Shown: positions 1 through 64,000 of the stretch, piece by piece
Layout of the letters: every line of letters starts with the position of its first letter
How positions within the stretch are numbered: position 1 is the first letter of the stretch
From: Bacteroidales bacterium
Lineage (GTDB): Bacteria > Bacteroidota > Bacteroidia > Bacteroidales > UBA932
Direction of reading: 5' to 3'
NCBI GenBank assembly: GCA_024401695.1
Contig: JAKSKN010000005.1
Location: forward strand, 62,001-126,000
DNA: 64,000 bases
The notes under the pieces: generated by a model
Told to the model about the DNA's origin: nothing
Databases searched by the model: none
Seen by the model: the letters and a program-made list of their open reading frames with translations, nothing else
Translations under genes and position numbers: made by a program

Positions 1-1
1 G

Positions 2-643
2 CGCTATAGCCGGGAAGGTGCCGATGAACTGGTCTATCTGGATATCAGCGCCTCCAGGGAGGAGCGCGGCACTTTTACGGAGCTCGTTGAGAAGATAGCT
101 CTCGGAATCAATATCCCTTTCACCGTAGGCGGTGGCATTTCGTCGCTTGACGATGCGTCCCGTCTGCTGGATGCGGGTGCCGACAAGGTGTCCGTCAACA
201 GTGCTGCAATCGCGCGTCCGGAACTCATCAGCGAGATTGCCGGCAAGTATGGCAGCCAGTTCTGCGTGTGCGCCATCGATGCGAAATTCATCGACGGAGT
301 CTGGCGTGTGACGACCCACGGCGGTTCCCGTCAGAGCAGCCGCGAACTTTTCGAGTGGGCCCGTGAGGCTCAGGAGCGCGGCGCCGGCGAGATTCTCTTC
401 ACCTCTATGGACCACGACGGCACAAAGGCCGGATATGCCTGCGAGCAATATGCCGCCCTGGCTGAGATGCTCAGCATCCCTGTCATCGCTTCCGGCGGCG
501 CGGGCTCGATTGCCCACATCGTGGATGTGCTGACGGACGGCCGCGCCGATGCGGCACTCGCGGCAAGCATCTTCCACTATAACGAGATATCCATCCCGGA
601 TCTCAAGAATGAACTTCGCAAAGCAAATGTAAATGTCAGATAA
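2..643 (+). CDS. hisF: Imidazole glycerol phosphate synthase cyclase subunit HisF (5' partial)
   Basis: The reading frame is open from the window edge, so about 38 N-terminal residues of the usual ~251 are missing; 213 are present. HisF forms IGP and AICAR from PRFAR using ammonia from HisH, in the cytosol, at step five of histidine synthesis. The (beta/alpha)8 signatures are visible: TVGGGISS near the start, ADKVSVNSAA, CAIDAKF (the conserved Asp of the second half-barrel), TSMDHDGTKAGY with the second-half catalytic Asp, and the phosphate-binding IPVIASGGAG. The first catalytic Asp lies before the window. The 3' end overlaps hisIE by 11 bases, indicating an operon with translational coupling. 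Identity is secure; only the start is unseen. Confidence 0.97.
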   Translation, partial: RYSREGADELVYLDISASREERGTFTELVEKIALGINIPFTVGGGISSLDDASRLLDAGADKVSVNSAAIARPELISEIAGKYGSQFCVCAIDAKFIDGVWRVTTHGGSRQSSRELFEWAREAQERGAGEILFTSMDHDGTKAGYACEQYAALAEMLSIPVIASGGAGSIAHIVDVLTDGRADAALAASIFHYNEISIPDLKNELRKANVNVR

Positions 644-1247
644 CAATATGAAATTCAGTGATTTCAATCTCTCGAAGACAGGCGACGGCCTGTTGCCTGT
701 AATCGTCCAGGATGCGACTACCCTGAAGGTCCTGATGCTTGGATATATGAATGAGGAAGCCTTCGACAAGAGCGTGTCCGAAGGTCGTGTGACATTCTTC
801 TCCCGCAGCAAGCAGAGATTATGGACTAAAGGTGAGACCAGCGGAAACTTCCTGAATATCGTGGAGATGTTCTCTGACTGCGACTCAGACACTCTTCTCA
901 TCAAGGCAAACCCTGTCGGCCCGACCTGTCACCGCGGCACCACCGCCTGTTTCGACACGCCCGAGGATGAAGGCTTCATCCGCACTCTCGCAGGTGTAAT
1001 CAAGGGCCGTCACGAGCAGATGCCGGAAGGATCCTACACCACCAAGCTCTTCATCAAGGGCCCTAAGGTGATAGGCAAGAAAGTCGGTGAGGAATGCACT
1101 GAATCGATCATCGAGGCCGTCAGCGGCAACCGCGAGCGCTTCATCTACGAAGCCTCCGACCTCGTATATCATACCCTTGTCCTGATGGAGTCAATGGGCG
1201 TCTCCATAGCCGACCTCGAGTCCGAACTCAAACTCCGCCATTCATAG
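633..1247 (+). CDS. hisIE: Bifunctional phosphoribosyl-AMP cyclohydrolase / phosphoribosyl-ATP pyrophosphatase HisIE
   Basis: 204 aa, the normal length for the fused enzyme of histidine steps two and three. Residues about 1-115 are the HisI cyclohydrolase: VTFFSRSKQRLW, then DCDSDTLLIKANPVGPTCH with the Asp and Cys residues that bind Mg and Zn. Residues about 116-204 are the all-alpha HisE pyrophosphatase: EGSYTTKLF, KKVGEECTESIIEA and EASDLVYHTLVLM, the MazG-like acidic metal site. The ATG at 633 overlaps hisF by 11 bases; a second in-frame ATG at 648 would remove the overlap and is a possible alternative start. It is the last gene of the his operon here, facing nifJ, and its stop codon lies inside the outer stem of the 1245-1370 palindrome. 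Confidence 0.97.
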   Translation: MSDNNMKFSDFNLSKTGDGLLPVIVQDATTLKVLMLGYMNEEAFDKSVSEGRVTFFSRSKQRLWTKGETSGNFLNIVEMFSDCDSDTLLIKANPVGPTCHRGTTACFDTPEDEGFIRTLAGVIKGRHEQMPEGSYTTKLFIKGPKVIGKKVGEECTESIIEAVSGNRERFIYEASDLVYHTLVLMESMGVSIADLESELKLRHS

Positions 1248-1370
1248 GCGCAACAGCGCTGCTGGAAGTATTATGCGGGCACCGACATTCTGCGACAGCT
1301 CGCTTCGCTCGTTCGTCTCGAAGTCGAACCGTGCCCGCATAATACTTCCAGCAGCAAGCAGTAGCGCCTA
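1245..1370. repeat. Long perfect inverted repeat between convergent hisIE and nifJ
   Basis: Arms 1258-1282 and 1331-1355 are perfectly complementary over 25 bases. A further 7-base pair (1245-1251 with 1364-1370) contains both stop codons, TAG of hisIE and TAG of nifJ. The 48-base centre (1283-1330) is not symmetrical and begins CGACATTC. There is no clear T-run, so it is not a textbook intrinsic terminator. A two-way transcription barrier or a member of a repeated hairpin family are both plausible. Its centre resembles that of the hairpin after metH (29300-29439). Confidence 0.75.
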
Positions 1371-4300
1371 CTTGTCTTTCAGTGAATCGTAGCGCTTGGC
1401 GGCGTCTTCAGATGCCTGGGAGAAGAGTTTTTCGGCGTTTTCAGGGAAGGTGCGCTTCAATGAGTTGTAGCGGACCTCACCGTCGAGGAAATCCTCATAA
1501 GGCATTGTCGGCTCCTTGGAATCGAGCTGGAACGGGTGCTCGAGACGAGGGTCGTAGCGGTAGAGGGTCCAGTAGCCGGCATCTACGGCACGCTTCATCT
1601 CGTCCTGAACTTTCTGCATACCGGCGCAGATGCCGTGGGATGAGCAAGGAGTGTAGGCGATGATCACTGAAGGACCGTCGTATTCCTCTGCTTCCTTGAT
1701 GGCTTTTACAAGCTGGGCAGGGTTGGCACCCATCGCAACCTGCGCTACATATACGTTGCCGTAAGTCATTAATATCGAGCCGATATCCTTCTTCTTGCTC
1801 TTCTTGCCGGATGATGCGAATTTTGCAACGGCGCCAAGCGGAGTCGCCTTGGAGGACTGGCCACCGGTATTGGAGTACATCTCGGTGTCGACGATGAACA
1901 CGTTGACGTTCTCCCCTGTCGATATGACGTGGTCGAGACCGCCGAAGCCGATGTCATAGGCCCAGCCGTCACCTCCGAACATCCAGAACGTCTTCTTGGC
2001 AAGCATATCCTTCATCGCGAGGATTTCAGCGGCCGCATCCGTCCTGTCGGCAGACAGGGCTGAGATCAATTCATCGGAAGCCCTGCGCGAGAGGTCGAAC
2101 GAATCGAAGGCATCGAGCCAGGCGTTGCAGGCATCCTTTACGGCACCGGAAGCGGTTTCGCCGAGGGCGGCCACCTTGATGCGTGCCAATGCCCTCCTCT
2201 GCTTGACGGAGAGGAACATTCCGAGGCAGAGCTCAGCGTTGTTCTCGAAGAGGCTGTTGGTCCAGGCCGGGCCGAAGCCGCGGGAATCAACGGTATAAGG
2301 AATGCCCGGCATTGCGGCGCCCCAGGCCTGTGAGCAGCCCGTGGCGTTCGCCCAGAAGGCGCGTGTGCCGAAGAGCTGGGTGAGCAGTTTTGCGTATGGA
2401 GTCTCCCCGCAGCCTGCGCAGGCGGCAGAGAATTCAAGCAGAGGCTTGCGGAACTGGCTGCCCTTGATGGTGTATGGCTCGAACAGGTCGCCCTTGTCGG
2501 ACAGTCCCAGGCCATATTCGAAAAGTGACCTGCTCTTTTCCGAAAGGCTTGCCGGAACCATCTCCAAGGCTCCTGCAGGGCAACTTTCAGAGCAGCTGCC
2601 GCAGCCGGTGCAGTCGAATTCGGATACTGTCAGAGCGAAATGCAGGCCTGCAGCGCTCTTGCCGTTTGCCGGGATCGTGGCGAAGCCCTCCGGGGCTGCA
2701 GCCCTCTCGGCATCGTCAAGCAGATAAGGACGGATTGCCGCGTGCGGGCAGACAAGGGAGCACTTGTTGCACTGGATGCACTTGTCGGCATTCCAGGAAG
2801 GCACGCGTACAGCGATGCCGCGCTTCTCGTATGCCGTGAGGCCAAGTTCTATGCAGCCGTCAACATTGTTCAGGAATGCGCTGACCGGCAGGTCGTCTCC
2901 CTTCTGACGGTTGATCGGGTTCAGGATATTGCGTACTGCGGCGGGCAGTGCGGATTCGTCAGCGGCAGCCTCGCAGGTAAGCGATGCCCATTCCGCCGGA
3001 ACGGGGACCTCGACGACTTCGGCCGCTCCGGCCTCGATCGCGCTGACGTTCTTTGCGACTACTTCGTCGCCCTTCTTGAAATATGTCCTGCGCGCAGCCT
3101 CTTTCATTGCATCCAGCGCCTCATCCTTGCTGATGAGGCCGGCTACTGCGAAGAATGCGGCCTGCAGTACGGTGTTCGTGTGGCTGCCGAGTCCGAGCCT
3201 CTGCGCGATGGCGGTGGCGTTTATGACAAACAGGCGTGCCTTCTTGAGGGCAAGCGCCTTCTTGACGGAGGCCGGCAGCCAGGCTTCGAGCGCATCGCCG
3301 CTCCTGCTGCAGTTCAGGAGGAACTTCCCTCCTTCCTTGAGCTCGGAAACAATGTCATACTGGCCGATGTAGCTCTGGTTGTGGCAGGCCACGAAATCGG
3401 CACGCTTTACATAATATGAACTCTCCACCGGCCTGCTGCTGAAGCGGAGGTGGGATTTCGTGACGCCGAACGACTTCTTGGCGTCGTATTCGAAATATGC
3501 CTGGCCGTAAATGCCGGAGGTCTCGGAGACGATGTGCACGGTGTTCTTGTTGGCGCCCACGGTGCCGTCGCCGCCGAGTCCCCAGAACTTGCAGCTGAAC
3601 TCATCGCCTGCAGCCTTTTCGAAAGGCAGCGAGGTGAGGGACAGTCCGGTGACATCATCCACTATGCCTATGGTGAAGCCGTTGCGCGGCTTGTCGGATG
3701 CGAGGTTGGCGAATACAGCAAGTATCTGTCCGGGGTCGGTATCCTTTGAGGAAAGTCCGTAACGTCCGCCTACGACGGCGATGTTCCTTCCGCTGTGGCT
3801 GAGAGCGGTGCAGAAATCCTCGTAGAGAGGCTCTCCCGCACTTCCCGGCTCCTTGCACCTGTCAAGCACTGCAACGCGCTTCACGGACTCCGGAAGGGCC
3901 TTGAAAAGGTAATCCGCGCTGAACGGGCGGTACAGGTGGACCTGAAGATAGCCTGTCTTGCTGCCGGAGGCGTTCAGCTGGTCAACGGCCTCGCGTACGG
4001 CGCCGGACACGCTGCCCATCGCGACTATTACGTCAGTCGCGTCGGCGGCGCCGTAATAGTTGAACAGATGATAGTCGCGTCCCGTGATCCTGTTGATCTC
4101 CTGAAGATAGTTCTCCACGATCTCCGGCAATGCATCATAATAGCCGTTGCAGGCCTCGCGTGCCTGGAAGAATACGTCGGGATTCTGGACGGTGCTGCGC
4201 ATCAGAGGGTGCTCCGGGTTCAGGGCACGGTTGCGGAATGAGGCCAGGGCGTCCAGGTCCACGAGGGCGTGGAGCTTTTCGAAATCTATCATCTCGACGG

Positions 4301-4844
4301 TGCTGATTTCGTGGGAAGTGCGGAAGCCGTCGAAGAAATGCATGAACGGGGTGCGTCCCCTGATGGCTGACAGATGAGCCACGCCTGCAAGGTCAATCAC
4401 CTCCTGCACGCTGCCCGAGCACAACTGTGCGAAGCCGGTGTTGCGGCAGCACATTACGTCGGAGTGGTCTCCGAAGATGCTCATTGCGTGTGTCCCGACG
4501 GTACGTGCGGCAACGTGCAGCACTACCGGAAGCCTTTCGCCCGCAATGCGGTGAAGCACCGGGATCATAAGCATAAGTCCCTGGCTGGAAGTATAGCTTG
4601 TCGCGAGTGAACCGGTCTGTGCCGCACCGTGGACGGCGGCTATGGCTCCCGCCTCAGACTGCATCTCGGTGATGGTGACAGGCTGTCCGAACATATTGGT
4701 GCGGCCTTTGGCCGACCAGTCGTCGGTATGCTCCGCCATAGGCGAAGAAGGGGTGATAGGATAAATCGCTGCGACTTCGGTAAATTCGTAAGCAACGTTT
4801 GAAGCGGCTTCATTGCCGTCGAGTGTGATTAATTTCTTTGACAT
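1368..4844 (-). CDS. nifJ: Pyruvate:ferredoxin (flavodoxin) oxidoreductase, single-chain
   Basis: 1158 aa, close to the 1170-1200 usual for homodimeric PFOR. It decarboxylates pyruvate to acetyl-CoA plus CO2, passing electrons to ferredoxin or flavodoxin, the main oxidative route from pyruvate in strict anaerobes. Visible parts in order: the N-terminal POR domain starting at GNEAASNVAYEFTEVAAIYP; a domain II/III region; two bacterial-ferredoxin [4Fe-4S] motifs (CIQCNKCSLVC near residue 685, CTGCGSCSESC near 745); the CAGCGETP cysteine pair near 811 for the proximal cluster; and the TPP motif GGDGWAYDIGFGG near 955 with EMYSNTGGQSS. It starts at an ATG two bases after the stop of the isomerase/acyl-CoA synthetase gene, so it is the last member of the long ilv-leu-met run. 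Confidence 0.97.
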   Translation of the reverse strand: MSKKLITLDGNEAASNVAYEFTEVAAIYPITPSSPMAEHTDDWSAKGRTNMFGQPVTITEMQSEAGAIAAVHGAAQTGSLATSYTSSQGLMLMIPVLHRIAGERLPVVLHVAARTVGTHAMSIFGDHSDVMCCRNTGFAQLCSGSVQEVIDLAGVAHLSAIRGRTPFMHFFDGFRTSHEISTVEMIDFEKLHALVDLDALASFRNRALNPEHPLMRSTVQNPDVFFQAREACNGYYDALPEIVENYLQEINRITGRDYHLFNYYGAADATDVIVAMGSVSGAVREAVDQLNASGSKTGYLQVHLYRPFSADYLFKALPESVKRVAVLDRCKEPGSAGEPLYEDFCTALSHSGRNIAVVGGRYGLSSKDTDPGQILAVFANLASDKPRNGFTIGIVDDVTGLSLTSLPFEKAAGDEFSCKFWGLGGDGTVGANKNTVHIVSETSGIYGQAYFEYDAKKSFGVTKSHLRFSSRPVESSYYVKRADFVACHNQSYIGQYDIVSELKEGGKFLLNCSRSGDALEAWLPASVKKALALKKARLFVINATAIAQRLGLGSHTNTVLQAAFFAVAGLISKDEALDAMKEAARRTYFKKGDEVVAKNVSAIEAGAAEVVEVPVPAEWASLTCEAAADESALPAAVRNILNPINRQKGDDLPVSAFLNNVDGCIELGLTAYEKRGIAVRVPSWNADKCIQCNKCSLVCPHAAIRPYLLDDAERAAAPEGFATIPANGKSAAGLHFALTVSEFDCTGCGSCSESCPAGALEMVPASLSEKSRSLFEYGLGLSDKGDLFEPYTIKGSQFRKPLLEFSAACAGCGETPYAKLLTQLFGTRAFWANATGCSQAWGAAMPGIPYTVDSRGFGPAWTNSLFENNAELCLGMFLSVKQRRALARIKVAALGETASGAVKDACNAWLDAFDSFDLSRRASDELISALSADRTDAAAEILAMKDMLAKKTFWMFGGDGWAYDIGFGGLDHVISTGENVNVFIVDTEMYSNTGGQSSKATPLGAVAKFASSGKKSKKKDIGSILMTYGNVYVAQVAMGANPAQLVKAIKEAEEYDGPSVIIAYTPCSSHGICAGMQKVQDEMKRAVDAGYWTLYRYDPRLEHPFQLDSKEPTMPYEDFLDGEVRYNSLKRTFPENAEKLFSQASEDAAKRYDSLKDK

Positions 4845-4846
4845 AG

Positions 4847-7333
4847 CTAACTCTCCAGTCCCAGGTCCCTTATGGCCTGTTCTCTCATCTTGTACTTCAG
4901 TATCTTGCCTGCGGCATTCATCGGGAAAGTCTCGACGAACGTGATGTATTTCGGCACCTTGTGCCTTGCAAGACGGCCTGTGATGTAATCGCGCATCTCA
5001 GGCTCGGTCATATTCTCCCCTTCCTTCAGGATTATGCAGGCCATTGCCTCTTCGCCGTACTTCTTGTCCGGCACGCCTATCACCTGCACGTCCCTGACCT
5101 TGGGATGCGTATAGATGAATTCTTCGATTTCCTTCGGATAAATGTTTTCGCCACCGCGTATGATCATATCCTTGAGACGGCCCGTGATGTGGTAGCAGCC
5201 GTCGGCATCGACGCAGGCGAGGTCGCCCGAATGCAGCCACCCGTCGCTGTCGATGGTCTGGTGCGTGGCGTCGGGCATCTTGTAGTAGCCCTTCATCGTA
5301 TTGTAGCCCTTCGAGCAGAATTCACCGTTCTCGCCTTCTCCCACAGGCTCTCCGGTCTCCGGATTGATGACCTTGCACTGGACGTGCGGGAAAGGATATC
5401 CCACGGTGTCGCAGCGGATGTCGGGCGTGTCCGTCCAGGCCGACATCGTGCAGCCCGGTGCAGACTCCGTCTGCCCGTAGACGCTGACTATGCCCTTCAT
5501 ATTCATCTCGTCCGGTCTGGCGGCGCGGCGCATAAGCTCCGGAGGACAGCCTGAGCCGGCCATTATTCCCGTACGCATATGCGAGAAGTCGGTCTTGCGG
5601 TAGTCCGCGTGGTTGAACATCGCGATGAACATCGTCGGCACGCCGTTGAAGCAGGTGATCTTCTCCTGATTGATGCAGGCGAGCGAGGATTTCGCCGAGA
5701 AATACGGCATAGGGCACATCGTGGCGCCGTGGGTCATCGATGAAGTCATCGAGAGCACCATTCCGAAGCAGTGGAACATCGGCACCTGGATCATCATCCT
5801 GTCGGCCGTCGACAGCCCCATCCTGTCACCGATGCACTTGCCGTTGTTGACGACATTGTAATGGGTGAGCATCACACCCTTCGGGAATCCGGTGGTGCCC
5901 GAGGTGTACTGCATGTTGCAGACGTCGTCAGGACGCACGCCTGCCGCCATATCCTCCACTACCGTGAGTGGAACGAGGTTCTTGCGGGCCATCGCCTCCT
6001 CGAAGGTGAGGCAGCCCTTCTGCCTGAACCCGACGGTGATGACGTTGCGAAGGAACGGCAGCCTCTTGCAGTGCAGGGGCTCCCCCGCCACGCTCTTCCG
6101 GATTTCCGGGCACAGTTCGTTGATGATCTTCTTATAGTTTGAATCGAGGCTGCTCTCGATCATCACCAGAGTATGTGTATCCGACTGGCGGAAGAGGTAT
6201 TCTGCCTCGTGCGACTTGTATGCCGTGTTCACGGTCACCAGCACGGCGCCTATCTTTACGGTCGCCCAGAAGGTGATGTACCAGGCTGGAATGTTGGTGC
6301 ACCAGACGGAGACCTTGCTGCCCGGCCTTACGCCGAGCGATACGAGGGCGCGCGCAAATGCATCCACATCGTCCCTGAACTCCCTGTATGTGCGGGTATA
6401 GTCGAGCGTGGTGTACTTGAAGCAGTACTGGTCCGGGAATTCCTCCACCATACGGTCAAGCACGCGTGAGAACGTGAGGTCGATGAGTTCGTCCTTCTTC
6501 CATACGTAGTATCCGCTGCCGTCGTGGTTCGGATAAAGCTTGTCCTCGCGGCGTCCGGTCTTCCTTTCGAAGCGCTCCATATAGTTGACGAAGAACGGGA
6601 AGATGATATCCCTGTCGGTCATCCCTTCCTGATATTCAGGCTTCCACTCGAGCGAAATGAATCCGTCGTAGTCGATTGAGCGCAAGGCTTCCATAACCTC
6701 GCTTACAGGGAAGCTGCCTTCGCCTATAAGCACGTAGTTTCCGTTGTCGTCGCTGTCACGCATATGTACGTGCTTCACGTACGCGCCGAGGTTCTTGATG
6801 GACTGTGCCGGACTTTCGCCCTTGTCGCGGAAAGGATGATGCACGTCCCATACAACGGCGAGCTGGTCGCAGGCGAAATCGTCCATCAGCTGGCGCAGGA
6901 GGGCCGTGTCGGCATAGATGCCGCTGGTCTTGACAAGAATGGTGATCCCTGCCTCCTTTGCAGCAGGGATCAGCGCATTCAGGTTGCGGTTTATAGTTTC
7001 AGTATTATTCTCTTTGGCAAAAGCGCAGACATAAGGCGAACGCATATCGGCGGCCAGCCTGATGAGGCGGGTCATATCGTCAAGCATCGCCTTGCTGTCG
7101 CTGGATATGTCGTTAGGGCTGTCGAAGCAAGGGATCGAGAGCTTCTTGTCTTTCAGGTCGCGGGCTGTGGACATGATGTCGCGCTTGTAGAAAGGTCCTC
7201 CCTTCTCCACAAGCTCAGGTGTCTTGAAGGCATTGTATACCTCCACGCCGGAAAAGCGCATCTCGAATGCGCTGTCAAGTATTTCGTTCCAGCTGAGATC
7301 GGTCCAGCCGCGTGTTGAAAAAGATAGTCTCAA
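4847..7333 (-). CDS. Fusion: xylose-isomerase-like TIM barrel + acyl-CoA synthetase (AMP-forming)
   Basis: 828 aa in two parts. Residues about 1-265 resemble sugar-phosphate isomerase/epimerase (AP-endonuclease-2-like) barrels: the WDVHHPF, HVHMRD, GEGSFP and SLEWKPEY motifs carry typical metal ligands, but the first ligand motif (usually E-x-H) reads KTSG, so catalysis may be altered. Residues about 270-828 are a complete ANL-family ligase: YTSGTTGFPKGVM near 476, YGQTESAPG, DGWLHSGDL, GRLKDMIIRGGENIYPKE near 726, and the C-terminal catalytic Lys in NAAGKILKYKM near 807. This resembles FadD-like medium/long-chain acyl-CoA synthetases; the substrate is unknown. The start is TTG at 7333, overlapping the upstream TGA as TTGA, so it is probably translationally coupled. 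Both domain assignments are firm; the joint role is not known. Confidence 0.88.
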   Translation of the reverse strand: MRLSFSTRGWTDLSWNEILDSAFEMRFSGVEVYNAFKTPELVEKGGPFYKRDIMSTARDLKDKKLSIPCFDSPNDISSDSKAMLDDMTRLIRLAADMRSPYVCAFAKENNTETINRNLNALIPAAKEAGITILVKTSGIYADTALLRQLMDDFACDQLAVVWDVHHPFRDKGESPAQSIKNLGAYVKHVHMRDSDDNGNYVLIGEGSFPVSEVMEALRSIDYDGFISLEWKPEYQEGMTDRDIIFPFFVNYMERFERKTGRREDKLYPNHDGSGYYVWKKDELIDLTFSRVLDRMVEEFPDQYCFKYTTLDYTRTYREFRDDVDAFARALVSLGVRPGSKVSVWCTNIPAWYITFWATVKIGAVLVTVNTAYKSHEAEYLFRQSDTHTLVMIESSLDSNYKKIINELCPEIRKSVAGEPLHCKRLPFLRNVITVGFRQKGCLTFEEAMARKNLVPLTVVEDMAAGVRPDDVCNMQYTSGTTGFPKGVMLTHYNVVNNGKCIGDRMGLSTADRMMIQVPMFHCFGMVLSMTSSMTHGATMCPMPYFSAKSSLACINQEKITCFNGVPTMFIAMFNHADYRKTDFSHMRTGIMAGSGCPPELMRRAARPDEMNMKGIVSVYGQTESAPGCTMSAWTDTPDIRCDTVGYPFPHVQCKVINPETGEPVGEGENGEFCSKGYNTMKGYYKMPDATHQTIDSDGWLHSGDLACVDADGCYHITGRLKDMIIRGGENIYPKEIEEFIYTHPKVRDVQVIGVPDKKYGEEAMACIILKEGENMTEPEMRDYITGRLARHKVPKYITFVETFPMNAAGKILKYKMREQAIRDLGLES

Positions 7334-8586
7334 GCCTGTTCCTCCTCGAAAGCTATTTTGTTGGCTGCGTTGATGTATGCAAGGATGCTGGAGCCCACGA
7401 TGTCGGTGGACACGCCCCTGCCTGAATAGATCTTGCCGTCGTAGCGGAGCAGGACCTCGGTCTCGCCCATCGCTTCGCGTCCTTCCGTGACTGAACGGAT
7501 CTTGAAGTCATCAAGCTCGTAGCTCCTGCCGAGCAGCTTCTCGACGGCGTGGAAGGAAGCGTCCACGGGACCGTTGCCCACGCACACGCTTTCAAGCATC
7601 TCCTCGCCCTTCTTCATACGCAGATGGCAGGTTGACGTGATGATGTTGCCGGAATTGATGAGGAAGCTTTCCAGACGGTAAGTCTCAGGGACGGATTCGG
7701 CAGGTTCCTTGTCTTCGCCGCTCTCTGTATCAAGGGCGCCGGAGCACACCCTGCCCTTCTTCCTGCTCTCTTCGCAGATGCTGCGGAACTGCTCCACGGC
7801 ACGCTGCAGGCCTGTATGGCAGATCTCGGAATCCGCTTCGCAGAGCTCTGTCCTTGCGTGCAGTATCTGAGGGAAATATTCCAGGGAAGCGGCATAGCTG
7901 CCGTCGGCGGTCACCTTGATCTCATCGGCACCGGCCCGCACGGCGGCGATTGCACACGCATCGGCGAGGAAAAGCCCGTTGGAGCATACGACACCGAGCT
8001 TCACGCCTTCCGGCAGGATGTCCCTGACAGCTTTCACAGCCTTGAAGAACTCATCCGGAAGCAGGTCGCCGGCCGCATCGGCAATGGTGACCATAGTCGC
8101 GCCGTTGTCGACAGCAGCCTTGACCGACTGCACGAGGAATTCGTTTTCGCAGCGTGTGAAGTCGGTTGCCGCGAACTCCACCTCCTTGCAGAGGGCTGAG
8201 CAGGCGGCGACCCTGGCGGCGATGTTCTCCAGCACTGCCGCCGGTTTCTTATGGCAGAAATATTCCATCTGGACGGTGCTGACGGGAGCACAGACCTGCA
8301 GGCGCGGATGCCGGGCATCCTTGAGCGCCTCCCAGGTCTTTTCGGTGATGCCGGCATCGAAAAGGTCGACCGGCACCACGAGGGCGCTGCCGCCAAGAGC
8401 TGTGGCAAGGGATTTCACCAGCAGATAGTCGGAGCGTCCTTCGCTGACGGGACCCACTTCTATAGCTGATACTCCAAGCTTGTCAAGAAGCTTGGCAAGC
8501 TCGATCTTGGCGCGGAATGGCAGTTTGCCGTCGTATTTGTCTGCGTGCCTGATGGATATGTCTGATACAGATATTCTGCGTGCCAT
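7330..8586 (-). CDS. LeuA-family paralogue with degenerate catalytic site
   Basis: 418 aa, built like alpha-isopropylmalate synthase: a DRE-TIM barrel (about 1-270) and a C-terminal LeuA allosteric dimer domain (about 300-418, with DASFHAVEKLLG and GRGVSTDIVGSSILAYINAANK). The catalytic signatures are eroded. The usual DTTLRDGEQ strand reads DISIRHADK, keeping the Arg but losing the metal-binding Asp. The HxHND metal motif reads VVCSNG, and the NGLGERxGN loop is absent. The intact family member at 13278-14810 in the same operon makes the contrast clear. It probably cannot do the normal aldol condensation; it could be regulatory, structural, or an enzyme with changed chemistry. It lies between metX and the isomerase/acyl-CoA synthetase fusion, overlapping the latter by 4 bases. 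Confidence 0.8.
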   Translation of the reverse strand: MARRISVSDISIRHADKYDGKLPFRAKIELAKLLDKLGVSAIEVGPVSEGRSDYLLVKSLATALGGSALVVPVDLFDAGITEKTWEALKDARHPRLQVCAPVSTVQMEYFCHKKPAAVLENIAARVAACSALCKEVEFAATDFTRCENEFLVQSVKAAVDNGATMVTIADAAGDLLPDEFFKAVKAVRDILPEGVKLGVVCSNGLFLADACAIAAVRAGADEIKVTADGSYAASLEYFPQILHARTELCEADSEICHTGLQRAVEQFRSICEESRKKGRVCSGALDTESGEDKEPAESVPETYRLESFLINSGNIITSTCHLRMKKGEEMLESVCVGNGPVDASFHAVEKLLGRSYELDDFKIRSVTEGREAMGETEVLLRYDGKIYSGRGVSTDIVGSSILAYINAANKIAFEEEQA

Positions 8587-8595
8587 ATGTTTCTG

Positions 8596-9618
8596 TTATT
8601 GGATCAAAGGCTTGAGTATGGCGGCCAGCTGATCGTTTTCGAGGAGGAAGCCGTCGTGGCCGAACATTGAGTTGATTTCGTAATATTTAGCCCGCTTTAT
8701 GGTCTCTGCGGTGTCCCGCAGCTGTTTTGGAGGGAAAAGCTGGTCAGAGGTTATGCTGATCACCGTGCAATCTGCCTTCACGCTCTCAAGAGCCTTTGTG
8801 ACGCCTCCGCGTCCGCGTCCGACATTCATTGAATCGAGGGAGTACGTAAGATACCAGTAGCTGTAGGCATCGAAGTTGCGGTTCACGAGCTTCTGGCCCT
8901 GATAGCGCTGGTATGACGCAGCCCTGTCGGCGAAAAGGGTGTCGTCGTCGTTCTCCTGCTGCGTGAAGTTATAGCCTTCGAAGGTTCTGTATGAGATGAG
9001 GGCTATCGAACGGGCGCACTTGAGACCGAGCTCACCACCGTGGATATCCTTGGCTTCCCTGAAGGTAGGGTCTGCAAGGAGGGCCATGCGCTGTGATTCG
9101 TTGAAGGCTGTCATATATGGCGTCCCCCTGACGGCGGTGGCCAGGAACACGGCACGGGATACGACCTCCGGTTCCATTATGACCCATTCAAGGGTCTGGA
9201 AGCCGCCGATCGAAGGGCCTAGCATCAGGTCTATCTTCTCTATTCCCAGATGCTTGCGGACAAGTATGTTGGCATTGACGATGTCGCGGACGCTGGTCCT
9301 CGGGAAATCAAGGAAATAAGGCTTTCCGGTGGCCGGATTGATGGTAGCCGGGCCGCATTTGCCGTAAGGCGAGCAGAGCATGCTGTTGCATACCACATAC
9401 ACCTCGTCCGGATCGAAGAGCTGTCCCTTGCCCACCATTGTAGGCCACCAGTCCTCCGGATTGGAATTGCCGGTGAGGGCGTGGCATATCCACACGACCT
9501 TCTCGCCCGGCTTGTATTCGCGCGGAGAGGTGTGAAAGACGAGAGTCATTTCGTCCAATTTGCCGCCGTCTTCAAAGTAGAACGGCTCGCTGATGTGTAT
9601 TTCGTGTCTCTGCAACAT
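8596..9618 (-). CDS. metX: Homoserine O-acetyltransferase (MetX family)
   Basis: 340 aa alpha/beta-hydrolase acyltransferase. It activates homoserine with an acyl-CoA for methionine synthesis in the cytosol. The nucleophile elbow GPSIGGFQ, the Asp in ITSDQLFPP and the His in MFGHDGFLLE form the expected Ser-Asp-His triad. HALTGNSNPEDWW near the N-terminus is the conserved oxyanion-side segment. It sits directly after metY (2-base gap), which uses its product. MetX enzymes differ in acetyl versus succinyl preference; acetyl is assumed here from the family and the pairing with metY. Confidence 0.95.
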   Translation of the reverse strand: MLQRHEIHISEPFYFEDGGKLDEMTLVFHTSPREYKPGEKVVWICHALTGNSNPEDWWPTMVGKGQLFDPDEVYVVCNSMLCSPYGKCGPATINPATGKPYFLDFPRTSVRDIVNANILVRKHLGIEKIDLMLGPSIGGFQTLEWVIMEPEVVSRAVFLATAVRGTPYMTAFNESQRMALLADPTFREAKDIHGGELGLKCARSIALISYRTFEGYNFTQQENDDDTLFADRAASYQRYQGQKLVNRNFDAYSYWYLTYSLDSMNVGRGRGGVTKALESVKADCTVISITSDQLFPPKQLRDTAETIKRAKYYEINSMFGHDGFLLENDQLAAILKPLIQ

Positions 9619-9620
9619 TA

Positions 9621-10907
9621 TTATTTCGCTGCTTGAAGTGCTTGTCTGATGTCTTCGATGATGTCGTCAGGGTCTTCAAGACCGACGCTGAAGCGCAGCT
9701 GTGACGGGTCGATGCCGCCTGCGCGCAGTTCATCGTCGTTCAGCTGACGGTGTGTGTGCATTGCCGGGTGAAGGATGCAGGTGTAGCAGTCTGCCACGTG
9801 GGTCTCGATGGTGGCAAGCTTGAGCTGGTTCATGAAACGGCCTACGTATGACTTGTCGCCATTGAGGCAGAATGCCATCACGCCGCAGGTGCCTTCAGGA
9901 AGGTACTTCTGCTGGAGTCCGTGCTCTGCACTGCTTTCAAGCTCGGGGAAGTTCACCCACTTGACTTCCGGCTGCTGCTCAAGCCATCTCGCGATTTTGA
10001 GGGCGCTGCTGTTGTGGCGTCTCACGCGGACATCGAGGGTCTGCAGGCCAAGGCCGAGATAGAATGCATTCTGAGGGCTCTGGATGCAGCCGAAGTCGCG
10101 CATAAGCTGGCTTGTGGCCTTCGTGATGTAGGCAAGCTTGCCGAATTTCTTTGTATATGTGATTCCGTGGTAAGTCGGGTCAGGGGTCGTGAGTCCCGGG
10201 AACTTGTCGGCGTGGGCGTCCCAGTCGAAGTTGCCGCTGTCGATGACCGCGCCTCCCACCTGCACGCCCTGTCCATCCATATATTTGGTCGTTGAATGGG
10301 TGACGATGTCGGCGCCCCACTCGAATGGACGGCAGAAAATAGGGGTCGGGAATGTATTGTCGACTATCAGCGGCACGCCGTGGGCGTGTGCGGCCTTGGC
10401 AAAGCGCTCTATGTCAAACACACGCACGCCTGGGTTGGAGAGCGTCTCACCGAACACAAGCTTTGTATTCGGCTTGAAAGCGGCCTCAAGCTCCTCGTCG
10501 GACGCGCTCTGGTCGATGAATGTGACATCGATGCCCATCTTCTTGAAAGTGGCGTTGAAAAGATTGAATGTGCCACCGTAGATACCCGCGACGCTGATCA
10601 TATGGCCGCCGGCTTCGCAGATGTTGAAGCAGGCGAAGAAGTTGGCCGCCTGGCCGGAAGACGTGAGCATACCTGCAACACCGCCTTCGAGGGCTGCGAT
10701 GCGTGAGGCGACGAGGTCGTTCGTAGGGTTCTGCAGGCGGGTATAGAAATAACCGTCAGATTCGAGGTCGAACAGCTTGGTCATCTCCTCGGAGGTGTCG
10801 TACTTGAAAGTTGTGCTCTGGTAGATCGGCATCTGGCGCGGCTGACCGTTCTTTGCCTTGTAGCCTGCCTGGACGCAAAGTGTTCCCTGATGTAATTTGT
10901 TTGCCAT
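9621..10907 (-). CDS. metY: O-acetylhomoserine sulfhydrylase (aminocarboxypropyltransferase)
   Basis: 428 aa, usual for this PLP enzyme, which makes homocysteine (or methionine) from O-acetylhomoserine and sulfide. The Cys/Met-metabolism PLP fold is clear: TRLQNPTNDLVASRIAALEGG, then THSTTKYMDGQG with the PLP lysine, and a C-terminal RFSVGLEDPDDIIEDI. The frame stays open up to 10958, but the ATG at 10907 (MANKLHQGTLCVQAGYK) is preferred because it follows the upstream stop by one base and matches the family N-terminus. It lies between an aminotransferase gene and metX in the long operon. Confidence 0.95.
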   Translation of the reverse strand: MANKLHQGTLCVQAGYKAKNGQPRQMPIYQSTTFKYDTSEEMTKLFDLESDGYFYTRLQNPTNDLVASRIAALEGGVAGMLTSSGQAANFFACFNICEAGGHMISVAGIYGGTFNLFNATFKKMGIDVTFIDQSASDEELEAAFKPNTKLVFGETLSNPGVRVFDIERFAKAAHAHGVPLIVDNTFPTPIFCRPFEWGADIVTHSTTKYMDGQGVQVGGAVIDSGNFDWDAHADKFPGLTTPDPTYHGITYTKKFGKLAYITKATSQLMRDFGCIQSPQNAFYLGLGLQTLDVRVRRHNSSALKIARWLEQQPEVKWVNFPELESSAEHGLQQKYLPEGTCGVMAFCLNGDKSYVGRFMNQLKLATIETHVADCYTCILHPAMHTHRQLNDDELRAGGIDPSQLRFSVGLEDPDDIIEDIRQALQAAK

Positions 10908-10908
10908 A

Positions 10909-12222
10909 TTATTTCTTATGATCAGCCTCGAAGGCAGCCATCCGCTCGTCGAGGACATCGTACAATTCTTCGCGCATACGGCTTACACAAGCGCGTACGC
11001 CATTTTTCTCACTGCCGGTAGTGCTCAGGCAGATGCTGCTGACTCCATAGTGCATAAGCTCCACCACGAGCTCTTCGCCCGTCAGCCCTTCATAGCCGAG
11101 GGTGAAGAAGAACCCGTCGCCGACCTTGTCGGTGACATCCCTGTCGTACACGATGTCAAAGCCGTGACGGCAGAAGATATCCTTCATCCTGTGCGCGCGC
11201 CTTTCGTACTCGCGCGTATCCTCCACAAAGTTAATGGTTCCTTCGCAGGAAAGGTTCAGCATCTCTGCATATCCGTACTGTGTGGTGGCGGTGCAGCCGC
11301 TGGTTATCATATACAGTATCGAGGCCGTGAGGGTCACGCCGAACACTCCGGCATCGTGATATCTCTCTGCAAGCGCCGGATACTGCCTGTCGTAAAGCTT
11401 GTCGCTGATGCAGCAGAGTGCAATGCGCTGCCCGGCATAGCTGAATATCTTGGAAGCCGACAGCATAAGGATATAGTTGTCGGTATATCTGGCTACGGTT
11501 GGAAGATACGGGGCCTCGAAAGGATGGCTCAGGTCGTGGCGGTAGTCCATGCAGAAATATGCAAGGTCTTCCATCACGACTGCGTCGTACTTCGTTGCCA
11601 GCCTGCCTATGGTCTCGAGTTCATCCTCCTCCAGGCAGGTCCAGCAAGGGTTGTTAGGATTGGAATAGATGATTGCGGCCACGTCGCCGTCCTTGAGCTC
11701 TTCCTCGAGTTTCGGGCCGAGCTTGGCGGCACCGCGGTACGGATAGATGTCGAACATCTTCCATTCTATCCCGAGTATCCTCAGCTGTGACTTCTGGATA
11801 GGGAATCCCGGGTCGATGAACAGAACCTTGTCCTTGCCCGGAATACGCTGGGTGCAGGCAATGAAAGAGCCGAACGAAGCGGCGACAGACCCTGTCGTAG
11901 GCACGCAGGAACGCGGAGTGACATCCACGTCGATGAATGCCTTGATGAAGCGCGATGCCGCATCCTTGAGCTCTGGGACACCCGCGGCTGCGGGATACTG
12001 TGAGCCTATGCCTGAATCAAGAGCCTTCTTTTCGGCTTCAACTCCATATTTGTTGATCGGCAGGCCCGGTGACCCCTGATCCATACGGATGAAAGGGATG
12101 CCGGTCTTCTTCTCGAGGTATTGTGCCACGAGAAGGACCTCCCCTATGGTTGCGTTCGAAAGATCCGCAACGCTGCAGGCCTTGCAGGCTTCTGTTACGA
12201 GAACGTCGTTGAAAATCTTCAT
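10909..12222 (-). CDS. Class I/II PLP-dependent aminotransferase, substrate unknown
   Basis: 437 aa fold-type I aminotransferase. Visible: the substrate-side segment MDQGSPGLPI, QYPAAAGVPELK, the PLP-ring region YSNPNNPCW, MEDLAYFCMDYR, and the Schiff-base lysine in SASKIFSYAGQRIAL. The N-terminus (MKIFNDVLVTEACKACSVAD) is unlike standard AspC or IlvE. It is flanked by leuB and metY, so transamination of a branched-chain 2-oxoacid, of methionine/4-methylthio-2-oxobutyrate or of aspartate would all suit the context. The fold is certain and the substrate is inference. It is separated from leuB by three bases. Confidence 0.85.
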   Translation of the reverse strand: MKIFNDVLVTEACKACSVADLSNATIGEVLLVAQYLEKKTGIPFIRMDQGSPGLPINKYGVEAEKKALDSGIGSQYPAAAGVPELKDAASRFIKAFIDVDVTPRSCVPTTGSVAASFGSFIACTQRIPGKDKVLFIDPGFPIQKSQLRILGIEWKMFDIYPYRGAAKLGPKLEEELKDGDVAAIIYSNPNNPCWTCLEEDELETIGRLATKYDAVVMEDLAYFCMDYRHDLSHPFEAPYLPTVARYTDNYILMLSASKIFSYAGQRIALCCISDKLYDRQYPALAERYHDAGVFGVTLTASILYMITSGCTATTQYGYAEMLNLSCEGTINFVEDTREYERRAHRMKDIFCRHGFDIVYDRDVTDKVGDGFFFTLGYEGLTGEELVVELMHYGVSSICLSTTGSEKNGVRACVSRMREELYDVLDERMAAFEADHKK

Positions 12223-12225
12223 CGG

Positions 12226-13281
12226 TTACCTTGCAATATAGTTTGCCACCCAGTCACCGACCTCTGAAGTGCTCTGTGAACCACCGAGATCCTCTGTAGT
12301 GTATCCTGCGACGATAGATGCGGTAACCGCCTCGCGGATGACCCTGCCTTCCTCCATAAGTCCGAAGGCGTATTCGAACATCATTGCGGCTGAAAGTATG
12401 GTGGCGAGCGGGTTTGCGATATTCTTGCCCGCTGCCTGCGGATAAGAGCCGTGGATAGGCTCGAACACGCCGGTGTGCTCACCTATGGATGCACTGGCAA
12501 GAAGGCCCATCGAACCTGAGATGCAGCTTGCCTCGTCGGTGAGGATGTCTCCGAAGGTGTTTTCGGTCACAAGGACATCGAAGAACTTCGGGCCGGTGAT
12601 GAGTTTCATCGCGGCGTTGTCGACATACATATAGTCGGTGGTGACCTCAGGGTATTCCGGAGCCATCTCCTGCCCTATCTGGCGCCAGAGCCTTGATGAC
12701 TCGAGCACGTTTGCCTTGTCCACGATTGTCAGATGCCTGCCACGGCGCATCGCATACTCGTATGCAAGCTTGAGGATGCGCTCGATCTCATATCTGTGGT
12801 AAAGATTGGTATCGAAAGCCGTGTCACCACTGTCCCTGCGGCCCTTCTCGCCGAAATACATACCTCCGGTGAGTTCCCGGACGCAGAGAAAATCGGCTCC
12901 GTCGACAAGGTCCTCCTTGAGGGGGCTCTTGTGGACGAGCGAGCTGTATGTCTCAACAGGGCGCAGATTGGCGAAAAGGCCGAGCTGCTTGCGCATTGCG
13001 AGAAGACCGGTCTCAGGACGCTCCTTGGCTGTAGGGTCGTTGTCGTATTTAGGGTCGCCCACCGCTCCGAAGAGGACGGCGTCGCTCTCCATACAAATCT
13101 TATGGGTGGATTCAGGATATGCCTTGCCGAATTCGTCGATCGCGCAGGCGCCAACCTTCGCAAAGGTATACTCCACTTCGTGACCGAAACGCTTGCAGAC
13201 GGCGTCCACAACCTTCACGGCCTGTTCAACCACTTCCGGGCCTATGCCGTCTCCCGGCAACTTGGCTATCTTCAGTCTCAT
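12226..13281 (-). CDS. leuB: 3-isopropylmalate dehydrogenase
   Basis: 351 aa, standard length. It oxidises and decarboxylates 3-isopropylmalate with NAD+ in leucine synthesis. The isocitrate/isopropylmalate dehydrogenase signatures are visible: [28 protein letters not shown], the catalytic Lys in [15 protein letters not shown], the metal-binding Asp-rich [12 protein letters not shown] and the NAD site [18 protein letters not shown]. The ATG at 13281 overlaps the stop of the upstream leuA-family gene in an ATGA arrangement. Confidence 0.97.
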
Positions 13282-14810
13282 ATATTCAGATTTTCAATGA
13301 TGTTCAACATTTTGACGGTCGCCTTGATGGCGGCTTCAGTCTGGTCGGAATCGATGCCGCGGGTCTTGAACTCGTAACCGTCGCTGTTCCAGAAGATGGT
13401 GGTGGCGACGAGTGCATCGGTCTTTCCTCCAGGAGGGATGGTTACCTGATAGTCCGTGAGCACTGGGTGTTTCTTGCCGAGCTTGTCGTAGATTTTCCAG
13501 AGCGCGTTCATGAATGCGTTGTACTGGCCGTCTCCGATGGCGGAAGCCTCATACTCCTTGCCGGCGATGCTCACCTTGATCATGGCAACAGGCCTCATCC
13601 CGTGAGACAGCTGAAGGGAATAGTTCAGCACGTGAATGCTGTCCGGGGCCTCAATATGGCCGCTCTTCAATACGTCTGCGACTATGAACGGAAGGTCTTC
13701 TGCAGCGAGCGCTTCCTTCTTGTCGCCCAATTCCACAACCCTTTGCGTAACTAACTTTACCTGCTCCGGGGTGAGGCTGATGCCCAATTTATCCAGGTTT
13801 TTGATAATGTTCGCCTTGCCGCTCATCTTGCCGAGCGCGTATGTGCGCTCGCGGCCGAAACGCTGCGGGAGCAGTGCATTGGCGTAGAGATTGTCCTTGC
13901 TGTCGCCGTCGGCGTGGATGCCGCTGCTCTGTGTGAAGACGTTCTCTCCGATGACCGGTTCGTTTGAAGGTATGCGTATGCCGGAAATACTCTCGACATA
14001 CTTGCAGACGTGAGTCAGACGGCTCTCGTCTATATTCGTGTGAATCTCTGCCTGATCGTGCAGTGCTGCAACCACGGCGGCGATCGATGCGTTGCCGCAA
14101 CGCTCTCCAAGTCCGTTGACAGTCGTATGGACGCCGTTGAATCCGGCCTTTACCGCGGCAAACGTGTTGGCTACGGCCATTGCATAGTCGTTATGGCCGT
14201 GATAGTCGAAATGAAGGTCCGGGAAGCACTCGCGCATCTTGAGGCACTGTCCGTAGGCCGACCACGGGTTCTGCACGCCGAGAGTGTCCGGCAGCATGAA
14301 ACGCCTGATCGGGAGTTCCTTCAGGGCCTCTATCAGCTTGAAGACATAATCCTGGGAATTTTCGATTCCGTTTGACCAGTCCTCAAGGTAGATATTGGCA
14401 CTGAGTCCCCTCGCCTGCGCCTTGTCAAGGACACGCGCAATGTCGGCGATATGCTCCTGCGGGGTTTTGCGGAGCTGTTTGGAAAGGTGCCTCAGCGAGC
14501 CTTTTGCAAGTATGTTGATGACCTTGCCGCCGCCGTCGGCTATCCAGTCCACGGACAGTCCGTCATCAATGAATCCAAGAGCCTCGACCTTATCGAGGCA
14601 GCCTTTGCCCGCAGCCCATTCGCAGATGCGTCCGAATGCCTCGAATTCACCCTTGGAAACGCGAGTGGATGCCACCTCGATGCGGTCGACGTGCAGTTCG
14701 TCGATCAGCAGTCCGGCGATCGCGAGTTTTTCGCTTACGTTGAAACTGACACCGGCGGTCTGCTCTCCGTCGCGGAGAGTGGTATCCATTATTTCGAATG
14801 AGTTGACCAT
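13278..14810 (-). CDS. 2-isopropylmalate synthase / (R)-citramalate synthase family enzyme
   Basis: 510 aa. The catalytic DRE-TIM barrel is intact: [16 protein letters not shown] with the metal Asp and catalytic Arg, [15 protein letters not shown] (HxHND metal ligands), [12 protein letters not shown] and QSSGIHADG. The C-terminal allosteric domain (about 390-510) includes [20 protein letters not shown] and [11 protein letters not shown]. The frame is open to 14885, but the ATG at 14810 is chosen because it lies one base from the leuD stop and begins [15 protein letters not shown]. The insert-rich CimA/LeuA2-like architecture could mean acetyl-CoA plus either 2-oxoisovalerate (leucine) or pyruvate (citramalate, isoleucine). 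Its place between leuD and leuB favours a leucine-type role, but no threonine deaminase is in the window, so citramalate synthase should be considered. Confidence 0.85.
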
Positions 14811-14811
14811 A

Positions 14812-15408
14812 TTATTCGTGGCTTCTTTCGTATTCTTCGATCTTGTCCTTTTTGCTGAGGAGATAGTCGATATCGTCCAATGCATTCATCAGACAGTATT
14901 TCTTGTATCCGTTCAGTTCAAAATGCTCGCTGCGTCCCGACATAAGGTTGGTGACAGTCTGGTTTGGAACGTCAACCCTGACCTTCATTTTGGGATTGTC
15001 GCAGATGTTGGCGAACAATTCAGACAGGAATACCTCGCTCACGACTACGGGAAGGACGAAATTGTTGAGTTCGTTGTTCTTGTGGATGTCTGCGAAGAAG
15101 CTTGATATGACGACTCTGAAACCGTAGCCTGCGATAGCCCAGGCTGCGTGCTCGCGGCTTGAGCCTGAACCGAAGTTCTTACCTGCGACGAGTATCTCTC
15201 CGCTGAAGCGCTCGTCGTTGAGAGGGAATGCCGGACGCGGATTGCCATTCTCATCGTACCGCCAGTCCCTGAACAGGTTCTCGCCAAAGAACTTTTCGTC
15301 CTTGGTGGTAGCCTTGAGGAAACGGGCCGGAATTATCTGGTCGGTGTCTATGTTTTCTACCGGAATAGGCACGCAGGTGCTCTCTATTATGTCGAATTTC
15401 TGTTTCAT
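14812..15408 (-). CDS. leuD: 3-isopropylmalate dehydratase small subunit
   Basis: 198 aa, normal. It pairs with LeuC to isomerise 2- to 3-isopropylmalate (or citramalate to methylmalate). The swivel-domain signatures are present: [13 protein letters not shown], the substrate-binding loop [17 protein letters not shown] and [10 protein letters not shown]. The ATG at 15408 overlaps the leuC TGA as ATGA, which is consistent with equal production of the two subunits. Confidence 0.97.
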
Positions 15409-16772
15409 AGCAATTCTCTAGGGTCAGTTACAACTCCGGTCACGGCAGCCGCCGCGGCAGTGAGAGGGCTTGCAAGGAAGGTTCTCGAACCCGGTCCCTG
15501 GCGGCCTTCGAAGTTGCGGTTGCTTGTACTTACGGCATATTTGCCCGCAGGGATCTTGTCATCGTTCATAGCAAGACAAGCCGAACAGCCCGGCTGGCGG
15601 ATTTCGAATCCGGCCTCTTCAAGGATCTTGTCAAGGCCTTCATCCTCGATCTGCTTCTTGACTGCCCAGGACCCGGGAACAAGCCAGGCGATAACGCCTT
15701 CAGCCTTCTTCCTGCCCTTTGCAATCGAAGCAAAGGCGCGGAAATCCTCGATGCGGCCGTTGGTGCAGGCGCCGAGGAAAACATAATCCACCTTGTGGCC
15801 GAGAAGACGTTCGCCGTTGGCGAGACCCATATAGGAAAGCGCCTTCTTGCTGCTGCTGGAAGGGATCTTGCCGCCGATAGGCATACCCATTCCCGGATTC
15901 GTCCCATAGGTGATCATAGGCTGCACTTCTGCGGCATTGAACACCACTTCGCGGTCGAACACTGCATCCTTGTCGCTGGAAAGTGTCTTCCAATATGCAA
16001 GAGCCTTGTCCCAGTCTTCTCCCTTAGGAGCGTATTCGCGTCCCTTGAGATAGTTGAAAGTCGTCTCGTCAGGGGCAATGAAGCCGCCGCGGGCACCCAT
16101 CTCGATGGTAAGGTTGCAAAGGGTCAGGCGTCCCTCCATCGTGAGGGAACGGACGGCGGATCCTCTGTATTCGACAAAATATCCGGTTGCACCGCTCGTG
16201 GTAAGCTTCATCATAATGTAGAGGGCCAGGTCCTTTGCTGTCACTCCCCTTCCGAGCTTGCCTTCCACGCGTATGCTCATCGACTTCGGCTTCTGCTGGA
16301 GGATGCACTGCGATGCGAGCACCATCTCGACCTCGGATGTGCCGATGCCGAAGGCTACTGCGCCCATCGCGCCGTGGGTGGATGTGTGGGAGTCCCCGCA
16401 CACTATTGTCATTCCCGGCAGCGAGAGACCCTTCTCCGGACCGACGACGTGGATGATTCCGTTGTTCTTGTCAAGCATTCCATAATGGGTCAGGCCGAAT
16501 TCCTTTGCATTGCGCTCGAGCGCATCCACCTGTGCCTTCGATACAGGATCGGCAATCGGCTTGTCCTGGTCGTGGGTCGGTGTGTTATGGTCCGGCATAC
16601 AGAAGATGCGGTCCGGACGCAGACATTTGATCCCCCTCTCGCGAAGGCCGTCAAATGCCTGAGGGGAAGTCACCTCGTGGCAGTAGAGCCTGTCGATGTA
16701 GAGCTGCTGCGGCCCGTCTTCGACATTCGACACCACGTGCGAATCCCATATCTTATCGAAAAGTGTATTCAT
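15405..16772 (-). CDS. leuC: 3-isopropylmalate dehydratase large subunit
   Basis: 455 aa aconitase-family [4Fe-4S] subunit. Cluster cysteines are visible in LGACTNGR and in GCSACLAMN (C-x2-C). The aconitase motifs [33 protein letters not shown] and the C-terminal [20 protein letters not shown] are intact. It forms the active heterodimer with leuD, which follows with a 4-base overlap. The start ATG lies two bases from the ilvC stop. Confidence 0.97.
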
Positions 16773-16774
16773 TA

Positions 16775-17824
16775 TTATTTCTTTGCGTTTTCAGGACGGA
16801 GTGCACGTACTGTGACGGCAGTGCGCCACATCTCGCTTTCACGGAGAGCCTTGAGCTCTTTCTCGAGACCTTCACGATAGTCAGGCTTGCTGTTGGCATC
16901 GATTGATATCTGAGCCTCGTTGCCGCACTTTACGCTTGCGTAGAGCTTCTGTACCACAGGCTTGATGGCATCGTGGAACGGACCCATCCAGTCGAGGGCG
17001 CCGCGCTGGGCTGTCGTTGAACAGTTGGCGTACATCCAGTCCATACCCTTTGCTGCGAACAGAGGCATAAGTGACTGGGTAAGCTCCTCAACTGTCTCGT
17101 TGAATGCTTCGCTTGGAGAGTGGCCGTTCTCACGGAGAACTTCGTACTGGGCTGAAAGAAGGCCCTGGATGGCACCCATAAGGGATCCGCGCTCGCCTGT
17201 GAGGTCGGAAGTGGCCTCGCGCTGGAAGGTGGTCTCGAAGAGGTAGCCGGAGCCGATACCAATGCCGAGGGCGATTGTATTCTGCATAGCCTTGCCGGAT
17301 ACATCCTGATATACTGCGTATGATGAATTGATGCCGCGGCCCTCGAGGTAGAGTGAACGTACAGTGGCACCTGAGCCCTTAGGGGCTACCATTATCACGT
17401 CGATGTCCTTAGGAGGGACGCAGCCTGTGCGGTCGCTCCAGGTGATTGCGAAACCGTGTGAGAAATAGAGGGTCTTGCCTGCTGTGAGGTATGGTTTCAT
17501 CTTCGGCCAGACTGACATCACTGCTGCGTCTGAAAGGAGGCACATTATGATGTCACCCTTCTCACAGGCCTCTTCGATGCCGAACAGTGTCTGTCCCGGC
17601 ACCCAACCGTCATTGACAGCCTTGTCAAAGGTCTTGCCTGCACGCTGGCCGACGATGACCTTGAAGCCGTTGTCGCGAAGATTGAGCGACTGGCCCGGGC
17701 CCTGAACGCCATAGCCGATCACTGCGATAGTCTTGTCCTTAAGTGTCTCACGAGCCATCTCGAGAGTAAATTCTTCGCGGGTTACTACGTTTTCTTCAAC
17801 TCCGCCAAAATTCATCTTTGCCAT
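16775..17824 (-). CDS. ilvC: Ketol-acid reductoisomerase
   Basis: 349 aa class I-length KARI. It converts acetolactate or acetohydroxybutyrate to the dihydroxy acid with NAD(P)H and Mg. The Rossmann segment is [20 protein letters not shown], followed by [11 protein letters not shown], whose Arg and Lys suggest NADPH use. The helical knotted domain contains [16 protein letters not shown] with Asp/Glu metal ligands and a C-terminal ETVEELTQ. A 26-base gap separates it from ilvN. It is the fourth gene from the operon promoter. Confidence 0.97.
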
Positions 17825-17850
17825 AACAATTGAATTTTAATGAATGTTTA

Positions 17851-18168
17851 TTATCTGTTGTTTCTTTCTCTTTCTTCAAGGAATGCGATGACAATGTCAC
17901 GCTCTCTGTCCGATCTCTCATTGTCGATCTCATAGAAGGCCTTCACCACGTCCACTTTCTTTTCAATCTGCTGTACAGCTGCCCTGCAGAGGGTTTCCGT
18001 GGTTCTTGTGGTGATCTTGAACTTGTGGATGCCGTTGATCCTGGACGGATAGACGAGCAGTTTTTCGATATTCATGCTGCGTCTCGTGAAGATGCCGGCT
18101 ATGGAACTGAGGAGACCAACCTGATTCTCGGTATAAGCCGTTATTTCAAAAAGTTTCTCATTTTCCAT
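17851..18168 (-). CDS. ilvN: Acetolactate synthase regulatory subunit, short ACT-domain form
   Basis: 105 aa. It binds the catalytic subunit and confers valine feedback. The N-terminal ACT fold is recognisable: LFEITAYTENQVGLLSSIAGIFTRRSMNIEKLLVYPS, with conserved Gly and Asn at the effector site. It ends after about 100 residues, so the second C-terminal domain found in ~160-190 aa IlvH proteins is missing, comparable in size to the short enterobacterial IlvN. The ATG at 18168 is preferred over a TTG at 18174; either overlaps ilvB (11 or 17 bases). The C-terminal tail, rich in charged residues (DNERSDRERDIVIAF), is unusual. Confidence 0.9.
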   Translation of the reverse strand: MENEKLFEITAYTENQVGLLSSIAGIFTRRSMNIEKLLVYPSRINGIHKFKITTRTTETLCRAAVQQIEKKVDVVKAFYEIDNERSDRERDIVIAFLEERERNNR

Positions 18169-19888
18169 ATTCAAACCACTCTTTTGAGTTCAACATAATT
18201 TCATTCACGCTCTTTCCCGGAGGGACCATCGGGAATACGTTGTCCTCTTCTTCCACGTGGACGTTAAGGATGAAAGGCTTGTCGTCGGCAAACATCCTGG
18301 CGATTGCCGGGGCAAGGTCCTTCCTGTCATCCACGGTCGCGATGTCCAGGCCGTATGCCTGTGCGATCTTTTCGAAATCCGGATTTATCATCCTTGTCGC
18401 GGAATAGCGCTTTCCGAAGAAAAGCTGCTGCCATTGGCGCACGTTGCCCAGCCAGTTGTTGTTGAGAAGGACAATCTTCACGCCGGTGCCTTCCTGCATA
18501 ATGGTTCCGAGTTCCTGTATCGTCATCTGCAGGCCTCCGTCTCCGACGAAAAGGCAGACCTGACGGTCAGGTGCCGCCGTCTTTGCGCCTATTGCCGCAG
18601 GCAAACCGAATCCCATCGTGCCGAGGCCGCCTGAAGAAAGGAGGCTGCGCCCCTGGCTGAAACGGGAATAGCGTGCTGCAAGCATCTGATTCTGGCCCAC
18701 GTCGGTCACGACAATTGCCTTGCCGTCGCAGCTTTCGGCGATTCTGGCAATGACCTCGCCCGGCTTGATCATGCCGCTTTCCGGATTGATTTCCGGGTCG
18801 ATGACCTTCTCGGTTTCAATAGACCTGCAGTATTCTGAGGCTGCTTTCCACCCCATTCTCATACGCGGTCTGATTTTTTCGGTGAGACGCGTGAGCACTT
18901 CCTTTGCATCGCCCAGAATGCCCAGGTCAACCTTGATGTTCTTGTTGATTTCAGAGGCGTCGATGTCTATATGTATCTTCTTCGCCTGCTTTGCATACGT
19001 GTTGACGGTGCCTGTGACGCGGTCATCGAAACGCATTCCGACGGCAATGAGCAGGTCGCATTCCTGTGTCATTGCGTTAGGAGCGAGATTGCCGTGCATT
19101 CCCACCATTCCCAGGTAATGCGGATCGTCTGATTTCAGTGCGCTCAGGCCGAGGAGGGTCGATCCCGCCGGGATGTCGCCCTTGTCGAGGAATGCGGCGA
19201 GTTCGGCCTCTGCGCCCGAATGAGTGATGCCCTGTCCGAAGACCACGAAAGGCCTTCTTGCCTCGTCTATCATCCTGGCAGCCTCTTCGACCGATTCCTC
19301 TGACGGCTCCGGAACGGGCACATAACTTCTGATGAACGAGCACTTTGCTTCAACGTACTCTGCAAGGCCGACCTGGGCATCCTTTGTAAGGTCCAGGACG
19401 ACAGGACCCGGACGACCGCTGCCGGCAATGTAGGCGGCTCTGGCCACTGCTTCCGCAATGTCTTCGGGACGGCGTACCTGGTGAGCCCACTTGGTGATAG
19501 GGGTCGTGAGGCCGATGAGGTCGGTCTCCTGGAAAGCGTCGGTGCCGAGGGCGGCATTTGATACCTGTCCTGCGATTACGACGACCGGAGTCGAATCGAT
19601 CATCGCATCGGCGACGCCGGTGATGACGTTGGTCGCTCCCGGGCCGGAGGTGACGATCACGAAGGCCGGCTTCCCCTTCACGCGGGCATATCCCTGCGCC
19701 GCGTGGATGGCTCCCTGCTCGTGACGCACGAGAATATGGTGGAGCTTGTCCTGGTAATCGTAGAGTTTGTCATAGACAGGCATTATCTGACCACCCGGAT
19801 AACCGAAAATGGTTTCAACGCCCTGTGCGATGAGAGATTCGAGGAGAATCTCAGCACCAGTAATCTTCTTTCCTGCTTTCTCGCTCAT
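18158..19888 (-). CDS. ilvB: Acetolactate synthase catalytic subunit
   Basis: 576 aa ThDP enzyme that condenses two pyruvates, or pyruvate and 2-oxobutyrate. N-terminal GYPGGQIMPVYDKLYD, RHEQGAIHAAQGYARVKGK with the catalytic Glu, and the FQETDLIGLTTPITKW segment are standard. The C-terminal ThDP motif is GDGGLQMTIQELGT with LNNNWLG. The ATG at 19888 (MSEKAGKKITGAEILLESL) lies four bases after the ilvD stop and is preferred to a TTG at 19903. The gene overlaps ilvN. Confidence 0.97.
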   Translation of the reverse strand: MSEKAGKKITGAEILLESLIAQGVETIFGYPGGQIMPVYDKLYDYQDKLHHILVRHEQGAIHAAQGYARVKGKPAFVIVTSGPGATNVITGVADAMIDSTPVVVIAGQVSNAALGTDAFQETDLIGLTTPITKWAHQVRRPEDIAEAVARAAYIAGSGRPGPVVLDLTKDAQVGLAEYVEAKCSFIRSYVPVPEPSEESVEEAARMIDEARRPFVVFGQGITHSGAEAELAAFLDKGDIPAGSTLLGLSALKSDDPHYLGMVGMHGNLAPNAMTQECDLLIAVGMRFDDRVTGTVNTYAKQAKKIHIDIDASEINKNIKVDLGILGDAKEVLTRLTEKIRPRMRMGWKAASEYCRSIETEKVIDPEINPESGMIKPGEVIARIAESCDGKAIVVTDVGQNQMLAARYSRFSQGRSLLSSGGLGTMGFGLPAAIGAKTAAPDRQVCLFVGDGGLQMTIQELGTIMQEGTGVKIVLLNNNWLGNVRQWQQLFFGKRYSATRMINPDFEKIAQAYGLDIATVDDRKDLAPAIARMFADDKPFILNVHVEEEDNVFPMVPPGKSVNEIMLNSKEWFEYGK

Positions 19889-19892
19889 ATTT

Positions 19893-21722
19893 CTAGTCTT
19901 CAATTATCCTTCTTCCACCCTTGTCCGCGCTGCTGACCATCGATGCGTAGGCCTTGAGGCTCTTCGCGACCGGACGCTGGCGGAAAGGAGGGGTGAATGC
20001 CTTCCTGCCCCGTGCAAGCTCCTCAGCCCTGCGGACCTCAAGCTCTTCGTCGCTCAGATGGACGTTTATGCTGCGTGAAGGGATGTCAATCTCGATGATG
20101 TCTCCGTCGCGGAGCAGGCCGATATTGCCACCTGCGGCCGCTTCCGGGGATATGTGGCCGATACTGAGGCCCGATGTACCACCGCTGAAGCGGCCGTCGG
20201 TGATGAGGGCGCACTCCTTTCCGAGGTGCATTGACTTGATGTAGGATGTAGGGTAAAGCATTTCCTGCATTCCAGGGCCGCCCTTGGGGCCTTCGTAGTT
20301 GATCACAACGCAGTCGCCTTTCTTGACCTTGCCACCGAGTATGCCGTCAACGGCTGATTCCTGGGAATCGAACACCTTTGCCGGGCCGCAGAAATGCCAG
20401 AGGCTTTCATCGACGCCCGCGGTCTTGATGACGCAGCCGTCAGCGGCTATGTTGCCGAAAAGGACTCCGAGTCCGCCGTCCTTCGTGTACGCGTGCTCCA
20501 GGCTGCGGATGCATCCGTTTTCGCGGTCGGTGTCGAAGCTTTCCCATTTCGTATCCTGCGATGCCATCAGAGTGGTCCTGCGGCCGGCAGGAGCGGCTGA
20601 ATAGATTGCCTTCGCCTCCTCTCCGGCATCGTTCCCGGTGATGTCGAATTTGTCCAGCGCCTCTCCGAGGGTCATACCATCGACGCGGCCGACGCTGCGG
20701 TCGACGAGACCGGCCTTGGCGAGTTCGTTCATTATGCCGAACACACCGCCTGCGCGGCCGACATCCTGGATGTGATATTTCTGTGTGTTCGGTGCGACCT
20801 TGCAGATGCAAGGGACCTTGCGTGAGAGCTTGTCGATGTCTTCCATCACGAAGTCGACCTCGGCTTCGCCGGCGACTGCGAGGAGATGGAGGACGGTATT
20901 TGACGAACCGCCCATTGCTATGTCCATTGTCATTGCGTTAAGGAACGCCTGACGTGTGGCAATGCTGCGCGGGAGTACGGAATCGTCGTCGTTGTCGTAG
21001 TACTTGTGGGTGTTCTCAACGATCTGGCGGGCTGCCTTGAGCAGAAGCTCCTTGCGGAGAACGTGGGTCGCAAGGACAGTGCCATTGCCCGGAAGGGCAA
21101 GGCCTATCGCCTCAGTGAGACAGTTCATCGAATTGGCGGTGAACATACCGGAACAGCTGCCGCAGGTAGGACAGGCGCAGTTTTCGATCTGGTCCACGTC
21201 CTTGTCGCTGACTGATGGGTCGGCAGACTTAACCATCACGTCTATCAGGTCGAGACGTGCGGCACCGAGGACACCGGCTTCCATAGGACCGCCGGATACG
21301 AAGATAGTCGGGATGTTGAGCCTCATCGCGGCGATGAGCATACCCGGCGTGATCTTGTCGCAATTGCTGATGCACACGAGGGCGTCTGCCTTGTGGGCGT
21401 TGACCATATACTCGACGCTGTCTGCTATGATGTCGCGTGACGGGAGCGAATAGAGCATTCCGTCGTGTCCCATTGCAATCCCATCATCTATCGCTATGGT
21501 GTCGAACTCGGCGGCGAAACATCCGAGACGCTCGATCTCCTCTTTCACGATCTGAGCTGCGTCGTGCAGATGGACGTGGCCCGGAACAAACTGAGTGAAT
21601 GAATTCGCTATCGCGATGACGGGCTTTCCGAACTGTTCTCTTTTCATCCCGTTGGCCAGCCAGAGAGACCTGGCGCCGGCCATTCTTCTACCTTCAAAGG
21701 TAACGCTGCTACGTAACTTCAT
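19893..21722 (-). CDS. ilvD: Dihydroxy-acid dehydratase
   Basis: 609 aa, standard for IlvD/Edd family Fe-S dehydratases; it makes 2-oxo acids for valine and isoleucine. Cluster and metal cysteines appear in [10 protein letters not shown] and in [21 protein letters not shown]-terminal [17 protein letters not shown] is the family signature. It is the first gene of the 20-kb leftward run, 60 bases from a strong promoter match at 21783-21814. An AGGAGG lies 18 bases before the ATG, too far for an ordinary Shine-Dalgarno. Confidence 0.97.
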
Positions 21723-21782
21723 AACCGAACAAAAAATTAACCTCCTTAGAGATTACACATACTGACTAACACTAACTTGCTT

Positions 21783-21814
21783 CAAAGATATGTAATAATT
21801 TATAATAAAGCAAA
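21783..21814 (-). promoter_or_regulatory. Promoter of the ilvD-nifJ operon
   Basis: On the minus strand the -33 TTTG (21814-21811) and the -7 TATCTTTG (21790-21783) are separated by 20 bases, a full match to the Bacteroidota consensus TTTG-N19-21-TAnnTTTG. Expected start of transcription is near 21776, giving a leader of about 54 bases before ilvD. No leader peptide rich in Leu/Val/Ile codons is visible in it. Confidence 0.8.
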
Positions 21815-21921
21815 TTTTTGCCGATAGAATAGCGTTGAATAAAGATTTGGTTATTTTTGATTACTTTCTTTCCTATAGTTTTTTTAATTTTTTATTACAA
21901 TTTGTAATCGTCTAAATGAAA

Positions 21922-21955
21922 TTTGGGATGACTTAATATAATTTTCTTATATTTG
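21922..21955 (+). promoter_or_regulatory. Promoter of the proCB-proA-metF-metH cluster
   Basis: The -7 TATATTTG at 21948-21955 matches TAnnTTTG exactly. A TTTG at 21922-21925 is 22 bases upstream, slightly far for a -33. The predicted start near 21962 gives a leader of about 20 bases, leaving no room for a riboswitch. It is divergent from the ilvD promoter. Confidence 0.65.
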
Positions 21956-21981
21956 TAGTCGTTGGTTAGATAATTTTCGAT

Positions 21982-23535
21982 ATGAAACTCACATTCATCG
22001 GTGCCGGAAACATTGGCGGGGCCGCTGCAATAGGCCTTGCCAGGTCATCTGCCGTCCCGGCTGGCGACATCGTCGTGACGGCCCTCCACGAGAAAAGCCT
22101 GAAAAGATTCGCAAAGTACGGTATCAGTACATCACTCGACAATATTGACGCAGTCAAAGGCGCGGACATCGTGTTCTTCGCCGTCAAACCCTGGCAGATG
22201 GAAGCGGTGGCCGCCCAGACAAAGTATGCTCTCGACTATGACAGGCAGCTCATAGTCTCCATCGCTCCCGGTGTTTCCGCCGACAATCTGAAGAAATGGT
22301 TCGAAAAGGCCGGTACAAAGCCGTCCATAGCATACGTAATCCCCAATACTGCGATCGAAATAGGTGAAAGTATGACTTTCATCTCCCCTGTCACCGCTTC
22401 CGACGGGCAGGCCGCCCTGCTGAAGAAGCTCTTCGACAAGGTCGGGAAAGCCCTCGTCGTGCCGCTGGACCGGATGGTTGCCGGCACCTGTGTCGCTTCC
22501 TGCGGGATAGCCTATGCGATGCGCTATATCTCCGCTTCCGAAAAGGGAGCCAGGACCCTCGGTCTTGCCGAAAACGATATCCGGAAAGTAGTGTGCCAGA
22601 CCGTTGTCGGAGCCTCTGAACTGATAAGGACCAACAACTCCGATCCGGAGAAGGAAATAGATAAGGTGACAACACCTAACGGTATGACCATCAAGGGCCT
22701 GAACGCTATGGAAGATGCCGGGTTCTCGGCCGCTGTCCAGAAGGGACTGACCGTTGACACCCGCAAGAAACGCCGCATAGTGGTCAAGGTCGGCAGCAAT
22801 GTCCTCACCCGTCACGACGGCGCCCTCGACACCACACGCGTGTCCTCCATAGTGGATCAGATCGTGGCTGTACGCAGGCAGGGGTTCGAGGTCGTCCTGG
22901 TAACCAGCGGCGCCGTTGCCTGCGGCCGCTCGCTCATCCGCCAGAACGACAAGCTCGACGATGTCCAGCAGCGGCAGCTCTACTCTGCAATAGGCCAGGT
23001 GCGTCTGATGGACCTTTATTATAAGCTTTTCATAGACTATGGCATCAATGTCGGCCAGATACTTACGATGAAGAAGAATTTCTCCACCAGGCGCGAGTAC
23101 AACAACCAGCGCAACTGCGTGGAAGTGATGCTCCAGAGCGGGGTCGTGCCTGTCGTCAACGAGAATGACACCGTCAGCATCAAGGAACTTATGTTCACCG
23201 ACAACGACGAACTTTCCGGACTTGTTGCCACAATGGTCGGCGCCGAGGCGCTCATAATACTCTCCAACGTTGACGGGGTCTATTCCGGCGACCCTTCATC
23301 CAACGGCTCGGCAGTCGTCCCCGTACTTCGCTGCGGAGAGGACTATGACAAGTTCATCACCGATTCGAAGAGCGAATTCGGACGCGGCGGAATGACGTCC
23401 AAATGCCATATCGCATCCACTACGGCCGCCAGCGGCGTGAAGGTCATCATTGCCAACGGCAAGCGTGACAACATAATAGTTGATGTGCTGACAAGGCCTG
23501 AAAGCACGGTCCACACAGAATTTCTTCCCGAATGA
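21982..23535 (+). CDS. Fused pyrroline-5-carboxylate reductase / glutamate 5-kinase (ProC-ProB)
   Basis: 517 aa holding the last and the first enzymes of proline synthesis in one chain. Residues 1 to about 258 are Pro[17 protein letters not shown] (NAD(P)-binding Rossmann loop), [24 protein letters not shown], and the dimer/active-site helices [18 protein letters not shown] and [23 protein letters not shown]. Residues about 262-517 are Pro[57 protein letters not shown] and RGGMTSK are the amino-acid-kinase motifs for ATP and glutamate. The kinase lacks a C-terminal PUA domain. There is almost no linker (a short basic stretch, DTRKKRR). One continuous frame with no internal stop makes a sequencing join unlikely. 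It overlaps proA by 4 bases. Confidence 0.93.
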
Positions 23536-24770
23536 TGAACGAAACGATCATAAATGCGAAAAAGGCCGTCAGGAGCCTGATAGGCTTGAGCGACGCGAAA
23601 CGCACGGAACTTCTTCTCAAGCTCGCTGACGCCATCTCCTCGTCGGCTGACGGGCTGCTTGCGGCCAACGCCCTCGACCTTGCATCGATGGACCCCGCGA
23701 ATCCTCTGTACGACCGCCTGAAGCTCACGGGCGACCGCCTCGATGGCATTGCAGCCGATATGCGCAAGGTTGCAGCCCTTCCCTCTCCGCTCGGTCGTGT
23801 CCTGGCTGAAAGGACCCTGCCCAACGGACTGAAGCTCCGCAAGGTCAGCGTGCCTTTCGGCGTGATCGGCGTGGTCTATGAGGCTCGCCCTAACGTGACT
23901 TTCGACGTGTTCTCGCTTTGTTTCCGCAGCGGCAACGTGACGCTCCTCAAGGGCGGCCGCGATGCCGACAACAGCAATCGTGCGGCAGTGGCGCTGATCA
24001 AGCGCGTACTGGCTGCCGAGGGCATTGACACTGACGCAGTGAACCTTCTCCCCGCCACGCACGAAGCGGTCGGAGAGCTGCTCGGCGCGACCGGCTATGT
24101 CGACCTTGTGATCCCGCGCGGCAGCAGGCGTCTGATCGATTTTGTCCGCGACAATGCAAAGGTACCGTGCATCGAGACCGGCGCCGGTGTCGTGAATACC
24201 TATTTTGATGCTTGCGGCGACCTTCAGAAAGGCATCCGCATAGTCACCAACGGCAAGACCCGCAGAGTCAGCGTCTGCAATGCGCTCGACTGCCTGATAG
24301 TACATTCCAGCCGTCTTGCCGACCTGCCTGAACTTGTGGGCGGGATGCCGCAGGTTACGCTCTATGCCGATGACCGCGCATTTGCCGCACTCGAAGGCAG
24401 ATTCCCTTCCGGCAAGCTCCTGCACGCAGACTCCGATTCGTTCGGAACCGAATTCATGGACTACAAGATGGCCGTCAGGACAGTTGACAGCCTTGACGAG
24501 GCGATTGCCCATATAGACCGCTATGGCTCCGGACACAGTGAGGCCATCGTTACCGAAGACAAGGCTTCCGCCGCACGTTTCCAGGCGGAGATAGATGCCG
24601 CCTGCGTCTATGTGAACGCACCTACCAGCTTTACCGACGGCGCTCAGTTCGGACTCGGTGCCGAGATAGGCATCAGCACGCAGAAACTTGGTGCGCGCGG
24701 ACCGATGGGGCTTGAAGAGATTACAAGTTATAAATGGCTCATTGAGGGCGAAGGACAGACAAGACCGTGA
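23532..24770 (+). CDS. proA: Gamma-glutamyl phosphate reductase
   Basis: 412 aa aldehyde-dehydrogenase-superfamily enzyme. It reduces glutamyl phosphate to the semialdehyde with NADPH, the step between the two halves of the preceding fusion. Signatures: [47 protein letters not shown], the catalytic Cys in [10 protein letters not shown] and the C-terminal [24 protein letters not shown] at 23532 overlaps the fusion gene stop as ATGA; an ATG three bases later is equally possible. With the fusion gene it completes glutamate-to-proline synthesis in two genes. Confidence 0.96.
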
Positions 24771-25693
24771 AAATCAAAGATATACTTTCATCACAGCAGA
24801 AGCCGTTCGCTTCGCTTGAAATAGTGCCGCCGCTCAAGGGCGTTTCCAAGAAGGATCTCATCGATTCCATCAGACCCTTCATGGAGTTCAACCCTCCTTT
24901 CATCAATGTGACCTGTCATCGCGACGAATTTGAATTCCGACCGGAAGCGGACGGCACTTTCTCGCGTCACCTTGTCCGCAGGCGCGTGAGTGAGACTGCG
25001 GTATGTGCGGCCATCCAGGCCGCTTTCCCTGTTGAAGTCGTCCCGCACCTCATTTGCGGAGGGGCCTCGTCGGAAATGATAGACAGCCAGCTAAATGACT
25101 TCAAGTTCCTCGGAATCGAGAACATAATGGCACTTCGCGGCGACAGCCTGCTGGGTGAAAAGCGTTTTATCCCGGAACCGGGCGGGTACAGATATGCCGG
25201 CGAGCTGGTTGCAGCTGTCCGTGCATTCGAACGCTCGAACGGCGCACAGTTCTGCATAGGCGTCGGTGCTTATCCCGAGAAGCATTTCGAGGCTCCGAAC
25301 CTTGAGACCGACATCGCGAACCTGAAGAAGAAAGTTGACGCCGGCGCCGATTATATCATAACCCAGATGTTCTTCGACAACGATGTCTTCTACAGGTTCC
25401 GCGACAAATGCCGTGCATCCGGCATCAATGTTCCGATCATCCCGGGTCTCAAGCCTCTATCCACATTCAAGCAGATAGAGATGCTTCCCGAAGCATTCTC
25501 GCTTGACATACCTCAGGATCTCGTCGCTGAATTCAATGCCCATCCATCCGACAGGACGGCTTGCTATCAGGCCGGGATCGAATGGTGTTCGGCGCAGTGC
25601 AAGGACCTTTTGAAGAACGGTGTCCCCGCCATACATTTCTATACGATGGGGCGTCCGGACAACGTCGTCGAGATACTCAAGAAATTTTTCTAG
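24767..25693 (+). CDS. metF: 5,10-methylenetetrahydrofolate reductase
   Basis: 308 aa FAD TIM-barrel enzyme that makes 5-methyl-THF, the methyl donor of MetH encoded next. Family features: [10 protein letters not shown] at the N-terminus (the conserved catalytic Glu), [61 protein letters not shown] and PIIPGLKPL. It starts at GTG (24767), overlapping the proA TGA as GTGA, so a non-ATG start is well supported by coupling. Three bases separate it from metH. Confidence 0.96.
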
Positions 25694-25696
25694 CAT

Positions 25697-28600
25697 ATGG
25701 CTCTGGTACTTGATGGTGGGATGGGCACAATGCTGCAGCGCGGCTTCACTGAGGAGCAGGTGCTTCGTATGTATGTTGAAGCCGGTGCTGACATAATCAC
25801 CACCAACACCTTCACTGCCAACAGAATAAGTCAGGCTGCCACGGGTCTTGCCGACAAGGCGGCGCAGATGGCGTTCGAGGGTGCACGCACAGCCCGGAAG
25901 GTGGCCGATGCCGCACCGCGGAAGGTGCTTGTCGCCGGCAGCGTGGGCCCTACCGGAAAGTCCCTGACGATGGCTTCCGACGCCGATGATCCCGGGTTCC
26001 GTGAATATTCCTTTGATGAGATGGCTGCGGCTTTCGAGGAGCAGGTCTCTGCTCTTCTCAGGGGCGGCGCCGACATCATCCTTCTTGAGACCTGCTTTGA
26101 CGCATTGAATGCCAAGGCGCTCATCTATGCATTGGAGAAGCTGGGCAATCCGTGTCCGCTCTATATTTCCGCGACGGTCAGCGACCGCAGCGGGCGTACC
26201 CTTACGGGACAGACCCTGGAAGCGTTCTACCGCTCTGTCTCGCATGCGAAGACTTTGGCTGCGTTCGGCATCAACTGTGCGCTTGGCGCTGCTGCAATGG
26301 CTCCGCTCGTGCGTGAAATCGCGTCTTTCAGTTCTCATCCGGTGATTTTCTATCCGAATGCGGGTGTGCCTGATGAGTTTGGCAATTATAATGATACTCC
26401 TGAGGAGATGGCGGAGGTGATCGGAGGGCTGGTGCGTGATGGGTATGTGCAGATTGCGGGTGGTTGTTGTGGCACGACGCCGGAGCACATAAGGGCGATA
26501 GCTCAGGTGGTATATTCTTGCGGCCTTGGTGCTTCAAGCCCTTGCGGCCTTGGTGCTTCTGCGACAGGTTCTGCCTGCTCCGCTAAAGCAAGGGAAAACG
26601 CTACACAGGCAGAACTGTCGCATCAGCAGTCGGCCGCAAGGAAAAACGCTACACAAAGTGGACAGTCGGATTCTCAGTCGGCCGCAAGGAAAAACGCTAC
26701 ACAGGCAGAACTGTCGCGTCGGCAGTCGGGCGACAGCCTGTATGTGTCGGGATTGGAGTCGGTGGAGATTTCGAGGGCGAGGAATTTTATGAATGTCGGT
26801 GAAAGGACTAATGTTGCGGGGTCGAAGAAGTTTGCGCGTCTGGTGGCGGAGGATAACTGGGAGGAGGCCTTGCGCATTGCTGAGGCTCAGATCGAAGGGG
26901 GCGCTGATGTGATCGATATCAATATGGACGACCCTATGGTCGATTCGAAGGAGAAGATGCGGACCTTCCTTCGACATATCGCCGGCGAACCGGCTATTGC
27001 GAAGGCGGCCCTTATGATAGATTCGTCGCACTGGGAGACTGTCCTCGAGGGGCTTAAGAATGCTCAGGGAAAGTGCATCGTGAATTCGATATCCCTGAAG
27101 GATGGCCGGGGTGAGTTCCTGCGCAAGGCGCTTGAAATACGTCGGCTTGGCGGCGCTATGGTCGTAATGGCCTTTGACGAGGAGGGACAGGCGGTTTCGT
27201 TTGACCGGAAGGTTGCGATCTGCAAGCGCAGCTATGACCTTCTGACAGCTGCAGGAGTGCCGTCAACCGATATTATCTTTGACTGCAACATCCTGTCGAT
27301 AGGTACGGGGATTGCGGAACACGCTCGTTTCGGCGTTGATTTCATCGAAGCTGTACGCTGGATCAAGGCGAATCTTCCGGGGGTGAAGACTTCCGGAGGT
27401 GTGTCGAATCTTTCTTTTGCCTTCCGCGGCAATAATGTGGTGCGTGAGGCGATGCATTCGGCGTTTTTGTATCATGCGATTCGTGCGGGACTTGATATGG
27501 CTATCGTGAATCCGCAGATGATTCAGATTTATGATGAGATTGAGCCGGAGTTGCGGAAGCGTGTGGAGGATGTGATTTTTGACAGCGACGCTGAGGCGAC
27601 TTCTCGCCTCGTTGAATACGCGTCAAACCCTTACGGCCTTGGTGAGAATCCGACTGGTCCACTTTGCTCCGCTAAAGCAAGGGAAAACGCTACACAAAGT
27701 GGACAGTCGGATTCTCAGTCGGCCGCAGGGGAAAACGCTCCTTTTTCAGTCGCCCTTGGTGCCGACGCGACAGGTTCTACCTGTTCCGCTAAAGCAAGGG
27801 AAAACGCTACACAGGCAGAACTGTCGCGTCGGCAGTCGGGCGAGTCGGGGCTGGATCCGATTGAGAGACTGACGGGGGCGGTGGTGAAGGGTGTTTCTGC
27901 GGGGATTGAGGAGAGTGCGATGGGGGCGTATGGCGTTTTGAAATCGGCTGTGGAAGTGATTGAGGGGCCGTTGATGAAGGGTATGGAGAAGGTTGGGGAG
28001 CTGTTTGCCGCAGGCAGGATGTTTTTGCCGCAGGTGGTGAAGTCTGCCAAGGTCATGAGGGAGGCGGTTGCCGTGCTTCAGCCGTATATGGGTGATGCAT
28101 CGGAGGGTTCCGGCAGGCCGGTGTTTGTGATTGCGACGGTCCAGGGGGACGTTCATGATATTGGTAAGAATATCACTGCGATCGTGCTGCAGTGCAGCGG
28201 TTTTGAGGTGGTTGACCTTGGCGTGATGGTGCCTTGTGCCGATATACTTGACAAGGCTGTGGAGGTTGGTGCGGTGGCTGTCGGCGTGAGCGGTCTGATA
28301 ACTCCGTCCCTCAGCAGGATGGAGGAGATATGTTCGGAGATGTCGGCAAGGGGGATGGACATTCCTTTGTTCGTCGGCGGAGCAGCTGCTTCGGCGGTTC
28401 ATACCGCTGTCAGGCTATCGCCTCTATATCCTAATGTACACTATGGTGCGGATGCTTCTGCTACGGCAGTGATGGCAAAGAAGTATCTTATTGATAAAGA
28501 ATCATTTATTGCTGACGAGCTGAAGGAGCGCGAGAAGTTGATTGCGCTTCGCTCTTCAGCGGTCGCCAAGCCTGTGAAACCGGTCGTAACCGATGGATTC

Positions 28601-29308
28601 CCAACTACGTCATTCAAGGACATTCCTTTCTGCGAGATGCCTGCAGAGACATTCATCGAGCACTTTGACTGGAGGATGTTCTTTGCGGTCTGCGGCGTGA
28701 AATGCGAGCATTGCGAAGGCGCCGGACTACGTCGGGAGGCTCAGACTTTCCTTGAAACGGCCGGACTGAAGGTCCGTCTTGCGCTACGCTTCTTTGACGC
28801 GCATCGCGAAGACGACGACATCGTCACTCCGGTTTTCCGCCTGCCTATGCTTCGCGACGGGGTCTGCCTGGCCGACTACTTCCCTGCCTCGGGAAGCAGT
28901 CAGCTGGGGCTTTTTGCCGCAACAGTCGTGCAGCCGACTCCGTCCGATGACCTTGTTGCCCACGCAGTGCGCGTGACACTTGCCGAGGCGGCGTCGGAAT
29001 GGATAGGAGCACAGCTTGACACAAAGCATATCCGCCCCGGGATCGGATACGCCTGCTGCCCGGACCACAGCCTCAAGAGAGACGTCCTGGCCCTGCTCCC
29101 GTCCGAATTGGGGATAACCCTGACTGAATCCTGTGCAATGATACCGGAGGCCAGCGTTTGCGGTCTGGTAATAGCCCATCCGCTGGCTTCCTATAATGAT
29201 ATACGTCACGTGTCGGATGCCGACCTTGATGCCTATGCCGCCCGTCGTGGGATGTCCGAAAGCGAGAAAATGCTTTTCCTCGGGCATTTAGTCATTCTTA
29301 AAAAATAA
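25697..29308 (+). CDS. metH: Cobalamin-dependent methionine synthase, full-length, with repeat-filled linkers
   Basis: 1203 aa, all four MetH modules. Homocysteine-binding barrel about 1-272 (LDGGMGTMLQRGF; zinc cysteines in FGINCALG and GGCCGTTPEH). Pterin-binding barrel about 355-640 (NVGERTNVAGSKKF, DINMDDPMVDSKE). B12 cap about 717-800 and cobalamin domain with the axial-His motif GDVHDIGKN near 816. AdoMet activation domain about 935-1203, with RPGIGYACCPDHS. Residues about 273-349 and 644-716, the linkers after the first and second modules, are low-complexity segments rich in Ala, Ser, Gln and Asn, built from a 16-residue unit such as SAARKNATQSGQSDSQ; the DNA there forms palindromes. 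Codons in 26330-28450 look more G/T-ended than in the rest of the gene. It transfers methyl from 5-methyl-THF to homocysteine in the cytosol. Confidence 0.96.
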   Translation: MALVLDGGMGTMLQRGFTEEQVLRMYVEAGADIITTNTFTANRISQAATGLADKAAQMAFEGARTARKVADAAPRKVLVAGSVGPTGKSLTMASDADDPGFREYSFDEMAAAFEEQVSALLRGGADIILLETCFDALNAKALIYALEKLGNPCPLYISATVSDRSGRTLTGQTLEAFYRSVSHAKTLAAFGINCALGAAAMAPLVREIASFSSHPVIFYPNAGVPDEFGNYNDTPEEMAEVIGGLVRDGYVQIAGGCCGTTPEHIRAIAQVVYSCGLGASSPCGLGASATGSACSAKARENATQAELSHQQSAARKNATQSGQSDSQSAARKNATQAELSRRQSGDSLYVSGLESVEISRARNFMNVGERTNVAGSKKFARLVAEDNWEEALRIAEAQIEGGADVIDINMDDPMVDSKEKMRTFLRHIAGEPAIAKAALMIDSSHWETVLEGLKNAQGKCIVNSISLKDGRGEFLRKALEIRRLGGAMVVMAFDEEGQAVSFDRKVAICKRSYDLLTAAGVPSTDIIFDCNILSIGTGIAEHARFGVDFIEAVRWIKANLPGVKTSGGVSNLSFAFRGNNVVREAMHSAFLYHAIRAGLDMAIVNPQMIQIYDEIEPELRKRVEDVIFDSDAEATSRLVEYASNPYGLGENPTGPLCSAKARENATQSGQSDSQSAAGENAPFSVALGADATGSTCSAKARENATQAELSRRQSGESGLDPIERLTGAVVKGVSAGIEESAMGAYGVLKSAVEVIEGPLMKGMEKVGELFAAGRMFLPQVVKSAKVMREAVAVLQPYMGDASEGSGRPVFVIATVQGDVHDIGKNITAIVLQCSGFEVVDLGVMVPCADILDKAVEVGAVAVGVSGLITPSLSRMEEICSEMSARGMDIPLFVGGAAASAVHTAVRLSPLYPNVHYGADASATAVMAKKYLIDKESFIADELKEREKLIALRSSAVAKPVKPVVTDGFPTTSFKDIPFCEMPAETFIEHFDWRMFFAVCGVKCEHCEGAGLRREAQTFLETAGLKVRLALRFFDAHREDDDIVTPVFRLPMLRDGVCLADYFPASGSSQLGLFAATVVQPTPSDDLVAHAVRVTLAEAASEWIGAQLDTKHIRPGIGYACCPDHSLKRDVLALLPSELGITLTESCAMIPEASVCGLVIAHPLASYNDIRHVSDADLDAYAARRGMSESEKMLFLGHLVILKK
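26517..26745 (+). repeat. In-frame repeat array in metH linker 1
   Basis: A 24-base tandem duplication (26517-26535 repeated at 26541-26559) is followed by three copies of a ~48-base unit, each containing AAAACGCTACA at 26597-26607, 26643-26653 and 26691-26701. The unit is in frame and gives a 16-residue protein period. The first copy forms a complete hairpin; the second and third look like half-elements lacking the left arm. The right arms alternate between two versions (GGCAGAACTGTCGC and AAGTGGACAGTCGG). Confidence 0.85.
26561..26621 (+). repeat. Palindromic element copy 1 inside metH
   Basis: Left arm 26561-26577 and right arm 26606-26621 pair over 16 bases with one unpaired G in the left arm, ten pairs from the loop. 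The 28-base loop (26578-26605) contains GCTAAAGCAAGGGAAAACGC and is the same in copies 2 and 3. Confidence 0.8.
27644..27716 (+). repeat. Palindromic element copy 2 inside metH
   Basis: Left arm 27644-27666 and right arm 27695-27716 pair over 22 bases, perfectly except for one bulged G ten pairs from the loop, as in copy 1. Five of the ten loop-proximal pairs differ from copy 1, each with a matching change on the other arm. The 28-base loop (27667-27694) is identical to copy 1. Confidence 0.82.
27760..27834 (+). repeat. Palindromic element copy 3 inside metH
   Basis: Left arm 27760-27783 and right arm 27812-27834 pair over 23 bases with one mismatch and the same bulged G position. The 28-base loop 27784-27811 differs from copies 1 and 2 only at its first base. 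Its arms are a longer version of copy 1. Confidence 0.82.
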
Positions 29309-29439
29309 CTTGGTAATCTTTATGGTTCTTGTTTTGTCTTTTGAACATGTCATTCAGTCACGTAGCACGGCTACGCTCCTTCATTCCATATCCAAAATAC
29401 ATAAACAATCCCTCATAAATCTTTACCAACTTATTTTTT
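29300..29439. repeat. Long imperfect hairpin between metH and thrA
   Basis: Starts in the last codons of metH. Outer arms 29300-29324 and 29414-29439 match with about three differences; the similarity continues inward (29325-29349 against 29390-29413) at roughly 80 percent. The apical part (29351-29386) begins CATTCAG and contains CTACGCTCCTTC. It is transcribed after metH and could terminate or stabilise that message; the architecture resembles 1245-1370. Confidence 0.6.
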
Positions 29440-29533
29440 CATCATTCCTTATTTGGAAAATAATCGCTACATTAGCAAATAATTATCGACATCCGACTGT
29501 TTGGATGCCGTCAAAAAGCAGAAAGTTAGTAGT

Positions 29534-31972
29534 ATGAATGTTCTGAAATTCGGAGGTACTTCCGTCGGTTCTGTTGAAGCCCTCAAAAACGTCAAGCAGA
29601 TTGTATGCTCCCGCGACGAGAGTGTCGTAGTTGTTGTATCGGCTCTTTCCGGAGTCACTGATATGCTTCTCAGCACATCCGCGCTTGCAGAATGCGGCGA
29701 CGAATCGTGGCTTGCGTCCTTCAAGAACATTTGTGAACGTCATCATCAGGTCATAGACGCTCTCAAGCTCCCCGCAGCATCAAAGAAAGCCTTGAATGAC
29801 ACAGCTGATGACCTGCTCACTTCCCTTATGTCTCTTCTTGAAGGTGTCTTCACCCTCAAGGTCCTTCCGGAAAAGACCAGGTTCGAGATCGTCAGCTTCG
29901 GCGAAAGGATATCGTCCCAGATTGTATCAAGCCTCATCGCAGGGTCCAAACTCTATAACTCCCTTGATTTCATCAAGACAACACGTGTAGAAGGCAAGGT
30001 GGTCCTTGATTCGGAATTGACGGAAACTCTCGTCAAGTCGACTTTCAAGGGTATTGCAAAGCGCAAGGAGATTGCCGTCGTCCCCGGATTCATCTCTACT
30101 GATTCCGCTTCCGGCCAGATCACCAATCTCGGACGCGGAGGATCAGACTATACCGCCAGCATCATCGCTGCGGCCCTGGATGCCGAATGCCTCGAGATAT
30201 GGACAGACGTCGACGGGTTCATGACAGCTGACCCGCGAATCATCAAGACATCCTATGTCATTGACGAGTTGAGCTTTGCGGAAGCAATGGAACTTTGCAA
30301 CTTCGGTGCGAAGGTCATCTATCCGCCTGCACTCTATCCTGTCTGCCCGAAAGATATCCCGGTCCATATCAAGAACACATTCAACCCATCCGCCAGCGGT
30401 ACTGTCATCCGTCAGAAGAGCAGTGCTTCAGGCCGTGCCGTGACCGGCATCTCATCCATCAGCGACACTTGCGTGATTACGGTCTCAGGTGCATCGATGG
30501 CAGGTATCGTCGGTGTTGACAGCAGGATATTCAATGCGCTTGCGCGCAATAACATCAGTGTGTTCCTCGTCAGCCAGTCTTCTTCCGAGACCCATATATC
30601 GCTTGGCATCAACGAGGCCGATGCCGACCTCGCGTGTGAAGTCCTGAACAAGGAGTTCAGTCACGAGATCTCTGAAGGGTCGATGGTACCTGTGCAGCTG
30701 CTCCGCGACCTCGCTACGGTAGCTATCGTCGGCGAAAAGATGAAAAGCAACGCAGGTGTTGCCGGCAAGCTGTTCAGCGTGCTCGGCCGCAACGGCATCA
30801 GCATCATCGCCTGTGCCCAGGGTACAGAAGAGCGCAACATCTCCTTTGTCGTTGAAAAGAGATTCCTCCGCAAGTCATTGAATGTCATTCACGACAGTTT
30901 CTTCCTTTCAGAATACCAGGAACTCAATCTCTTTATCTGCGGCATAGGTACCGTTGGAGGGAACCTTATCGAACAGATCGCAAGCCAGAGGTCTAAGCTT
31001 ATGAAGCGCCACGGCCTGAAACTCAACGTGGTCGGCATTGCACGGAGCACCAAGGGCATATTCTGCCGCGACGGCATCGACCTTGCCACATACAAGGAGC
31101 AGCTGGCAGCCGGCATTCCTCTTGACCTTGGAAAGCTTCGCGACGAGGTCATCGGAATGAACATATTCAACTCTGTCTTCGTGGATTGTACTGCAAGTGC
31201 AGATGTCGCGACACTTTACAAGGATTTCTTCGAGCACGGCATTTCAGTCGTCGCCGCCAACAAGGTTGCGGCTTCGTCCGATTACGAGAACTATGCCTCA
31301 CTCAAGGAACTCGCCCACAAACGCAATGTCAAGTTCCTTTTCGAGACAAATGTCGGCGCAGGCCTCCCTATCATCAACACCATCAATGCATTGCGCAACA
31401 GCGGTGATAAGATCCTGAAGATCGAGGCAGTTGTCTCCGGTACATTGAATTTCATCTTCAATACCATCTCCGCGGATATTCCTTTCAGCGAAACGGTACG
31501 TATGGCCAAGGAACAGGGTTTCTCGGAGCCTGATCCCCGCATCGACCTGTCCGGCAAGGACGTGATACGCAAACTCGTCATCCTCGCCCGCGAGGCCGGA
31601 TACAAAGTCAATCAGGAAGATGTTGATGCCAACCTTTTCATCCCTGCAGATTTCTTTGACTGCACGATGGAGGAATTCTGGCAGAAGCTGCCTTCTCTCG
31701 ATGCCGATTTCGAAGAGCGTCGCAAGCGCCTGGAAGCCGAGCACAAGCATTGGCGTTTCGTCGCCAGGATGGATGGCGGCAAGTTCTCAGTCTCCCTGCA
31801 GGAATTCAAGGAGGGTCACTCATTCTACGTTCTTGAGGGATCGAACAATATTATCCTGCTTACCACGGAACGCTACAACAAGCACCCTATGCTTATCCAG
31901 GGCTATGGAGCCGGTGCAAGCGTCACCGCTGCCGGTGTATTCGCCGACATTATGAGCATCGCCAACGTCTAA
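29534..31972 (+). CDS. thrA: Bifunctional aspartokinase / homoserine dehydrogenase
   Basis: 812 aa. Residues about 1-290 are the amino-acid kinase (VLKFGGTSVGSVEALKN, GFISTDSASGQITNLGRGGSDYTA, DVDGFMTADPR). About 300-450 are ACT regulatory domains (VSGASMAGIVGVDSRIF, LSVLGRNGISIIACAQG). About 460-812 are homoserine dehydrogenase (NLFICGIGTVGGNLIEQI, VDCTASADV, VVAANKVAAS, GAGLPIINTI, SGTLNFIFN, EPDPRIDLSGKDV). It supplies aspartyl phosphate and homoserine for threonine and for the metX/metY/metH route. The ATG at 29534 is preferred over an in-frame TTG at 29501 because the protein then begins directly with the kinase strand. No clear TAnnTTTG was found upstream. Confidence 0.97.
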   Translation: MNVLKFGGTSVGSVEALKNVKQIVCSRDESVVVVVSALSGVTDMLLSTSALAECGDESWLASFKNICERHHQVIDALKLPAASKKALNDTADDLLTSLMSLLEGVFTLKVLPEKTRFEIVSFGERISSQIVSSLIAGSKLYNSLDFIKTTRVEGKVVLDSELTETLVKSTFKGIAKRKEIAVVPGFISTDSASGQITNLGRGGSDYTASIIAAALDAECLEIWTDVDGFMTADPRIIKTSYVIDELSFAEAMELCNFGAKVIYPPALYPVCPKDIPVHIKNTFNPSASGTVIRQKSSASGRAVTGISSISDTCVITVSGASMAGIVGVDSRIFNALARNNISVFLVSQSSSETHISLGINEADADLACEVLNKEFSHEISEGSMVPVQLLRDLATVAIVGEKMKSNAGVAGKLFSVLGRNGISIIACAQGTEERNISFVVEKRFLRKSLNVIHDSFFLSEYQELNLFICGIGTVGGNLIEQIASQRSKLMKRHGLKLNVVGIARSTKGIFCRDGIDLATYKEQLAAGIPLDLGKLRDEVIGMNIFNSVFVDCTASADVATLYKDFFEHGISVVAANKVAASSDYENYASLKELAHKRNVKFLFETNVGAGLPIINTINALRNSGDKILKIEAVVSGTLNFIFNTISADIPFSETVRMAKEQGFSEPDPRIDLSGKDVIRKLVILAREAGYKVNQEDVDANLFIPADFFDCTMEEFWQKLPSLDADFEERRKRLEAEHKHWRFVARMDGGKFSVSLQEFKEGHSFYVLEGSNNIILLTTERYNKHPMLIQGYGAGASVTAAGVFADIMSIANV

Positions 31973-32032
31973 TTTTTATACTTAACGATAACACTGAAAT
32001 AGCCGATTACTTATTCTGAAAGTTATCAAATT

Positions 32033-32878
32033 ATGACTGAAATTCTAACTACGCTCGCCATTGTGGCGGCCTGCAGTGCGGCATACTGCTTTATCGTGGG
32101 TGAGCTCACTATGAACAACAGCCAGATGGACAAACTCTGGAGCATCCTGCCAGCCGTTTATGTCTGGATCGTTGCAATTAAAGGTGGGATGACTCTACGA
32201 CTGGTTATCATGGCTGTCCTGGCAACTGTCTGGGGTGCCAGACTTACCTGGAACTTTGCTCGCAAAGGTGCCTACAGCTGGAAGTTCTGGTCCGGAGAAG
32301 AAGACTACCGTTGGAAATGGCTCCGCAAACAGAATGGCTTCAAGAATCGTTTTGTCTGGGGCGCCTTCGACTTGCTTTTCATCTCGATATATCAGAACTT
32401 TCTGGTTCTACTGACTGTACTTCCTGCCGTAATTGCTTATGAATCAACAGCTCCTTTATGTTGGACCGATATACTTGCAGCGGTGCTGATGGTCGGTTTC
32501 ATATGCCTTGAGACCATAGCTGATGAACAACAGTGGGCTTTCCAGACAAAGAAATGGGAATTGATCAACGCCGGAGCGAAACTTGAAGACCTGCCGAAGC
32601 CATATGACAAGGGATTCAATACAACCGGCCTCTGGGGCCTCAGCCGACACCCGAATTATCTTGGCGAGCAGGGCACGTGGCTGTCGTTCTACATTTTCTC
32701 TATTGCTGCAGGCGCATCAGTAATCAACTGGACCATCGCCGGCTCATTGCTGCTGATACTCCTGTTCCTCGGCAGTTCAACCCTTGCCGAAAAGATCAGT
32801 TCATCAAAGTACCCGGCCTACGCCGAATACAAGAAGACCCGTCCCCGCTACTTCCCTATTCCTGTCAAATATTCTTGA
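32033..32878 (+). CDS. DUF1295 / steroid 5-alpha-reductase-like membrane protein
   Basis: 281 aa, strongly hydrophobic with about six membrane segments (for example near residues 5-25, 38-52, 60-72, 115-135, 145-163 and 225-255). The C-terminal NTTGLWGLSRHPNYLGEQGTW motif is the isoprenylcysteine-methyltransferase/5-alpha-reductase signature, followed by a KTRPRYFP tail typical of DUF1295. The family is thought to modify lipids in the inner membrane, but this member's substrate is unknown. It starts 60 bases after thrA and overlaps the convergent acyltransferase gene by 14 bases. Confidence 0.85.
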   Translation: MTEILTTLAIVAACSAAYCFIVGELTMNNSQMDKLWSILPAVYVWIVAIKGGMTLRLVIMAVLATVWGARLTWNFARKGAYSWKFWSGEEDYRWKWLRKQNGFKNRFVWGAFDLLFISIYQNFLVLLTVLPAVIAYESTAPLCWTDILAAVLMVGFICLETIADEQQWAFQTKKWELINAGAKLEDLPKPYDKGFNTTGLWGLSRHPNYLGEQGTWLSFYIFSIAAGASVINWTIAGSLLLILLFLGSSTLAEKISSSKYPAYAEYKKTRPRYFPIPVKYS

Positions 32879-33989
32879 TATAGCAGCGGGCCCGCTTGAT
32901 CAGTGTGCGGTTGTAGTGTGTGGATAGGTTGATCACGTGCAAGTTGTCCTCAAGTTCGCGGGTCGACTCAAGATATTTGATGCCGACCTGTTTCATACCG
33001 GTGTACATCTTGTCGAAGAAAATCGCATTCAGGCCCTTGCCTTCGTATTGAGGATCGACGGCAACAAGCAGTGTGTCTGCCGTGTCATTCTTGTGCAACG
33101 CCTTCAATATATGGAACCATCCGAATGGGAAGAGATGTCCGTTGGCCTTTTTCATCGCTTTGGAAAGAGACGGCATCCAGAACATGAAACCGACTGCCTT
33201 GTCTGAAGAATCAAGCACCACCGAAAGCAGGTTCGGGTTGGTATTAGGCATGAATTGAGACTTCAGGTCCTCAAGCTGGCCGGGAGTCAGTTCGGAATAT
33301 CCGTGGATTCTGGCATAGCAGCGGTTCATAAGGTCAAATATACCATCCACATACTTGGTGATATCCTTGCGGGTCGTGATTTTTGCCTGGTGCAGGTTGA
33401 ATCGCTCCTGGATCAGTTTTGAAGCCCTGGCATTCCTGTCGTGCTTATATTCGGAAAGATCGACGGAATACTCCACCCAATCGGTGTCCTTCTCATATCC
33501 GAATTCCTTGATCATCGGGTCATAGTATGGCGAATTGTATTTGCCATAAGCTGTAGGAAGCTTGTCAAAACCATCGACCAGAATGCCTGCGGCATCGAAT
33601 TCAAGGAACCCGACAGGGCCGTTCATCTTGTCAAGTCCCTTCTCACGGGCATAGTCCTCGACGCTTGAAAGCAACGCGCCGAGCACGTCCTTGTCCTCCA
33701 CGAAATCCAGCCAGCCGAAGCGGCAGATATTCTCCCCTACCTTCTTGTTGTATGCGTGGTTGACTATACCGGCAATGCGGCCGACAACCTTGCCGCGTTC
33801 ATCGTACGCAAGCCAGTATTTTGCCTCGCACACTTCAAAAGCGTGGTTCTTTTCAGGGTCGAGTGTATCCCTGTCCATTGATTCGATCTGTGGAACATAA
33901 TAGGGACACGCCCTGTACAGTTCATTCGGGAAGTGGACGAACTCTTTGAGCTCCTTCCTGCTCCTGACTTCGCGGACGTTGACTTTCAT
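32865..33989 (-). CDS. GNAT-fold acyltransferase-like protein, unknown substrate
   Basis: 374 aa. The N-terminal part (PYYVPQIESMDRDTLDPEKN, then YWLAYDERGKVVGRIAGI) and the C-terminal part (DTLLVAVDPQYEGKGLNAIFFDKMYTGMKQVG) look like two GNAT halves; the QYEGKGLN segment corresponds to the acetyl-CoA pyrophosphate loop. Similar ~370-390 aa proteins are common and uncharacterised in Bacteroidota. The ATG at 33989 is preferred to a TTG at 34046 because the latter overlaps the DUF1846 gene. The fold call is moderate and the function unknown. Confidence 0.65.
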   Translation of the reverse strand: MKVNVREVRSRKELKEFVHFPNELYRACPYYVPQIESMDRDTLDPEKNHAFEVCEAKYWLAYDERGKVVGRIAGIVNHAYNKKVGENICRFGWLDFVEDKDVLGALLSSVEDYAREKGLDKMNGPVGFLEFDAAGILVDGFDKLPTAYGKYNSPYYDPMIKEFGYEKDTDWVEYSVDLSEYKHDRNARASKLIQERFNLHQAKITTRKDITKYVDGIFDLMNRCYARIHGYSELTPGQLEDLKSQFMPNTNPNLLSVVLDSSDKAVGFMFWMPSLSKAMKKANGHLFPFGWFHILKALHKNDTADTLLVAVDPQYEGKGLNAIFFDKMYTGMKQVGIKYLESTRELEDNLHVINLSTHYNRTLIKRARCYIKNI

Positions 33990-34042
33990 ATTGGTAAAAG
34001 GTATTGGTTTTAGTTCAGTACTTGCCCTAAGAGTGACTTGGC

Positions 34043-35506
34043 TCAATCCTTCTTGACGGGATCGCAGGAAAGGCCCACGCCGAGCTTCTTGAATATCTTG
34101 CGGTCGACCTCACTCAGCATCACCGTAGAGTGGACCTGGCATCCGTTGAATTGAGGAAGGGTGTCCAGCGCCCTGCGGCAGTTGTCATCTTCGGTGCTGA
34201 GCATTGAAAGGGCGACAAGCACTTCATCGGTGTGCAGGCGCGGGTTATGCCCGTGCAGGAATGACACCTTCGTCTTCTGGATAGGCTCGATCATACTCTG
34301 AGGGATAAGCTTGACACTGTGGTCGATGCCTGCCAGATGCTTCGAGGCATTGAGGATGAGTGCGGCGCTAGGACCGAGAAGTTCGCTGGTCTCCGCGCTG
34401 ATAAGTGTGCCGTCGGCGAGCTCGATCGCAGCTGAGGCCTTGCCGGATTTCTCCTTGCGCTGACGGGCTGCGATGGTGGCCTTGCGGAAGTCAGTGGAGA
34501 TCTTTGCCTGCTTCATCAGAAGGGCGATCTTGTTGACCTCATTGTCATTGCACTCCCCGTCCGCCAGCTTGTCGAGCGCCGTGTAGTAACGGCGGATGAT
34601 CTCATCGCAGGCTGCCTTGCAGCACACTTCCTCGTCGCTGAGGCAGTAGCCTATCATATTGACTCCCATATCAGTCGGTGACTTGTATGGATTTTCACCA
34701 TAAATGCCTTCAAAAAGGGCATTCAGCACCGGGAAGATTTCTATGTCACGGTTGTAGTTGACTGCGGTCTTGCCATATGCCTCAAGGTGGAACGGGTCAA
34801 TCATATTGACGTCGTTCAAATCGGCCGTAGCCGCCTCATACGCTACATTGAGCGGGTGCTTGAGAGGCAGGTTCCAGATAGGGAATGTCTCAAATTTCGC
34901 ATAACCTGCCTTGATGCCGCGTTTGTGTTCCTGGTAGAGCTGGCTGAGGCATACGGCCATCTTTCCACTGCCAGGGCCCGGGGCGGTCACGACCACGAGC
35001 GGCCTTGTGGTCTCGACATAGTCGTTCTTGCCGAATCCTTCGTCAGAATCAATCAGGGCGATGTTCTGCGGATAACCCTCAATGGTATGATGGAAATATG
35101 TCTTGATGCCCAGTCTCTTGAGACGGTTGCGGAATGCAGTGGCACTTGACTGGCCGTTGAAGTGGGTGATGACGACCGAACTGACGAGAAATCCCCTGCT
35201 GACAAACTCTTCGCGCAGGCGGAGGACATCCATATCGTATGTGATGCCAAGGTCCCCTCGGATCTTGTTTTTCTCGATATCGACGGCACTGATTACGATA
35301 ATGATTTCCGCACAATCACTCAACTCGCTGAGCATCTTGAGCTTGCTGTCAGGCTCGAAGCCAGGGAGAACGCGGCTGGCGTGGTTGTCGTCGAACAGCT
35401 TCCCGCCGAATTCCATATACAATTTATCACCGAACTGCGCGATTCTCTCCTTGATGTGCTCAGACTGAATCTTCTGATATTTCTCCTTGTCGAAACCGAT
35501 TTTCAT
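34043..35506 (-). CDS. DUF1846 family protein
   Basis: 487 aa, the usual size for DUF1846. Features: the N-terminal KIGFDKEKYQKIQSEHIKERI, FGGKLFDDNHASRVLPGFEPDSK, a glycine-rich TAPGPGSGKMAVCLSQLY segment that looks like a nucleotide-binding loop, WNLPLKHPLNVAYEAATADL, and a C-terminal FLHGHNPRLHTDEVLVAL. The family is found across anaerobes and has no agreed function. It has its own promoter match (35525-35532) and is followed leftward by the GNAT-like gene 53 bases on, so the two may be co-transcribed. Confidence 0.85.
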   Translation of the reverse strand: MKIGFDKEKYQKIQSEHIKERIAQFGDKLYMEFGGKLFDDNHASRVLPGFEPDSKLKMLSELSDCAEIIIVISAVDIEKNKIRGDLGITYDMDVLRLREEFVSRGFLVSSVVITHFNGQSSATAFRNRLKRLGIKTYFHHTIEGYPQNIALIDSDEGFGKNDYVETTRPLVVVTAPGPGSGKMAVCLSQLYQEHKRGIKAGYAKFETFPIWNLPLKHPLNVAYEAATADLNDVNMIDPFHLEAYGKTAVNYNRDIEIFPVLNALFEGIYGENPYKSPTDMGVNMIGYCLSDEEVCCKAACDEIIRRYYTALDKLADGECNDNEVNKIALLMKQAKISTDFRKATIAARQRKEKSGKASAAIELADGTLISAETSELLGPSAALILNASKHLAGIDHSVKLIPQSMIEPIQKTKVSFLHGHNPRLHTDEVLVALSMLSTEDDNCRRALDTLPQFNGCQVHSTVMLSEVDRKIFKKLGVGLSCDPVKKD

Positions 35507-35524
35507 AATAACTCAATATCCTAG

Positions 35525-35532
35525 CAAAAATA
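35525..35532 (-). promoter_or_regulatory. -7 element upstream of the DUF1846 gene
   Basis: TATTTTTG on the minus strand, 19 bases before the ATG at 35506. It implies a very short leader. No clear -33 match. Confidence 0.5.
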
Positions 35533-35553
35533 CCAATATTTTTTAAGAATGAC

Positions 35554-35561
35554 TAAATTTG
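35554..35561 (+). promoter_or_regulatory. -7 element upstream of the 35578 gene
   Basis: TAAATTTG, an exact TAnnTTTG match, 16 bases before the ATG. Expected leader is about 10 bases. It forms a divergent pair with 35525-35532. Confidence 0.55.
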
Positions 35562-35577
35562 CAGAAAAGAAAATCGT

Positions 35578-36021
35578 ATGGCTTTTGACATCACTTTGAA
35601 TCTGCCGACCGGATGGCAGAAAGAATCAGACACCTATATTGATGAATCCGGTGCGGAGATCTCTCATCTTGAAGCACATCTGTACGACCAGCAGCAGAAG
35701 CGCGACGAGGGTATGATCGATATATATGTAGGTGAAATGCCGGAAGACACCACGGCTGAAGACCAGGCCTTTTCAAATTATGCCGATATGGTCGGCTTTT
35801 CAGATGATGACCCTGAAGATTTCCAGCCTATCTTCAAAGTGAAGTTCAACGGGAAGAATGCGTTTGGCTTCGAGGCGCTGTGCGAAGATGAATCCCCGAT
35901 GAAATTCTTCACCCAGGAGATAAAGAAAGGCGTCCTTGCCATTATCTGCATTGCCGGCAAGGACGAAAAAACGCTCGACGGAATCTTTACTGTCGTCGAG
36001 CGTAACTTTAGGATTAAATAG
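35578..36021 (+). CDS. Small acidic cytosolic protein, unknown
   Basis: 147 aa, no signal peptide or membrane segment, acidic overall. It alternates polar and hydrophobic strands (IDIYVGEMPED, FKVKFNGKNAFGFEAL, KKGVLAIICIAGKDEKTLDGIFTVVERNFRIK), suggesting a compact alpha/beta fold. Not recognised. The start is supported by the -7 element 16 bases upstream. The last coding bases contain a perfect inverted repeat that appears to serve as terminator of the facing gene. Confidence 0.8.
   Translation: MAFDITLNLPTGWQKESDTYIDESGAEISHLEAHLYDQQQKRDEGMIDIYVGEMPEDTTAEDQAFSNYADMVGFSDDDPEDFQPIFKVKFNGKNAFGFEALCEDESPMKFFTQEIKKGVLAIICIAGKDEKTLDGIFTVVERNFRIK
35965..36003 (-). terminator. Terminator of the Spy-like gene, embedded in the opposite gene
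   Basis: On the minus strand a perfect 10-base stem (36003-35994 with 35980-35971), 13-base loop, is followed by six T residues (35970-35965). It lies 22 bases after the stop of the 36026-36394 gene but inside the last codons of the convergent 35578-36021 gene. Confidence 0.75.
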
Positions 36022-36025
36022 ACTG

Positions 36026-36394
36026 CTAGAAGCCGCCGAAGCCGCCGCCGGCCATCATAGCCTGCATACGCTCCTGCTCTGCTTTCTGGAACTTTGCGAA
36101 GTTGTCATCACCGAGAACTTCCTTGAGTTTCTTGTCGCGGTCTGCCTGAAGCTTCTGCATCTTGTCCATATCGAAACCGCCGCCCTGGAACATCTCGCCC
36201 ATTGCCTTGCCGTTCTCCTTGAAGATCTCAAGGACCTTTGCACTCTGAGCTTCGTCAAGCTTAACGGTCTCTTTCAACTGGTCAACCTGCATCTGAGCCA
36301 TCTGGTCAGGATCAAACTGAGGCTGTGCGTTTGCAGCCATACAGCCGAAGAGGAGCATTGCTCCTGCAACAGCCAATTTAACTAATGATTTCAT
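36026..36394 (-). CDS. Small periplasmic protein, Spy/CpxP-like
   Basis: 122 aa with a clear signal peptide (MKSLVKLAVAGAMLLFG then CMAANAQ), possibly a lipoprotein cysteine at residue 18. The mature part is a charged helical protein: VDQLKETVKLDEAQSAKVLEIF, then MQKLQADRDKKLKEVLGDDNFAKFQKAEQERMQAM, ending in a Gly/Phe tail. This pattern fits the Spy/CpxP-related helical stress proteins seen in Bacteroidota, but sequence identity is not strong. It is monocistronic, with its own terminator. Confidence 0.75.
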   Translation of the reverse strand: MKSLVKLAVAGAMLLFGCMAANAQPQFDPDQMAQMQVDQLKETVKLDEAQSAKVLEIFKENGKAMGEMFQGGGFDMDKMQKLQADRDKKLKEVLGDDNFAKFQKAEQERMQAMMAGGGFGGF

Positions 36395-36457
36395 CTGTTT
36401 TAGATATTAGGTTATTGATTGCATCATAAAGGTACAAATAATATGCCGGAATTTTGC

Positions 36458-36465
36458 TACTTTTG
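36458..36465 (+). promoter_or_regulatory. -7 element upstream of the 36483 gene
   Basis: TACTTTTG, exact TAnnTTTG, 17 bases before the ATG; a short leader as seen for several genes here. Confidence 0.5.
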
Positions 36466-36482
36466 AAAAAAGATTATTAGCT

Positions 36483-36791
36483 ATGAAATTCTCCAAAGAA
36501 ATCAAATCCATCGAAGAGGCAATCGTACAATTGAAACAGATTGGGACCCTTCTTGACACCATAGAAGCCACAGTTCTTGAGATTGAGGAGAATCTTTGCA
36601 ATATAGATGAATCCGTCCCTCACGTAGAGCTTGAGCCGGAAAAATTCACCGAGAATGACAAGAAGCAATACGACAGGCTTGTAGTCTCTCTCAGCGAGGC
36701 ATACAGTCTGGTCGACGAGATCCTCGGTCCCCCGGACGAAGAACCTAAAGTCCCAATCCCACAGTCAAAGAAAAGGCAAATGTGCTCATAA
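36483..36791 (+). CDS. Small coiled-coil protein, unknown
   Basis: 102 aa. Residues about 5-45 have a heptad-like pattern (IKSIEEAIVQLKQIGTLLDTIEATVLEIEENL), suggesting a coiled coil; the tail is Pro-rich and acidic, then basic (QSKKRQMCS). No signal peptide. Not recognised. Its last 47 bases overlap the 3' end of the convergent menA. Confidence 0.65.
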   Translation: MKFSKEIKSIEEAIVQLKQIGTLLDTIEATVLEIEENLCNIDESVPHVELEPEKFTENDKKQYDRLVVSLSEAYSLVDEILGPPDEEPKVPIPQSKKRQMCS

Positions 36792-37632
36792 CGAGCATCG
36801 GAAGCATTTTGTCCAGGGCTCTCCCCTCCATCGTCCACACGCCTTTCAGGTGTGCGATAAAAAGAGGAAGCGTGAACAGATACCAGACTGCTCCTCCATG
36901 CCACAGCGTATTGGCGATCATTGCCACCCAGCCCAGAACAATCAGAACCGTCTGATAGATCCGTGCACCTGTGACCCCCAGTTTTATGGCCGTCGTGGTG
37001 CGGTTGGCGGCATCTGACTTCATATCCCTCGTATTGTTGATATTCAGTACGCCAATGCTGAAAAAGCCGATGCTGCAGGCCGGCAGAATACAATGTTCAA
37101 ACGTATCGGCAAGGTCGTGGATACAGATGCAGCAACTGCCGCATACGGAGACGAGACCGAAGAAAATGAATACGAACACGTCGCCAAGTCCACGGTATCC
37201 GTATGGATTGTCACCAAGGGTATAGTGCATTGCGGCCCAAATGGCGGCGGCGCCCAAAAGAATGAACAGTATGGGTTCAAGGCCGAACAAAGTGCCGAAT
37301 GAGAAGAACACCATCAGTGCTCCGCATACGCAGCAGGAGATGGCCGTGATGAAAATCAGGCGTTTCATTTCCGGTATGGTGATATCACCGTCCTGAAGTG
37401 AGTAATGTATTCCCTGACGCTCATCCGTATCCGTGCCGTGAAGTGTGTCGCCCAATTCGTTGGACAGATTGGAAAGAATCTGCAGCAGCGAGGCGGTGAG
37501 CACGAGTGTGACAATAACCGGAAGGCTGGTGTCACCACGTGTGGCGGCTATGAAGATACCAAGCATAACGCCTGCCAGGGAAAGTGGCAGCGTCCTGAGT
37601 CTCATTGATTTAAGGCAAGCCTTGACTTTCAT
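36745..37632 (-). CDS. menA: 1,4-dihydroxy-2-naphthoate polyprenyltransferase
   Basis: 295 aa UbiA-family membrane prenyltransferase that joins the polyprenyl chain to DHNA in menaquinone synthesis. Two Asp-rich Mg-diphosphate motifs are visible: NLSNELGDTLHGTDTDERQG near residue 55 and NINNTRDMKSDAANRTTTA near 205. About eight hydrophobic helices. It overlaps menG by 4 bases (ATGA), so menG-menA is an operon. Confidence 0.93.
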   Translation of the reverse strand: MKVKACLKSMRLRTLPLSLAGVMLGIFIAATRGDTSLPVIVTLVLTASLLQILSNLSNELGDTLHGTDTDERQGIHYSLQDGDITIPEMKRLIFITAISCCVCGALMVFFSFGTLFGLEPILFILLGAAAIWAAMHYTLGDNPYGYRGLGDVFVFIFFGLVSVCGSCCICIHDLADTFEHCILPACSIGFFSIGVLNINNTRDMKSDAANRTTTAIKLGVTGARIYQTVLIVLGWVAMIANTLWHGGAVWYLFTLPLFIAHLKGVWTMEGRALDKMLPMLVMSTFAFSLTVGLGL

Positions 37633-38333
37633 TTCTTTTCTCCTGTATACATCCTGCAGATGCCGAATGTAAATGCTTTATGGGCCACTTGGTCGAATCC
37701 GCAAGCTTCCATTGTGGCGATCCACTCTTTCTTGCCCGGGAATTTTATGACCGAATCGGGGAGATAGCTGTATGCGCCCTTGTCGCCTGAGATCTTTCCT
37801 CCGATCAGGGGCACGAATTTAGTGAAATAAAACTTGAATGCAAACCTGACCAATGCATTCGTCGGGATGGACAGTTCGAGTATGACGAGACGCCCGCACG
37901 GTTTGAGGACCCTCAGGATTTCTTCCAGAGCTTTCTCGCGGTGTTCAAAATTGCGTATGCCGAAGGCGATGGTGACTCTGTCGAAAGAATTGTCCGGATA
38001 TGGCAGCGATTCGCTGTCGCCAAGCCGGGCACTCACTCGTCCGTCCAATCCCCTCCTGGCAAGTTTCGTCCGCATCACCTCAAGCATCCCTTCTGAAATG
38101 TCAATCCCTTCTATTTCGGTCAATGGATTGGCGTGTTCCGCTATTGCAATGCTGAAATCGCCGGTTCCGCACGCAATATCGAGAATTTTCTGGGATTTAT
38201 CCTTCGTGACGATTTTCTGAAGTGCTTTTCGACGCCATAACTTATCCATATTCAACGACATAAGGTGGTTCAACCTATCGTATTCCGGCGCTATGGAATC
38301 GAACATATGTTCAATATTTTTCTTTTTCACCAT
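37629..38333 (-). CDS. menG: Demethylmenaquinone methyltransferase
   Basis: 234 aa SAM-dependent methyltransferase of the UbiE/MenG family, catalysing the last step of menaquinone synthesis. SAM motif I is ILDIACGTGDFSIAIA, followed by GIDISEGMLEVMR, DSESLPYPDNSFDRVTIAFGIRNFEHREKAL (UbiE signature) and PCGRLVILELS. N-terminal FDSIAPEYDRLNHLMSLNMDKLWR is typical. It is followed directly by menA. UbiE and MenG cannot be told apart by sequence, but menA beside it supports menaquinone. Confidence 0.95.
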   Translation of the reverse strand: MVKKKNIEHMFDSIAPEYDRLNHLMSLNMDKLWRRKALQKIVTKDKSQKILDIACGTGDFSIAIAEHANPLTEIEGIDISEGMLEVMRTKLARRGLDGRVSARLGDSESLPYPDNSFDRVTIAFGIRNFEHREKALEEILRVLKPCGRLVILELSIPTNALVRFAFKFYFTKFVPLIGGKISGDKGAYSYLPDSVIKFPGKKEWIATMEACGFDQVAHKAFTFGICRMYTGEKK

Positions 38334-38396
38334 TGTCCCAAATTAACAATTTGAATTACCAAATGAGAAAAAATGAATATTTTTAGTAATTAGCGT

Positions 38397-38428
38397 ATTG
38401 TTTATAAAATTATTTGAACCTATCTTTG
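38397..38428 (+). promoter_or_regulatory. Promoter of a candidate small RNA
   Basis: -7 TATCTTTG at 38421-38428 with ATTG at 38397-38400 as a -33-like element, spacing 20. It lies in the gap between two leftward genes and points rightward, where there is no gene, only a terminator 39 bases on. Confidence 0.6.
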
Positions 38429-38434
38429 TAGTGC

Positions 38435-38499
38435 TCAAATACAAACAATAGTACTTTTTAACAAACCGCCGGCCTCGTGATGAGCCCGGCGTTTTTTTT
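38435..38499 (+). ncRNA. Candidate small RNA, about 65 nt
   Basis: A complete minimal transcription unit on the plus strand: promoter 38397-38428, a 32-base single-stranded A-rich stretch (38435-38466), and a strong terminator hairpin with eight T. It is not upstream of any plus-strand gene. A six-codon GTG mini-frame (38431-38451) is probably chance. The family is not recognised. The 3' end abuts the stop codon of the sensor kinase gene on the other strand. Confidence 0.55.
38467..38499 (+). terminator. Intrinsic terminator of the candidate small RNA
   Basis: Stem 38467-38476 with 38482-38491 (ten pairs, one mismatch, GC-rich), loop GTGAT, then eight T (38492-38499). In the other direction the tail is TTTGTT only, so the plus direction is clearly favoured. 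Confidence 0.85.
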
Positions 38500-38500
38500 G

Positions 38501-41500
38501 TTATTTATCTATCTCCATCTCTTCCTCTAGTTCTTTCCGTCTTACAGGATTGAACTTGAAATCAAGGATAGCAAGCAAGCTGTCTATCTCGAATGGTTTC
38601 GGCAGGAAGTAGTCAGCCTTGCACAGGAAACCTTTGCTGCGGTTCATCTCATCACCCTTCGCCGTAAGCAGAATTACAGGGATATGGAAATACTGAGGCG
38701 TTGACTTGATCTCCTGACACAGGTCAAAACCATCTTTTTCCGGCATCACTATATCGGTTATGACGGCATCGACTTCATTGTCGTGCAGGATGTTCAATGC
38801 CTCGTCGGCGCCAGATGCGAGAAGCACCCCCTGACAGAATCTCCCCAGTTCATCATACATAAACGCCCTGAGGTCGGCGTCATCATCAACAAACAGAATG
38901 GTCTTGTCCTGAATCGTCTTGTTTTCAATCTTTCTGGCGCGGTTGCGCACCGCGTTCCGGATCTTTTCCTCATCCCTTAGAGTATCAGGGCCGGCAGGAA
39001 TCTCAAACCAGAATGTGGCGCCCTGGTCGCCGGCATTGTTGAATGCCCCGATCCTGCCCTTGTGAGCCTCTACAAGAGACTTTGAATAAGCCAGGCCAAG
39101 TCCGAATCCGGTTTCCTCCTCGGTGACCTTGTAGAAGCCGTCAAAGAGCTTGTCAGTATTGATGACACCGATGCCTGAACCGTGGTCCTTTACACCGACC
39201 TTGATCATATTCGGCTTTTCAGCATCCCATCCGGACCATATAGTAATATGGTGTCCGGCCGAATTATGCTTGAGGGCATTCGCGATCAGGTTGTAGCACG
39301 CGATTTTCATCAGGTTGTCGTCCATCGGCACCATCCCGATGGTCGGGTCAAGCCTGAGGACGAGCTTCATATTGTGAGACATCGCCTCATCATAGAACTC
39401 AACGGCGATCGAACGTAGCCAGTCATTGAAATCCACTGATGAGATGTCAAGTCTCGACAGGCCTTCCTTAATCTTGGACGTAGCCAGGATGGTATTCAGA
39501 AGAGATGACATCTTGTTGGTCTGAAGCAGGATCTTGCTGAGAGTCTGTTGTGTCTTCTCATCAATCCCTTTATCATTCCTAAGTCGTTTCAGGTGCCCTT
39601 TGACCAATGTCAGAGGCGTGCGGAGTTCGTGATTGACATCGACAAGGAAATTGTACCTCTCTTCCTCCCTCGCCTTTATCTCGTCCTGTCTTGCGTGTGC
39701 AACCTTCCTTGCCAGGAAAAAGAAACAGAACAGGAACGCTCCCGAAAGCAACAGGAACCACGGAGATGCATAATACGGTCTCTTGACAAAAAGCGAATAA
39801 ATCTGTTGCGGTTCGGTCCAGGTGCCATCTGCGTTCGTATAGGAGACCTGGATATAATGCGTTCCCGGTGATACCTGCCGCAATCTGACGACAGGTACGG
39901 ATGTCTCTTCATCATATACCTGGCCGACAGGGCCGTCCACGTGGATGCGATACATCCTGGTGGACAGAATGTCGCTTGTGTTTGCGAAGAAATTGATTTC
40001 AACCGTCCTGTTGTTCGTCGGGACTTTGAGATTCTGTATATCCAGTGCCGTCTTGCCGTCAACTGAGACCGAAATCACGCTGATATCGGGGGCGTCATTG
40101 GCCTTGAACAGGAAATCCGGGGTAATTCGGAGCAGAGAGCGTTGTGCCGCCAGATATACGTTTCCTTCCTCAGTTGCCAGTTTCGCATTCTGAGAGAATA
40201 CGTCTCTTCTCATTCCGTCAATTTCAGACAGCGTAACCACCCTGCCGTCCGCCGGTGAATACGAGAAGACCTTGTCTGCAGTGGTAAGCCAGACGTTGTC
40301 GTTCGCATCGCAAAGGATCGTGGACGGCTTGCTGCTGAATTTCTGAGGGAACGAAGAGACCTTGTAATCTACAGTATTGAATGACCAGAAACCATCTTCG
40401 GACACAAACCAGATCAGACCGTTGCTGTCCATCGAGCCTCCTCTCAGGGAATTGGCTGATTCGGATCTGTAAATCGGCCTGAGCTTCTCAGGAAGTGACT
40501 CATCCCATTCATAAAGGCACCGGCCATCCTCGATATACCTGCATTTCGAGCCTTGTACAGGACGCAGGGACGAAGTGAGGTCCAGAGTGGACAGGTCGAT
40601 GAATTCTTCTTCCTTCGTATTGACGTCATACCTTATGATGGCGGTATTGAATGTAAGCACCCTTCCCTGCTCGTCGGTGTCGACGAAGGAACCGTCATAG
40701 GTGGCGTTGCTGCAGAAGAATGCCGTCTGCTTCTCTACACCCACACTTTGAAGCGCCCCTGTCTGCTTGTCAAGGATATACCCGCCATCGTTGGAGGATG
40801 TGAATGCCAGAGTATTGTCATCCAATCTTCCTATGCTGATGACTGACAGCCCTTCCGTTGACCGGATTGATTCAAACCGTTCCGTACGGGGGTCAAAACG
40901 ATAGATGCCGGCGCCAATGGTGCCGATCCATATATCGTCCTGTGCACCGTCCTGGAACAAGGCCGAAAAGCCTTCGAATGAAGGCGACCAGGTGACGAGT
41001 TCGGAACCGTAGTTCTTTATATGTGATTCGGAGATGACGAAAGCCCCGATATTCGGGGAACAGCACCATATGCGTCCGTTGTGGTCGGCAAACATCGACG
41101 TGACGGTAGCTGTCGGGATGGATCCCCTGAAATGCTGGTTATGCTCTATTGTGCTGAGCTTCATCGTCTTGAAATTGAAAATGTTGATACCGCCACCTTC
41201 GGTGCCTATCCACATTTCATCGCCGACTTCCTGGAAGCAGAGTATGGTTTCGCTCGTAAGGCCCTGCTCCTTCGTGATATGGCACATAACCTGTCCGTCA
41301 GGGCTTATGCAATAGTATCCGTCGTGATATATGCCCTGCCAGAGATTTCCGTTGGAGTCAACGTATGATTCGTAGAAGTCGGTGCTGTTCTGAAAAACGG
41401 ACTCGCGGACGAATTTGTTCCTTGTGTCATAGATGAAGTGACCGCCGCCGCTCTTGAACACCAGCAGGTCATTACCACCGTTTCCAGCGCCGTGGAGCAG

Positions 41501-42031
41501 GTCCTTTATCCTGAATGACGGCGTAGCGTTGGATGAAAAGACTGTGGAGAAGGACTCTGTCCCATAATCGTATTTCCAGATGCAGTTCTCGCCACCGAAA
41601 TATATGCTGTCACCGATCTCACAGGCACAGTATGCGACCTTCTTGCCATCCAGACCGACGATACAGTCATTCTCAGGGAAATGAATCTGCGACTTGTACC
41701 CCACAAAACCGCCGTCTGTCATAACCCAGATGACACCGTGGCTGTCTCCAAAGATTCTCAGGACATTGTTCCCGGGGAGGAATCTGTTGTAATCGGGGGC
41801 GTTCTCGGTTGTAATATGAATGAAGGAGTTGCTGCTAGTAAGCTGATACAGACCGTCAGGAGCGCCTATCCAGGCGAAGCCGTTGTCTTCAACAAAAATC
41901 GAGTTGACCTTCGATGGGAAACCATTTGCAGAGGACAGCCTGAAATACGAATAGTCCTTGGCCTGAAGCAAAGGCGTGACTATCGTCAGCAGCAGCGCCG
42001 CTATCGTCAGTGTTAGTGTCAGTTTTTTCAT
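38501..42031 (-). CDS. Hybrid two-component sensor (HTCS-like) lacking the C-terminal DNA-binding domain
   Basis: 1176 aa with the layout of Bacteroidota hybrid systems. Signal peptide (MKKLTLTLTIAALLLTIVTPLLQA); about 13 periplasmic propeller repeats (for example NGFAWIGAPDGLYQL, EMWIGTEGGGINIFN); a Y_Y_Y-like domain before the membrane; a TM helix near residue 765 (WFLLLSGAFLFCFFFLA); HisKA with VNHELRTPLTLV near 800; HATPase with NLIANALKHN, DHGSGIG and GFGLGLAYSKSLV; and a receiver with LFVDDDADLR, phospho-Asp in VITDIVMPEKDGF near 1093 and the Lys in YFLPKPF. It stops right after the receiver; the AraC-type HTH normally present is absent and no separate regulator lies beside it. ATG at 42031 is preferred over an upstream TTG because the signal peptide starts there. 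The ligand is unknown; no SusC/D pair is nearby. Confidence 0.92.
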   Translation of the reverse strand: MKKLTLTLTIAALLLTIVTPLLQAKDYSYFRLSSANGFPSKVNSIFVEDNGFAWIGAPDGLYQLTSSNSFIHITTENAPDYNRFLPGNNVLRIFGDSHGVIWVMTDGGFVGYKSQIHFPENDCIVGLDGKKVAYCACEIGDSIYFGGENCIWKYDYGTESFSTVFSSNATPSFRIKDLLHGAGNGGNDLLVFKSGGGHFIYDTRNKFVRESVFQNSTDFYESYVDSNGNLWQGIYHDGYYCISPDGQVMCHITKEQGLTSETILCFQEVGDEMWIGTEGGGINIFNFKTMKLSTIEHNQHFRGSIPTATVTSMFADHNGRIWCCSPNIGAFVISESHIKNYGSELVTWSPSFEGFSALFQDGAQDDIWIGTIGAGIYRFDPRTERFESIRSTEGLSVISIGRLDDNTLAFTSSNDGGYILDKQTGALQSVGVEKQTAFFCSNATYDGSFVDTDEQGRVLTFNTAIIRYDVNTKEEEFIDLSTLDLTSSLRPVQGSKCRYIEDGRCLYEWDESLPEKLRPIYRSESANSLRGGSMDSNGLIWFVSEDGFWSFNTVDYKVSSFPQKFSSKPSTILCDANDNVWLTTADKVFSYSPADGRVVTLSEIDGMRRDVFSQNAKLATEEGNVYLAAQRSLLRITPDFLFKANDAPDISVISVSVDGKTALDIQNLKVPTNNRTVEINFFANTSDILSTRMYRIHVDGPVGQVYDEETSVPVVRLRQVSPGTHYIQVSYTNADGTWTEPQQIYSLFVKRPYYASPWFLLLSGAFLFCFFFLARKVAHARQDEIKAREEERYNFLVDVNHELRTPLTLVKGHLKRLRNDKGIDEKTQQTLSKILLQTNKMSSLLNTILATSKIKEGLSRLDISSVDFNDWLRSIAVEFYDEAMSHNMKLVLRLDPTIGMVPMDDNLMKIACYNLIANALKHNSAGHHITIWSGWDAEKPNMIKVGVKDHGSGIGVINTDKLFDGFYKVTEEETGFGLGLAYSKSLVEAHKGRIGAFNNAGDQGATFWFEIPAGPDTLRDEEKIRNAVRNRARKIENKTIQDKTILFVDDDADLRAFMYDELGRFCQGVLLASGADEALNILHDNEVDAVITDIVMPEKDGFDLCQEIKSTPQYFHIPVILLTAKGDEMNRSKGFLCKADYFLPKPFEIDSLLAILDFKFNPVRRKELEEEMEIDK

Positions 42032-42111
42032 TATGTGGTCGTTACACCGAAATATAGCAAAACCAAAACACAATTCCAAATAACTGAATGACTTTCAATT
42101 GATAAAGTGAT

Positions 42112-42765
42112 CTAAAGGGTTGCGATCACTGATTCACACGAAACGGCAAGATCACCGACTTTCACCTTTATCTGTGCATCAAGAGGCAGGAAAATGTCAA
42201 TCCTGGATCCGAATTTTATGATACCGCACTGGGCTCCGGCTTCTACGGAGAGCCCCGGTTTGGCATAGTTGACTATACGTCTTGCAAAGCCTCCGGCAAT
42301 CTGCTTGAACAGAATCTCGTGGCCCTCCGGAGTCTTGATCGCCGTGCAGGTATGTTCGTTGTCCTGTGACGATTTCGGCTTGAATGCGAAGAAATGCTTT
42401 CCGGGATGATACTTGTAGTATGTGACCGTACCCTTCACCGGCCAGAAGTTTGCGTGATAATCGAAGAAATTCATATACACGGAAACCTTGATGCAGTCGC
42501 GTTTCAAGTATTCACCCTCATATTCTTGCTCGACAATCACAACTCTCCCATCTGCAACGGATAAAACATTTTTGTCACAACTCGTAACTTTTTTGTTAGG
42601 AACTAAAAAGAACTTAGTTTGCCACACTGCGACCCAGATGGCGACACCAGTTATCGTCCAGTCGAGCCAATCAATCCTTACAAGCAGGAACATCGCGGCG
42701 ATGACCGCTGCACAGCAGATATATATAATTGCGATCGAGCCGTATGAATTCTTATCTATCTTCAT
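42112..42765 (-). CDS. psd: Phosphatidylserine decarboxylase proenzyme
   Basis: 217 aa, the short PSD type. It makes phosphatidylethanolamine at the inner membrane. Two N-terminal membrane helices (IAIIYICCAAVIAAMFLLV, then WTITGVAIWVAVW) precede the catalytic part: VYMNFFDYHANFWPV, the HPGKHFFAF segment and the self-cleavage site in IIKFGSRIDIFLP, where the Ser becomes the pyruvoyl group. The frame extends to 42921, but that extension overlaps cdsA; ATG at 42765 gives the family N-terminus. It follows cdsA by 20 bases. Confidence 0.93.
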   Translation of the reverse strand: MKIDKNSYGSIAIIYICCAAVIAAMFLLVRIDWLDWTITGVAIWVAVWQTKFFLVPNKKVTSCDKNVLSVADGRVVIVEQEYEGEYLKRDCIKVSVYMNFFDYHANFWPVKGTVTYYKYHPGKHFFAFKPKSSQDNEHTCTAIKTPEGHEILFKQIAGGFARRIVNYAKPGLSVEAGAQCGIIKFGSRIDIFLPLDAQIKVKVGDLAVSCESVIATL

Positions 42766-42785
42766 TGAGGATGACTTTGGGGTTA

Positions 42786-43631
42786 TCAGATGAGTCCGAA
42801 AATCGAAAGGTAGATGCAAGAGAGTGGAATGGCTATGAGTGAACTGTCGAAGCGGTCGAGCACTCCCCCATGGCCCGGAATGGCATTTCCGCTGTCCTTG
42901 ACGTGGAAATAGCGTTTCCACATTGATTCAACCAGGTCTCCACAGACGGCACCGACACTGATAATCACGCCGACAGCGATACAATGGGCAAGGGAGAACG
43001 GCAGCCACGTCAGATAATGAAGTCCGACTGCGGTGGCCGTGCCGATCACAACGGCACCCCAGAATCCCCACCAGGATTTCTTCGGGGAGATTGAAGGCGC
43101 AAGCTTCCGTGAATCCGGTTTCTGGCCTAAAGCAGTGCCGATGGCGTATGCTCCGACGTCACTCATCCAAATGATGATGAAAAGAGAAAGAAGCATCCAC
43201 CCGTCAAACACTTCGCAATCCATCACCAGCTTTGGCGACAGCGCGATAGGAAGGGCGATGTATAGCAGAGCTGCATATATATACGACAGATTGCCGTGGT
43301 CTTCGTGATTCTGCCTGAAGATGCAGCTTATAGGTATGGCGAGCAGCAGCAGGAAGCAGCAGCTCACAAGGACGGATACCAAGGTCACGGAAGCCTTGGC
43401 ATAACACTCAAGGAAGTAAACGGCCAGAAATCCGCATAGACCGCAGAGAATTGCCATCGCGCGCTGTAATTTCATCGATTCGCCGATGGATATGTTGAAG
43501 AATTCTCTCATCCCATAAAGCATTATGCACCAGAACAGGCAGAAATACGTGATTCTGTCGAACGTGATGCAGAATGCCATTATGGCAACGAACAGAGCGC
43601 CGGATATGGTTCTCTTGGCTAAATCATTCAT
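42786..43631 (-). CDS. cdsA: Phosphatidate cytidylyltransferase
   Basis: 281 aa with about eight hydrophobic helices. It makes CDP-diacylglycerol, precursor of the substrate chain leading to Psd. The CTP-transfer signature KDSGNAIPGHGGVLDRFDSS near the C-terminus is intact, as are APSISPKKSWWGFWGA and WMSDVGAYAIG. It overlaps the ftsH stop by 8 bases and is followed by psd, giving a lipid-synthesis pair behind ftsH. Confidence 0.95.
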   Translation of the reverse strand: MNDLAKRTISGALFVAIMAFCITFDRITYFCLFWCIMLYGMREFFNISIGESMKLQRAMAILCGLCGFLAVYFLECYAKASVTLVSVLVSCCFLLLLAIPISCIFRQNHEDHGNLSYIYAALLYIALPIALSPKLVMDCEVFDGWMLLSLFIIIWMSDVGAYAIGTALGQKPDSRKLAPSISPKKSWWGFWGAVVIGTATAVGLHYLTWLPFSLAHCIAVGVIISVGAVCGDLVESMWKRYFHVKDSGNAIPGHGGVLDRFDSSLIAIPLSCIYLSIFGLI

Positions 43632-45606
43632 TGACTGATGCTGTTTCTACAGGTTTTTCTTCTTTCTTGAGTCTGTCTTCGCCGTGCTTACCGGCCTTAG
43701 GGCCAAGAAGAGCCTCGATATCGTCGGACATTATGACTTCCTTTTCGATAAGCAGACTGGCAAGCTTGTCAAGTGCCTCCCAGTTGTCCTTGAGGAGCTT
43801 CCTTGTACGGTTTGTCACCTCTTCGATGAGAGCCTTTGCTTCGGAATCGATAAGTTCGGCCGTCTTTTCGCCATATGGCTTCGTGAATCCGTATCCAGCG
43901 CCTTCAGCATCATAATAGCTGAGGTTGCCGACCTTTTCGCTCATTCCGAAGTACGTGACCATCGAATACGCTATCTTGGTCATCCGTGAGAAGTCGCTGA
44001 GCGCACCCGTGCAAGGCACGCCGTCATTGATCATCTCTTCAGCCACGCGGCCGCCTACAAGGCAGCACATCTCGTCCATAAGGTCGCTCTTGGACTGCAT
44101 CACCTTCTCGTCAGGCAGGCTCCAGGTGATGCCCAGGGCCTGTCCTCTTGGGATGATGCTGACCTTCAATACAGGGTCACAACCAGGAAGCAGCCATCCT
44201 GCAACGGCGTGGCCGGCCTCGTGGTATGCGGTGATCCTCTTCTCCTTCTCGGACATTATGGTCTTCTTCCTCTCTATGCCGCCGACCACGCGGTCAACTG
44301 CGTCCATGAAGTCCTGGTTGCAGATGTCCGTTCGGTTCTTGCGGGCGGCAGTAAGCGCCGCCTCATTGCATATGTTGGCAATATCGGCGCCCGAGAAGCC
44401 AGGGGTATGCTTGGCAATGGCCTCAAGGTCGAAATCAGTTGAAAGCTTGAGATTCTTGATGTGGACCTGGAATATCTCCTTGCGTTCGTTCAGATCAGGC
44501 AGGGTCACGTGGATCTGGCGGTCGAAACGTCCGGCACGCATAAGGGCCTTGTCCAGGATGTCGGCACGGTTGGTGGCGGCAAGCACGATGACGCCGCTGT
44601 TGGAACCGAAGCCGTCCATCTCTGTAAGAAGCTGGTTCAGGGTGTTCTCGCGCTCGTCATTGGAACTCCAGCCCGCATTCTTGCCGCGGGCACGGCCGAC
44701 GGCATCAATCTCGTCGATGAAGACGATGCAAGGGGCCTTTTCCTTTGCCTGGGAGAACAGGTCACGCACACGGCTTGCACCGACGCCGACAAACATCTCG
44801 ACGAAATCTGAACCGCTGATCGAGAAGAACGGAACGTTGGCCTCGCCTGCCACAGCCTTCGCAAGAAGGGTCTTACCTGTGCCCGGAGGGCCTACAAGCA
44901 GGGCACCTTTAGGAATCTTTCCGCCGAGCGAAGTGTATTTCTTAGGATTCTTGAGGAAATCGACTATCTCCATCACTTCCTCCTTTGCTCCGTACAGTCC
45001 AGCCACATCCTTGAAAGTGACGTTGACCTTGTCCTTGTCGGCAAGCTTGCCCGTGGCCTTGCCGACGTTGAAAGGATTCATCCCACCACCGGCACCGCCG
45101 CCGGCACCTTTGTTCATACCACGGAACATCCATCCCCAGAGGATGAACAGTAATATCAGAGGCAGGATCCACTCAAGCACGTTCGACCATATCTTGGCGT
45201 CATTCTCCATAACGACCTTGACCTGTCCGTCTTCCGGGAGCTGGCTGTTCAACTCCTCGAAAGTGGTTTCGGGATCGAATCTTGTCGAAGTCAGGAAGAA
45301 GAAATGAGGCGAGCGTGTCGGAACCCTGCCGCCGGCGAAGAGCCCGTCATACTTGGCCAGGCAGTCAGGCTTGACGGTAACGTTGCCCTTGAAGTCATTG
45401 CGGACGAAATGAATCTCCTTGACGTCCCCGTCAAGTATCATTTCCTTGACCTGGGCCCATTCGATCTTCTGTGCCGCCGGAGAACTGTTGCCGAAAAGCA
45501 TCCAGCCTATGCCCAGTATAAGCAGTATGTAGAACCACGAAAGGTTGATGCGGATGACCTTGGTCTTCCTGCCTTTCTTTTTGTTGTTATTTCTGTTATT
45601 TGCCAT
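43624..45606 (-). CDS. ftsH: ATP-dependent zinc metalloprotease FtsH
   Basis: 660 aa. Two membrane helices flank a periplasmic segment ([15 protein letters not shown] near residue 25; [14 protein letters not shown] near 150). AAA domain: [13 protein letters not shown] near 242, [11 protein letters not shown], the second region of homology [22 protein letters not shown]. Zinc protease: [10 protein letters not shown] near 464, with the third ligand further on. It degrades membrane and regulatory proteins and usually forms hexamers. A glycine-rich [11 protein letters not shown] stretch follows the second helix. First gene of ftsH-cdsA-psd, with a -7 element 34 bases upstream. Confidence 0.97.
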
Positions 45607-45624
45607 ATTTCTGTCTGGAATGAC

Positions 45625-45632
45625 TAACTTTG
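45625..45632 (+). promoter_or_regulatory. -7 element of birA
   Basis: TAACTTTG, exact TAnnTTTG. Expected transcription start near 45639 excludes the upstream in-frame start codons and supports the ATG at 45656. Confidence 0.6.
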
Positions 45633-45639
45633 TATTCTA

Positions 45640-45647
45640 CAAATATA
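45640..45647 (-). promoter_or_regulatory. -7 element of ftsH-cdsA-psd
   Basis: TATATTTG on the minus strand, 33 bases before the ftsH ATG. It lies eight bases from the birA -7 element on the other strand, so the two promoters overlap and probably compete. Confidence 0.6.
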
Positions 45648-45655
45648 CAACAAAA

Positions 45656-46264
45656 ATGGCACCATCCCATACGCGCGGGCGCATATTGTGGTATAATGAC
45701 GTGGATTCCACGAACAGCGAGCTCAGAAGGCATATTTCCGAGCTTGACAATCTGTCAGTAATCGCTGCTGCCGGCCAGTCCGCAGGCCGCGGTCAGGGCA
45801 CCCACAGCTGGTTCTCCACCCCGGGAGCCAACCTGACGTTCTCCATACTCTACAACCACGACGGCCTCGATGCGTCCGAGGCCATACTCGTCACCTGCGT
45901 GACCACTTTGGGCATACGTGACTATCTGCTGGGGCGTGGTGTGCAGACACGTATCAAATGGCCCAATGACATATGGGCCGGGGACAGGAAAATCTGCGGG
46001 ATTCTCATTGAAAACATCCTTGAAGGCCACTCGATAAGGCAGAGCATAGTCGGCGTAGGGTTGAACCTCAATGAGACGGACTGGCCTGCCGAACTGCCGA
46101 ATCCTGTCAGTCTCAAGGAGCTGACCGGCAGAAGTTATGTCATTGAAGCTGAACTTGATGCGCTGTCAGACGCAATCTGCCGTCGATTCGGGCAGATGGC
46201 TACGAAAGACGGCAGACTCGGATTGCAAGAAGAATTCGAAAAGTATATGTTCAGACTCCCCTGA
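45656..46264 (+). CDS. birA: Biotin--[acetyl-CoA carboxylase] ligase
   Basis: 202 aa catalytic-only BirA; the N-terminal helix-turn-helix repressor domain is absent. It activates biotin to biotinyl-AMP and attaches it to carboxylase carrier proteins. Motifs: DVDSTNSELRR, AGQSAGRGQGTHSWFS (a variant of GRGRRGR), RIKWPNDIWAGDRKICGILIE and IVGVGLNLNE. The frame stays open upstream to 45545, but that part encodes a hydrophobic shadow of ftsH; the start at 45656 is fixed by the promoter. The 3' end overlaps rpe by 14 bases. Confidence 0.92.
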   Translation: MAPSHTRGRILWYNDVDSTNSELRRHISELDNLSVIAAAGQSAGRGQGTHSWFSTPGANLTFSILYNHDGLDASEAILVTCVTTLGIRDYLLGRGVQTRIKWPNDIWAGDRKICGILIENILEGHSIRQSIVGVGLNLNETDWPAELPNPVSLKELTGRSYVIEAELDALSDAICRRFGQMATKDGRLGLQEEFEKYMFRLP

Positions 46265-46901
46265 GCATTTTTATCGCTTCCGCAGGATTGTCCGACCTGA
46301 ATACCGTGCTCCCCGCTACGATCAGATCGACTCCGGCCTCCCTCAGAGCCTGGACATTGCCGGCGTTCACGCCGCCGTCAACCTCTATCAGAGCCGTCGC
46401 TCCCCTCTTCTCAATCTCGGCCTTCAGCGTCATTACCCTGTCAATGCTGTCATAGATGAATTTCTGGCCGCCAAAGCCGGCAAACACCGACATTATCAGG
46501 AAATAATCCGCCTTGCCGATATACGGGAACAATTTCTTGACGGGCACATCAGGGTCAATGGCGACACCGGCCTTGATCCCGAGGGCGTGGAGCCTGTCGA
46601 TGAAGCGGGAAGTCCTGCATCTGGACGCTTCCCAATGGAATGACACCATCTGCACGCCGTCCGACTGGAGTTTCTCGAACCAGCGTTCCGGATGGACAAC
46701 CATAAGGTGGACATCCATCGGACGTTCAGCCTTCTTTGCGAGCTGGTCTATGACCGAGAAACCGAATGAGATGTTGGGCACGAGCGTACCGTCCATCACA
46801 TCCAGATGAAAGATATCTCCGCTCTTGTTGACGAGACGGATATCATCCTCCAAATGCAGGAAATCAGCTGCCAGTATTGACGGAGCTACTTGTACGGACA
46901 T
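46251..46901 (-). CDS. rpe: Ribulose-phosphate 3-epimerase
   Basis: 216 aa TIM barrel of the pentose phosphate pathway, interconverting ribulose-5-P and xylulose-5-P. Motifs: APSILAADFLHLEDDI, HLDVMDGTLVPNISFG (metal His/Asp), DVHLMVVHPERW, FGGQKFIYDSIDR and LIEVDGGVNAGN (metal Asp). It follows dnaA with a 23-base gap on the same strand, so dnaA-rpe is probably an operon. Confidence 0.96.
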   Translation of the reverse strand: MSVQVAPSILAADFLHLEDDIRLVNKSGDIFHLDVMDGTLVPNISFGFSVIDQLAKKAERPMDVHLMVVHPERWFEKLQSDGVQMVSFHWEASRCRTSRFIDRLHALGIKAGVAIDPDVPVKKLFPYIGKADYFLIMSVFAGFGGQKFIYDSIDRVMTLKAEIEKRGATALIEVDGGVNAGNVQALREAGVDLIVAGSTVFRSDNPAEAIKMLRGV

Positions 46902-46924
46902 ATCTGGAATATGAATGATCTTGA

Positions 46925-48349
46925 TTACTGACGGGGCACCAGTATTGCCTCGATGTCTGAAACGTATTTCTTGAAGACCTTGTCGGTCGACATAAGGTCA
47001 GAGACCGTGGTGCAGGCGTGAAGTACCGTTGCGTGGTCCTTGCCTCCTATCTCCGCTCCGATGGTTGAAAGGGAGCAGTTCGAGATGAGGTTGCGGCTGA
47101 GGTACATCGCAATCTGACGTGCCTGGACTATCTGGCGCTTGCGTGACTTCGAAAGGAGGTCGTCGCGTGTGATGTTGAAATAGTCGCAGACAGTCCTCTG
47201 GACCTTGTCCATATTGACGTCTGTCTTCTCCTCGCCCACGATCTTTTCTGTGATGGAAGCGGCGATTTCAAGAAGCGGACGGTTCTTCTGGACGGTTGCG
47301 TATGCGGTGAGCGATATCAGGGCACCTTCAAGTTCGCGGAAGTTCGTCTTGACACGGCTCGCGATGAACTCAAGGACATCAGGAGGAAGGTTTATGCCCT
47401 CCCGCTCGGCGCGGGCCTTGAGCATCTCGTAGCGTGTACGGTAGTCAGGATGCGAGAGCTGGACGGAAAGACCCCACTTGAAACGGGACAGAAGCCTTTC
47501 CTCGAAGTTCTGCAATTCCACAGGGGCGCGGTCTGAAGTGAATATCAGCTGCTTACCGTTCTGGTGAAGATGGTTGAAGATATTGAAGAAGGCGTTCTGG
47601 GAGCCCTGGCCGAGAAGGTCCTGGATATCATCCACGATAAGCACATCGATCTTCTGGTAGAAGGCCAGGAAATCGGTAAACTTGTTGCGGACGACTACGG
47701 CGTCTATGTATTGGGTCTTGAATTCGTGCCCGGTCACATAGAGAACGATCAGATTAGGGAACTTCTCCTTTACGGCAAGACCTATGGCCTGTGCAAGGTG
47801 TGTCTTTCCAAGGCCGCTGCCGCCGAAGATGAACAGAGGATTGAACGGAGTCTTGCCCGGAGCGGCGGAGATGTTGATGCCGGCGGTCACGCCCATCTTG
47901 TTGCATTCCCCCTCGATGAGGTTCTCGAAATTATACAGAGGATTCAGATTGGAATTGATCTGGATCTTCGGGCAGGTCCCGGGATATACGAACGGGCTCG
48001 GATTCCCTGCGGACGATACGTTTATGGTGACAGGTTTGTTGGGAGCAACCGGCTGCGGCTGGCCCTTGACCGTCATAGCTTCTCCGTCCTTGACGGGACG
48101 GGTTTTATAATAAAGTCTTGCGTTATTGCCAAGCAGACGGCGGACAGCAAGGCTCAACACGTCAAGGTAGGCTTCTTCGAGATATTCTCTGAAGAAAGGG
48201 CTGGGAACTTCCAGGGTGAGCTTGCTGTCGACAAGGGATACGGGACGGAGAGGTGCGAACCACGTAGCATACTGCTGCGGCTCGACGAGAGTCCTGATAA
48301 TCTCCAGGCATTTCTCCCAAATTTCCGTATGTGTCAACTGATCGCTCAT
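46925..48349 (-). CDS. dnaA: Chromosomal replication initiator DnaA
   Basis: 474 aa. Domain I about 1-90 (EIWEKCLEIIRTLVEPQQYATWF), linker II, then the AAA domain: FIFGGSGLGKTHLAQAIG (Walker A near 178), VDVLIVDDIQDL-like Walker B, the arginine finger region SRFKWGL, and DNA-binding domain IV with the signature GGKDHATVLHACTTV. Length and order are standard. It binds origin DnaA boxes and regulates replication start. No DnaA-box cluster is seen in the 276 bases upstream. Confidence 0.97.
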   Translation of the reverse strand: MSDQLTHTEIWEKCLEIIRTLVEPQQYATWFAPLRPVSLVDSKLTLEVPSPFFREYLEEAYLDVLSLAVRRLLGNNARLYYKTRPVKDGEAMTVKGQPQPVAPNKPVTINVSSAGNPSPFVYPGTCPKIQINSNLNPLYNFENLIEGECNKMGVTAGINISAAPGKTPFNPLFIFGGSGLGKTHLAQAIGLAVKEKFPNLIVLYVTGHEFKTQYIDAVVVRNKFTDFLAFYQKIDVLIVDDIQDLLGQGSQNAFFNIFNHLHQNGKQLIFTSDRAPVELQNFEERLLSRFKWGLSVQLSHPDYRTRYEMLKARAEREGINLPPDVLEFIASRVKTNFRELEGALISLTAYATVQKNRPLLEIAASITEKIVGEEKTDVNMDKVQRTVCDYFNITRDDLLSKSRKRQIVQARQIAMYLSRNLISNCSLSTIGAEIGGKDHATVLHACTTVSDLMSTDKVFKKYVSDIEAILVPRQ

Positions 48350-48411
48350 GTGGCTTTGTCTGGTGCAAAGGTGGTAGATAAAAAATTGAAAAAAAAGTTT
48401 TTTTGATATTG

Positions 48412-48419
48412 CAAAATTA
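48412..48419 (-). promoter_or_regulatory. -7 element of dnaA
   Basis: TAATTTTG on the minus strand, 62 bases before the dnaA ATG. No matching -33 was found. Confidence 0.45.
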
Positions 48420-48502
48420 GTTTTTTCGACTTAAAATATGGTTTAGGATGCCCGAATTTATGATTTTGTAAATCACTTATAATCAGTAATATACATACTA
48501 AT

Positions 48503-48544
48503 AAAAAGACCTAACTACATCATTTTCAAAGCAGTCGGTCTTTT
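48503..48544 (-). terminator. Probable terminator of the amidase gene
   Basis: On the minus strand AAAAGACC (48544-48537) pairs with GGTCTTTTT (48511-48503), loop about 25 bases, ending in five T. It lies some 80 bases after the amidase stop and before dnaA. Stem length is modest. Confidence 0.45.
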
Positions 48545-48625
48545 GAATAATTCTAAATTAGTAATCAAGCGTTTTCCCCTATTGCAAACGGCTGGCTTTG
48601 GGGAAAATATCGAAATGGCAGATTA

Positions 48626-49720
48626 TCATTTCAGCATCTCTGACCTGCCGGATGAAATTTTAACCAAAAATGCCTGTGGATATTTTTTCTTTATTGCCGA
48701 AAGATTCTTTTTTGCACCGTCGGGAGAATCGGAAAGGCCGATTATATATTTATTGACATTTCCCGACTTGATGACCATATGCTTGTATCCCATGAATTCC
48801 GGTGAGCCGGCAGGCAGCTGGCGTGAAACGGCGAATATCTGCACTCCGTACCGGACCTCGCCGTCCTCAGGATGCACGGCCGTTTCGGAGACAGCCTCCT
48901 TCGAGACTTCCTCCTTCTTTATTTCAAGGGATGTATCAACCCCGTCGTACGATGTCTTGTATTCCTTGAAGGCATCGAAAAGGCATTGCGCAAGCTCTTC
49001 CCTGCCGCTCTGCTGGCGAAGCACGCCCAGGTCGGCAGAGTTGCTGATGAATCCCAGTTCCACAAGTACTGCAGGCATTGAAGTCTTCCACAACACGATG
49101 AACGGGTTCTGCCAGATGCCCCTGTTGGCCTTGATCGGGCCGTCTTTCAGCCTGGCCGCTGCAATCTCTGCAAATTTCAGGCTCTGCTCCTGATATGCGC
49201 TCTGCATCAGCATCGCGAATATCTGGGACTCGGGATCGTCCTCAAAGCCCTCGTACTGAGCCGAATCCTCTTCAAGCGACACCACGGAGTTCTCCTGCTT
49301 GCAGACATCGAGGTTATATGCGAACAGGTCTCTGTTCTTGTTGGACGACTGTCCGAGGATGTGGATGGAATAGCCGTTCGGCTTCGACGATTTCGTGGAG
49401 TTGACGTGGATGGAGATGAACAGGTTGGCGTCCGCCCTGTTGGCCTTGCCGGCACGGTCTGCAAGCTCGACGAATTCGTCCTTCGACCTGGTAAGGATCA
49501 CCTTGACATCGGGATATGCTTCCGAAATCTTGGCTGAAAGACGCTTCGAGATATCCAGGACAAATGTCTTCTCGTAATTCTTCCCGTCAGTGGACACTGC
49601 GCCGGGGTCCTTGCCTCCGTGGCCCGGATCAATGACGACGGTTTTCAGCCGGAGGCCGTCAGCGCCGGATGCAAGCAGGCAGATGGCTGCCAGCAGAAGT
49701 GTGCAGATTGTGCGTTTCAA
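48626..49720 (-). CDS. N-acetylmuramoyl-L-alanine amidase with C-terminal SPOR-like region
   Basis: 364 aa, secreted (signal peptide MKRTICTLLLAAICLLASGADG). Amidase_3 domain about 24-255: VVIDPGHGGKDPGA, a Glu in the NYEKTFVLDIS region, LFISIHVNSTKS and PAVLVELGFISN supply the zinc His/Glu/His ligands and the catalytic Glu. A charged linker (LEIKKEEVSKEAVSE) leads to about 75 residues (VRYGVQIFAVSRQL, KYIIGLSDSPDGAKKNLSAIKKKYPQAF) matching the SPOR peptidoglycan-binding fold. It cleaves the amide bond of cell-wall peptides during division. The start is TTG: the codon two before it is followed by an in-frame TAG, and no ATG is available before the signal peptide. Confidence 0.93.
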   Translation of the reverse strand: MKRTICTLLLAAICLLASGADGLRLKTVVIDPGHGGKDPGAVSTDGKNYEKTFVLDISKRLSAKISEAYPDVKVILTRSKDEFVELADRAGKANRADANLFISIHVNSTKSSKPNGYSIHILGQSSNKNRDLFAYNLDVCKQENSVVSLEEDSAQYEGFEDDPESQIFAMLMQSAYQEQSLKFAEIAAARLKDGPIKANRGIWQNPFIVLWKTSMPAVLVELGFISNSADLGVLRQQSGREELAQCLFDAFKEYKTSYDGVDTSLEIKKEEVSKEAVSETAVHPEDGEVRYGVQIFAVSRQLPAGSPEFMGYKHMVIKSGNVNKYIIGLSDSPDGAKKNLSAIKKKYPQAFLVKISSGRSEMLK

Positions 49721-49738
49721 TAATTTGTACTACTTTTG
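49707..49738 (+). promoter_or_regulatory. Promoter of lptD
   Basis: -7 TACTTTTG at 49731-49738 with ATTG at 49707-49710, spacing 20. Expected start near 49745, a leader of about 27 bases. Confidence 0.6.
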
Positions 49739-49748
49739 TAAGATATTA

Positions 49749-49756
49749 CAAAAATA
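49749..49756 (-). promoter_or_regulatory. -7 element of the amidase gene
   Basis: TATTTTTG on the minus strand, 28 bases before the TTG start. It lies ten bases from the lptD -7 element on the other strand, so the two promoters overlap. Confidence 0.55.
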
Positions 49757-49771
49757 GTAATTTTTCCCGAT

Positions 49772-52516
49772 TTGAGGAAGCTTCTCCATATTGTTTTGCT
49801 GCTGACAGTGCTCTGCACCGCCCTGGTGCCGTCATCTGCGCAGAACCGCCGCCAGCGGAACGGCGGCAATAAATACGGGCTCCTCACCATTCGAGAAAAA
49901 GAACTGCCTGACTCTCTGGAACTTGCGCGCAGGGATTCCCTGCACCGTGCCGATTCGCTGCACAGGGCTGATTCCGTGGCGCTTCTCGGCAAGAGTTCAC
50001 TTGATTATCCCGCATTCTCTTCAGCCAAGGATTCCATTGTCGAGATATTCACCAACGGACAGCGCATCATCCACTACTACGGCGGTGTGACCGTCAAGTA
50101 CGACGATATGGAGCTGACGGCCGACTATATGGAGTACAATATGAACAACAGCACGCTTTTCGCGCGCGGCGTCTATGACTCCACCGATGCCGACTGGAAA
50201 GGCCGCCCGGTGATGAAGCAGCAGGGCAAGACCTACAATATGGAGGAGCTCTACTACAACTTCGACACCCGCAAGGCACGCATCAAGAATATGGACACGT
50301 CCGAGGCTGACGGCCAGATCCAGGGCAAGAAGATCAAGATGATGCCGGACAACTCCATAAACATGACTGACGGCCGATATACCGTGTGTGATGCCGAAGA
50401 ACCGCACTACTACCTGCATCTCACAAGCGCCAAGGTCATCACGAAGCCATCGCAGAAGACCGTCTTCGGCCCGGCCTGGGCAGTTTTCGGCGGTGTGGCC
50501 CTGCCGGTCGTCATACCGTTCGGCTTCGTGCCGAAACGTCCCGAGAGGGCTACCGGCATCCTCTTCCCGACCTTCGGCGAAGAGCAGGCGCGCGGCTTCT
50601 TCATGCGCGACGCCGGAATGTACTTCGTGTTCGGGGATTACTTCGACCTTTCCGTGACGGGCGACTACTACACGCTCGGCTCCTGGGCTGTTGACGTCAA
50701 TTCCAGGTATATGGTCAAATACAAATTCACCGGCTCCCTGTCGGTGAACTACTCATATGACCAGACCGGTGACAAGGATATCCCCGGCGACTTCTTCAGC
50801 TCATCCAACTTCGGACTCAAATGGTCCCATTCGCAGGATTCCAAGGCACATCCCGGGTCATCCTTCAGCGCTTCGGTCAACTTCTCGACCCCGTCCAACA
50901 ACAGGTACAACTCACGGTCCATAGATGAGACCCTCAACAATCAGGTTTCATCTTCCATCAGCTATTCGCACAACTGGAACGGCAAATTCAACCTGTCGCT
51001 GAGCGCCCAGCACTACCAGAACTCAAGGGACTCCTCCTATTCCATCACCCTGCCTAACCTTTCATTCTCGATGAGCACGATCTATCCGTTCAAGAGAAAG
51101 AACCGTGTCGGCAAGGAAAGGTTCTACGAGAAGTTCAGCATCTCATACAACACCTCATTCACCAACAAGGTGAACTTCAAGTCATCGGAATTCGACCTCA
51201 AGAATCTCGGCAAGCTCGTGGACAAGATGGACAACACGATGAACCACAACTTCAGCATCGGCCTCCCGAGCTTCACTCTCCTTAAATACCTCAATTTCAC
51301 GCCTTCAGTCTCGTACGGCATGAACTGGTATTTCAGAAAGTTCGACGCCGAGTACAATCCGGAGACCGACCGGGTGGAGCAGACCAAGGGGACGGCGTTC
51401 AGCTCATTCGGAATAGCGCACAGGGGGTCGGCCGGGCTTTCGATGAGCACCCGCCTGTACGGCACCTTCAATTTCGGCAAATACCGGAGAGTACAGGCAA
51501 TCCGGCACGTGATATCCCCGTCGCTGTCGTTCAGCTACGTCCCTGACCTGGGTAAGGAATGGAACGGTTACAGGAATCTCAGCTACGTCGACTCCAAGGG
51601 AAACGAGATGCTCTACCAGTATAACGTCTATACCGGAAGCGTGGGCAAGCCGACCGGACAGTCCGCCAACGCCACCATAAACATACAGAACAACCTCGAA
51701 GCCAAGGTCCGCGATTTTGCCGACACCACTGGTACAGGGTCGAAGAAAGTCAAGCTCATCGACCAGCTGAGCATAGGCACCAGCTATAATTTCCTCGCGG
51801 ACAGTATGCGTATGTCGGCCGTGAACATAAGGATGTCCACCAACCTCTTCGAAAAGATCAACATCAGCGGCGACGCCAGCTTCGACCCTTATGCCATCAA
51901 CGAGAGGGGTACCCGCATCGGGAAATTCGCGGTTGCGGCCGGACAGGGACTCGTCCGTTTCACCCGTGCGAGCGTCTCACTCTCCTACTCCATTTCCGGA
52001 AAGGGCGAGATCAAGGGCGATGACGGTATGCACGACCCGAACACCCCGGGCGGCAGCGATGCCACGCAGGGCGCCGCTTCCTACTACCAGCGCATATACT
52101 ATCATCCTGTCACCGGAGAATACATCCCGGGCGGCTGGCTGTACTACACCAACCCCAACGTGCCCTGGTCGCTCAACGCAAGCGCCAACTTCAGCATAAC
52201 CAGGAACCCGTTCTACGACACCAAGACAGAGACGCTCACCTATAAGAACAACCTCACCGCAACGATGAGCCTCTCCGGAAACATAAAGCTGACACCGCGT
52301 CTTTCAATCAACATGTCAACCGGTTTCGACTTCAAGGAGATGAAGATCACCACTTCGCAGGTCACCGCGAACTATGATCTGCACTGCTTCAACATCGCCG
52401 TGTCGTGGATCCCGGTCGGCACATACAAGATGTACAGTTTCCGCATCGCAGCGAATGCCGCGGCGCTTGCCGACCTGTTGAAGTTCAAGAAGAGCACGAG
52501 CTATTGGGATAATTAA
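49772..52516 (+). CDS. lptD: LPS-assembly outer-membrane protein LptD (Bacteroidota type)
   Basis: 914 aa. Signal peptide from the TTG start (RKLLHIVLLLTVLCTALVPSSAQ). Residues about 75-245 form an LptA/OstA-like beta-jellyroll with repeated strands (GGVTVKYDDMELTADYMEYN, ARGVYDSTDADWKGRPVMKQQG). After VIPFGFVPKRPERATGILFP the rest (~270-914) is a beta barrel with many alternating aromatic strands (SLSVNYSYDQTG, WYFRKFDAEYNP, LSFSYVPDLG), ending near the aromatic LLKFKKSTSYWDN. It inserts lipopolysaccharide into the outer leaflet. No ATG is present between the promoter and the signal peptide, so TTG is assigned. The middle carries a tandem repeat RRDSLHRADSLHRADS near residue 55. Confidence 0.9.
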   Translation: MRKLLHIVLLLTVLCTALVPSSAQNRRQRNGGNKYGLLTIREKELPDSLELARRDSLHRADSLHRADSVALLGKSSLDYPAFSSAKDSIVEIFTNGQRIIHYYGGVTVKYDDMELTADYMEYNMNNSTLFARGVYDSTDADWKGRPVMKQQGKTYNMEELYYNFDTRKARIKNMDTSEADGQIQGKKIKMMPDNSINMTDGRYTVCDAEEPHYYLHLTSAKVITKPSQKTVFGPAWAVFGGVALPVVIPFGFVPKRPERATGILFPTFGEEQARGFFMRDAGMYFVFGDYFDLSVTGDYYTLGSWAVDVNSRYMVKYKFTGSLSVNYSYDQTGDKDIPGDFFSSSNFGLKWSHSQDSKAHPGSSFSASVNFSTPSNNRYNSRSIDETLNNQVSSSISYSHNWNGKFNLSLSAQHYQNSRDSSYSITLPNLSFSMSTIYPFKRKNRVGKERFYEKFSISYNTSFTNKVNFKSSEFDLKNLGKLVDKMDNTMNHNFSIGLPSFTLLKYLNFTPSVSYGMNWYFRKFDAEYNPETDRVEQTKGTAFSSFGIAHRGSAGLSMSTRLYGTFNFGKYRRVQAIRHVISPSLSFSYVPDLGKEWNGYRNLSYVDSKGNEMLYQYNVYTGSVGKPTGQSANATINIQNNLEAKVRDFADTTGTGSKKVKLIDQLSIGTSYNFLADSMRMSAVNIRMSTNLFEKINISGDASFDPYAINERGTRIGKFAVAAGQGLVRFTRASVSLSYSISGKGEIKGDDGMHDPNTPGGSDATQGAASYYQRIYYHPVTGEYIPGGWLYYTNPNVPWSLNASANFSITRNPFYDTKTETLTYKNNLTATMSLSGNIKLTPRLSINMSTGFDFKEMKITTSQVTANYDLHCFNIAVSWIPVGTYKMYSFRIAANAAALADLLKFKKSTSYWDN

Positions 52517-52534
52517 AATTATTTCCTACCTTTG
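52503..52534 (+). promoter_or_regulatory. Promoter of rho
   Basis: -7 TACCTTTG at 52527-52534 with ATTG at 52503-52506 (inside the last lptD codons), spacing 20. The leader of about 50 bases holds a short GC-rich CCGG...CCGG stem. Confidence 0.6.
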
Positions 52535-52589
52535 CTCCTGTAATCTATCTCTCCGGTATCCTGCCGGGGGTTAAAATCACAAATAATAT

Positions 52590-54335
52590 ATGTCACACAG
52601 CCTCTTTGAGCTGAATGCGATGAATCGGGAACAACTCGAAAACATTGCGAGCAATTATCAGATTAAATTCAAAAAACTTGACGATGAGCACCTGGCTTAT
52701 GCGATTCTCGATGCAGAAGCCCAGGAAGCGTCACTGAAACCTGCCGAAGAAAAGAAGCCGCGCAAGCCTCGTCTTGCAAAGAAACCGGCTGAAAAAACCA
52801 AGGAAAAGCCTTCAGAGACTCCTGAGGAAGCCCCGAAGGAAGAAGCTTCGCCGAAGCCTCAGAAACCGGGCAGAAAGCCAGGGAAGAAGGCAGCACAGGC
52901 AAAAGAGGAAGCTGCAAAGCCTGAAGAACCGGCCGCTCCTGTCAAGGACGAGCAGGCACTTCGCGCCGAAAAGGTTGAGAGCATAGTCAGAAAAGCCAAG
53001 AAAGAGATCAAGCGGAAGGCCGAAGAAGCGGCCGCTGCCGCAGAACAGCAGATTCAGCAGGGCCAGCAATCCGAGAATCCCGCCCAGGAGCCACAGCAGC
53101 CGGCTCAGGCCCAGGCCCAGCAGCAACCGCAGCGCCAGCCTCAGCCTCAGAAACAGAATCAGCAGCAGAAGCCCGCGCGCCCGCGCGTGCCTGATTTTGA
53201 AGGTACGGTCGAGGCGACCGGCGTCCTGGAGATAATGCCGGACGGCTATGGTTTCCTCCGTTCATCCGACTACAATTATCTCAATTCCCCGGATGACATC
53301 TACGTTTCGCAGCAGCAGATCAAGACCAACGCCCTGAAGAGCGGCGACACCGTGACAGGTGAGATCCGTCCTCCGCGCGAAGGCGACAAATACTTCCCTC
53401 TCGTCAAGATCAAGCTCGTGAACGGCCGCACCCCTGAATTCATCCGCGACCGCGTCCCATTCGACTTCCTCACCCCTCTCTTCCCGGAAGAGAAGTTCAA
53501 CCTGCTTGGAAACGGCCACGCCAACGACCCTTCCTGCCGCATCGTCGATCTCTTCGCCCCTATCGGCAAAGGACAGCGAATGCTCATCGTAGCGCAGCCT
53601 AAGACGGGTAAGACAATGCTCCTGAAGTCTCTGGCAAATGCCATCGCCGACAACCATCCGGAAGTCTATATGATCGTACTTCTCATCGACGAACGTCCTG
53701 AGGAAGTCACCGACATGCAGCGCAGCGTCAAGGCCGAAGTCGTTGCTTCAACCTTCGACGAACCTGCCGAGCACCACGTCAAGGTGGCCAATATGGTCAT
53801 TGAAAAGGCACGCAGACTTGTGGAATGCGGCCACGACGTGGTCATAATGCTTGACTCCATCACACGTCTCGGACGTGCCTTCAATACAGTCCAGCCTGCA
53901 TCGGGCAAAGTGCTTACCGGCGGTATCGACGCCAACGCCCTTCAGAAGCCGAAGCGTTTCTTCGGCGCCGCACGAAACATCGAGGGCGGCGGATCCCTCA
54001 CAATCCTAGCCACCGCACTCACCGAGACAGGTTCGAAGCAGGACGATATCGTCTATGAGGAATTCAAGGGCACCGGCAACTCCGAAATCCAGCTGGACCG
54101 CACCCTTGCCAACCGAAGGATATTCCCGGCAGTCAACATCCTGCTCTCAGGCACCCGCCGCGACGACCTTCTCCTGGACAAGAGTTCCGCCAACAGGATA
54201 TGGATACTCCGCAAGCTGCTTGCAGAAATGAATCCTACGGAGGCAATGAACTTCATGAACCAGCTTATGGACGAGTTCAAGACCAACGAGGACCTGCTGG
54301 ACAATATGAACAAGGTCAGCATTCAGAAGTCATAA
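52590..54335 (+). CDS. rho: Transcription termination factor Rho with a long disordered insert
   Basis: 581 aa against ~420 for enterobacterial Rho. N-terminal helix bundle about 1-45 ([22 protein letters not shown]). Residues about 46-205 are an insert of low complexity: first Lys/Glu/Pro/Ala-rich, then Gln-rich ([16 protein letters not shown]). Then the RNA-binding cold-shock-like domain ([21 protein letters not shown]) and the ATPase: Walker [43 protein letters not shown], the Q-loop [21 protein letters not shown] and the R-loop region. A similar insert in Bacteroides thetaiotaomicron Rho is known to drive phase separation; the same role here is inference. The 3' end overlaps the convergent patatin gene by 13 bases. 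Confidence 0.96.
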
Positions 54336-56707
54336 CCGAAGGAGAGATAGACTCCCAGCTTGTGCTGCATCTGCGACCACTGTCCGAGGATTGAGAGCGG
54401 CCCAAGCCTGGTGTTGTAGGAATACTGGAGGCCGAAGCCTAATTCACGTGTACACCGTTCCCTGTCGGCTGAGAAATAATCCAGGATGTCCGGTGCCTCC
54501 ATCCTGTGGTTGACGATTGCAGTGATGTAATGTTTGGTGGCGAAATTTGCCCTGACATCGCATCTGAAGACAGACAGATTGGAATTGGCGCACAGCGAGA
54601 CACCGTTGACACCCACAAACGGGATCTGGCCATCGGTGAAGCGGTCCATCTTCGTGCCGCCGAAAGCATTGTTCAGTACCATCGGCACCCCTGCATTGGC
54701 GAAGAGCGTACGGTGATATATCTGCGGGACAATAGTTATCGGGCCGTGCCCCGGAGTGATATTCCACTCAAAGGCAAGCTTGATGTCGTGGACCGGGAAT
54801 TCATTGATGAAGGAGAAATCCATCGACCAGTTATTGTTGCTCAGTGTATACCGGCCATCCAAGGCCAGCCTGATGCCACTCGTGCTGAATAAAGGAGTAT
54901 TCCTGTTGTCGAAGACATACTTCACGAACAGTCCGATGCGCTCATTCCCCTGATCAAGGTCGCCCCTGCTCAGTGTTTCCATCAAAGGATTGCACCAGTA
55001 CCTTTCATATTCCCCTCCGATGGCGAATTCCATATTCCGTGAATAGAAATTCGAGAAATAGAACCTTGCACGGAAGCGCTGGTTGTCATCTTTCCTTCTC
55101 AGATTGGAGTAATCATTGTCCAAAAAGAATGTTGACCGCCAGTAGTCCGCACTCAGATTGACATTGAGGAAAGACCGTATCGCCCAAATGGCACGGAGTT
55201 CAGCATATGGATTGTAGGAAATCTTGGCATTCACCAGCGCTGAGAGGCCGGACAACTTGTTTTCATTGAGGCCAAGATGGACTCCAAGCTCCACTGCGTT
55301 TTCAGAGTCAGCCCTGATGCCGAAAGCCACCCTGTGCGGTTCTTCCGGCACAAAATCCAGCTCGAGGCGGTATCCGTTCTCCACCACATCGTCCTTGATC
55401 GTGTTGTAGCTCACCTTCTTGAACCGTCCCGTACCGATATATTTGGAAATGGCCCGTTTCAATTCGTCAGGAGTGATGTCGCTGCCGACTTCGATGTTCC
55501 ATTTGCGCATCAGCCATCTTGCCTCCTTGGGGTCGATGCCGGACGCGGAGATGCTTGTGATATGGATTTTGTCCAGATCGGCGAAATATGACGCTTTCTC
55601 CGAGTTGTATGTCTGCTGTACCGGCCCGTTGATCTCAACGGCCTTTTTGATACGCTCAATCTGATCCCGGTACCTGCCGGCCTCCTTATACCCGCGGTCA
55701 ACCAGGGAGTCAACGCTGGCGGCGTCGAAGCTCATCGTGCCGTATCCGGAGACATCCGGCCTGATGTAGACGTCGCAGAGCTTGCGGTTGTCGGCGTTGT
55801 GACCGGAAGTTACTATCGCGAACAGCTGGCTGAACAGGCCGGGGATGGAACTCAACTCGCTCTCGTCCACCTTGAAGCCCTTTGACAGCTCAACGCCTAT
55901 GATGTAGTCGGCACCCATATCACGGCAGACGTCCGTCGGGAAATTGTTCACCATTCCGCCATCGACCAGGAGCATATTGTTGTACTGGGTCGGCGAAAAA
56001 ACCATAGGTATGGCCATTGACGAACGCATTGCATAGGCGATGCGGCCGCTTTCGAGCACGACCTGGCTTCCGTCTATCAGATTCGTTGCCACACAGGCAT
56101 ACGGGACAGGCAGTTTCCTGAAATCTATGGAGTCCTGATACCCGACGCTGAGGTCATTGAAAAGATTGGCGATGTTGTTGCCCTCGATCACACCGCCGGG
56201 CAGTGAGCGCAGAAAGTCCGAACTCCTCTCCTGGTTTACAAGATGACCGTCCCGGGCAAGACGCGCCTCGTCTTCAAGGACCTTCTCCTCTGCCTCATAT
56301 ATTTCCTGTACACCCTTCATCGAGAAAGGCAGTGACAGCAGATACGAGTCGTTCCTCTTCTTCACCTCATACGATTCATAAAGTCTCGGGACAGAGTTGC
56401 TCATCAGCAACTGCCAGTCGGCATCCTTTATGATGCGGTCGATGTCACTTGGAGCATAGCCCATCGCATACAGGCCACCGATGATGGCGCCCATACTGGT
56501 GCCGGCGATATAGTCGATCGGAATCCCCTGCTCCTCCAGATATTTGAGGACCCCGACGTGTGCGGCGCCCTTTGCACCGCCGCCGGCAAGGACCACGCCT
56601 ACCTTAGGCCGGGCATTCCGTATTGAGTCCCGCGCACAGTTGTCCTGAGCGTATGACAGCGGGAAAATGGCAGCAGCCGCAACGAGCGTGGCTAGAAGTT
56701 TTTTCAT
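54323..56707 (-). CDS. Patatin-like phospholipase with POTRA and beta-barrel (type Vd autotransporter-like)
   Basis: 794 aa. Signal peptide ([21 protein letters not shown]). Patatin domain about 35-320: oxyanion loop [16 protein letters not shown], catalytic Ser in [12 protein letters not shown] and the Asp in [12 protein letters not shown]. Residues about 375-450 look like a POTRA fold ([24 protein letters not shown]). From ~455 on, alternating strands of a 16-strand-type barrel ([43 protein letters not shown]), ending in aromatic YLSFGYDF, as in BamA/FhaC and PlpD. It is predicted to sit in the outer membrane and hydrolyse phospholipids. It follows upp by 8 bases, although the pairing has no obvious functional link. 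Confidence 0.9.
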
Positions 56708-56715
56708 ATAGGGTT

Positions 56716-57345
56716 CTACTTGGTTCCGAAGATCCTGTCGCCGGCATCGCCGAGGCCCGGTACGATGTAGGCATTCTCATTGAGATGGTCGTCCACGGCG
56801 GCAACATAGACATCCACGTCGGGATGGTTCCTGCGGACGGTGTCTATGCCTTCCGGCACGCCGACCAGACACATCAGACGGATGTTCTTGCAGCCGCGTT
56901 TCTTGAGCATCGTGATTGCATCGGATGCGCTGCCGCCGGTTGCCAGCATAGGGTCGGTGACTATCACGAAGCGGTTCTCGATATCGTCAGGCAGCTTGCA
57001 GTAGTACTCCACAGGCTGATGGGTCTCCTCGTCGCGGTACAGACCGATATGGCCCACCCTTGCCACCGGGACAAGGTTGAGAATGCCGTCAACCATACCG
57101 AGGCCGGCACGGAGGATAGGCACGATGGCAAGCTTCGGGCCGGAGAGCCTCTTGGCAAGCGTCCTGCATATCGGCGTTTCAATCTCTACGTCTTCAAGCG
57201 GAAGGTCACGGGTGACCTCGTAGCCCATAAGGAGTGATATTTCCCTGAGGAGTTCGCGGAAATCCTTTGACCCCGTGTTCTTGTCCCTCATTATCGAAAG
57301 CTTGTGCTGCACAAGCGGATGGTTGATTACGTGAAGCTGACTCAT
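56716..57345 (-). CDS. upp: Uracil phosphoribosyltransferase
   Basis: 209 aa, standard. It salvages uracil to UMP with PRPP. Motifs: the N-terminal [41 protein letters not shown], and the PRPP loop [14 protein letters not shown] with the C-terminal [20 protein letters not shown] and [15 protein letters not shown]. It is divergent from a nucleoside kinase gene of the same salvage pathway; their -7 elements are only 11 bases apart. Confidence 0.97.
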
Positions 57346-57367
57346 AACTGTGTGATTCTAATGGAAA

Positions 57368-57375
57368 CAAATTTA
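57368..57375 (-). promoter_or_regulatory. -7 element of upp
   Basis: TAAATTTG on the minus strand, 22 bases before the upp ATG. A weak TTTA lies 19 bases upstream. Confidence 0.55.
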
Positions 57376-57386
57376 CACAAAATTCC

Positions 57387-57394
57387 TAAATTTG
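57387..57394 (+). promoter_or_regulatory. -7 element of the nucleoside kinase gene
   Basis: TAAATTTG, the same octamer as on the other strand, 15 bases before the ATG; the leader is expected to be under ten bases. The two octamers form an inverted pair spaced by 11 bases. Confidence 0.55.
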
Positions 57395-57409
57395 TAAAAA
57401 TATGGATTT

Positions 57410-59074
57410 ATGCTGAAGATCTACTGCAAGAACACCGGGACGTACAAGGAGTTCACCGAGGGCACTACCCTGCTGGATATGCTTCCGGCATTTGATTTCG
57501 AGAAGCCATACGACATCATTTCGGCCAAGGTCAACAATGTCGGCCAGGGGCTGAAGTACCGGGCTTTCAACAACCGCGACGTCGAATTCCTCGATTACCG
57601 CTCCTACAGCGGCCGCAGCGCGTACTGCCGCTCGCTCTGCTTCCTTATGAGCAAGGCCGCCCGGGATGTCTTCCCGGACTGCAGGATCACGATGCGCAGG
57701 CCTATCTCAAAGGGATATTTCTGCACGCTGATAAAGCCGGACGGGGCCGCGACCACCCTTGACGACATCGACAGGATCGCTGCACGGATGAAGGAGCTCG
57801 TATCGGCCGACACACCGTTCCGCCGCCACGAGGTTCAGGCCGACGAGGCGCTCGCCATCTTCAAGGAGATGGACTATTTCGACAAGGTCCGCCTGATTGA
57901 GACGAGCGGGCAGCTGTACGTGAACTACTACACCCTTGACGACACACCGGACTACTATTACGATGCGCTCGTCCCTACCGCGGGATACCTGAAGGTATGG
58001 AGCCTGTCCCCGTACAAGGACGGGATCCTGATGCGCGTGCCCGACCGGCACAACCCCGAAGAACTTGCACCGTTCTTCGAACAGCCGAAGACATTCGCCA
58101 CATTCAAGGAAAACCTGCGGTGGAACGCAATAATGGGCCTCGACAACGTTGGCGACGTGAACATCGCCTGCCACGAAGGCAAGGCGTCGGACCTCATACA
58201 GGTCGCCGAGGCTCTGCAGGAAAAGAAGATCGTGCAGATTGCCGAAGAGATCGACAGCCGCGCACGCCGCGAGAACCCTGTCAGGCTGGTCCTCATCACA
58301 GGCCCGACCAGCAGCGGGAAAAGCACCTTCTGCAAGCGTCTGAGCATACAGCTCAAGGCCTGCGGGCTCCATCCGATATCATTCTCGACCGACGACTATT
58401 TCGTGAACCGGCTCGACACCCCGAGGCTGCCCGACGGTTCGTTCGATTTCGACAACTTCGACACCGTTGACCACGAATATCTGCAGAACGATGTGATCAA
58501 GCTGCTTCGCGGCGAGACCGTGGAGGTGCCGGAGTACAACTTCGTCACCGGCCTCCGCGAGTTCAACGGCAAGCGTCTCAAACTCGAGCCGGGCTCCATA
58601 CTCCTCATAGAAGGCATCCACGCGCTGAATCCGATGCTGACCGACAAGGTGCCCGAACAGTGCAAATACCGCATCTTCATAAATACCGTCACCAGCATCT
58701 CGCTCGATGACCACAACTGCATACCTACCAGCGACAACCGCCTGCTGCGCCGCATAGTCCGCGATTTCAACAACGGCTCCTTCTCCGCACAGGCCACGAT
58801 CTCCAACTGGCCGAACGTCCGCAGGGCCGAGGTCAAATGGATATATCCATATCAGGAAAATGCCGACGTGCTCTTCAACTCATCCTACCTGGTTGAATTC
58901 GCCGTCCTCCGCTCCCACGCAGAGCAGATACTGCGCACAGTGCCCCACAACTGCCCTGAATACAGCGAGGCGCACCGCCTGCTGAAGTTTCTCAGCTATT
59001 TCACACCGGTATCGGACAAGGACGTTCCCGCCACATCCCTGATCCGCGGATTCATAGGCGGAAGCAATCTGTAG
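57410..59074 (+). CDS. Nucleoside (uridine) kinase with ThrRS-like N-terminal domains
   Basis: 554 aa. Residues about 1-60 resemble a TGS domain (IYCKNTGTYKEFTEGTTLLDML). About 60-260 resemble the second domain of threonyl-tRNA synthetase (FRRHEVQADEALAIFKEMDYFDKVRLI), although aminoacylation motifs 1-3 are absent. About 285-500 are a P-loop uridine-kinase: LITGPTSSGKSTFCKRL, STDDYFVNRLDTPRLPDGSFDFDNFDTVD, VPEYNFVTGLRE and LLIEGIHALNPMLT. It probably phosphorylates uridine or cytidine. The fused form is widespread in Bacteroidota and Clostridia, but the role of the synthetase-like part is unresolved. It stops one base before mnmE. Confidence 0.92.
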   Translation: MLKIYCKNTGTYKEFTEGTTLLDMLPAFDFEKPYDIISAKVNNVGQGLKYRAFNNRDVEFLDYRSYSGRSAYCRSLCFLMSKAARDVFPDCRITMRRPISKGYFCTLIKPDGAATTLDDIDRIAARMKELVSADTPFRRHEVQADEALAIFKEMDYFDKVRLIETSGQLYVNYYTLDDTPDYYYDALVPTAGYLKVWSLSPYKDGILMRVPDRHNPEELAPFFEQPKTFATFKENLRWNAIMGLDNVGDVNIACHEGKASDLIQVAEALQEKKIVQIAEEIDSRARRENPVRLVLITGPTSSGKSTFCKRLSIQLKACGLHPISFSTDDYFVNRLDTPRLPDGSFDFDNFDTVDHEYLQNDVIKLLRGETVEVPEYNFVTGLREFNGKRLKLEPGSILLIEGIHALNPMLTDKVPEQCKYRIFINTVTSISLDDHNCIPTSDNRLLRRIVRDFNNGSFSAQATISNWPNVRRAEVKWIYPYQENADVLFNSSYLVEFAVLRSHAEQILRTVPHNCPEYSEAHRLLKFLSYFTPVSDKDVPATSLIRGFIGGSNL

Positions 59075-59075
59075 A

Positions 59076-60455
59076 ATGGCACATTTCTCCGACACCATCT
59101 GCGCACCTGCTAGCGGTTCCGGCGGAGCTGTAGCAATGATACGCGTGAGCGGGCCGTCCGCACTTGAGGCAGCGGATTCGGTGGTCGCATTCCGCAATGG
59201 CACAGCTTCGGCTGCAAAGGGGTATTCTCTCAAGTTCGGCAGCATCGCCGGCGTCGACGACGTGCTGGTGTCCGTTTTCAGGGCGCCCCATTCCTATACG
59301 GGAGAGGATTCCGTTGAGATCAGCTGCCACGCGTCGCCTTTCATCGTGTCGAGCATCCTCGAGTTGCTCTTCAAGGCGGGCTGCAGGCTGGCGGAGCCGG
59401 GTGAATTCACGCAGAGGGCATTCGTCGGAGGCAAGATGGACCTTGCACAGGCGGAGGCGGTTGCAGATGTGATCGCATCGGCATCGGCCACCGAGCACCG
59501 TGTTGCAATGAACCAGATGAGAGGCGGTTATTCCGCCGAACTGCGCGGCATACGCGACGAGATGATGCAGCTTGCGGCCCTGCTCGAGCTGGAGCTGGAT
59601 TTCAGTGAAGAGGAAGTCGAGTTTGCCGACCGCGGCCGGCTGATGTCCCTCTGCTCCTCGGCCAGGGAGCATTGCTCGCGCCTGTCGGAGTCTTTCCGTC
59701 TGGGCAATGCCGTCAAGAACGGAGTCCCGGTTGCCATCGTGGGTGCACCGAACAGCGGCAAGAGCACCTTGCTCAATGCCCTGCTGGGCGACGACAGGGC
59801 CATTGTGTCGGACATTCCGGGCACGACGCGCGACACGATAGAAGAAGTGTGCGTGCTGAATGGGGTGAAATTCAGGTTCATCGATACCGCGGGGCTTCGT
59901 GAGGCTTCGGATGCGGTCGAAAAGATGGGCATAGAGCGGTCTTACGCCGCCCTGGAGAAGGCTCAGATCGTTCTGGGTGTCGTTGACGGCACCACACCGT
60001 CGGCGGCCGCAGAAGGCGCTGAGATAGCCGCGAAGGTTTCCGACGGACAGAAGCTGATAATCTGTTATAACAAGAGCGATATCCGGGAGGCAGCCTCAGG
60101 ACAGTCAGGCAGATGTGCAGAGGGCGTACCGGCAGCAGCTTCGGCCGTGGCTTGCAGCATTTCGGCCCGTACCGGGGCCGGCCTGGGCGGACTTCGCTCC
60201 GCACTTGTGGCTTCCGCCGGCCCGCTCGACGGCTCCGAAACCCTGGTCACCAACGCCCGTCACGCCGCGGCTCTGCGCGCCGCCTGCGACTCCCTCACCC
60301 TTGTCAGCGACGGTCTCGGCTCCGGCCTCTCCGGTGACCTCGTCGCCGAAGACCTCCGCGCCGCCATCGCCTCCCTGAACGGAATCCTTGGAGAAGACAT
60401 CACTGCAGATGACGTGCTCGGGGAGATTTTCGGGAAGTTCTGCATCGGGAAATAA
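59076..60455 (+). CDS. mnmE: tRNA uridine-5-carboxymethylaminomethyl modification GTPase MnmE
   Basis: 459 aa. N-terminal folate-binding domain about 1-118 (DTICAPASGSGGAVAMIRVSG, YTGEDSVEISCHASPF), helical domain, and inserted G domain: G1 VGAPNSGKSTLLNALL, the IPGTTRDTIEE switch I region, G3 DTAGLRE, G4 CYNKSD. C-terminal FCIGK supplies the catalytic Cys motif C-(I/L)-G-K. With MnmG it modifies the wobble uridine. The reading frame is intact to its natural end, although a recombinase gene begins 198 bases later; the final 18 bases are a known type of integration target. Confidence 0.97.
   Translation: MAHFSDTICAPASGSGGAVAMIRVSGPSALEAADSVVAFRNGTASAAKGYSLKFGSIAGVDDVLVSVFRAPHSYTGEDSVEISCHASPFIVSSILELLFKAGCRLAEPGEFTQRAFVGGKMDLAQAEAVADVIASASATEHRVAMNQMRGGYSAELRGIRDEMMQLAALLELELDFSEEEVEFADRGRLMSLCSSAREHCSRLSESFRLGNAVKNGVPVAIVGAPNSGKSTLLNALLGDDRAIVSDIPGTTRDTIEEVCVLNGVKFRFIDTAGLREASDAVEKMGIERSYAALEKAQIVLGVVDGTTPSAAAEGAEIAAKVSDGQKLIICYNKSDIREAASGQSGRCAEGVPAAASAVACSISARTGAGLGGLRSALVASAGPLDGSETLVTNARHAAALRAACDSLTLVSDGLGSGLSGDLVAEDLRAAIASLNGILGEDITADDVLGEIFGKFCIGK
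60438..60455 (+). other. Possible attachment-site core at the mnmE 3' end
   Basis: The last 18 bases of mnmE encode FCIGK and the stop. SGI1-family islands are known to integrate at this very segment of trmE/mnmE. Here a tyrosine recombinase gene lies immediately downstream. The second copy expected at the far end is outside the window. Confidence 0.35.
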
Positions 60456-60467
60456 ATGGTGAAAATA

Positions 60468-60573
60468 TATGAAAACGGGTGAAACTCCAAGTTTTCATAA
60501 AGTGTTATAAATCTCTTAATAATAGGCAGTTAACCCCATTTTAGGCAGAAAGTCATTTTTCATTAGTTTTCAT
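60468..60573. repeat. Repeated GTTTTCAT sites beside the recombinase gene
   Basis: The octamer occurs three times: as ATGAAAAC at 60469-60476 and as GTTTTCAT at 60491-60498 and 60566-60573. The first two form a 9-base inverted repeat (60468-60476 with 60491-60499). Short repeats of this kind between an attachment site and int are the usual position of arm-type integrase or accessory protein sites. Confidence 0.4.
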
Positions 60574-60586
60574 TAAAAATCAAGTT

Positions 60587-60616
60587 GGTGGACAATTTCT
60601 ATTGATTTTGTCCACC
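60587..60616 (+). promoter_or_regulatory. Operator-like inverted repeat at the recombinase promoter
   Basis: GGTGGACAA (60587-60595) and TTGTCCACC (60608-60616) are perfect inverted copies with a 12-base spacer. They bracket the ATTG -33 position (60601-60604), so a bound regulator would block the promoter. Confidence 0.55.
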
Positions 60617-60632
60617 GATTTTTATACCTTTG
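60601..60632 (+). promoter_or_regulatory. Promoter of the recombinase gene
   Basis: -7 TACCTTTG at 60625-60632, ATTG at 60601-60604, spacing 20; expected start near 60639 and a leader of about 15 bases. Confidence 0.6.
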
Positions 60633-60653
60633 TAGCAGTTAACAAATGAACCA

Positions 60654-62021
60654 ATGGCAAAGATTTATTTATCACTCTCAACCCGCGTACAGAAGGATAC
60701 AGGCAAGTCTGAGGTCCTTTTGAGGTATCGCAACACACGCGAGATCGGGCAACGCGCACACTCCCATGTTTACCTCCTCCCGAAGTACTTCGTGGACGGA
60801 GAAATCGTAATTAAGGCCAGAATCGTCACTCCGGAGGTCAAAGAAGCCAAAGAAGCCAAGCTGGCGGTGGACAAAATCGTCGCACATCTGCACGAAGTCG
60901 GCAACAAGATGGTCCTCTCTGATTTCGGTCCGGACTGGGCTCAAGAGACCGTTGACAGATTCCTCTTCCCTGACAAATTTGTAGAGGTCAAGAAAGACGA
61001 ACACCTCTTCCAGGACAGGATCGAGGATTTCCTCAAGTTCAAGAAGGTATCAGCGCAGCGTCACAAGAGCTACCGCACTATCTTCAGCATCGTCAAGCGC
61101 TTCGAGCTCTACACCGGCTCCCCTATCAACCTTGATACGGCCACCGCAGACACCCTGGTATCACTGGAGAAATTCTTCAAAGAGGAACACACCTTCTTCG
61201 AAGAAAAGAAGTACAAGTACCGCACAGTCCTTCGCCCTAAGGCCAAATACAAGTATGTCTGGGACAACTCAGAGCACGAGCGAGTTCCTTTGGAGCGCAG
61301 CGACAACGCCATTGTCACCTATATGAGTGCAGTAAGAGCATACTGGCGCTGGTGTATGGATATGGGCTACACCACGAATGATCCGTTCCGCAAATACGTG
61401 GTAGGCTCCCAGAAGTATGGCACACCATACTATATGACAACAGCTGAGAGGGACCTGTTATACAAGACAGACCTACGATCGAACCGAGAATTAGCAACTG
61501 CACGCGATATTTTCATATTTCAATGCTATATCGGGTGTAGAATCAGCGACCTCTTCGCTCTCACGGAAGACAATATAGTGAAGGACAAAAACGGAATTGC
61601 TGTCCATTACATCCCGAGCAAAACGAAAGAAGAACGCCCGCGCGTAGTAAAAGTGTACCTCGCCCCGACCGCCATCGAGATTCTGAACCGCTACAAAGGC
61701 AAGTATAAGAACAGCCTGTTCCCGTTCATCAGTACCGGCAAACTCAATGACCTTATCCGCGAAGCGATGAAACAGGCCGGCATAGACCGAGTCGTTACAA
61801 TCGTCAATCCAGTCACCAAGCAGCCGGAGCAGCACCCGATTTGCGACGTGGCCAGCTCACACATGGCAAGACGTACATTCATCGGCAATCTCTACAAGAA
61901 AGTCAAAGACCCGAACCTTGTAGGAAAGCTCTCCGGACACTGCGAAGGTTCCAAGGCGTTCGCCAGATACAGAGATATCGATGACGATATGATCAAGGAA
62001 ATGACGAATTTGCTTGACTAG
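60654..62021 (+). CDS. Tyrosine recombinase (integrase) of a mobile element
   Basis: 455 aa, longer than phage-type integrases and of the Bacteroidota element type. N-terminal arm domain (IYLSLSTRVQKDTGKSEVLLRYRNT), a SAM-like core-binding domain about 125-260 (LFQDRIEDFLKFKKVSAQRHKSYRTIF) and a catalytic domain about 270-455. Catalytic residues are recognisable: Arg in YIGCRISDLFAL near 297, Lys in PSKTKEERPR, HxxR in SSHMARRTF near 401, His in LSGHCEGSKAF near 427 and Tyr in ARYRDID near 438. It is expected to integrate and excise the element. The ATG is fixed by the promoter 22 bases upstream, and a strong terminator follows. Confidence 0.92.
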   Translation: MAKIYLSLSTRVQKDTGKSEVLLRYRNTREIGQRAHSHVYLLPKYFVDGEIVIKARIVTPEVKEAKEAKLAVDKIVAHLHEVGNKMVLSDFGPDWAQETVDRFLFPDKFVEVKKDEHLFQDRIEDFLKFKKVSAQRHKSYRTIFSIVKRFELYTGSPINLDTATADTLVSLEKFFKEEHTFFEEKKYKYRTVLRPKAKYKYVWDNSEHERVPLERSDNAIVTYMSAVRAYWRWCMDMGYTTNDPFRKYVVGSQKYGTPYYMTTAERDLLYKTDLRSNRELATARDIFIFQCYIGCRISDLFALTEDNIVKDKNGIAVHYIPSKTKEERPRVVKVYLAPTAIEILNRYKGKYKNSLFPFISTGKLNDLIREAMKQAGIDRVVTIVNPVTKQPEQHPICDVASSHMARRTFIGNLYKKVKDPNLVGKLSGHCEGSKAFARYRDIDDDMIKEMTNLLD

Positions 62022-62039
62022 TTGAATATCACCCACTTG

Positions 62040-62073
62040 ACCTCCGATGTTGAAAACTCATCGGAGGTTTTTT
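62040..62073 (+). terminator. Intrinsic terminator after the recombinase gene
   Basis: Perfect 10-base stem (62040-62049 with 62059-62068), 9-base loop, then six T. It starts 18 bases after the recombinase stop, so the next gene needs its own promoter. Confidence 0.9.
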
Positions 62074-62136
62074 GTATACACATACCAGAAGTTCGAAGCA
62101 ATTTTTGTAAATTCAAGGTCCATTTTCCCGAACCAT

Positions 62137-63021
62137 ATGGACGACCATTTATCCCTGCTGCAACTCTGGGCTGTAGAGAAAGCCCTTATACTATATATCA
62201 ACGAACTGAACAGCTTCGCCACCCTTATCAGTGATGACTTTGACGATAGTGACCACGAGGATATGAAGATCCTGGCGATGGACATTGACAATGCCCTTAC
62301 CCTGCGTTCAGATTCGCTGTTTCTCGGACTGTCAGACGAAAACGAGCACACCACCCCGGACCAGGTCCGCGCATTCATCAACGCCGTTCACGACTATATC
62401 ATAATCAACCAGGACATCAACTTCGCCACCGACATCGTGGAATCCGACCCGAGGCTTGCCCCCGTTCTCGATTTCCTCCTGAAGCATTCCCCCACTCCGA
62501 AGAAGCCCTGTCACAGTGCCATCATAATTGATGTACTAAAAGACAGCCTTTATGACATTATAGCCTGGGCAGAACTCTGGTACATCCATCAGAGCAAAGA
62601 CATCCACGACATAATCTCTTCTCGAAGCAACTCAGCAGCTATGATCATCGCCAGAGACCCTGACATCGACGACTCCCACATAAATGCAAAGGACGGAATG
62701 GACTCCACCAAAGCCTTCCTCAGTTACTTCGTCAATGACTATGACCCAATCAAGATTGCAAAAATCAATGCACGCATCAACGAGTTAGGCAAACAGAAGA
62801 AAGACAACTACGTCACCAACATCGCCGCGCTGATTGCCGTACTCTTCGACAAGAAGGTTCTCTGCAAGACATTCAAGGCAACTCTCGCCTTTATTTTCAA
62901 GCGTCTTGGCATCAAAGAAGACTCCGCATCATACAAACCGGCGCAGTTTAAAAGGTGCAGTATGAAAGGAACCGTGCCTGCAACGTGGTCAGAGGCCGAA
63001 TCCTTTTTCAATTCACTTTGA
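62137..63021 (+). CDS. Mobile-element protein of unknown function
   Basis: 294 aa, mostly helical and acidic in the N-terminal half (DDFDDSDHEDMKILAMDIDNALTLRSD), with a basic C-terminal part (CKTFKATLAFIFKRLGIKEDSASYKPAQFKR) ending in SEAESFFNSL. No signal peptide. Not recognised with confidence; its placement between integrase and excisionase-like gene is where RteC-like or other element regulators often lie. The ATG at 62137 is preferred over one at 62047 because the latter lies inside the terminator. A weak -7-like AATTTTTG is at 62100-62107. It is enclosed by terminators on both sides. Confidence 0.7.
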   Translation: MDDHLSLLQLWAVEKALILYINELNSFATLISDDFDDSDHEDMKILAMDIDNALTLRSDSLFLGLSDENEHTTPDQVRAFINAVHDYIIINQDINFATDIVESDPRLAPVLDFLLKHSPTPKKPCHSAIIIDVLKDSLYDIIAWAELWYIHQSKDIHDIISSRSNSAAMIIARDPDIDDSHINAKDGMDSTKAFLSYFVNDYDPIKIAKINARINELGKQKKDNYVTNIAALIAVLFDKKVLCKTFKATLAFIFKRLGIKEDSASYKPAQFKRCSMKGTVPATWSEAESFFNSL

Positions 63022-63044
63022 TTTTCATAATACAGGTGAAAATC
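63020..63044. repeat. Inverted repeat after the unknown element gene
   Basis: GATTTTCA (63020-63027) and TGAAAATC (63037-63044) are perfect inverted copies with a 9-base spacer, starting in the last base of the gene. They share the TTTTCA core with the GTTTTCAT sites near the recombinase gene. Confidence 0.4.
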
Positions 63045-63103
63045 GTTTCCTAACTCGCTGTTAAATAGCGATATGACGATTCACCCGGAATGCCCTTGAA
63101 ATC

Positions 63104-63137
63104 ACCGTTCCACCTCAATCAGGTGGGACGGTTTTTT
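63104..63137 (+). terminator. Intrinsic terminator upstream of the HTH gene
   Basis: 12-base stem (63104-63115 with 63121-63132, one G-T pair), loop CAATC, then six T (63132-63137). Confidence 0.9.
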
Positions 63138-63161
63138 CATCTGTTCTCACAAAATCACATA

Positions 63162-63169
63162 TATTTTTG
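63162..63169 (+). promoter_or_regulatory. -7 element of the HTH-ATPase pair
   Basis: TATTTTTG, exact TAnnTTTG, between the terminator and the ATG at 63185. A GGAGGA (63175-63180) four bases before that ATG looks like a strong Shine-Dalgarno, unusual for this genome. Confidence 0.5.
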
Positions 63170-63184
63170 TATTCGGAGGACAGA

Positions 63185-63589
63185 ATGAAATACGGCATTC
63201 TCACGCCCTCTGCATCTTGCCACTACGGACCGTATCACGTCACGGCGGGTGCTACTCCCAAATGTTTCACACTTAAAATGGACATAACCCTTATCGAGGT
63301 CGCACAGCAGAACCCCGACCTCATCGTCTCCCTCAAGCTCGGCGAATTGCTTGAATTCGGACAGAGTATCGCCGCCAGTGTCATAGAATCGAAGCCGGCA
63401 CCGGAGCCAGTCAAAAAGGAAGAGCAATATCTCTCCCGCAGCGAAGTAATGGAAATCTTCGGCATCTCCTCGGCCACACTATGGCGCTGGAGCAAGGACT
63501 ACCTTGTTCCCGAGAAGATTGGCAACAACGTAAGATACCGTATGTCTGACATACAGAAGCGCCTGGAGGAATCGAAGTATGTCGGATAG
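63185..63589 (+). CDS. Helix-turn-helix DNA-binding protein, excisionase-like
   Basis: 134 aa. The C-terminal 55 residues are a MerR/excisionase-type winged HTH: YLSRSEVMEIFGISSATLWRWSKDYLVPEKIGNNVRYRMSDIQKRL. A middle segment (MDITLIEVAQQNPDLIVSLKLGELLEFG) is typical of the N-terminus of related proteins, so the real start may be ATG 63278 (103 aa). ATG 63185 is given because of the GGAGGA just upstream. It overlaps the ATPase gene by 11 bases. It probably acts in excision or in control of the element. Confidence 0.8.
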   Translation: MKYGILTPSASCHYGPYHVTAGATPKCFTLKMDITLIEVAQQNPDLIVSLKLGELLEFGQSIAASVIESKPAPEPVKKEEQYLSRSEVMEIFGISSATLWRWSKDYLVPEKIGNNVRYRMSDIQKRLEESKYVG

Positions 63590-64000
63590 CAACTCACTCG
63601 ACGCCATACGCGCCCAAGTCACCGCCGTGCAGCCAAAAGACGGCGAGACATTCGTGGGCATGCTCTCGATCAAGTCAGCAAACCAGACAGTAATCGATGC
63701 AGCACGCCGTCCAAACCCAGTAGACCTGTACTCCTCCCTCTGGTACGAGGGAGAGGTCTGCTGCCTCTTTGCAGACTCCAATATCGGCAAGTCTATCTTC
63801 GCCGTTCAGATGGCAGACTTTATCGCTCATACACAGCCAGTTCTCTACGTTGACTGCGAGTTGTCCGACAAGCAGTTCCAGCTTCGCTACACTGATGAAG
63901 ACACGGGCCTGCGGCACATCTTCCCGGACCAGCTGCTTCGCGCCGAGATCCGCGCAGAAGCCATCAATGCACAGAACTACGAAGACGATATTATAATGAA
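63579..64000 (+). CDS. RepA-like AAA ATPase (3' partial)
   Basis: 140 residues are visible before the window ends. After an N-terminal extension a RecA-like core begins: LWYEGEVCCLFADSNIGKSIFAVQ (Walker A near residue 70), and QPVLYVDCELSDKQFQLRY (strand with Walker-B-like Asp and the DxE/S motif of the RepA/AAA_25 family). Proteins of this type are encoded beside a primase on Bacteroidota mobile elements and are thought to help replicate the excised DNA. The start ATG lies inside the end of the HTH gene, in another frame. Confidence 0.8.
   Translation, partial: MSDSNSLDAIRAQVTAVQPKDGETFVGMLSIKSANQTVIDAARRPNPVDLYSSLWYEGEVCCLFADSNIGKSIFAVQMADFIAHTQPVLYVDCELSDKQFQLRYTDEDTGLRHIFPDQLLRAEIRAEAINAQNYEDDIIM

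Follow-up and report, generated by a model that had tools for sequence, protein, structure and literature searches.

In-frame palindromic elements between the domains of MetH in a Bacteroidales bacterium, and related elements in its genus with arms probably made by template switching

The metH gene in the 64,000 nt of Bacteroidales DNA analysed here (the window) carries three palindromic elements between the domains that it encodes, and further genomes of the genus carry elements with the same core, or with a different one, in many other genes. These are probably in-frame palindromic elements that work in the manner of the Rickettsia palindromic elements (RPE), membership of that group apart, with arms made by template switching. 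The original prediction had drawn attention to covarying hairpins in the metH linkers; that observation was confirmed, and the interpretation placed on it was partly supported.

The metH gene (25697..29308, + strand) predicts a cobalamin-dependent methionine synthase that matches TIGR02082 with 1016.5 bits (cut-off 1010.85) and aligns with solved MetH chains. Element C1 (26540..26641), a segment of 102 nt or 34 codons, is in linker 1, between the first and second domains, and elements C2 (27629..27730) and C3 (27746..27847), also 102 nt each, are in linker 2, between the second and third domains. All three are on the + strand and start in codon phase 0 of metH. Each consists, in order, of an outer arm, TTGG, a 13-nt arm, an unpaired G, a 10-nt arm and a 28-nt loop, followed by a 10-nt arm, a 13-nt arm, GTC and an outer arm. 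The apical loop, which is the conserved core (26578..26605 in C1, 27667-27694 in C2 and 27784-27811 in C3), is identical in C1 and C2 with one change in C3, and the bulged G (26567, 27656 and 27773) is exactly ten pairs from the loop in each copy, both as originally described. C1 and C2 do differ in 5 of the 10 loop-near positions, and both sets pair fully. The outer part of the elements, made up of the TTGG/GTC internal loop and a second helix, was absent from the earlier description. The claim that the frame is kept and that about 70 residues are added by each element holds for the frame but not for the length, as the linkers comprise 71 and 76 residues in the window MetH versus 12 and 17 in the best solved MetH chain, and hence about 59 residues were added per linker. 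The inserts fall between domains.

Over 29 named pairs of C1, C2 and C3, 95.4% of cells pair and 13 pairs are changed on both sides. This covariation was matched by none of 500 shuffles, and pairing in slid versions was 26-41%. Folding z-scores for the metH elements are -6.8 to -8.9, on both strands. With only three sequences, the covariation is strong for the stem and silent on its cause.

Linker 1 also includes fragments. A duplicated 5′ element end is located directly upstream of C1 (26517..26539, + strand; copies 26517-26535 and 26541-26559), and two collapsed 3′ halves, one of type C2 and one of type C3, are found at 26636..26733 (+ strand), sharing 47 of 48 and 49 of 50 positions with the 3′ halves of C2 and C3, respectively. 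These halves may be read as deletion products between GCARGGRAAAACGCT repeats. Linker 1 lacks 69 nt, in frame, that are present in linker 2, and the gap falls between two direct repeats. The arrangement would be explained by exchange of material between the two metH linkers and subsequent deletion.

No element was detected outside metH in this genome, which is 97% complete, whether by a loop pattern allowing 3 mismatches, by BLAST with linker 1 or by a covariance model for which 20 of 63 candidates were scored. The remaining BLAST matches to linker 1 are weak (E 0.087 or more), and one 30-nt piece of the core of the second family described below was found (E 0.001). A palindrome of similar build, with 25-bp perfect arms and a 48-nt loop (1258..1355, no strand assigned), lies in the window between the ends of convergent ORFs (633-1247, + strand, and 1368-4844, - strand). 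A second genomic copy of this palindrome shares 74 bases covering the loop and inner stem at 95% identity, and has different outer arms. Imperfect inverted repeats were located by a repeat finder at 20129-20202 and 3996-4055, with arms of 81% and 82%. No close relative of this genome was present among the 151 searched, where the best near-full MetH match was 57% identical, and for this reason the window copies show neither an empty site nor a host-derived arm.

A 16-mer from the loop, allowing one mismatch, was found among 60 relatives only in this genome and once in another family of the order. The covariance model, run with strict filters and at most 20 candidates scored per genome, gave 8 weaker matches in four further genomes among 200 of the genus. 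A core motif drawn from those hits (one mismatch allowed) has 72 matches, which fall in 17 of 400 genomes of the genus (16 of 399 when this genome is left out), a count that is not independent of the covariance-model hits because of its origin; the reversed control pattern, which is independent, has 3. For the 69 matches outside this genome, 60 loci were fetched and 62 copies read, 45 of subtype A and 17 of subtype B. The stem score is at least 10 in 57 of the 62 and under 10 in the other 5.

Subtype A copies are mostly outside long ORFs, with no spanning ORF of 200 residues in 36 of 45, and a number of them have, by eye, A-runs before the stem and T-runs after it, like two-way terminators. 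The 17 subtype B copies come from two sister genomes, and 16 are within ORFs of at least 200 residues. Genes with B copies in frame include cysS, purL, rsmH, truB, hisD-hisC, murG-murC and one for a U32 peptidase, though the two sisters do not share all of these; two of the B ORFs searched against NCBIfam had no match. All 17 B copies use one frame for sense and one for antisense, where the longest ORF gives these main frames in 14 and three copies (L149, L152 and L153) were reassigned to the frame of their orthologs. The window copies share the B sense frame. Restriction to inter-domain linkers, as first claimed, fits this genome by pattern, BLAST and covariance model, but not of its relatives, where many other genes are occupied. 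The B-type core was found in 12 stretches from named genomes, 7 on contigs of the rumen-type Bacteroidales assemblies RUG345 and RUG14513, 1 in another Bacteroidales assembly and 4 in other phyla; about 4 would be expected by chance on our own rough estimate.

Two B elements lie between both domains of fused frames, murG-murC (L144, 389-3049) and hisD-hisC (L148, 535-3012), which look as if two genes had been bridged by an in-frame element. At the cysS site, genomes G098 (L204) and G087 (L205) carry different palindromes at the same position, and the one in G098 has, by eye, arms of ∼17 bp and an inverted core-like piece.

Both metH linkers of four other species carry a different palindrome, or remnants of it, designated family C. 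Its core is dispersed, with 26, 33, 25 and 12 matches in the four genomes (E 0.001, pieces included). Long ORFs enclose 26 of the 28 copies read, 15 in sense and 11 in antisense orientation and with one frame for each; the counts leave out L064, for which the copy already taken for L059 had been picked, as well as L071 and L084, which no long ORF spans. Yet 25 of the 26 cores have a second sense frame free of stops, and 23 have a second antisense frame. Among the hosts are metH, fmt, rsmF, trmO, ispH, ispE, citrate lyase ligase-citG and the genes for cardiolipin synthase, an aldehyde dehydrogenase, chorismate synthase, an FtsK protein (L082) and, within its linker, a pyruvate dehydrogenase E2. 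Orthologs without the element occur in other species of the genus for ispH, citG, aldehyde dehydrogenase, ispE, trmO, rsmF and fmt, and half-deleted forms exist of ispH and ispE. The RPE-like insertion in frame that had been proposed is borne out here, since related elements are present or absent at fixed sites in conserved enzymes. The original prediction would have been contradicted by a loop confined to metH together with gradual differences between the metH linkers of relatives; the loop was indeed found nowhere else in this genome, but the relatives differ by insertions.

The closest family C cores can be in different genes. The core in metH linker 2 of G066 is identical to that in rsmF of G114 (1.00), and for the core in metH linker 2 of G017 the nearest is that in citG of the same genome (0.97). 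The means nevertheless differ little, at 0.884 within genomes (84 pairs), 0.894 for the same gene between genomes (10 pairs) and 0.863 for all between-genome pairs (294). Movement or conversion after the species split is therefore likely for some copies, and no more than possible for most.

Other repeats occur at the same kind of site. Linker 2 of the G064 metH (L037) has two copies of a further hairpin repeat that, in a search of 4 genomes, was seen nowhere but in this metH. In linker 1 of metH in G032 (L034) and G021 (L058), a TCCGGGAATA-type repeat gives rise to recurring peptides of the form SGN...F(T/P)D. The peptides PEEHFPxVxCDEG and GRVHSRxAAAEYGL are encoded by repeats at insertion sites in G098 rsmF (L259) and a G017 lutA-like gene (L275), the second also in an FtsK-like ORF (L088), suggesting further families that share hot spots.

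Were the arms passed on whole with the element, each 5′ arm would be expected to pair with every 3′ arm of the same family. Mean pairing of a copy's own arms versus those of other copies is 16.0 versus 5.1 for A (45 copies), 14.0 versus 6.2 for B (17) and 14.3 versus 4.7 for C (28). For 34 of 45 A, 12 of 17 B and 26 of 28 C copies (7 of 10 for non-redundant B), no other arm pairs better than the own one. The own arm is strictly best in 28, 5 and 24 copies, respectively, in 6 of 10 for non-redundant B and in 11 of 11 for G021 alone, though these strict counts are lowered by the orthologs in the sets. Stem parts near the loop are common to many A and B copies, while the outer parts differ.

In three genes, alignment with other species suggests that one arm is coding sequence of the host, of which the other arm is an inverted copy. 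The 5′ arm of the ispE element matches the empty gene of another species at 18 of 21 positions, and an inverted copy of this arm forms the end of the 111-nt insert. This is the only sharp insert junction, and CCCCG is present on both sides of the insert, which may be microhomology rather than a target site duplication, so that the empty gene could be a deletion product; a partial deletion form is present in another species. In the aldehyde dehydrogenase gene, 19 of 29 positions of the 3′ flank agree with host codons, and the 5′ arm repeats this flank in inverted form at 16 of 17 positions. The 3′ arm in metH linker 2 of G017 continues into codons of the host that are also present in G073 and G114; only about seven arm bases are clearly host, and the outer 5′ arm is absent from G073 and G114.

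Cores can also be turned round. In rsmH the core is flipped between the sister genomes (14 of 50 positions identical directly, 35 of 35 when reversed), with the flanks kept and the arms differing in one base. Core orientation also differs in fmt and an FtsK-like gene, where the arms differ too. In L139/L186, which have 86% identical flanks, the outer part of both arms differs.

Host-like arms, arms that fit their own partner and the core flip in rsmH all fit template switching during replication. In the process as we picture it, a hairpin-forming core, once inside a gene, would cause the replication fork to switch template and to copy one flank as its reverse complement onto the opposite side of the core. 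Repeated switching could build and renew the arms from host sequence and occasionally turn the core round. Copies would persist where the frame is kept, stops are avoided and the linker or loop is tolerant, and would be lost by deletion between short direct repeats. The accessible portions of two studies describe template switches that copy a stretch in reverse complement, thereby creating or perfecting stems, extending arms and inverting loops or spacers (PMC8794818, PMC8604942). The inversions reported in these portions are small, with 2-5 substitutions in yeast spacers and loops of up to 8 nt in rRNA (PMC8794818, PMC8604942), and since at least 32 nt are turned here, recombination is possible for the core flips. 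The short published inversions, the change in both arms of L139/L186 and the deletion caveat for ispE were counted against template switching, as were, for the reading as a whole, the loop-near stem parts common to many copies, the copies whose own arms are not the best, the position of most A copies outside long ORFs and the five low stem scores.

A further step, which we offer tentatively and hold to be possible but doubtful, is that this is selfish in-frame DNA that needs no transposase. The core would spread by ectopic template switching, arms would be built from the target gene, and new frame-kept protein segments would result, with genes bridged into fusions such as murG-murC and hisD-hisC.

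The elements could instead be non-autonomous transposons (MITE or REP type) that depend on a transposase supplied in trans, for example a Y1 (REP-associated) one, and whose arms are the terminal repeats. The many dispersed copies, the near identity of their cores (reaching 1.00 for some in different genes) and the shared loop-near stem parts of A and B agree with this. However, shared terminal inverted repeats were not seen at the outer ends, which are mostly different among copies, and sharing is partial and limited to inner stem parts. No matches were found in viral contigs for the three patterns tried, in plasmids for family C or in phages for C1. The transposase acting in trans that had been suggested as a check was represented by Y1 matches (E 0.001) in 11 of the 12 genomes with elements, but also in 7 of 10 genomes judged, by the A/B core only, to be without elements. 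On these counts Y1 is not a discriminating feature, nor a good candidate for the mover, and transposition of this kind is improbable.

Selection on structure is, by a small margin, less probable again. Under this explanation the hairpin acts in the mRNA, through pausing between domains during folding or through stability, and is kept by compensatory mutations. The loop, the TTGG/GTC internal loop and the bulge are indeed conserved while the arms covary. Ortholog pairs bear on this directly: 20 were compared and the 12 with both flanks used, several others not being orthologs. Compensated double changes were found in L139/L186 (5, with 3 broken single changes), L171/L181 (3, the same as in L171/L190) and L142/L157 (1). 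The 7 pairs with both flanks at 88% identity or more (L138/L158, L143/L156, L144/L150, L146/L152, L148/L153, L163/L168 and L181/L190) have no double-sided and 5 single-sided stem changes, and 4 of these 5 still pair. Against a role in mRNA, the elements are absent from many orthologs, occur in both orientations and also outside genes, and can have the core flipped with little else changed; Rfam has no match in the window at the gathering score or in 8 loci at E 0.1. Constraint to keep the frame and avoid stops is clear, and there may be some on the hairpin itself. The earlier argument that covariation implies a maintained structure was not upheld, as outer arms are copy-specific, one of them can be host sequence and the closest 7 pairs lack double-sided changes. 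Because the arms look to have been made by template switching, covariation alone is no proof of selection on structure. Strong stem covariation is ordinarily taken to mark a functional RNA, yet mutation alone can produce it.

Purely local slippage or duplication in disordered metH linkers, with no mobile element involved, would account for the confinement of all copies found in this genome to metH and for the collapsed copies of linker 2 material in linker 1, but is very unlikely given the same loop core on other stems in other genes of relatives. An assembly or chimera artefact, conceivable for palindromes in draft genomes of many contigs, can be set aside almost entirely, as the frame is kept in all 26 genic family C copies read and locus and arms agree between sister assemblies.

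In-frame elements with template-switched arms, the reading that we prefer, differ in several respects from known systems. REP and MITE elements have conserved stems or termini. In the present elements it is the core and the stem next to the loop that are conserved, while the outer arms vary, and most B and C copies lie within genes. In the available text of two sources, REP and MITE elements are short, dispersed, non-autonomous hairpins with many copies (PMC3733652, PMC10969869). Nematomorph mitochondria have perfect inverted repeats inside translated genes, both arms of which, in the accessible part of the report, encode conserved protein (PMC6649704); the present inserts, with their repeated core, differ in adding sequence in variable linkers. 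The likeness to template-switch (quasipalindrome) mutations is that single events create or perfect stems, extend arms and invert spacers. The published cases, in the excerpts available, concern single existing repeats with small spacers (PMC8794818, PMC8604942), whereas dispersed families, a conserved core and larger spacers are found here.

A literature search by title and start of abstract, mostly outside subscription journals, found no description of such elements in Bacteroidales. The best-known palindromic elements inserted in frame are those of Rickettsia and Wolbachia, and we know of no explanation for their spread in these bacteria. With several families in one species-rich genus, and with individual sites that are empty, occupied, flipped or half-deleted depending on the species, the birth and decay of such elements become testable. 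According to the available sections of two papers, RPE and Wolbachia palindromic elements are palindromes of ∼100-150 bp in protein genes that leave the frame unbroken, are also intergenic and are tolerated in conserved enzymes (PMC2229807, PMC3767692). The review among these lists a 12-bp terminal inverted repeat for RPE, and its references name coding palindromic repeats in an archaeon (PMC2229807). The terminal sequences of the present elements are mostly not shared between copies, and outer arms mostly fit only their own partner. Dispersal over several genes of one genome is seen in the relatives, and in this genome only metH is occupied. The likeness to RPE is in palindrome size, 102 nt in the window being within the RPE range, and in insertion in frame with empty orthologs, as seen for family C; the window copies show the frame only. 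The differences, by description rather than by homology, are that the present elements belong to another phylum, have outer arms that are copy-specific or host-like, and have cores that flip. The elements are accordingly classed as working like RPE and not as RPE.
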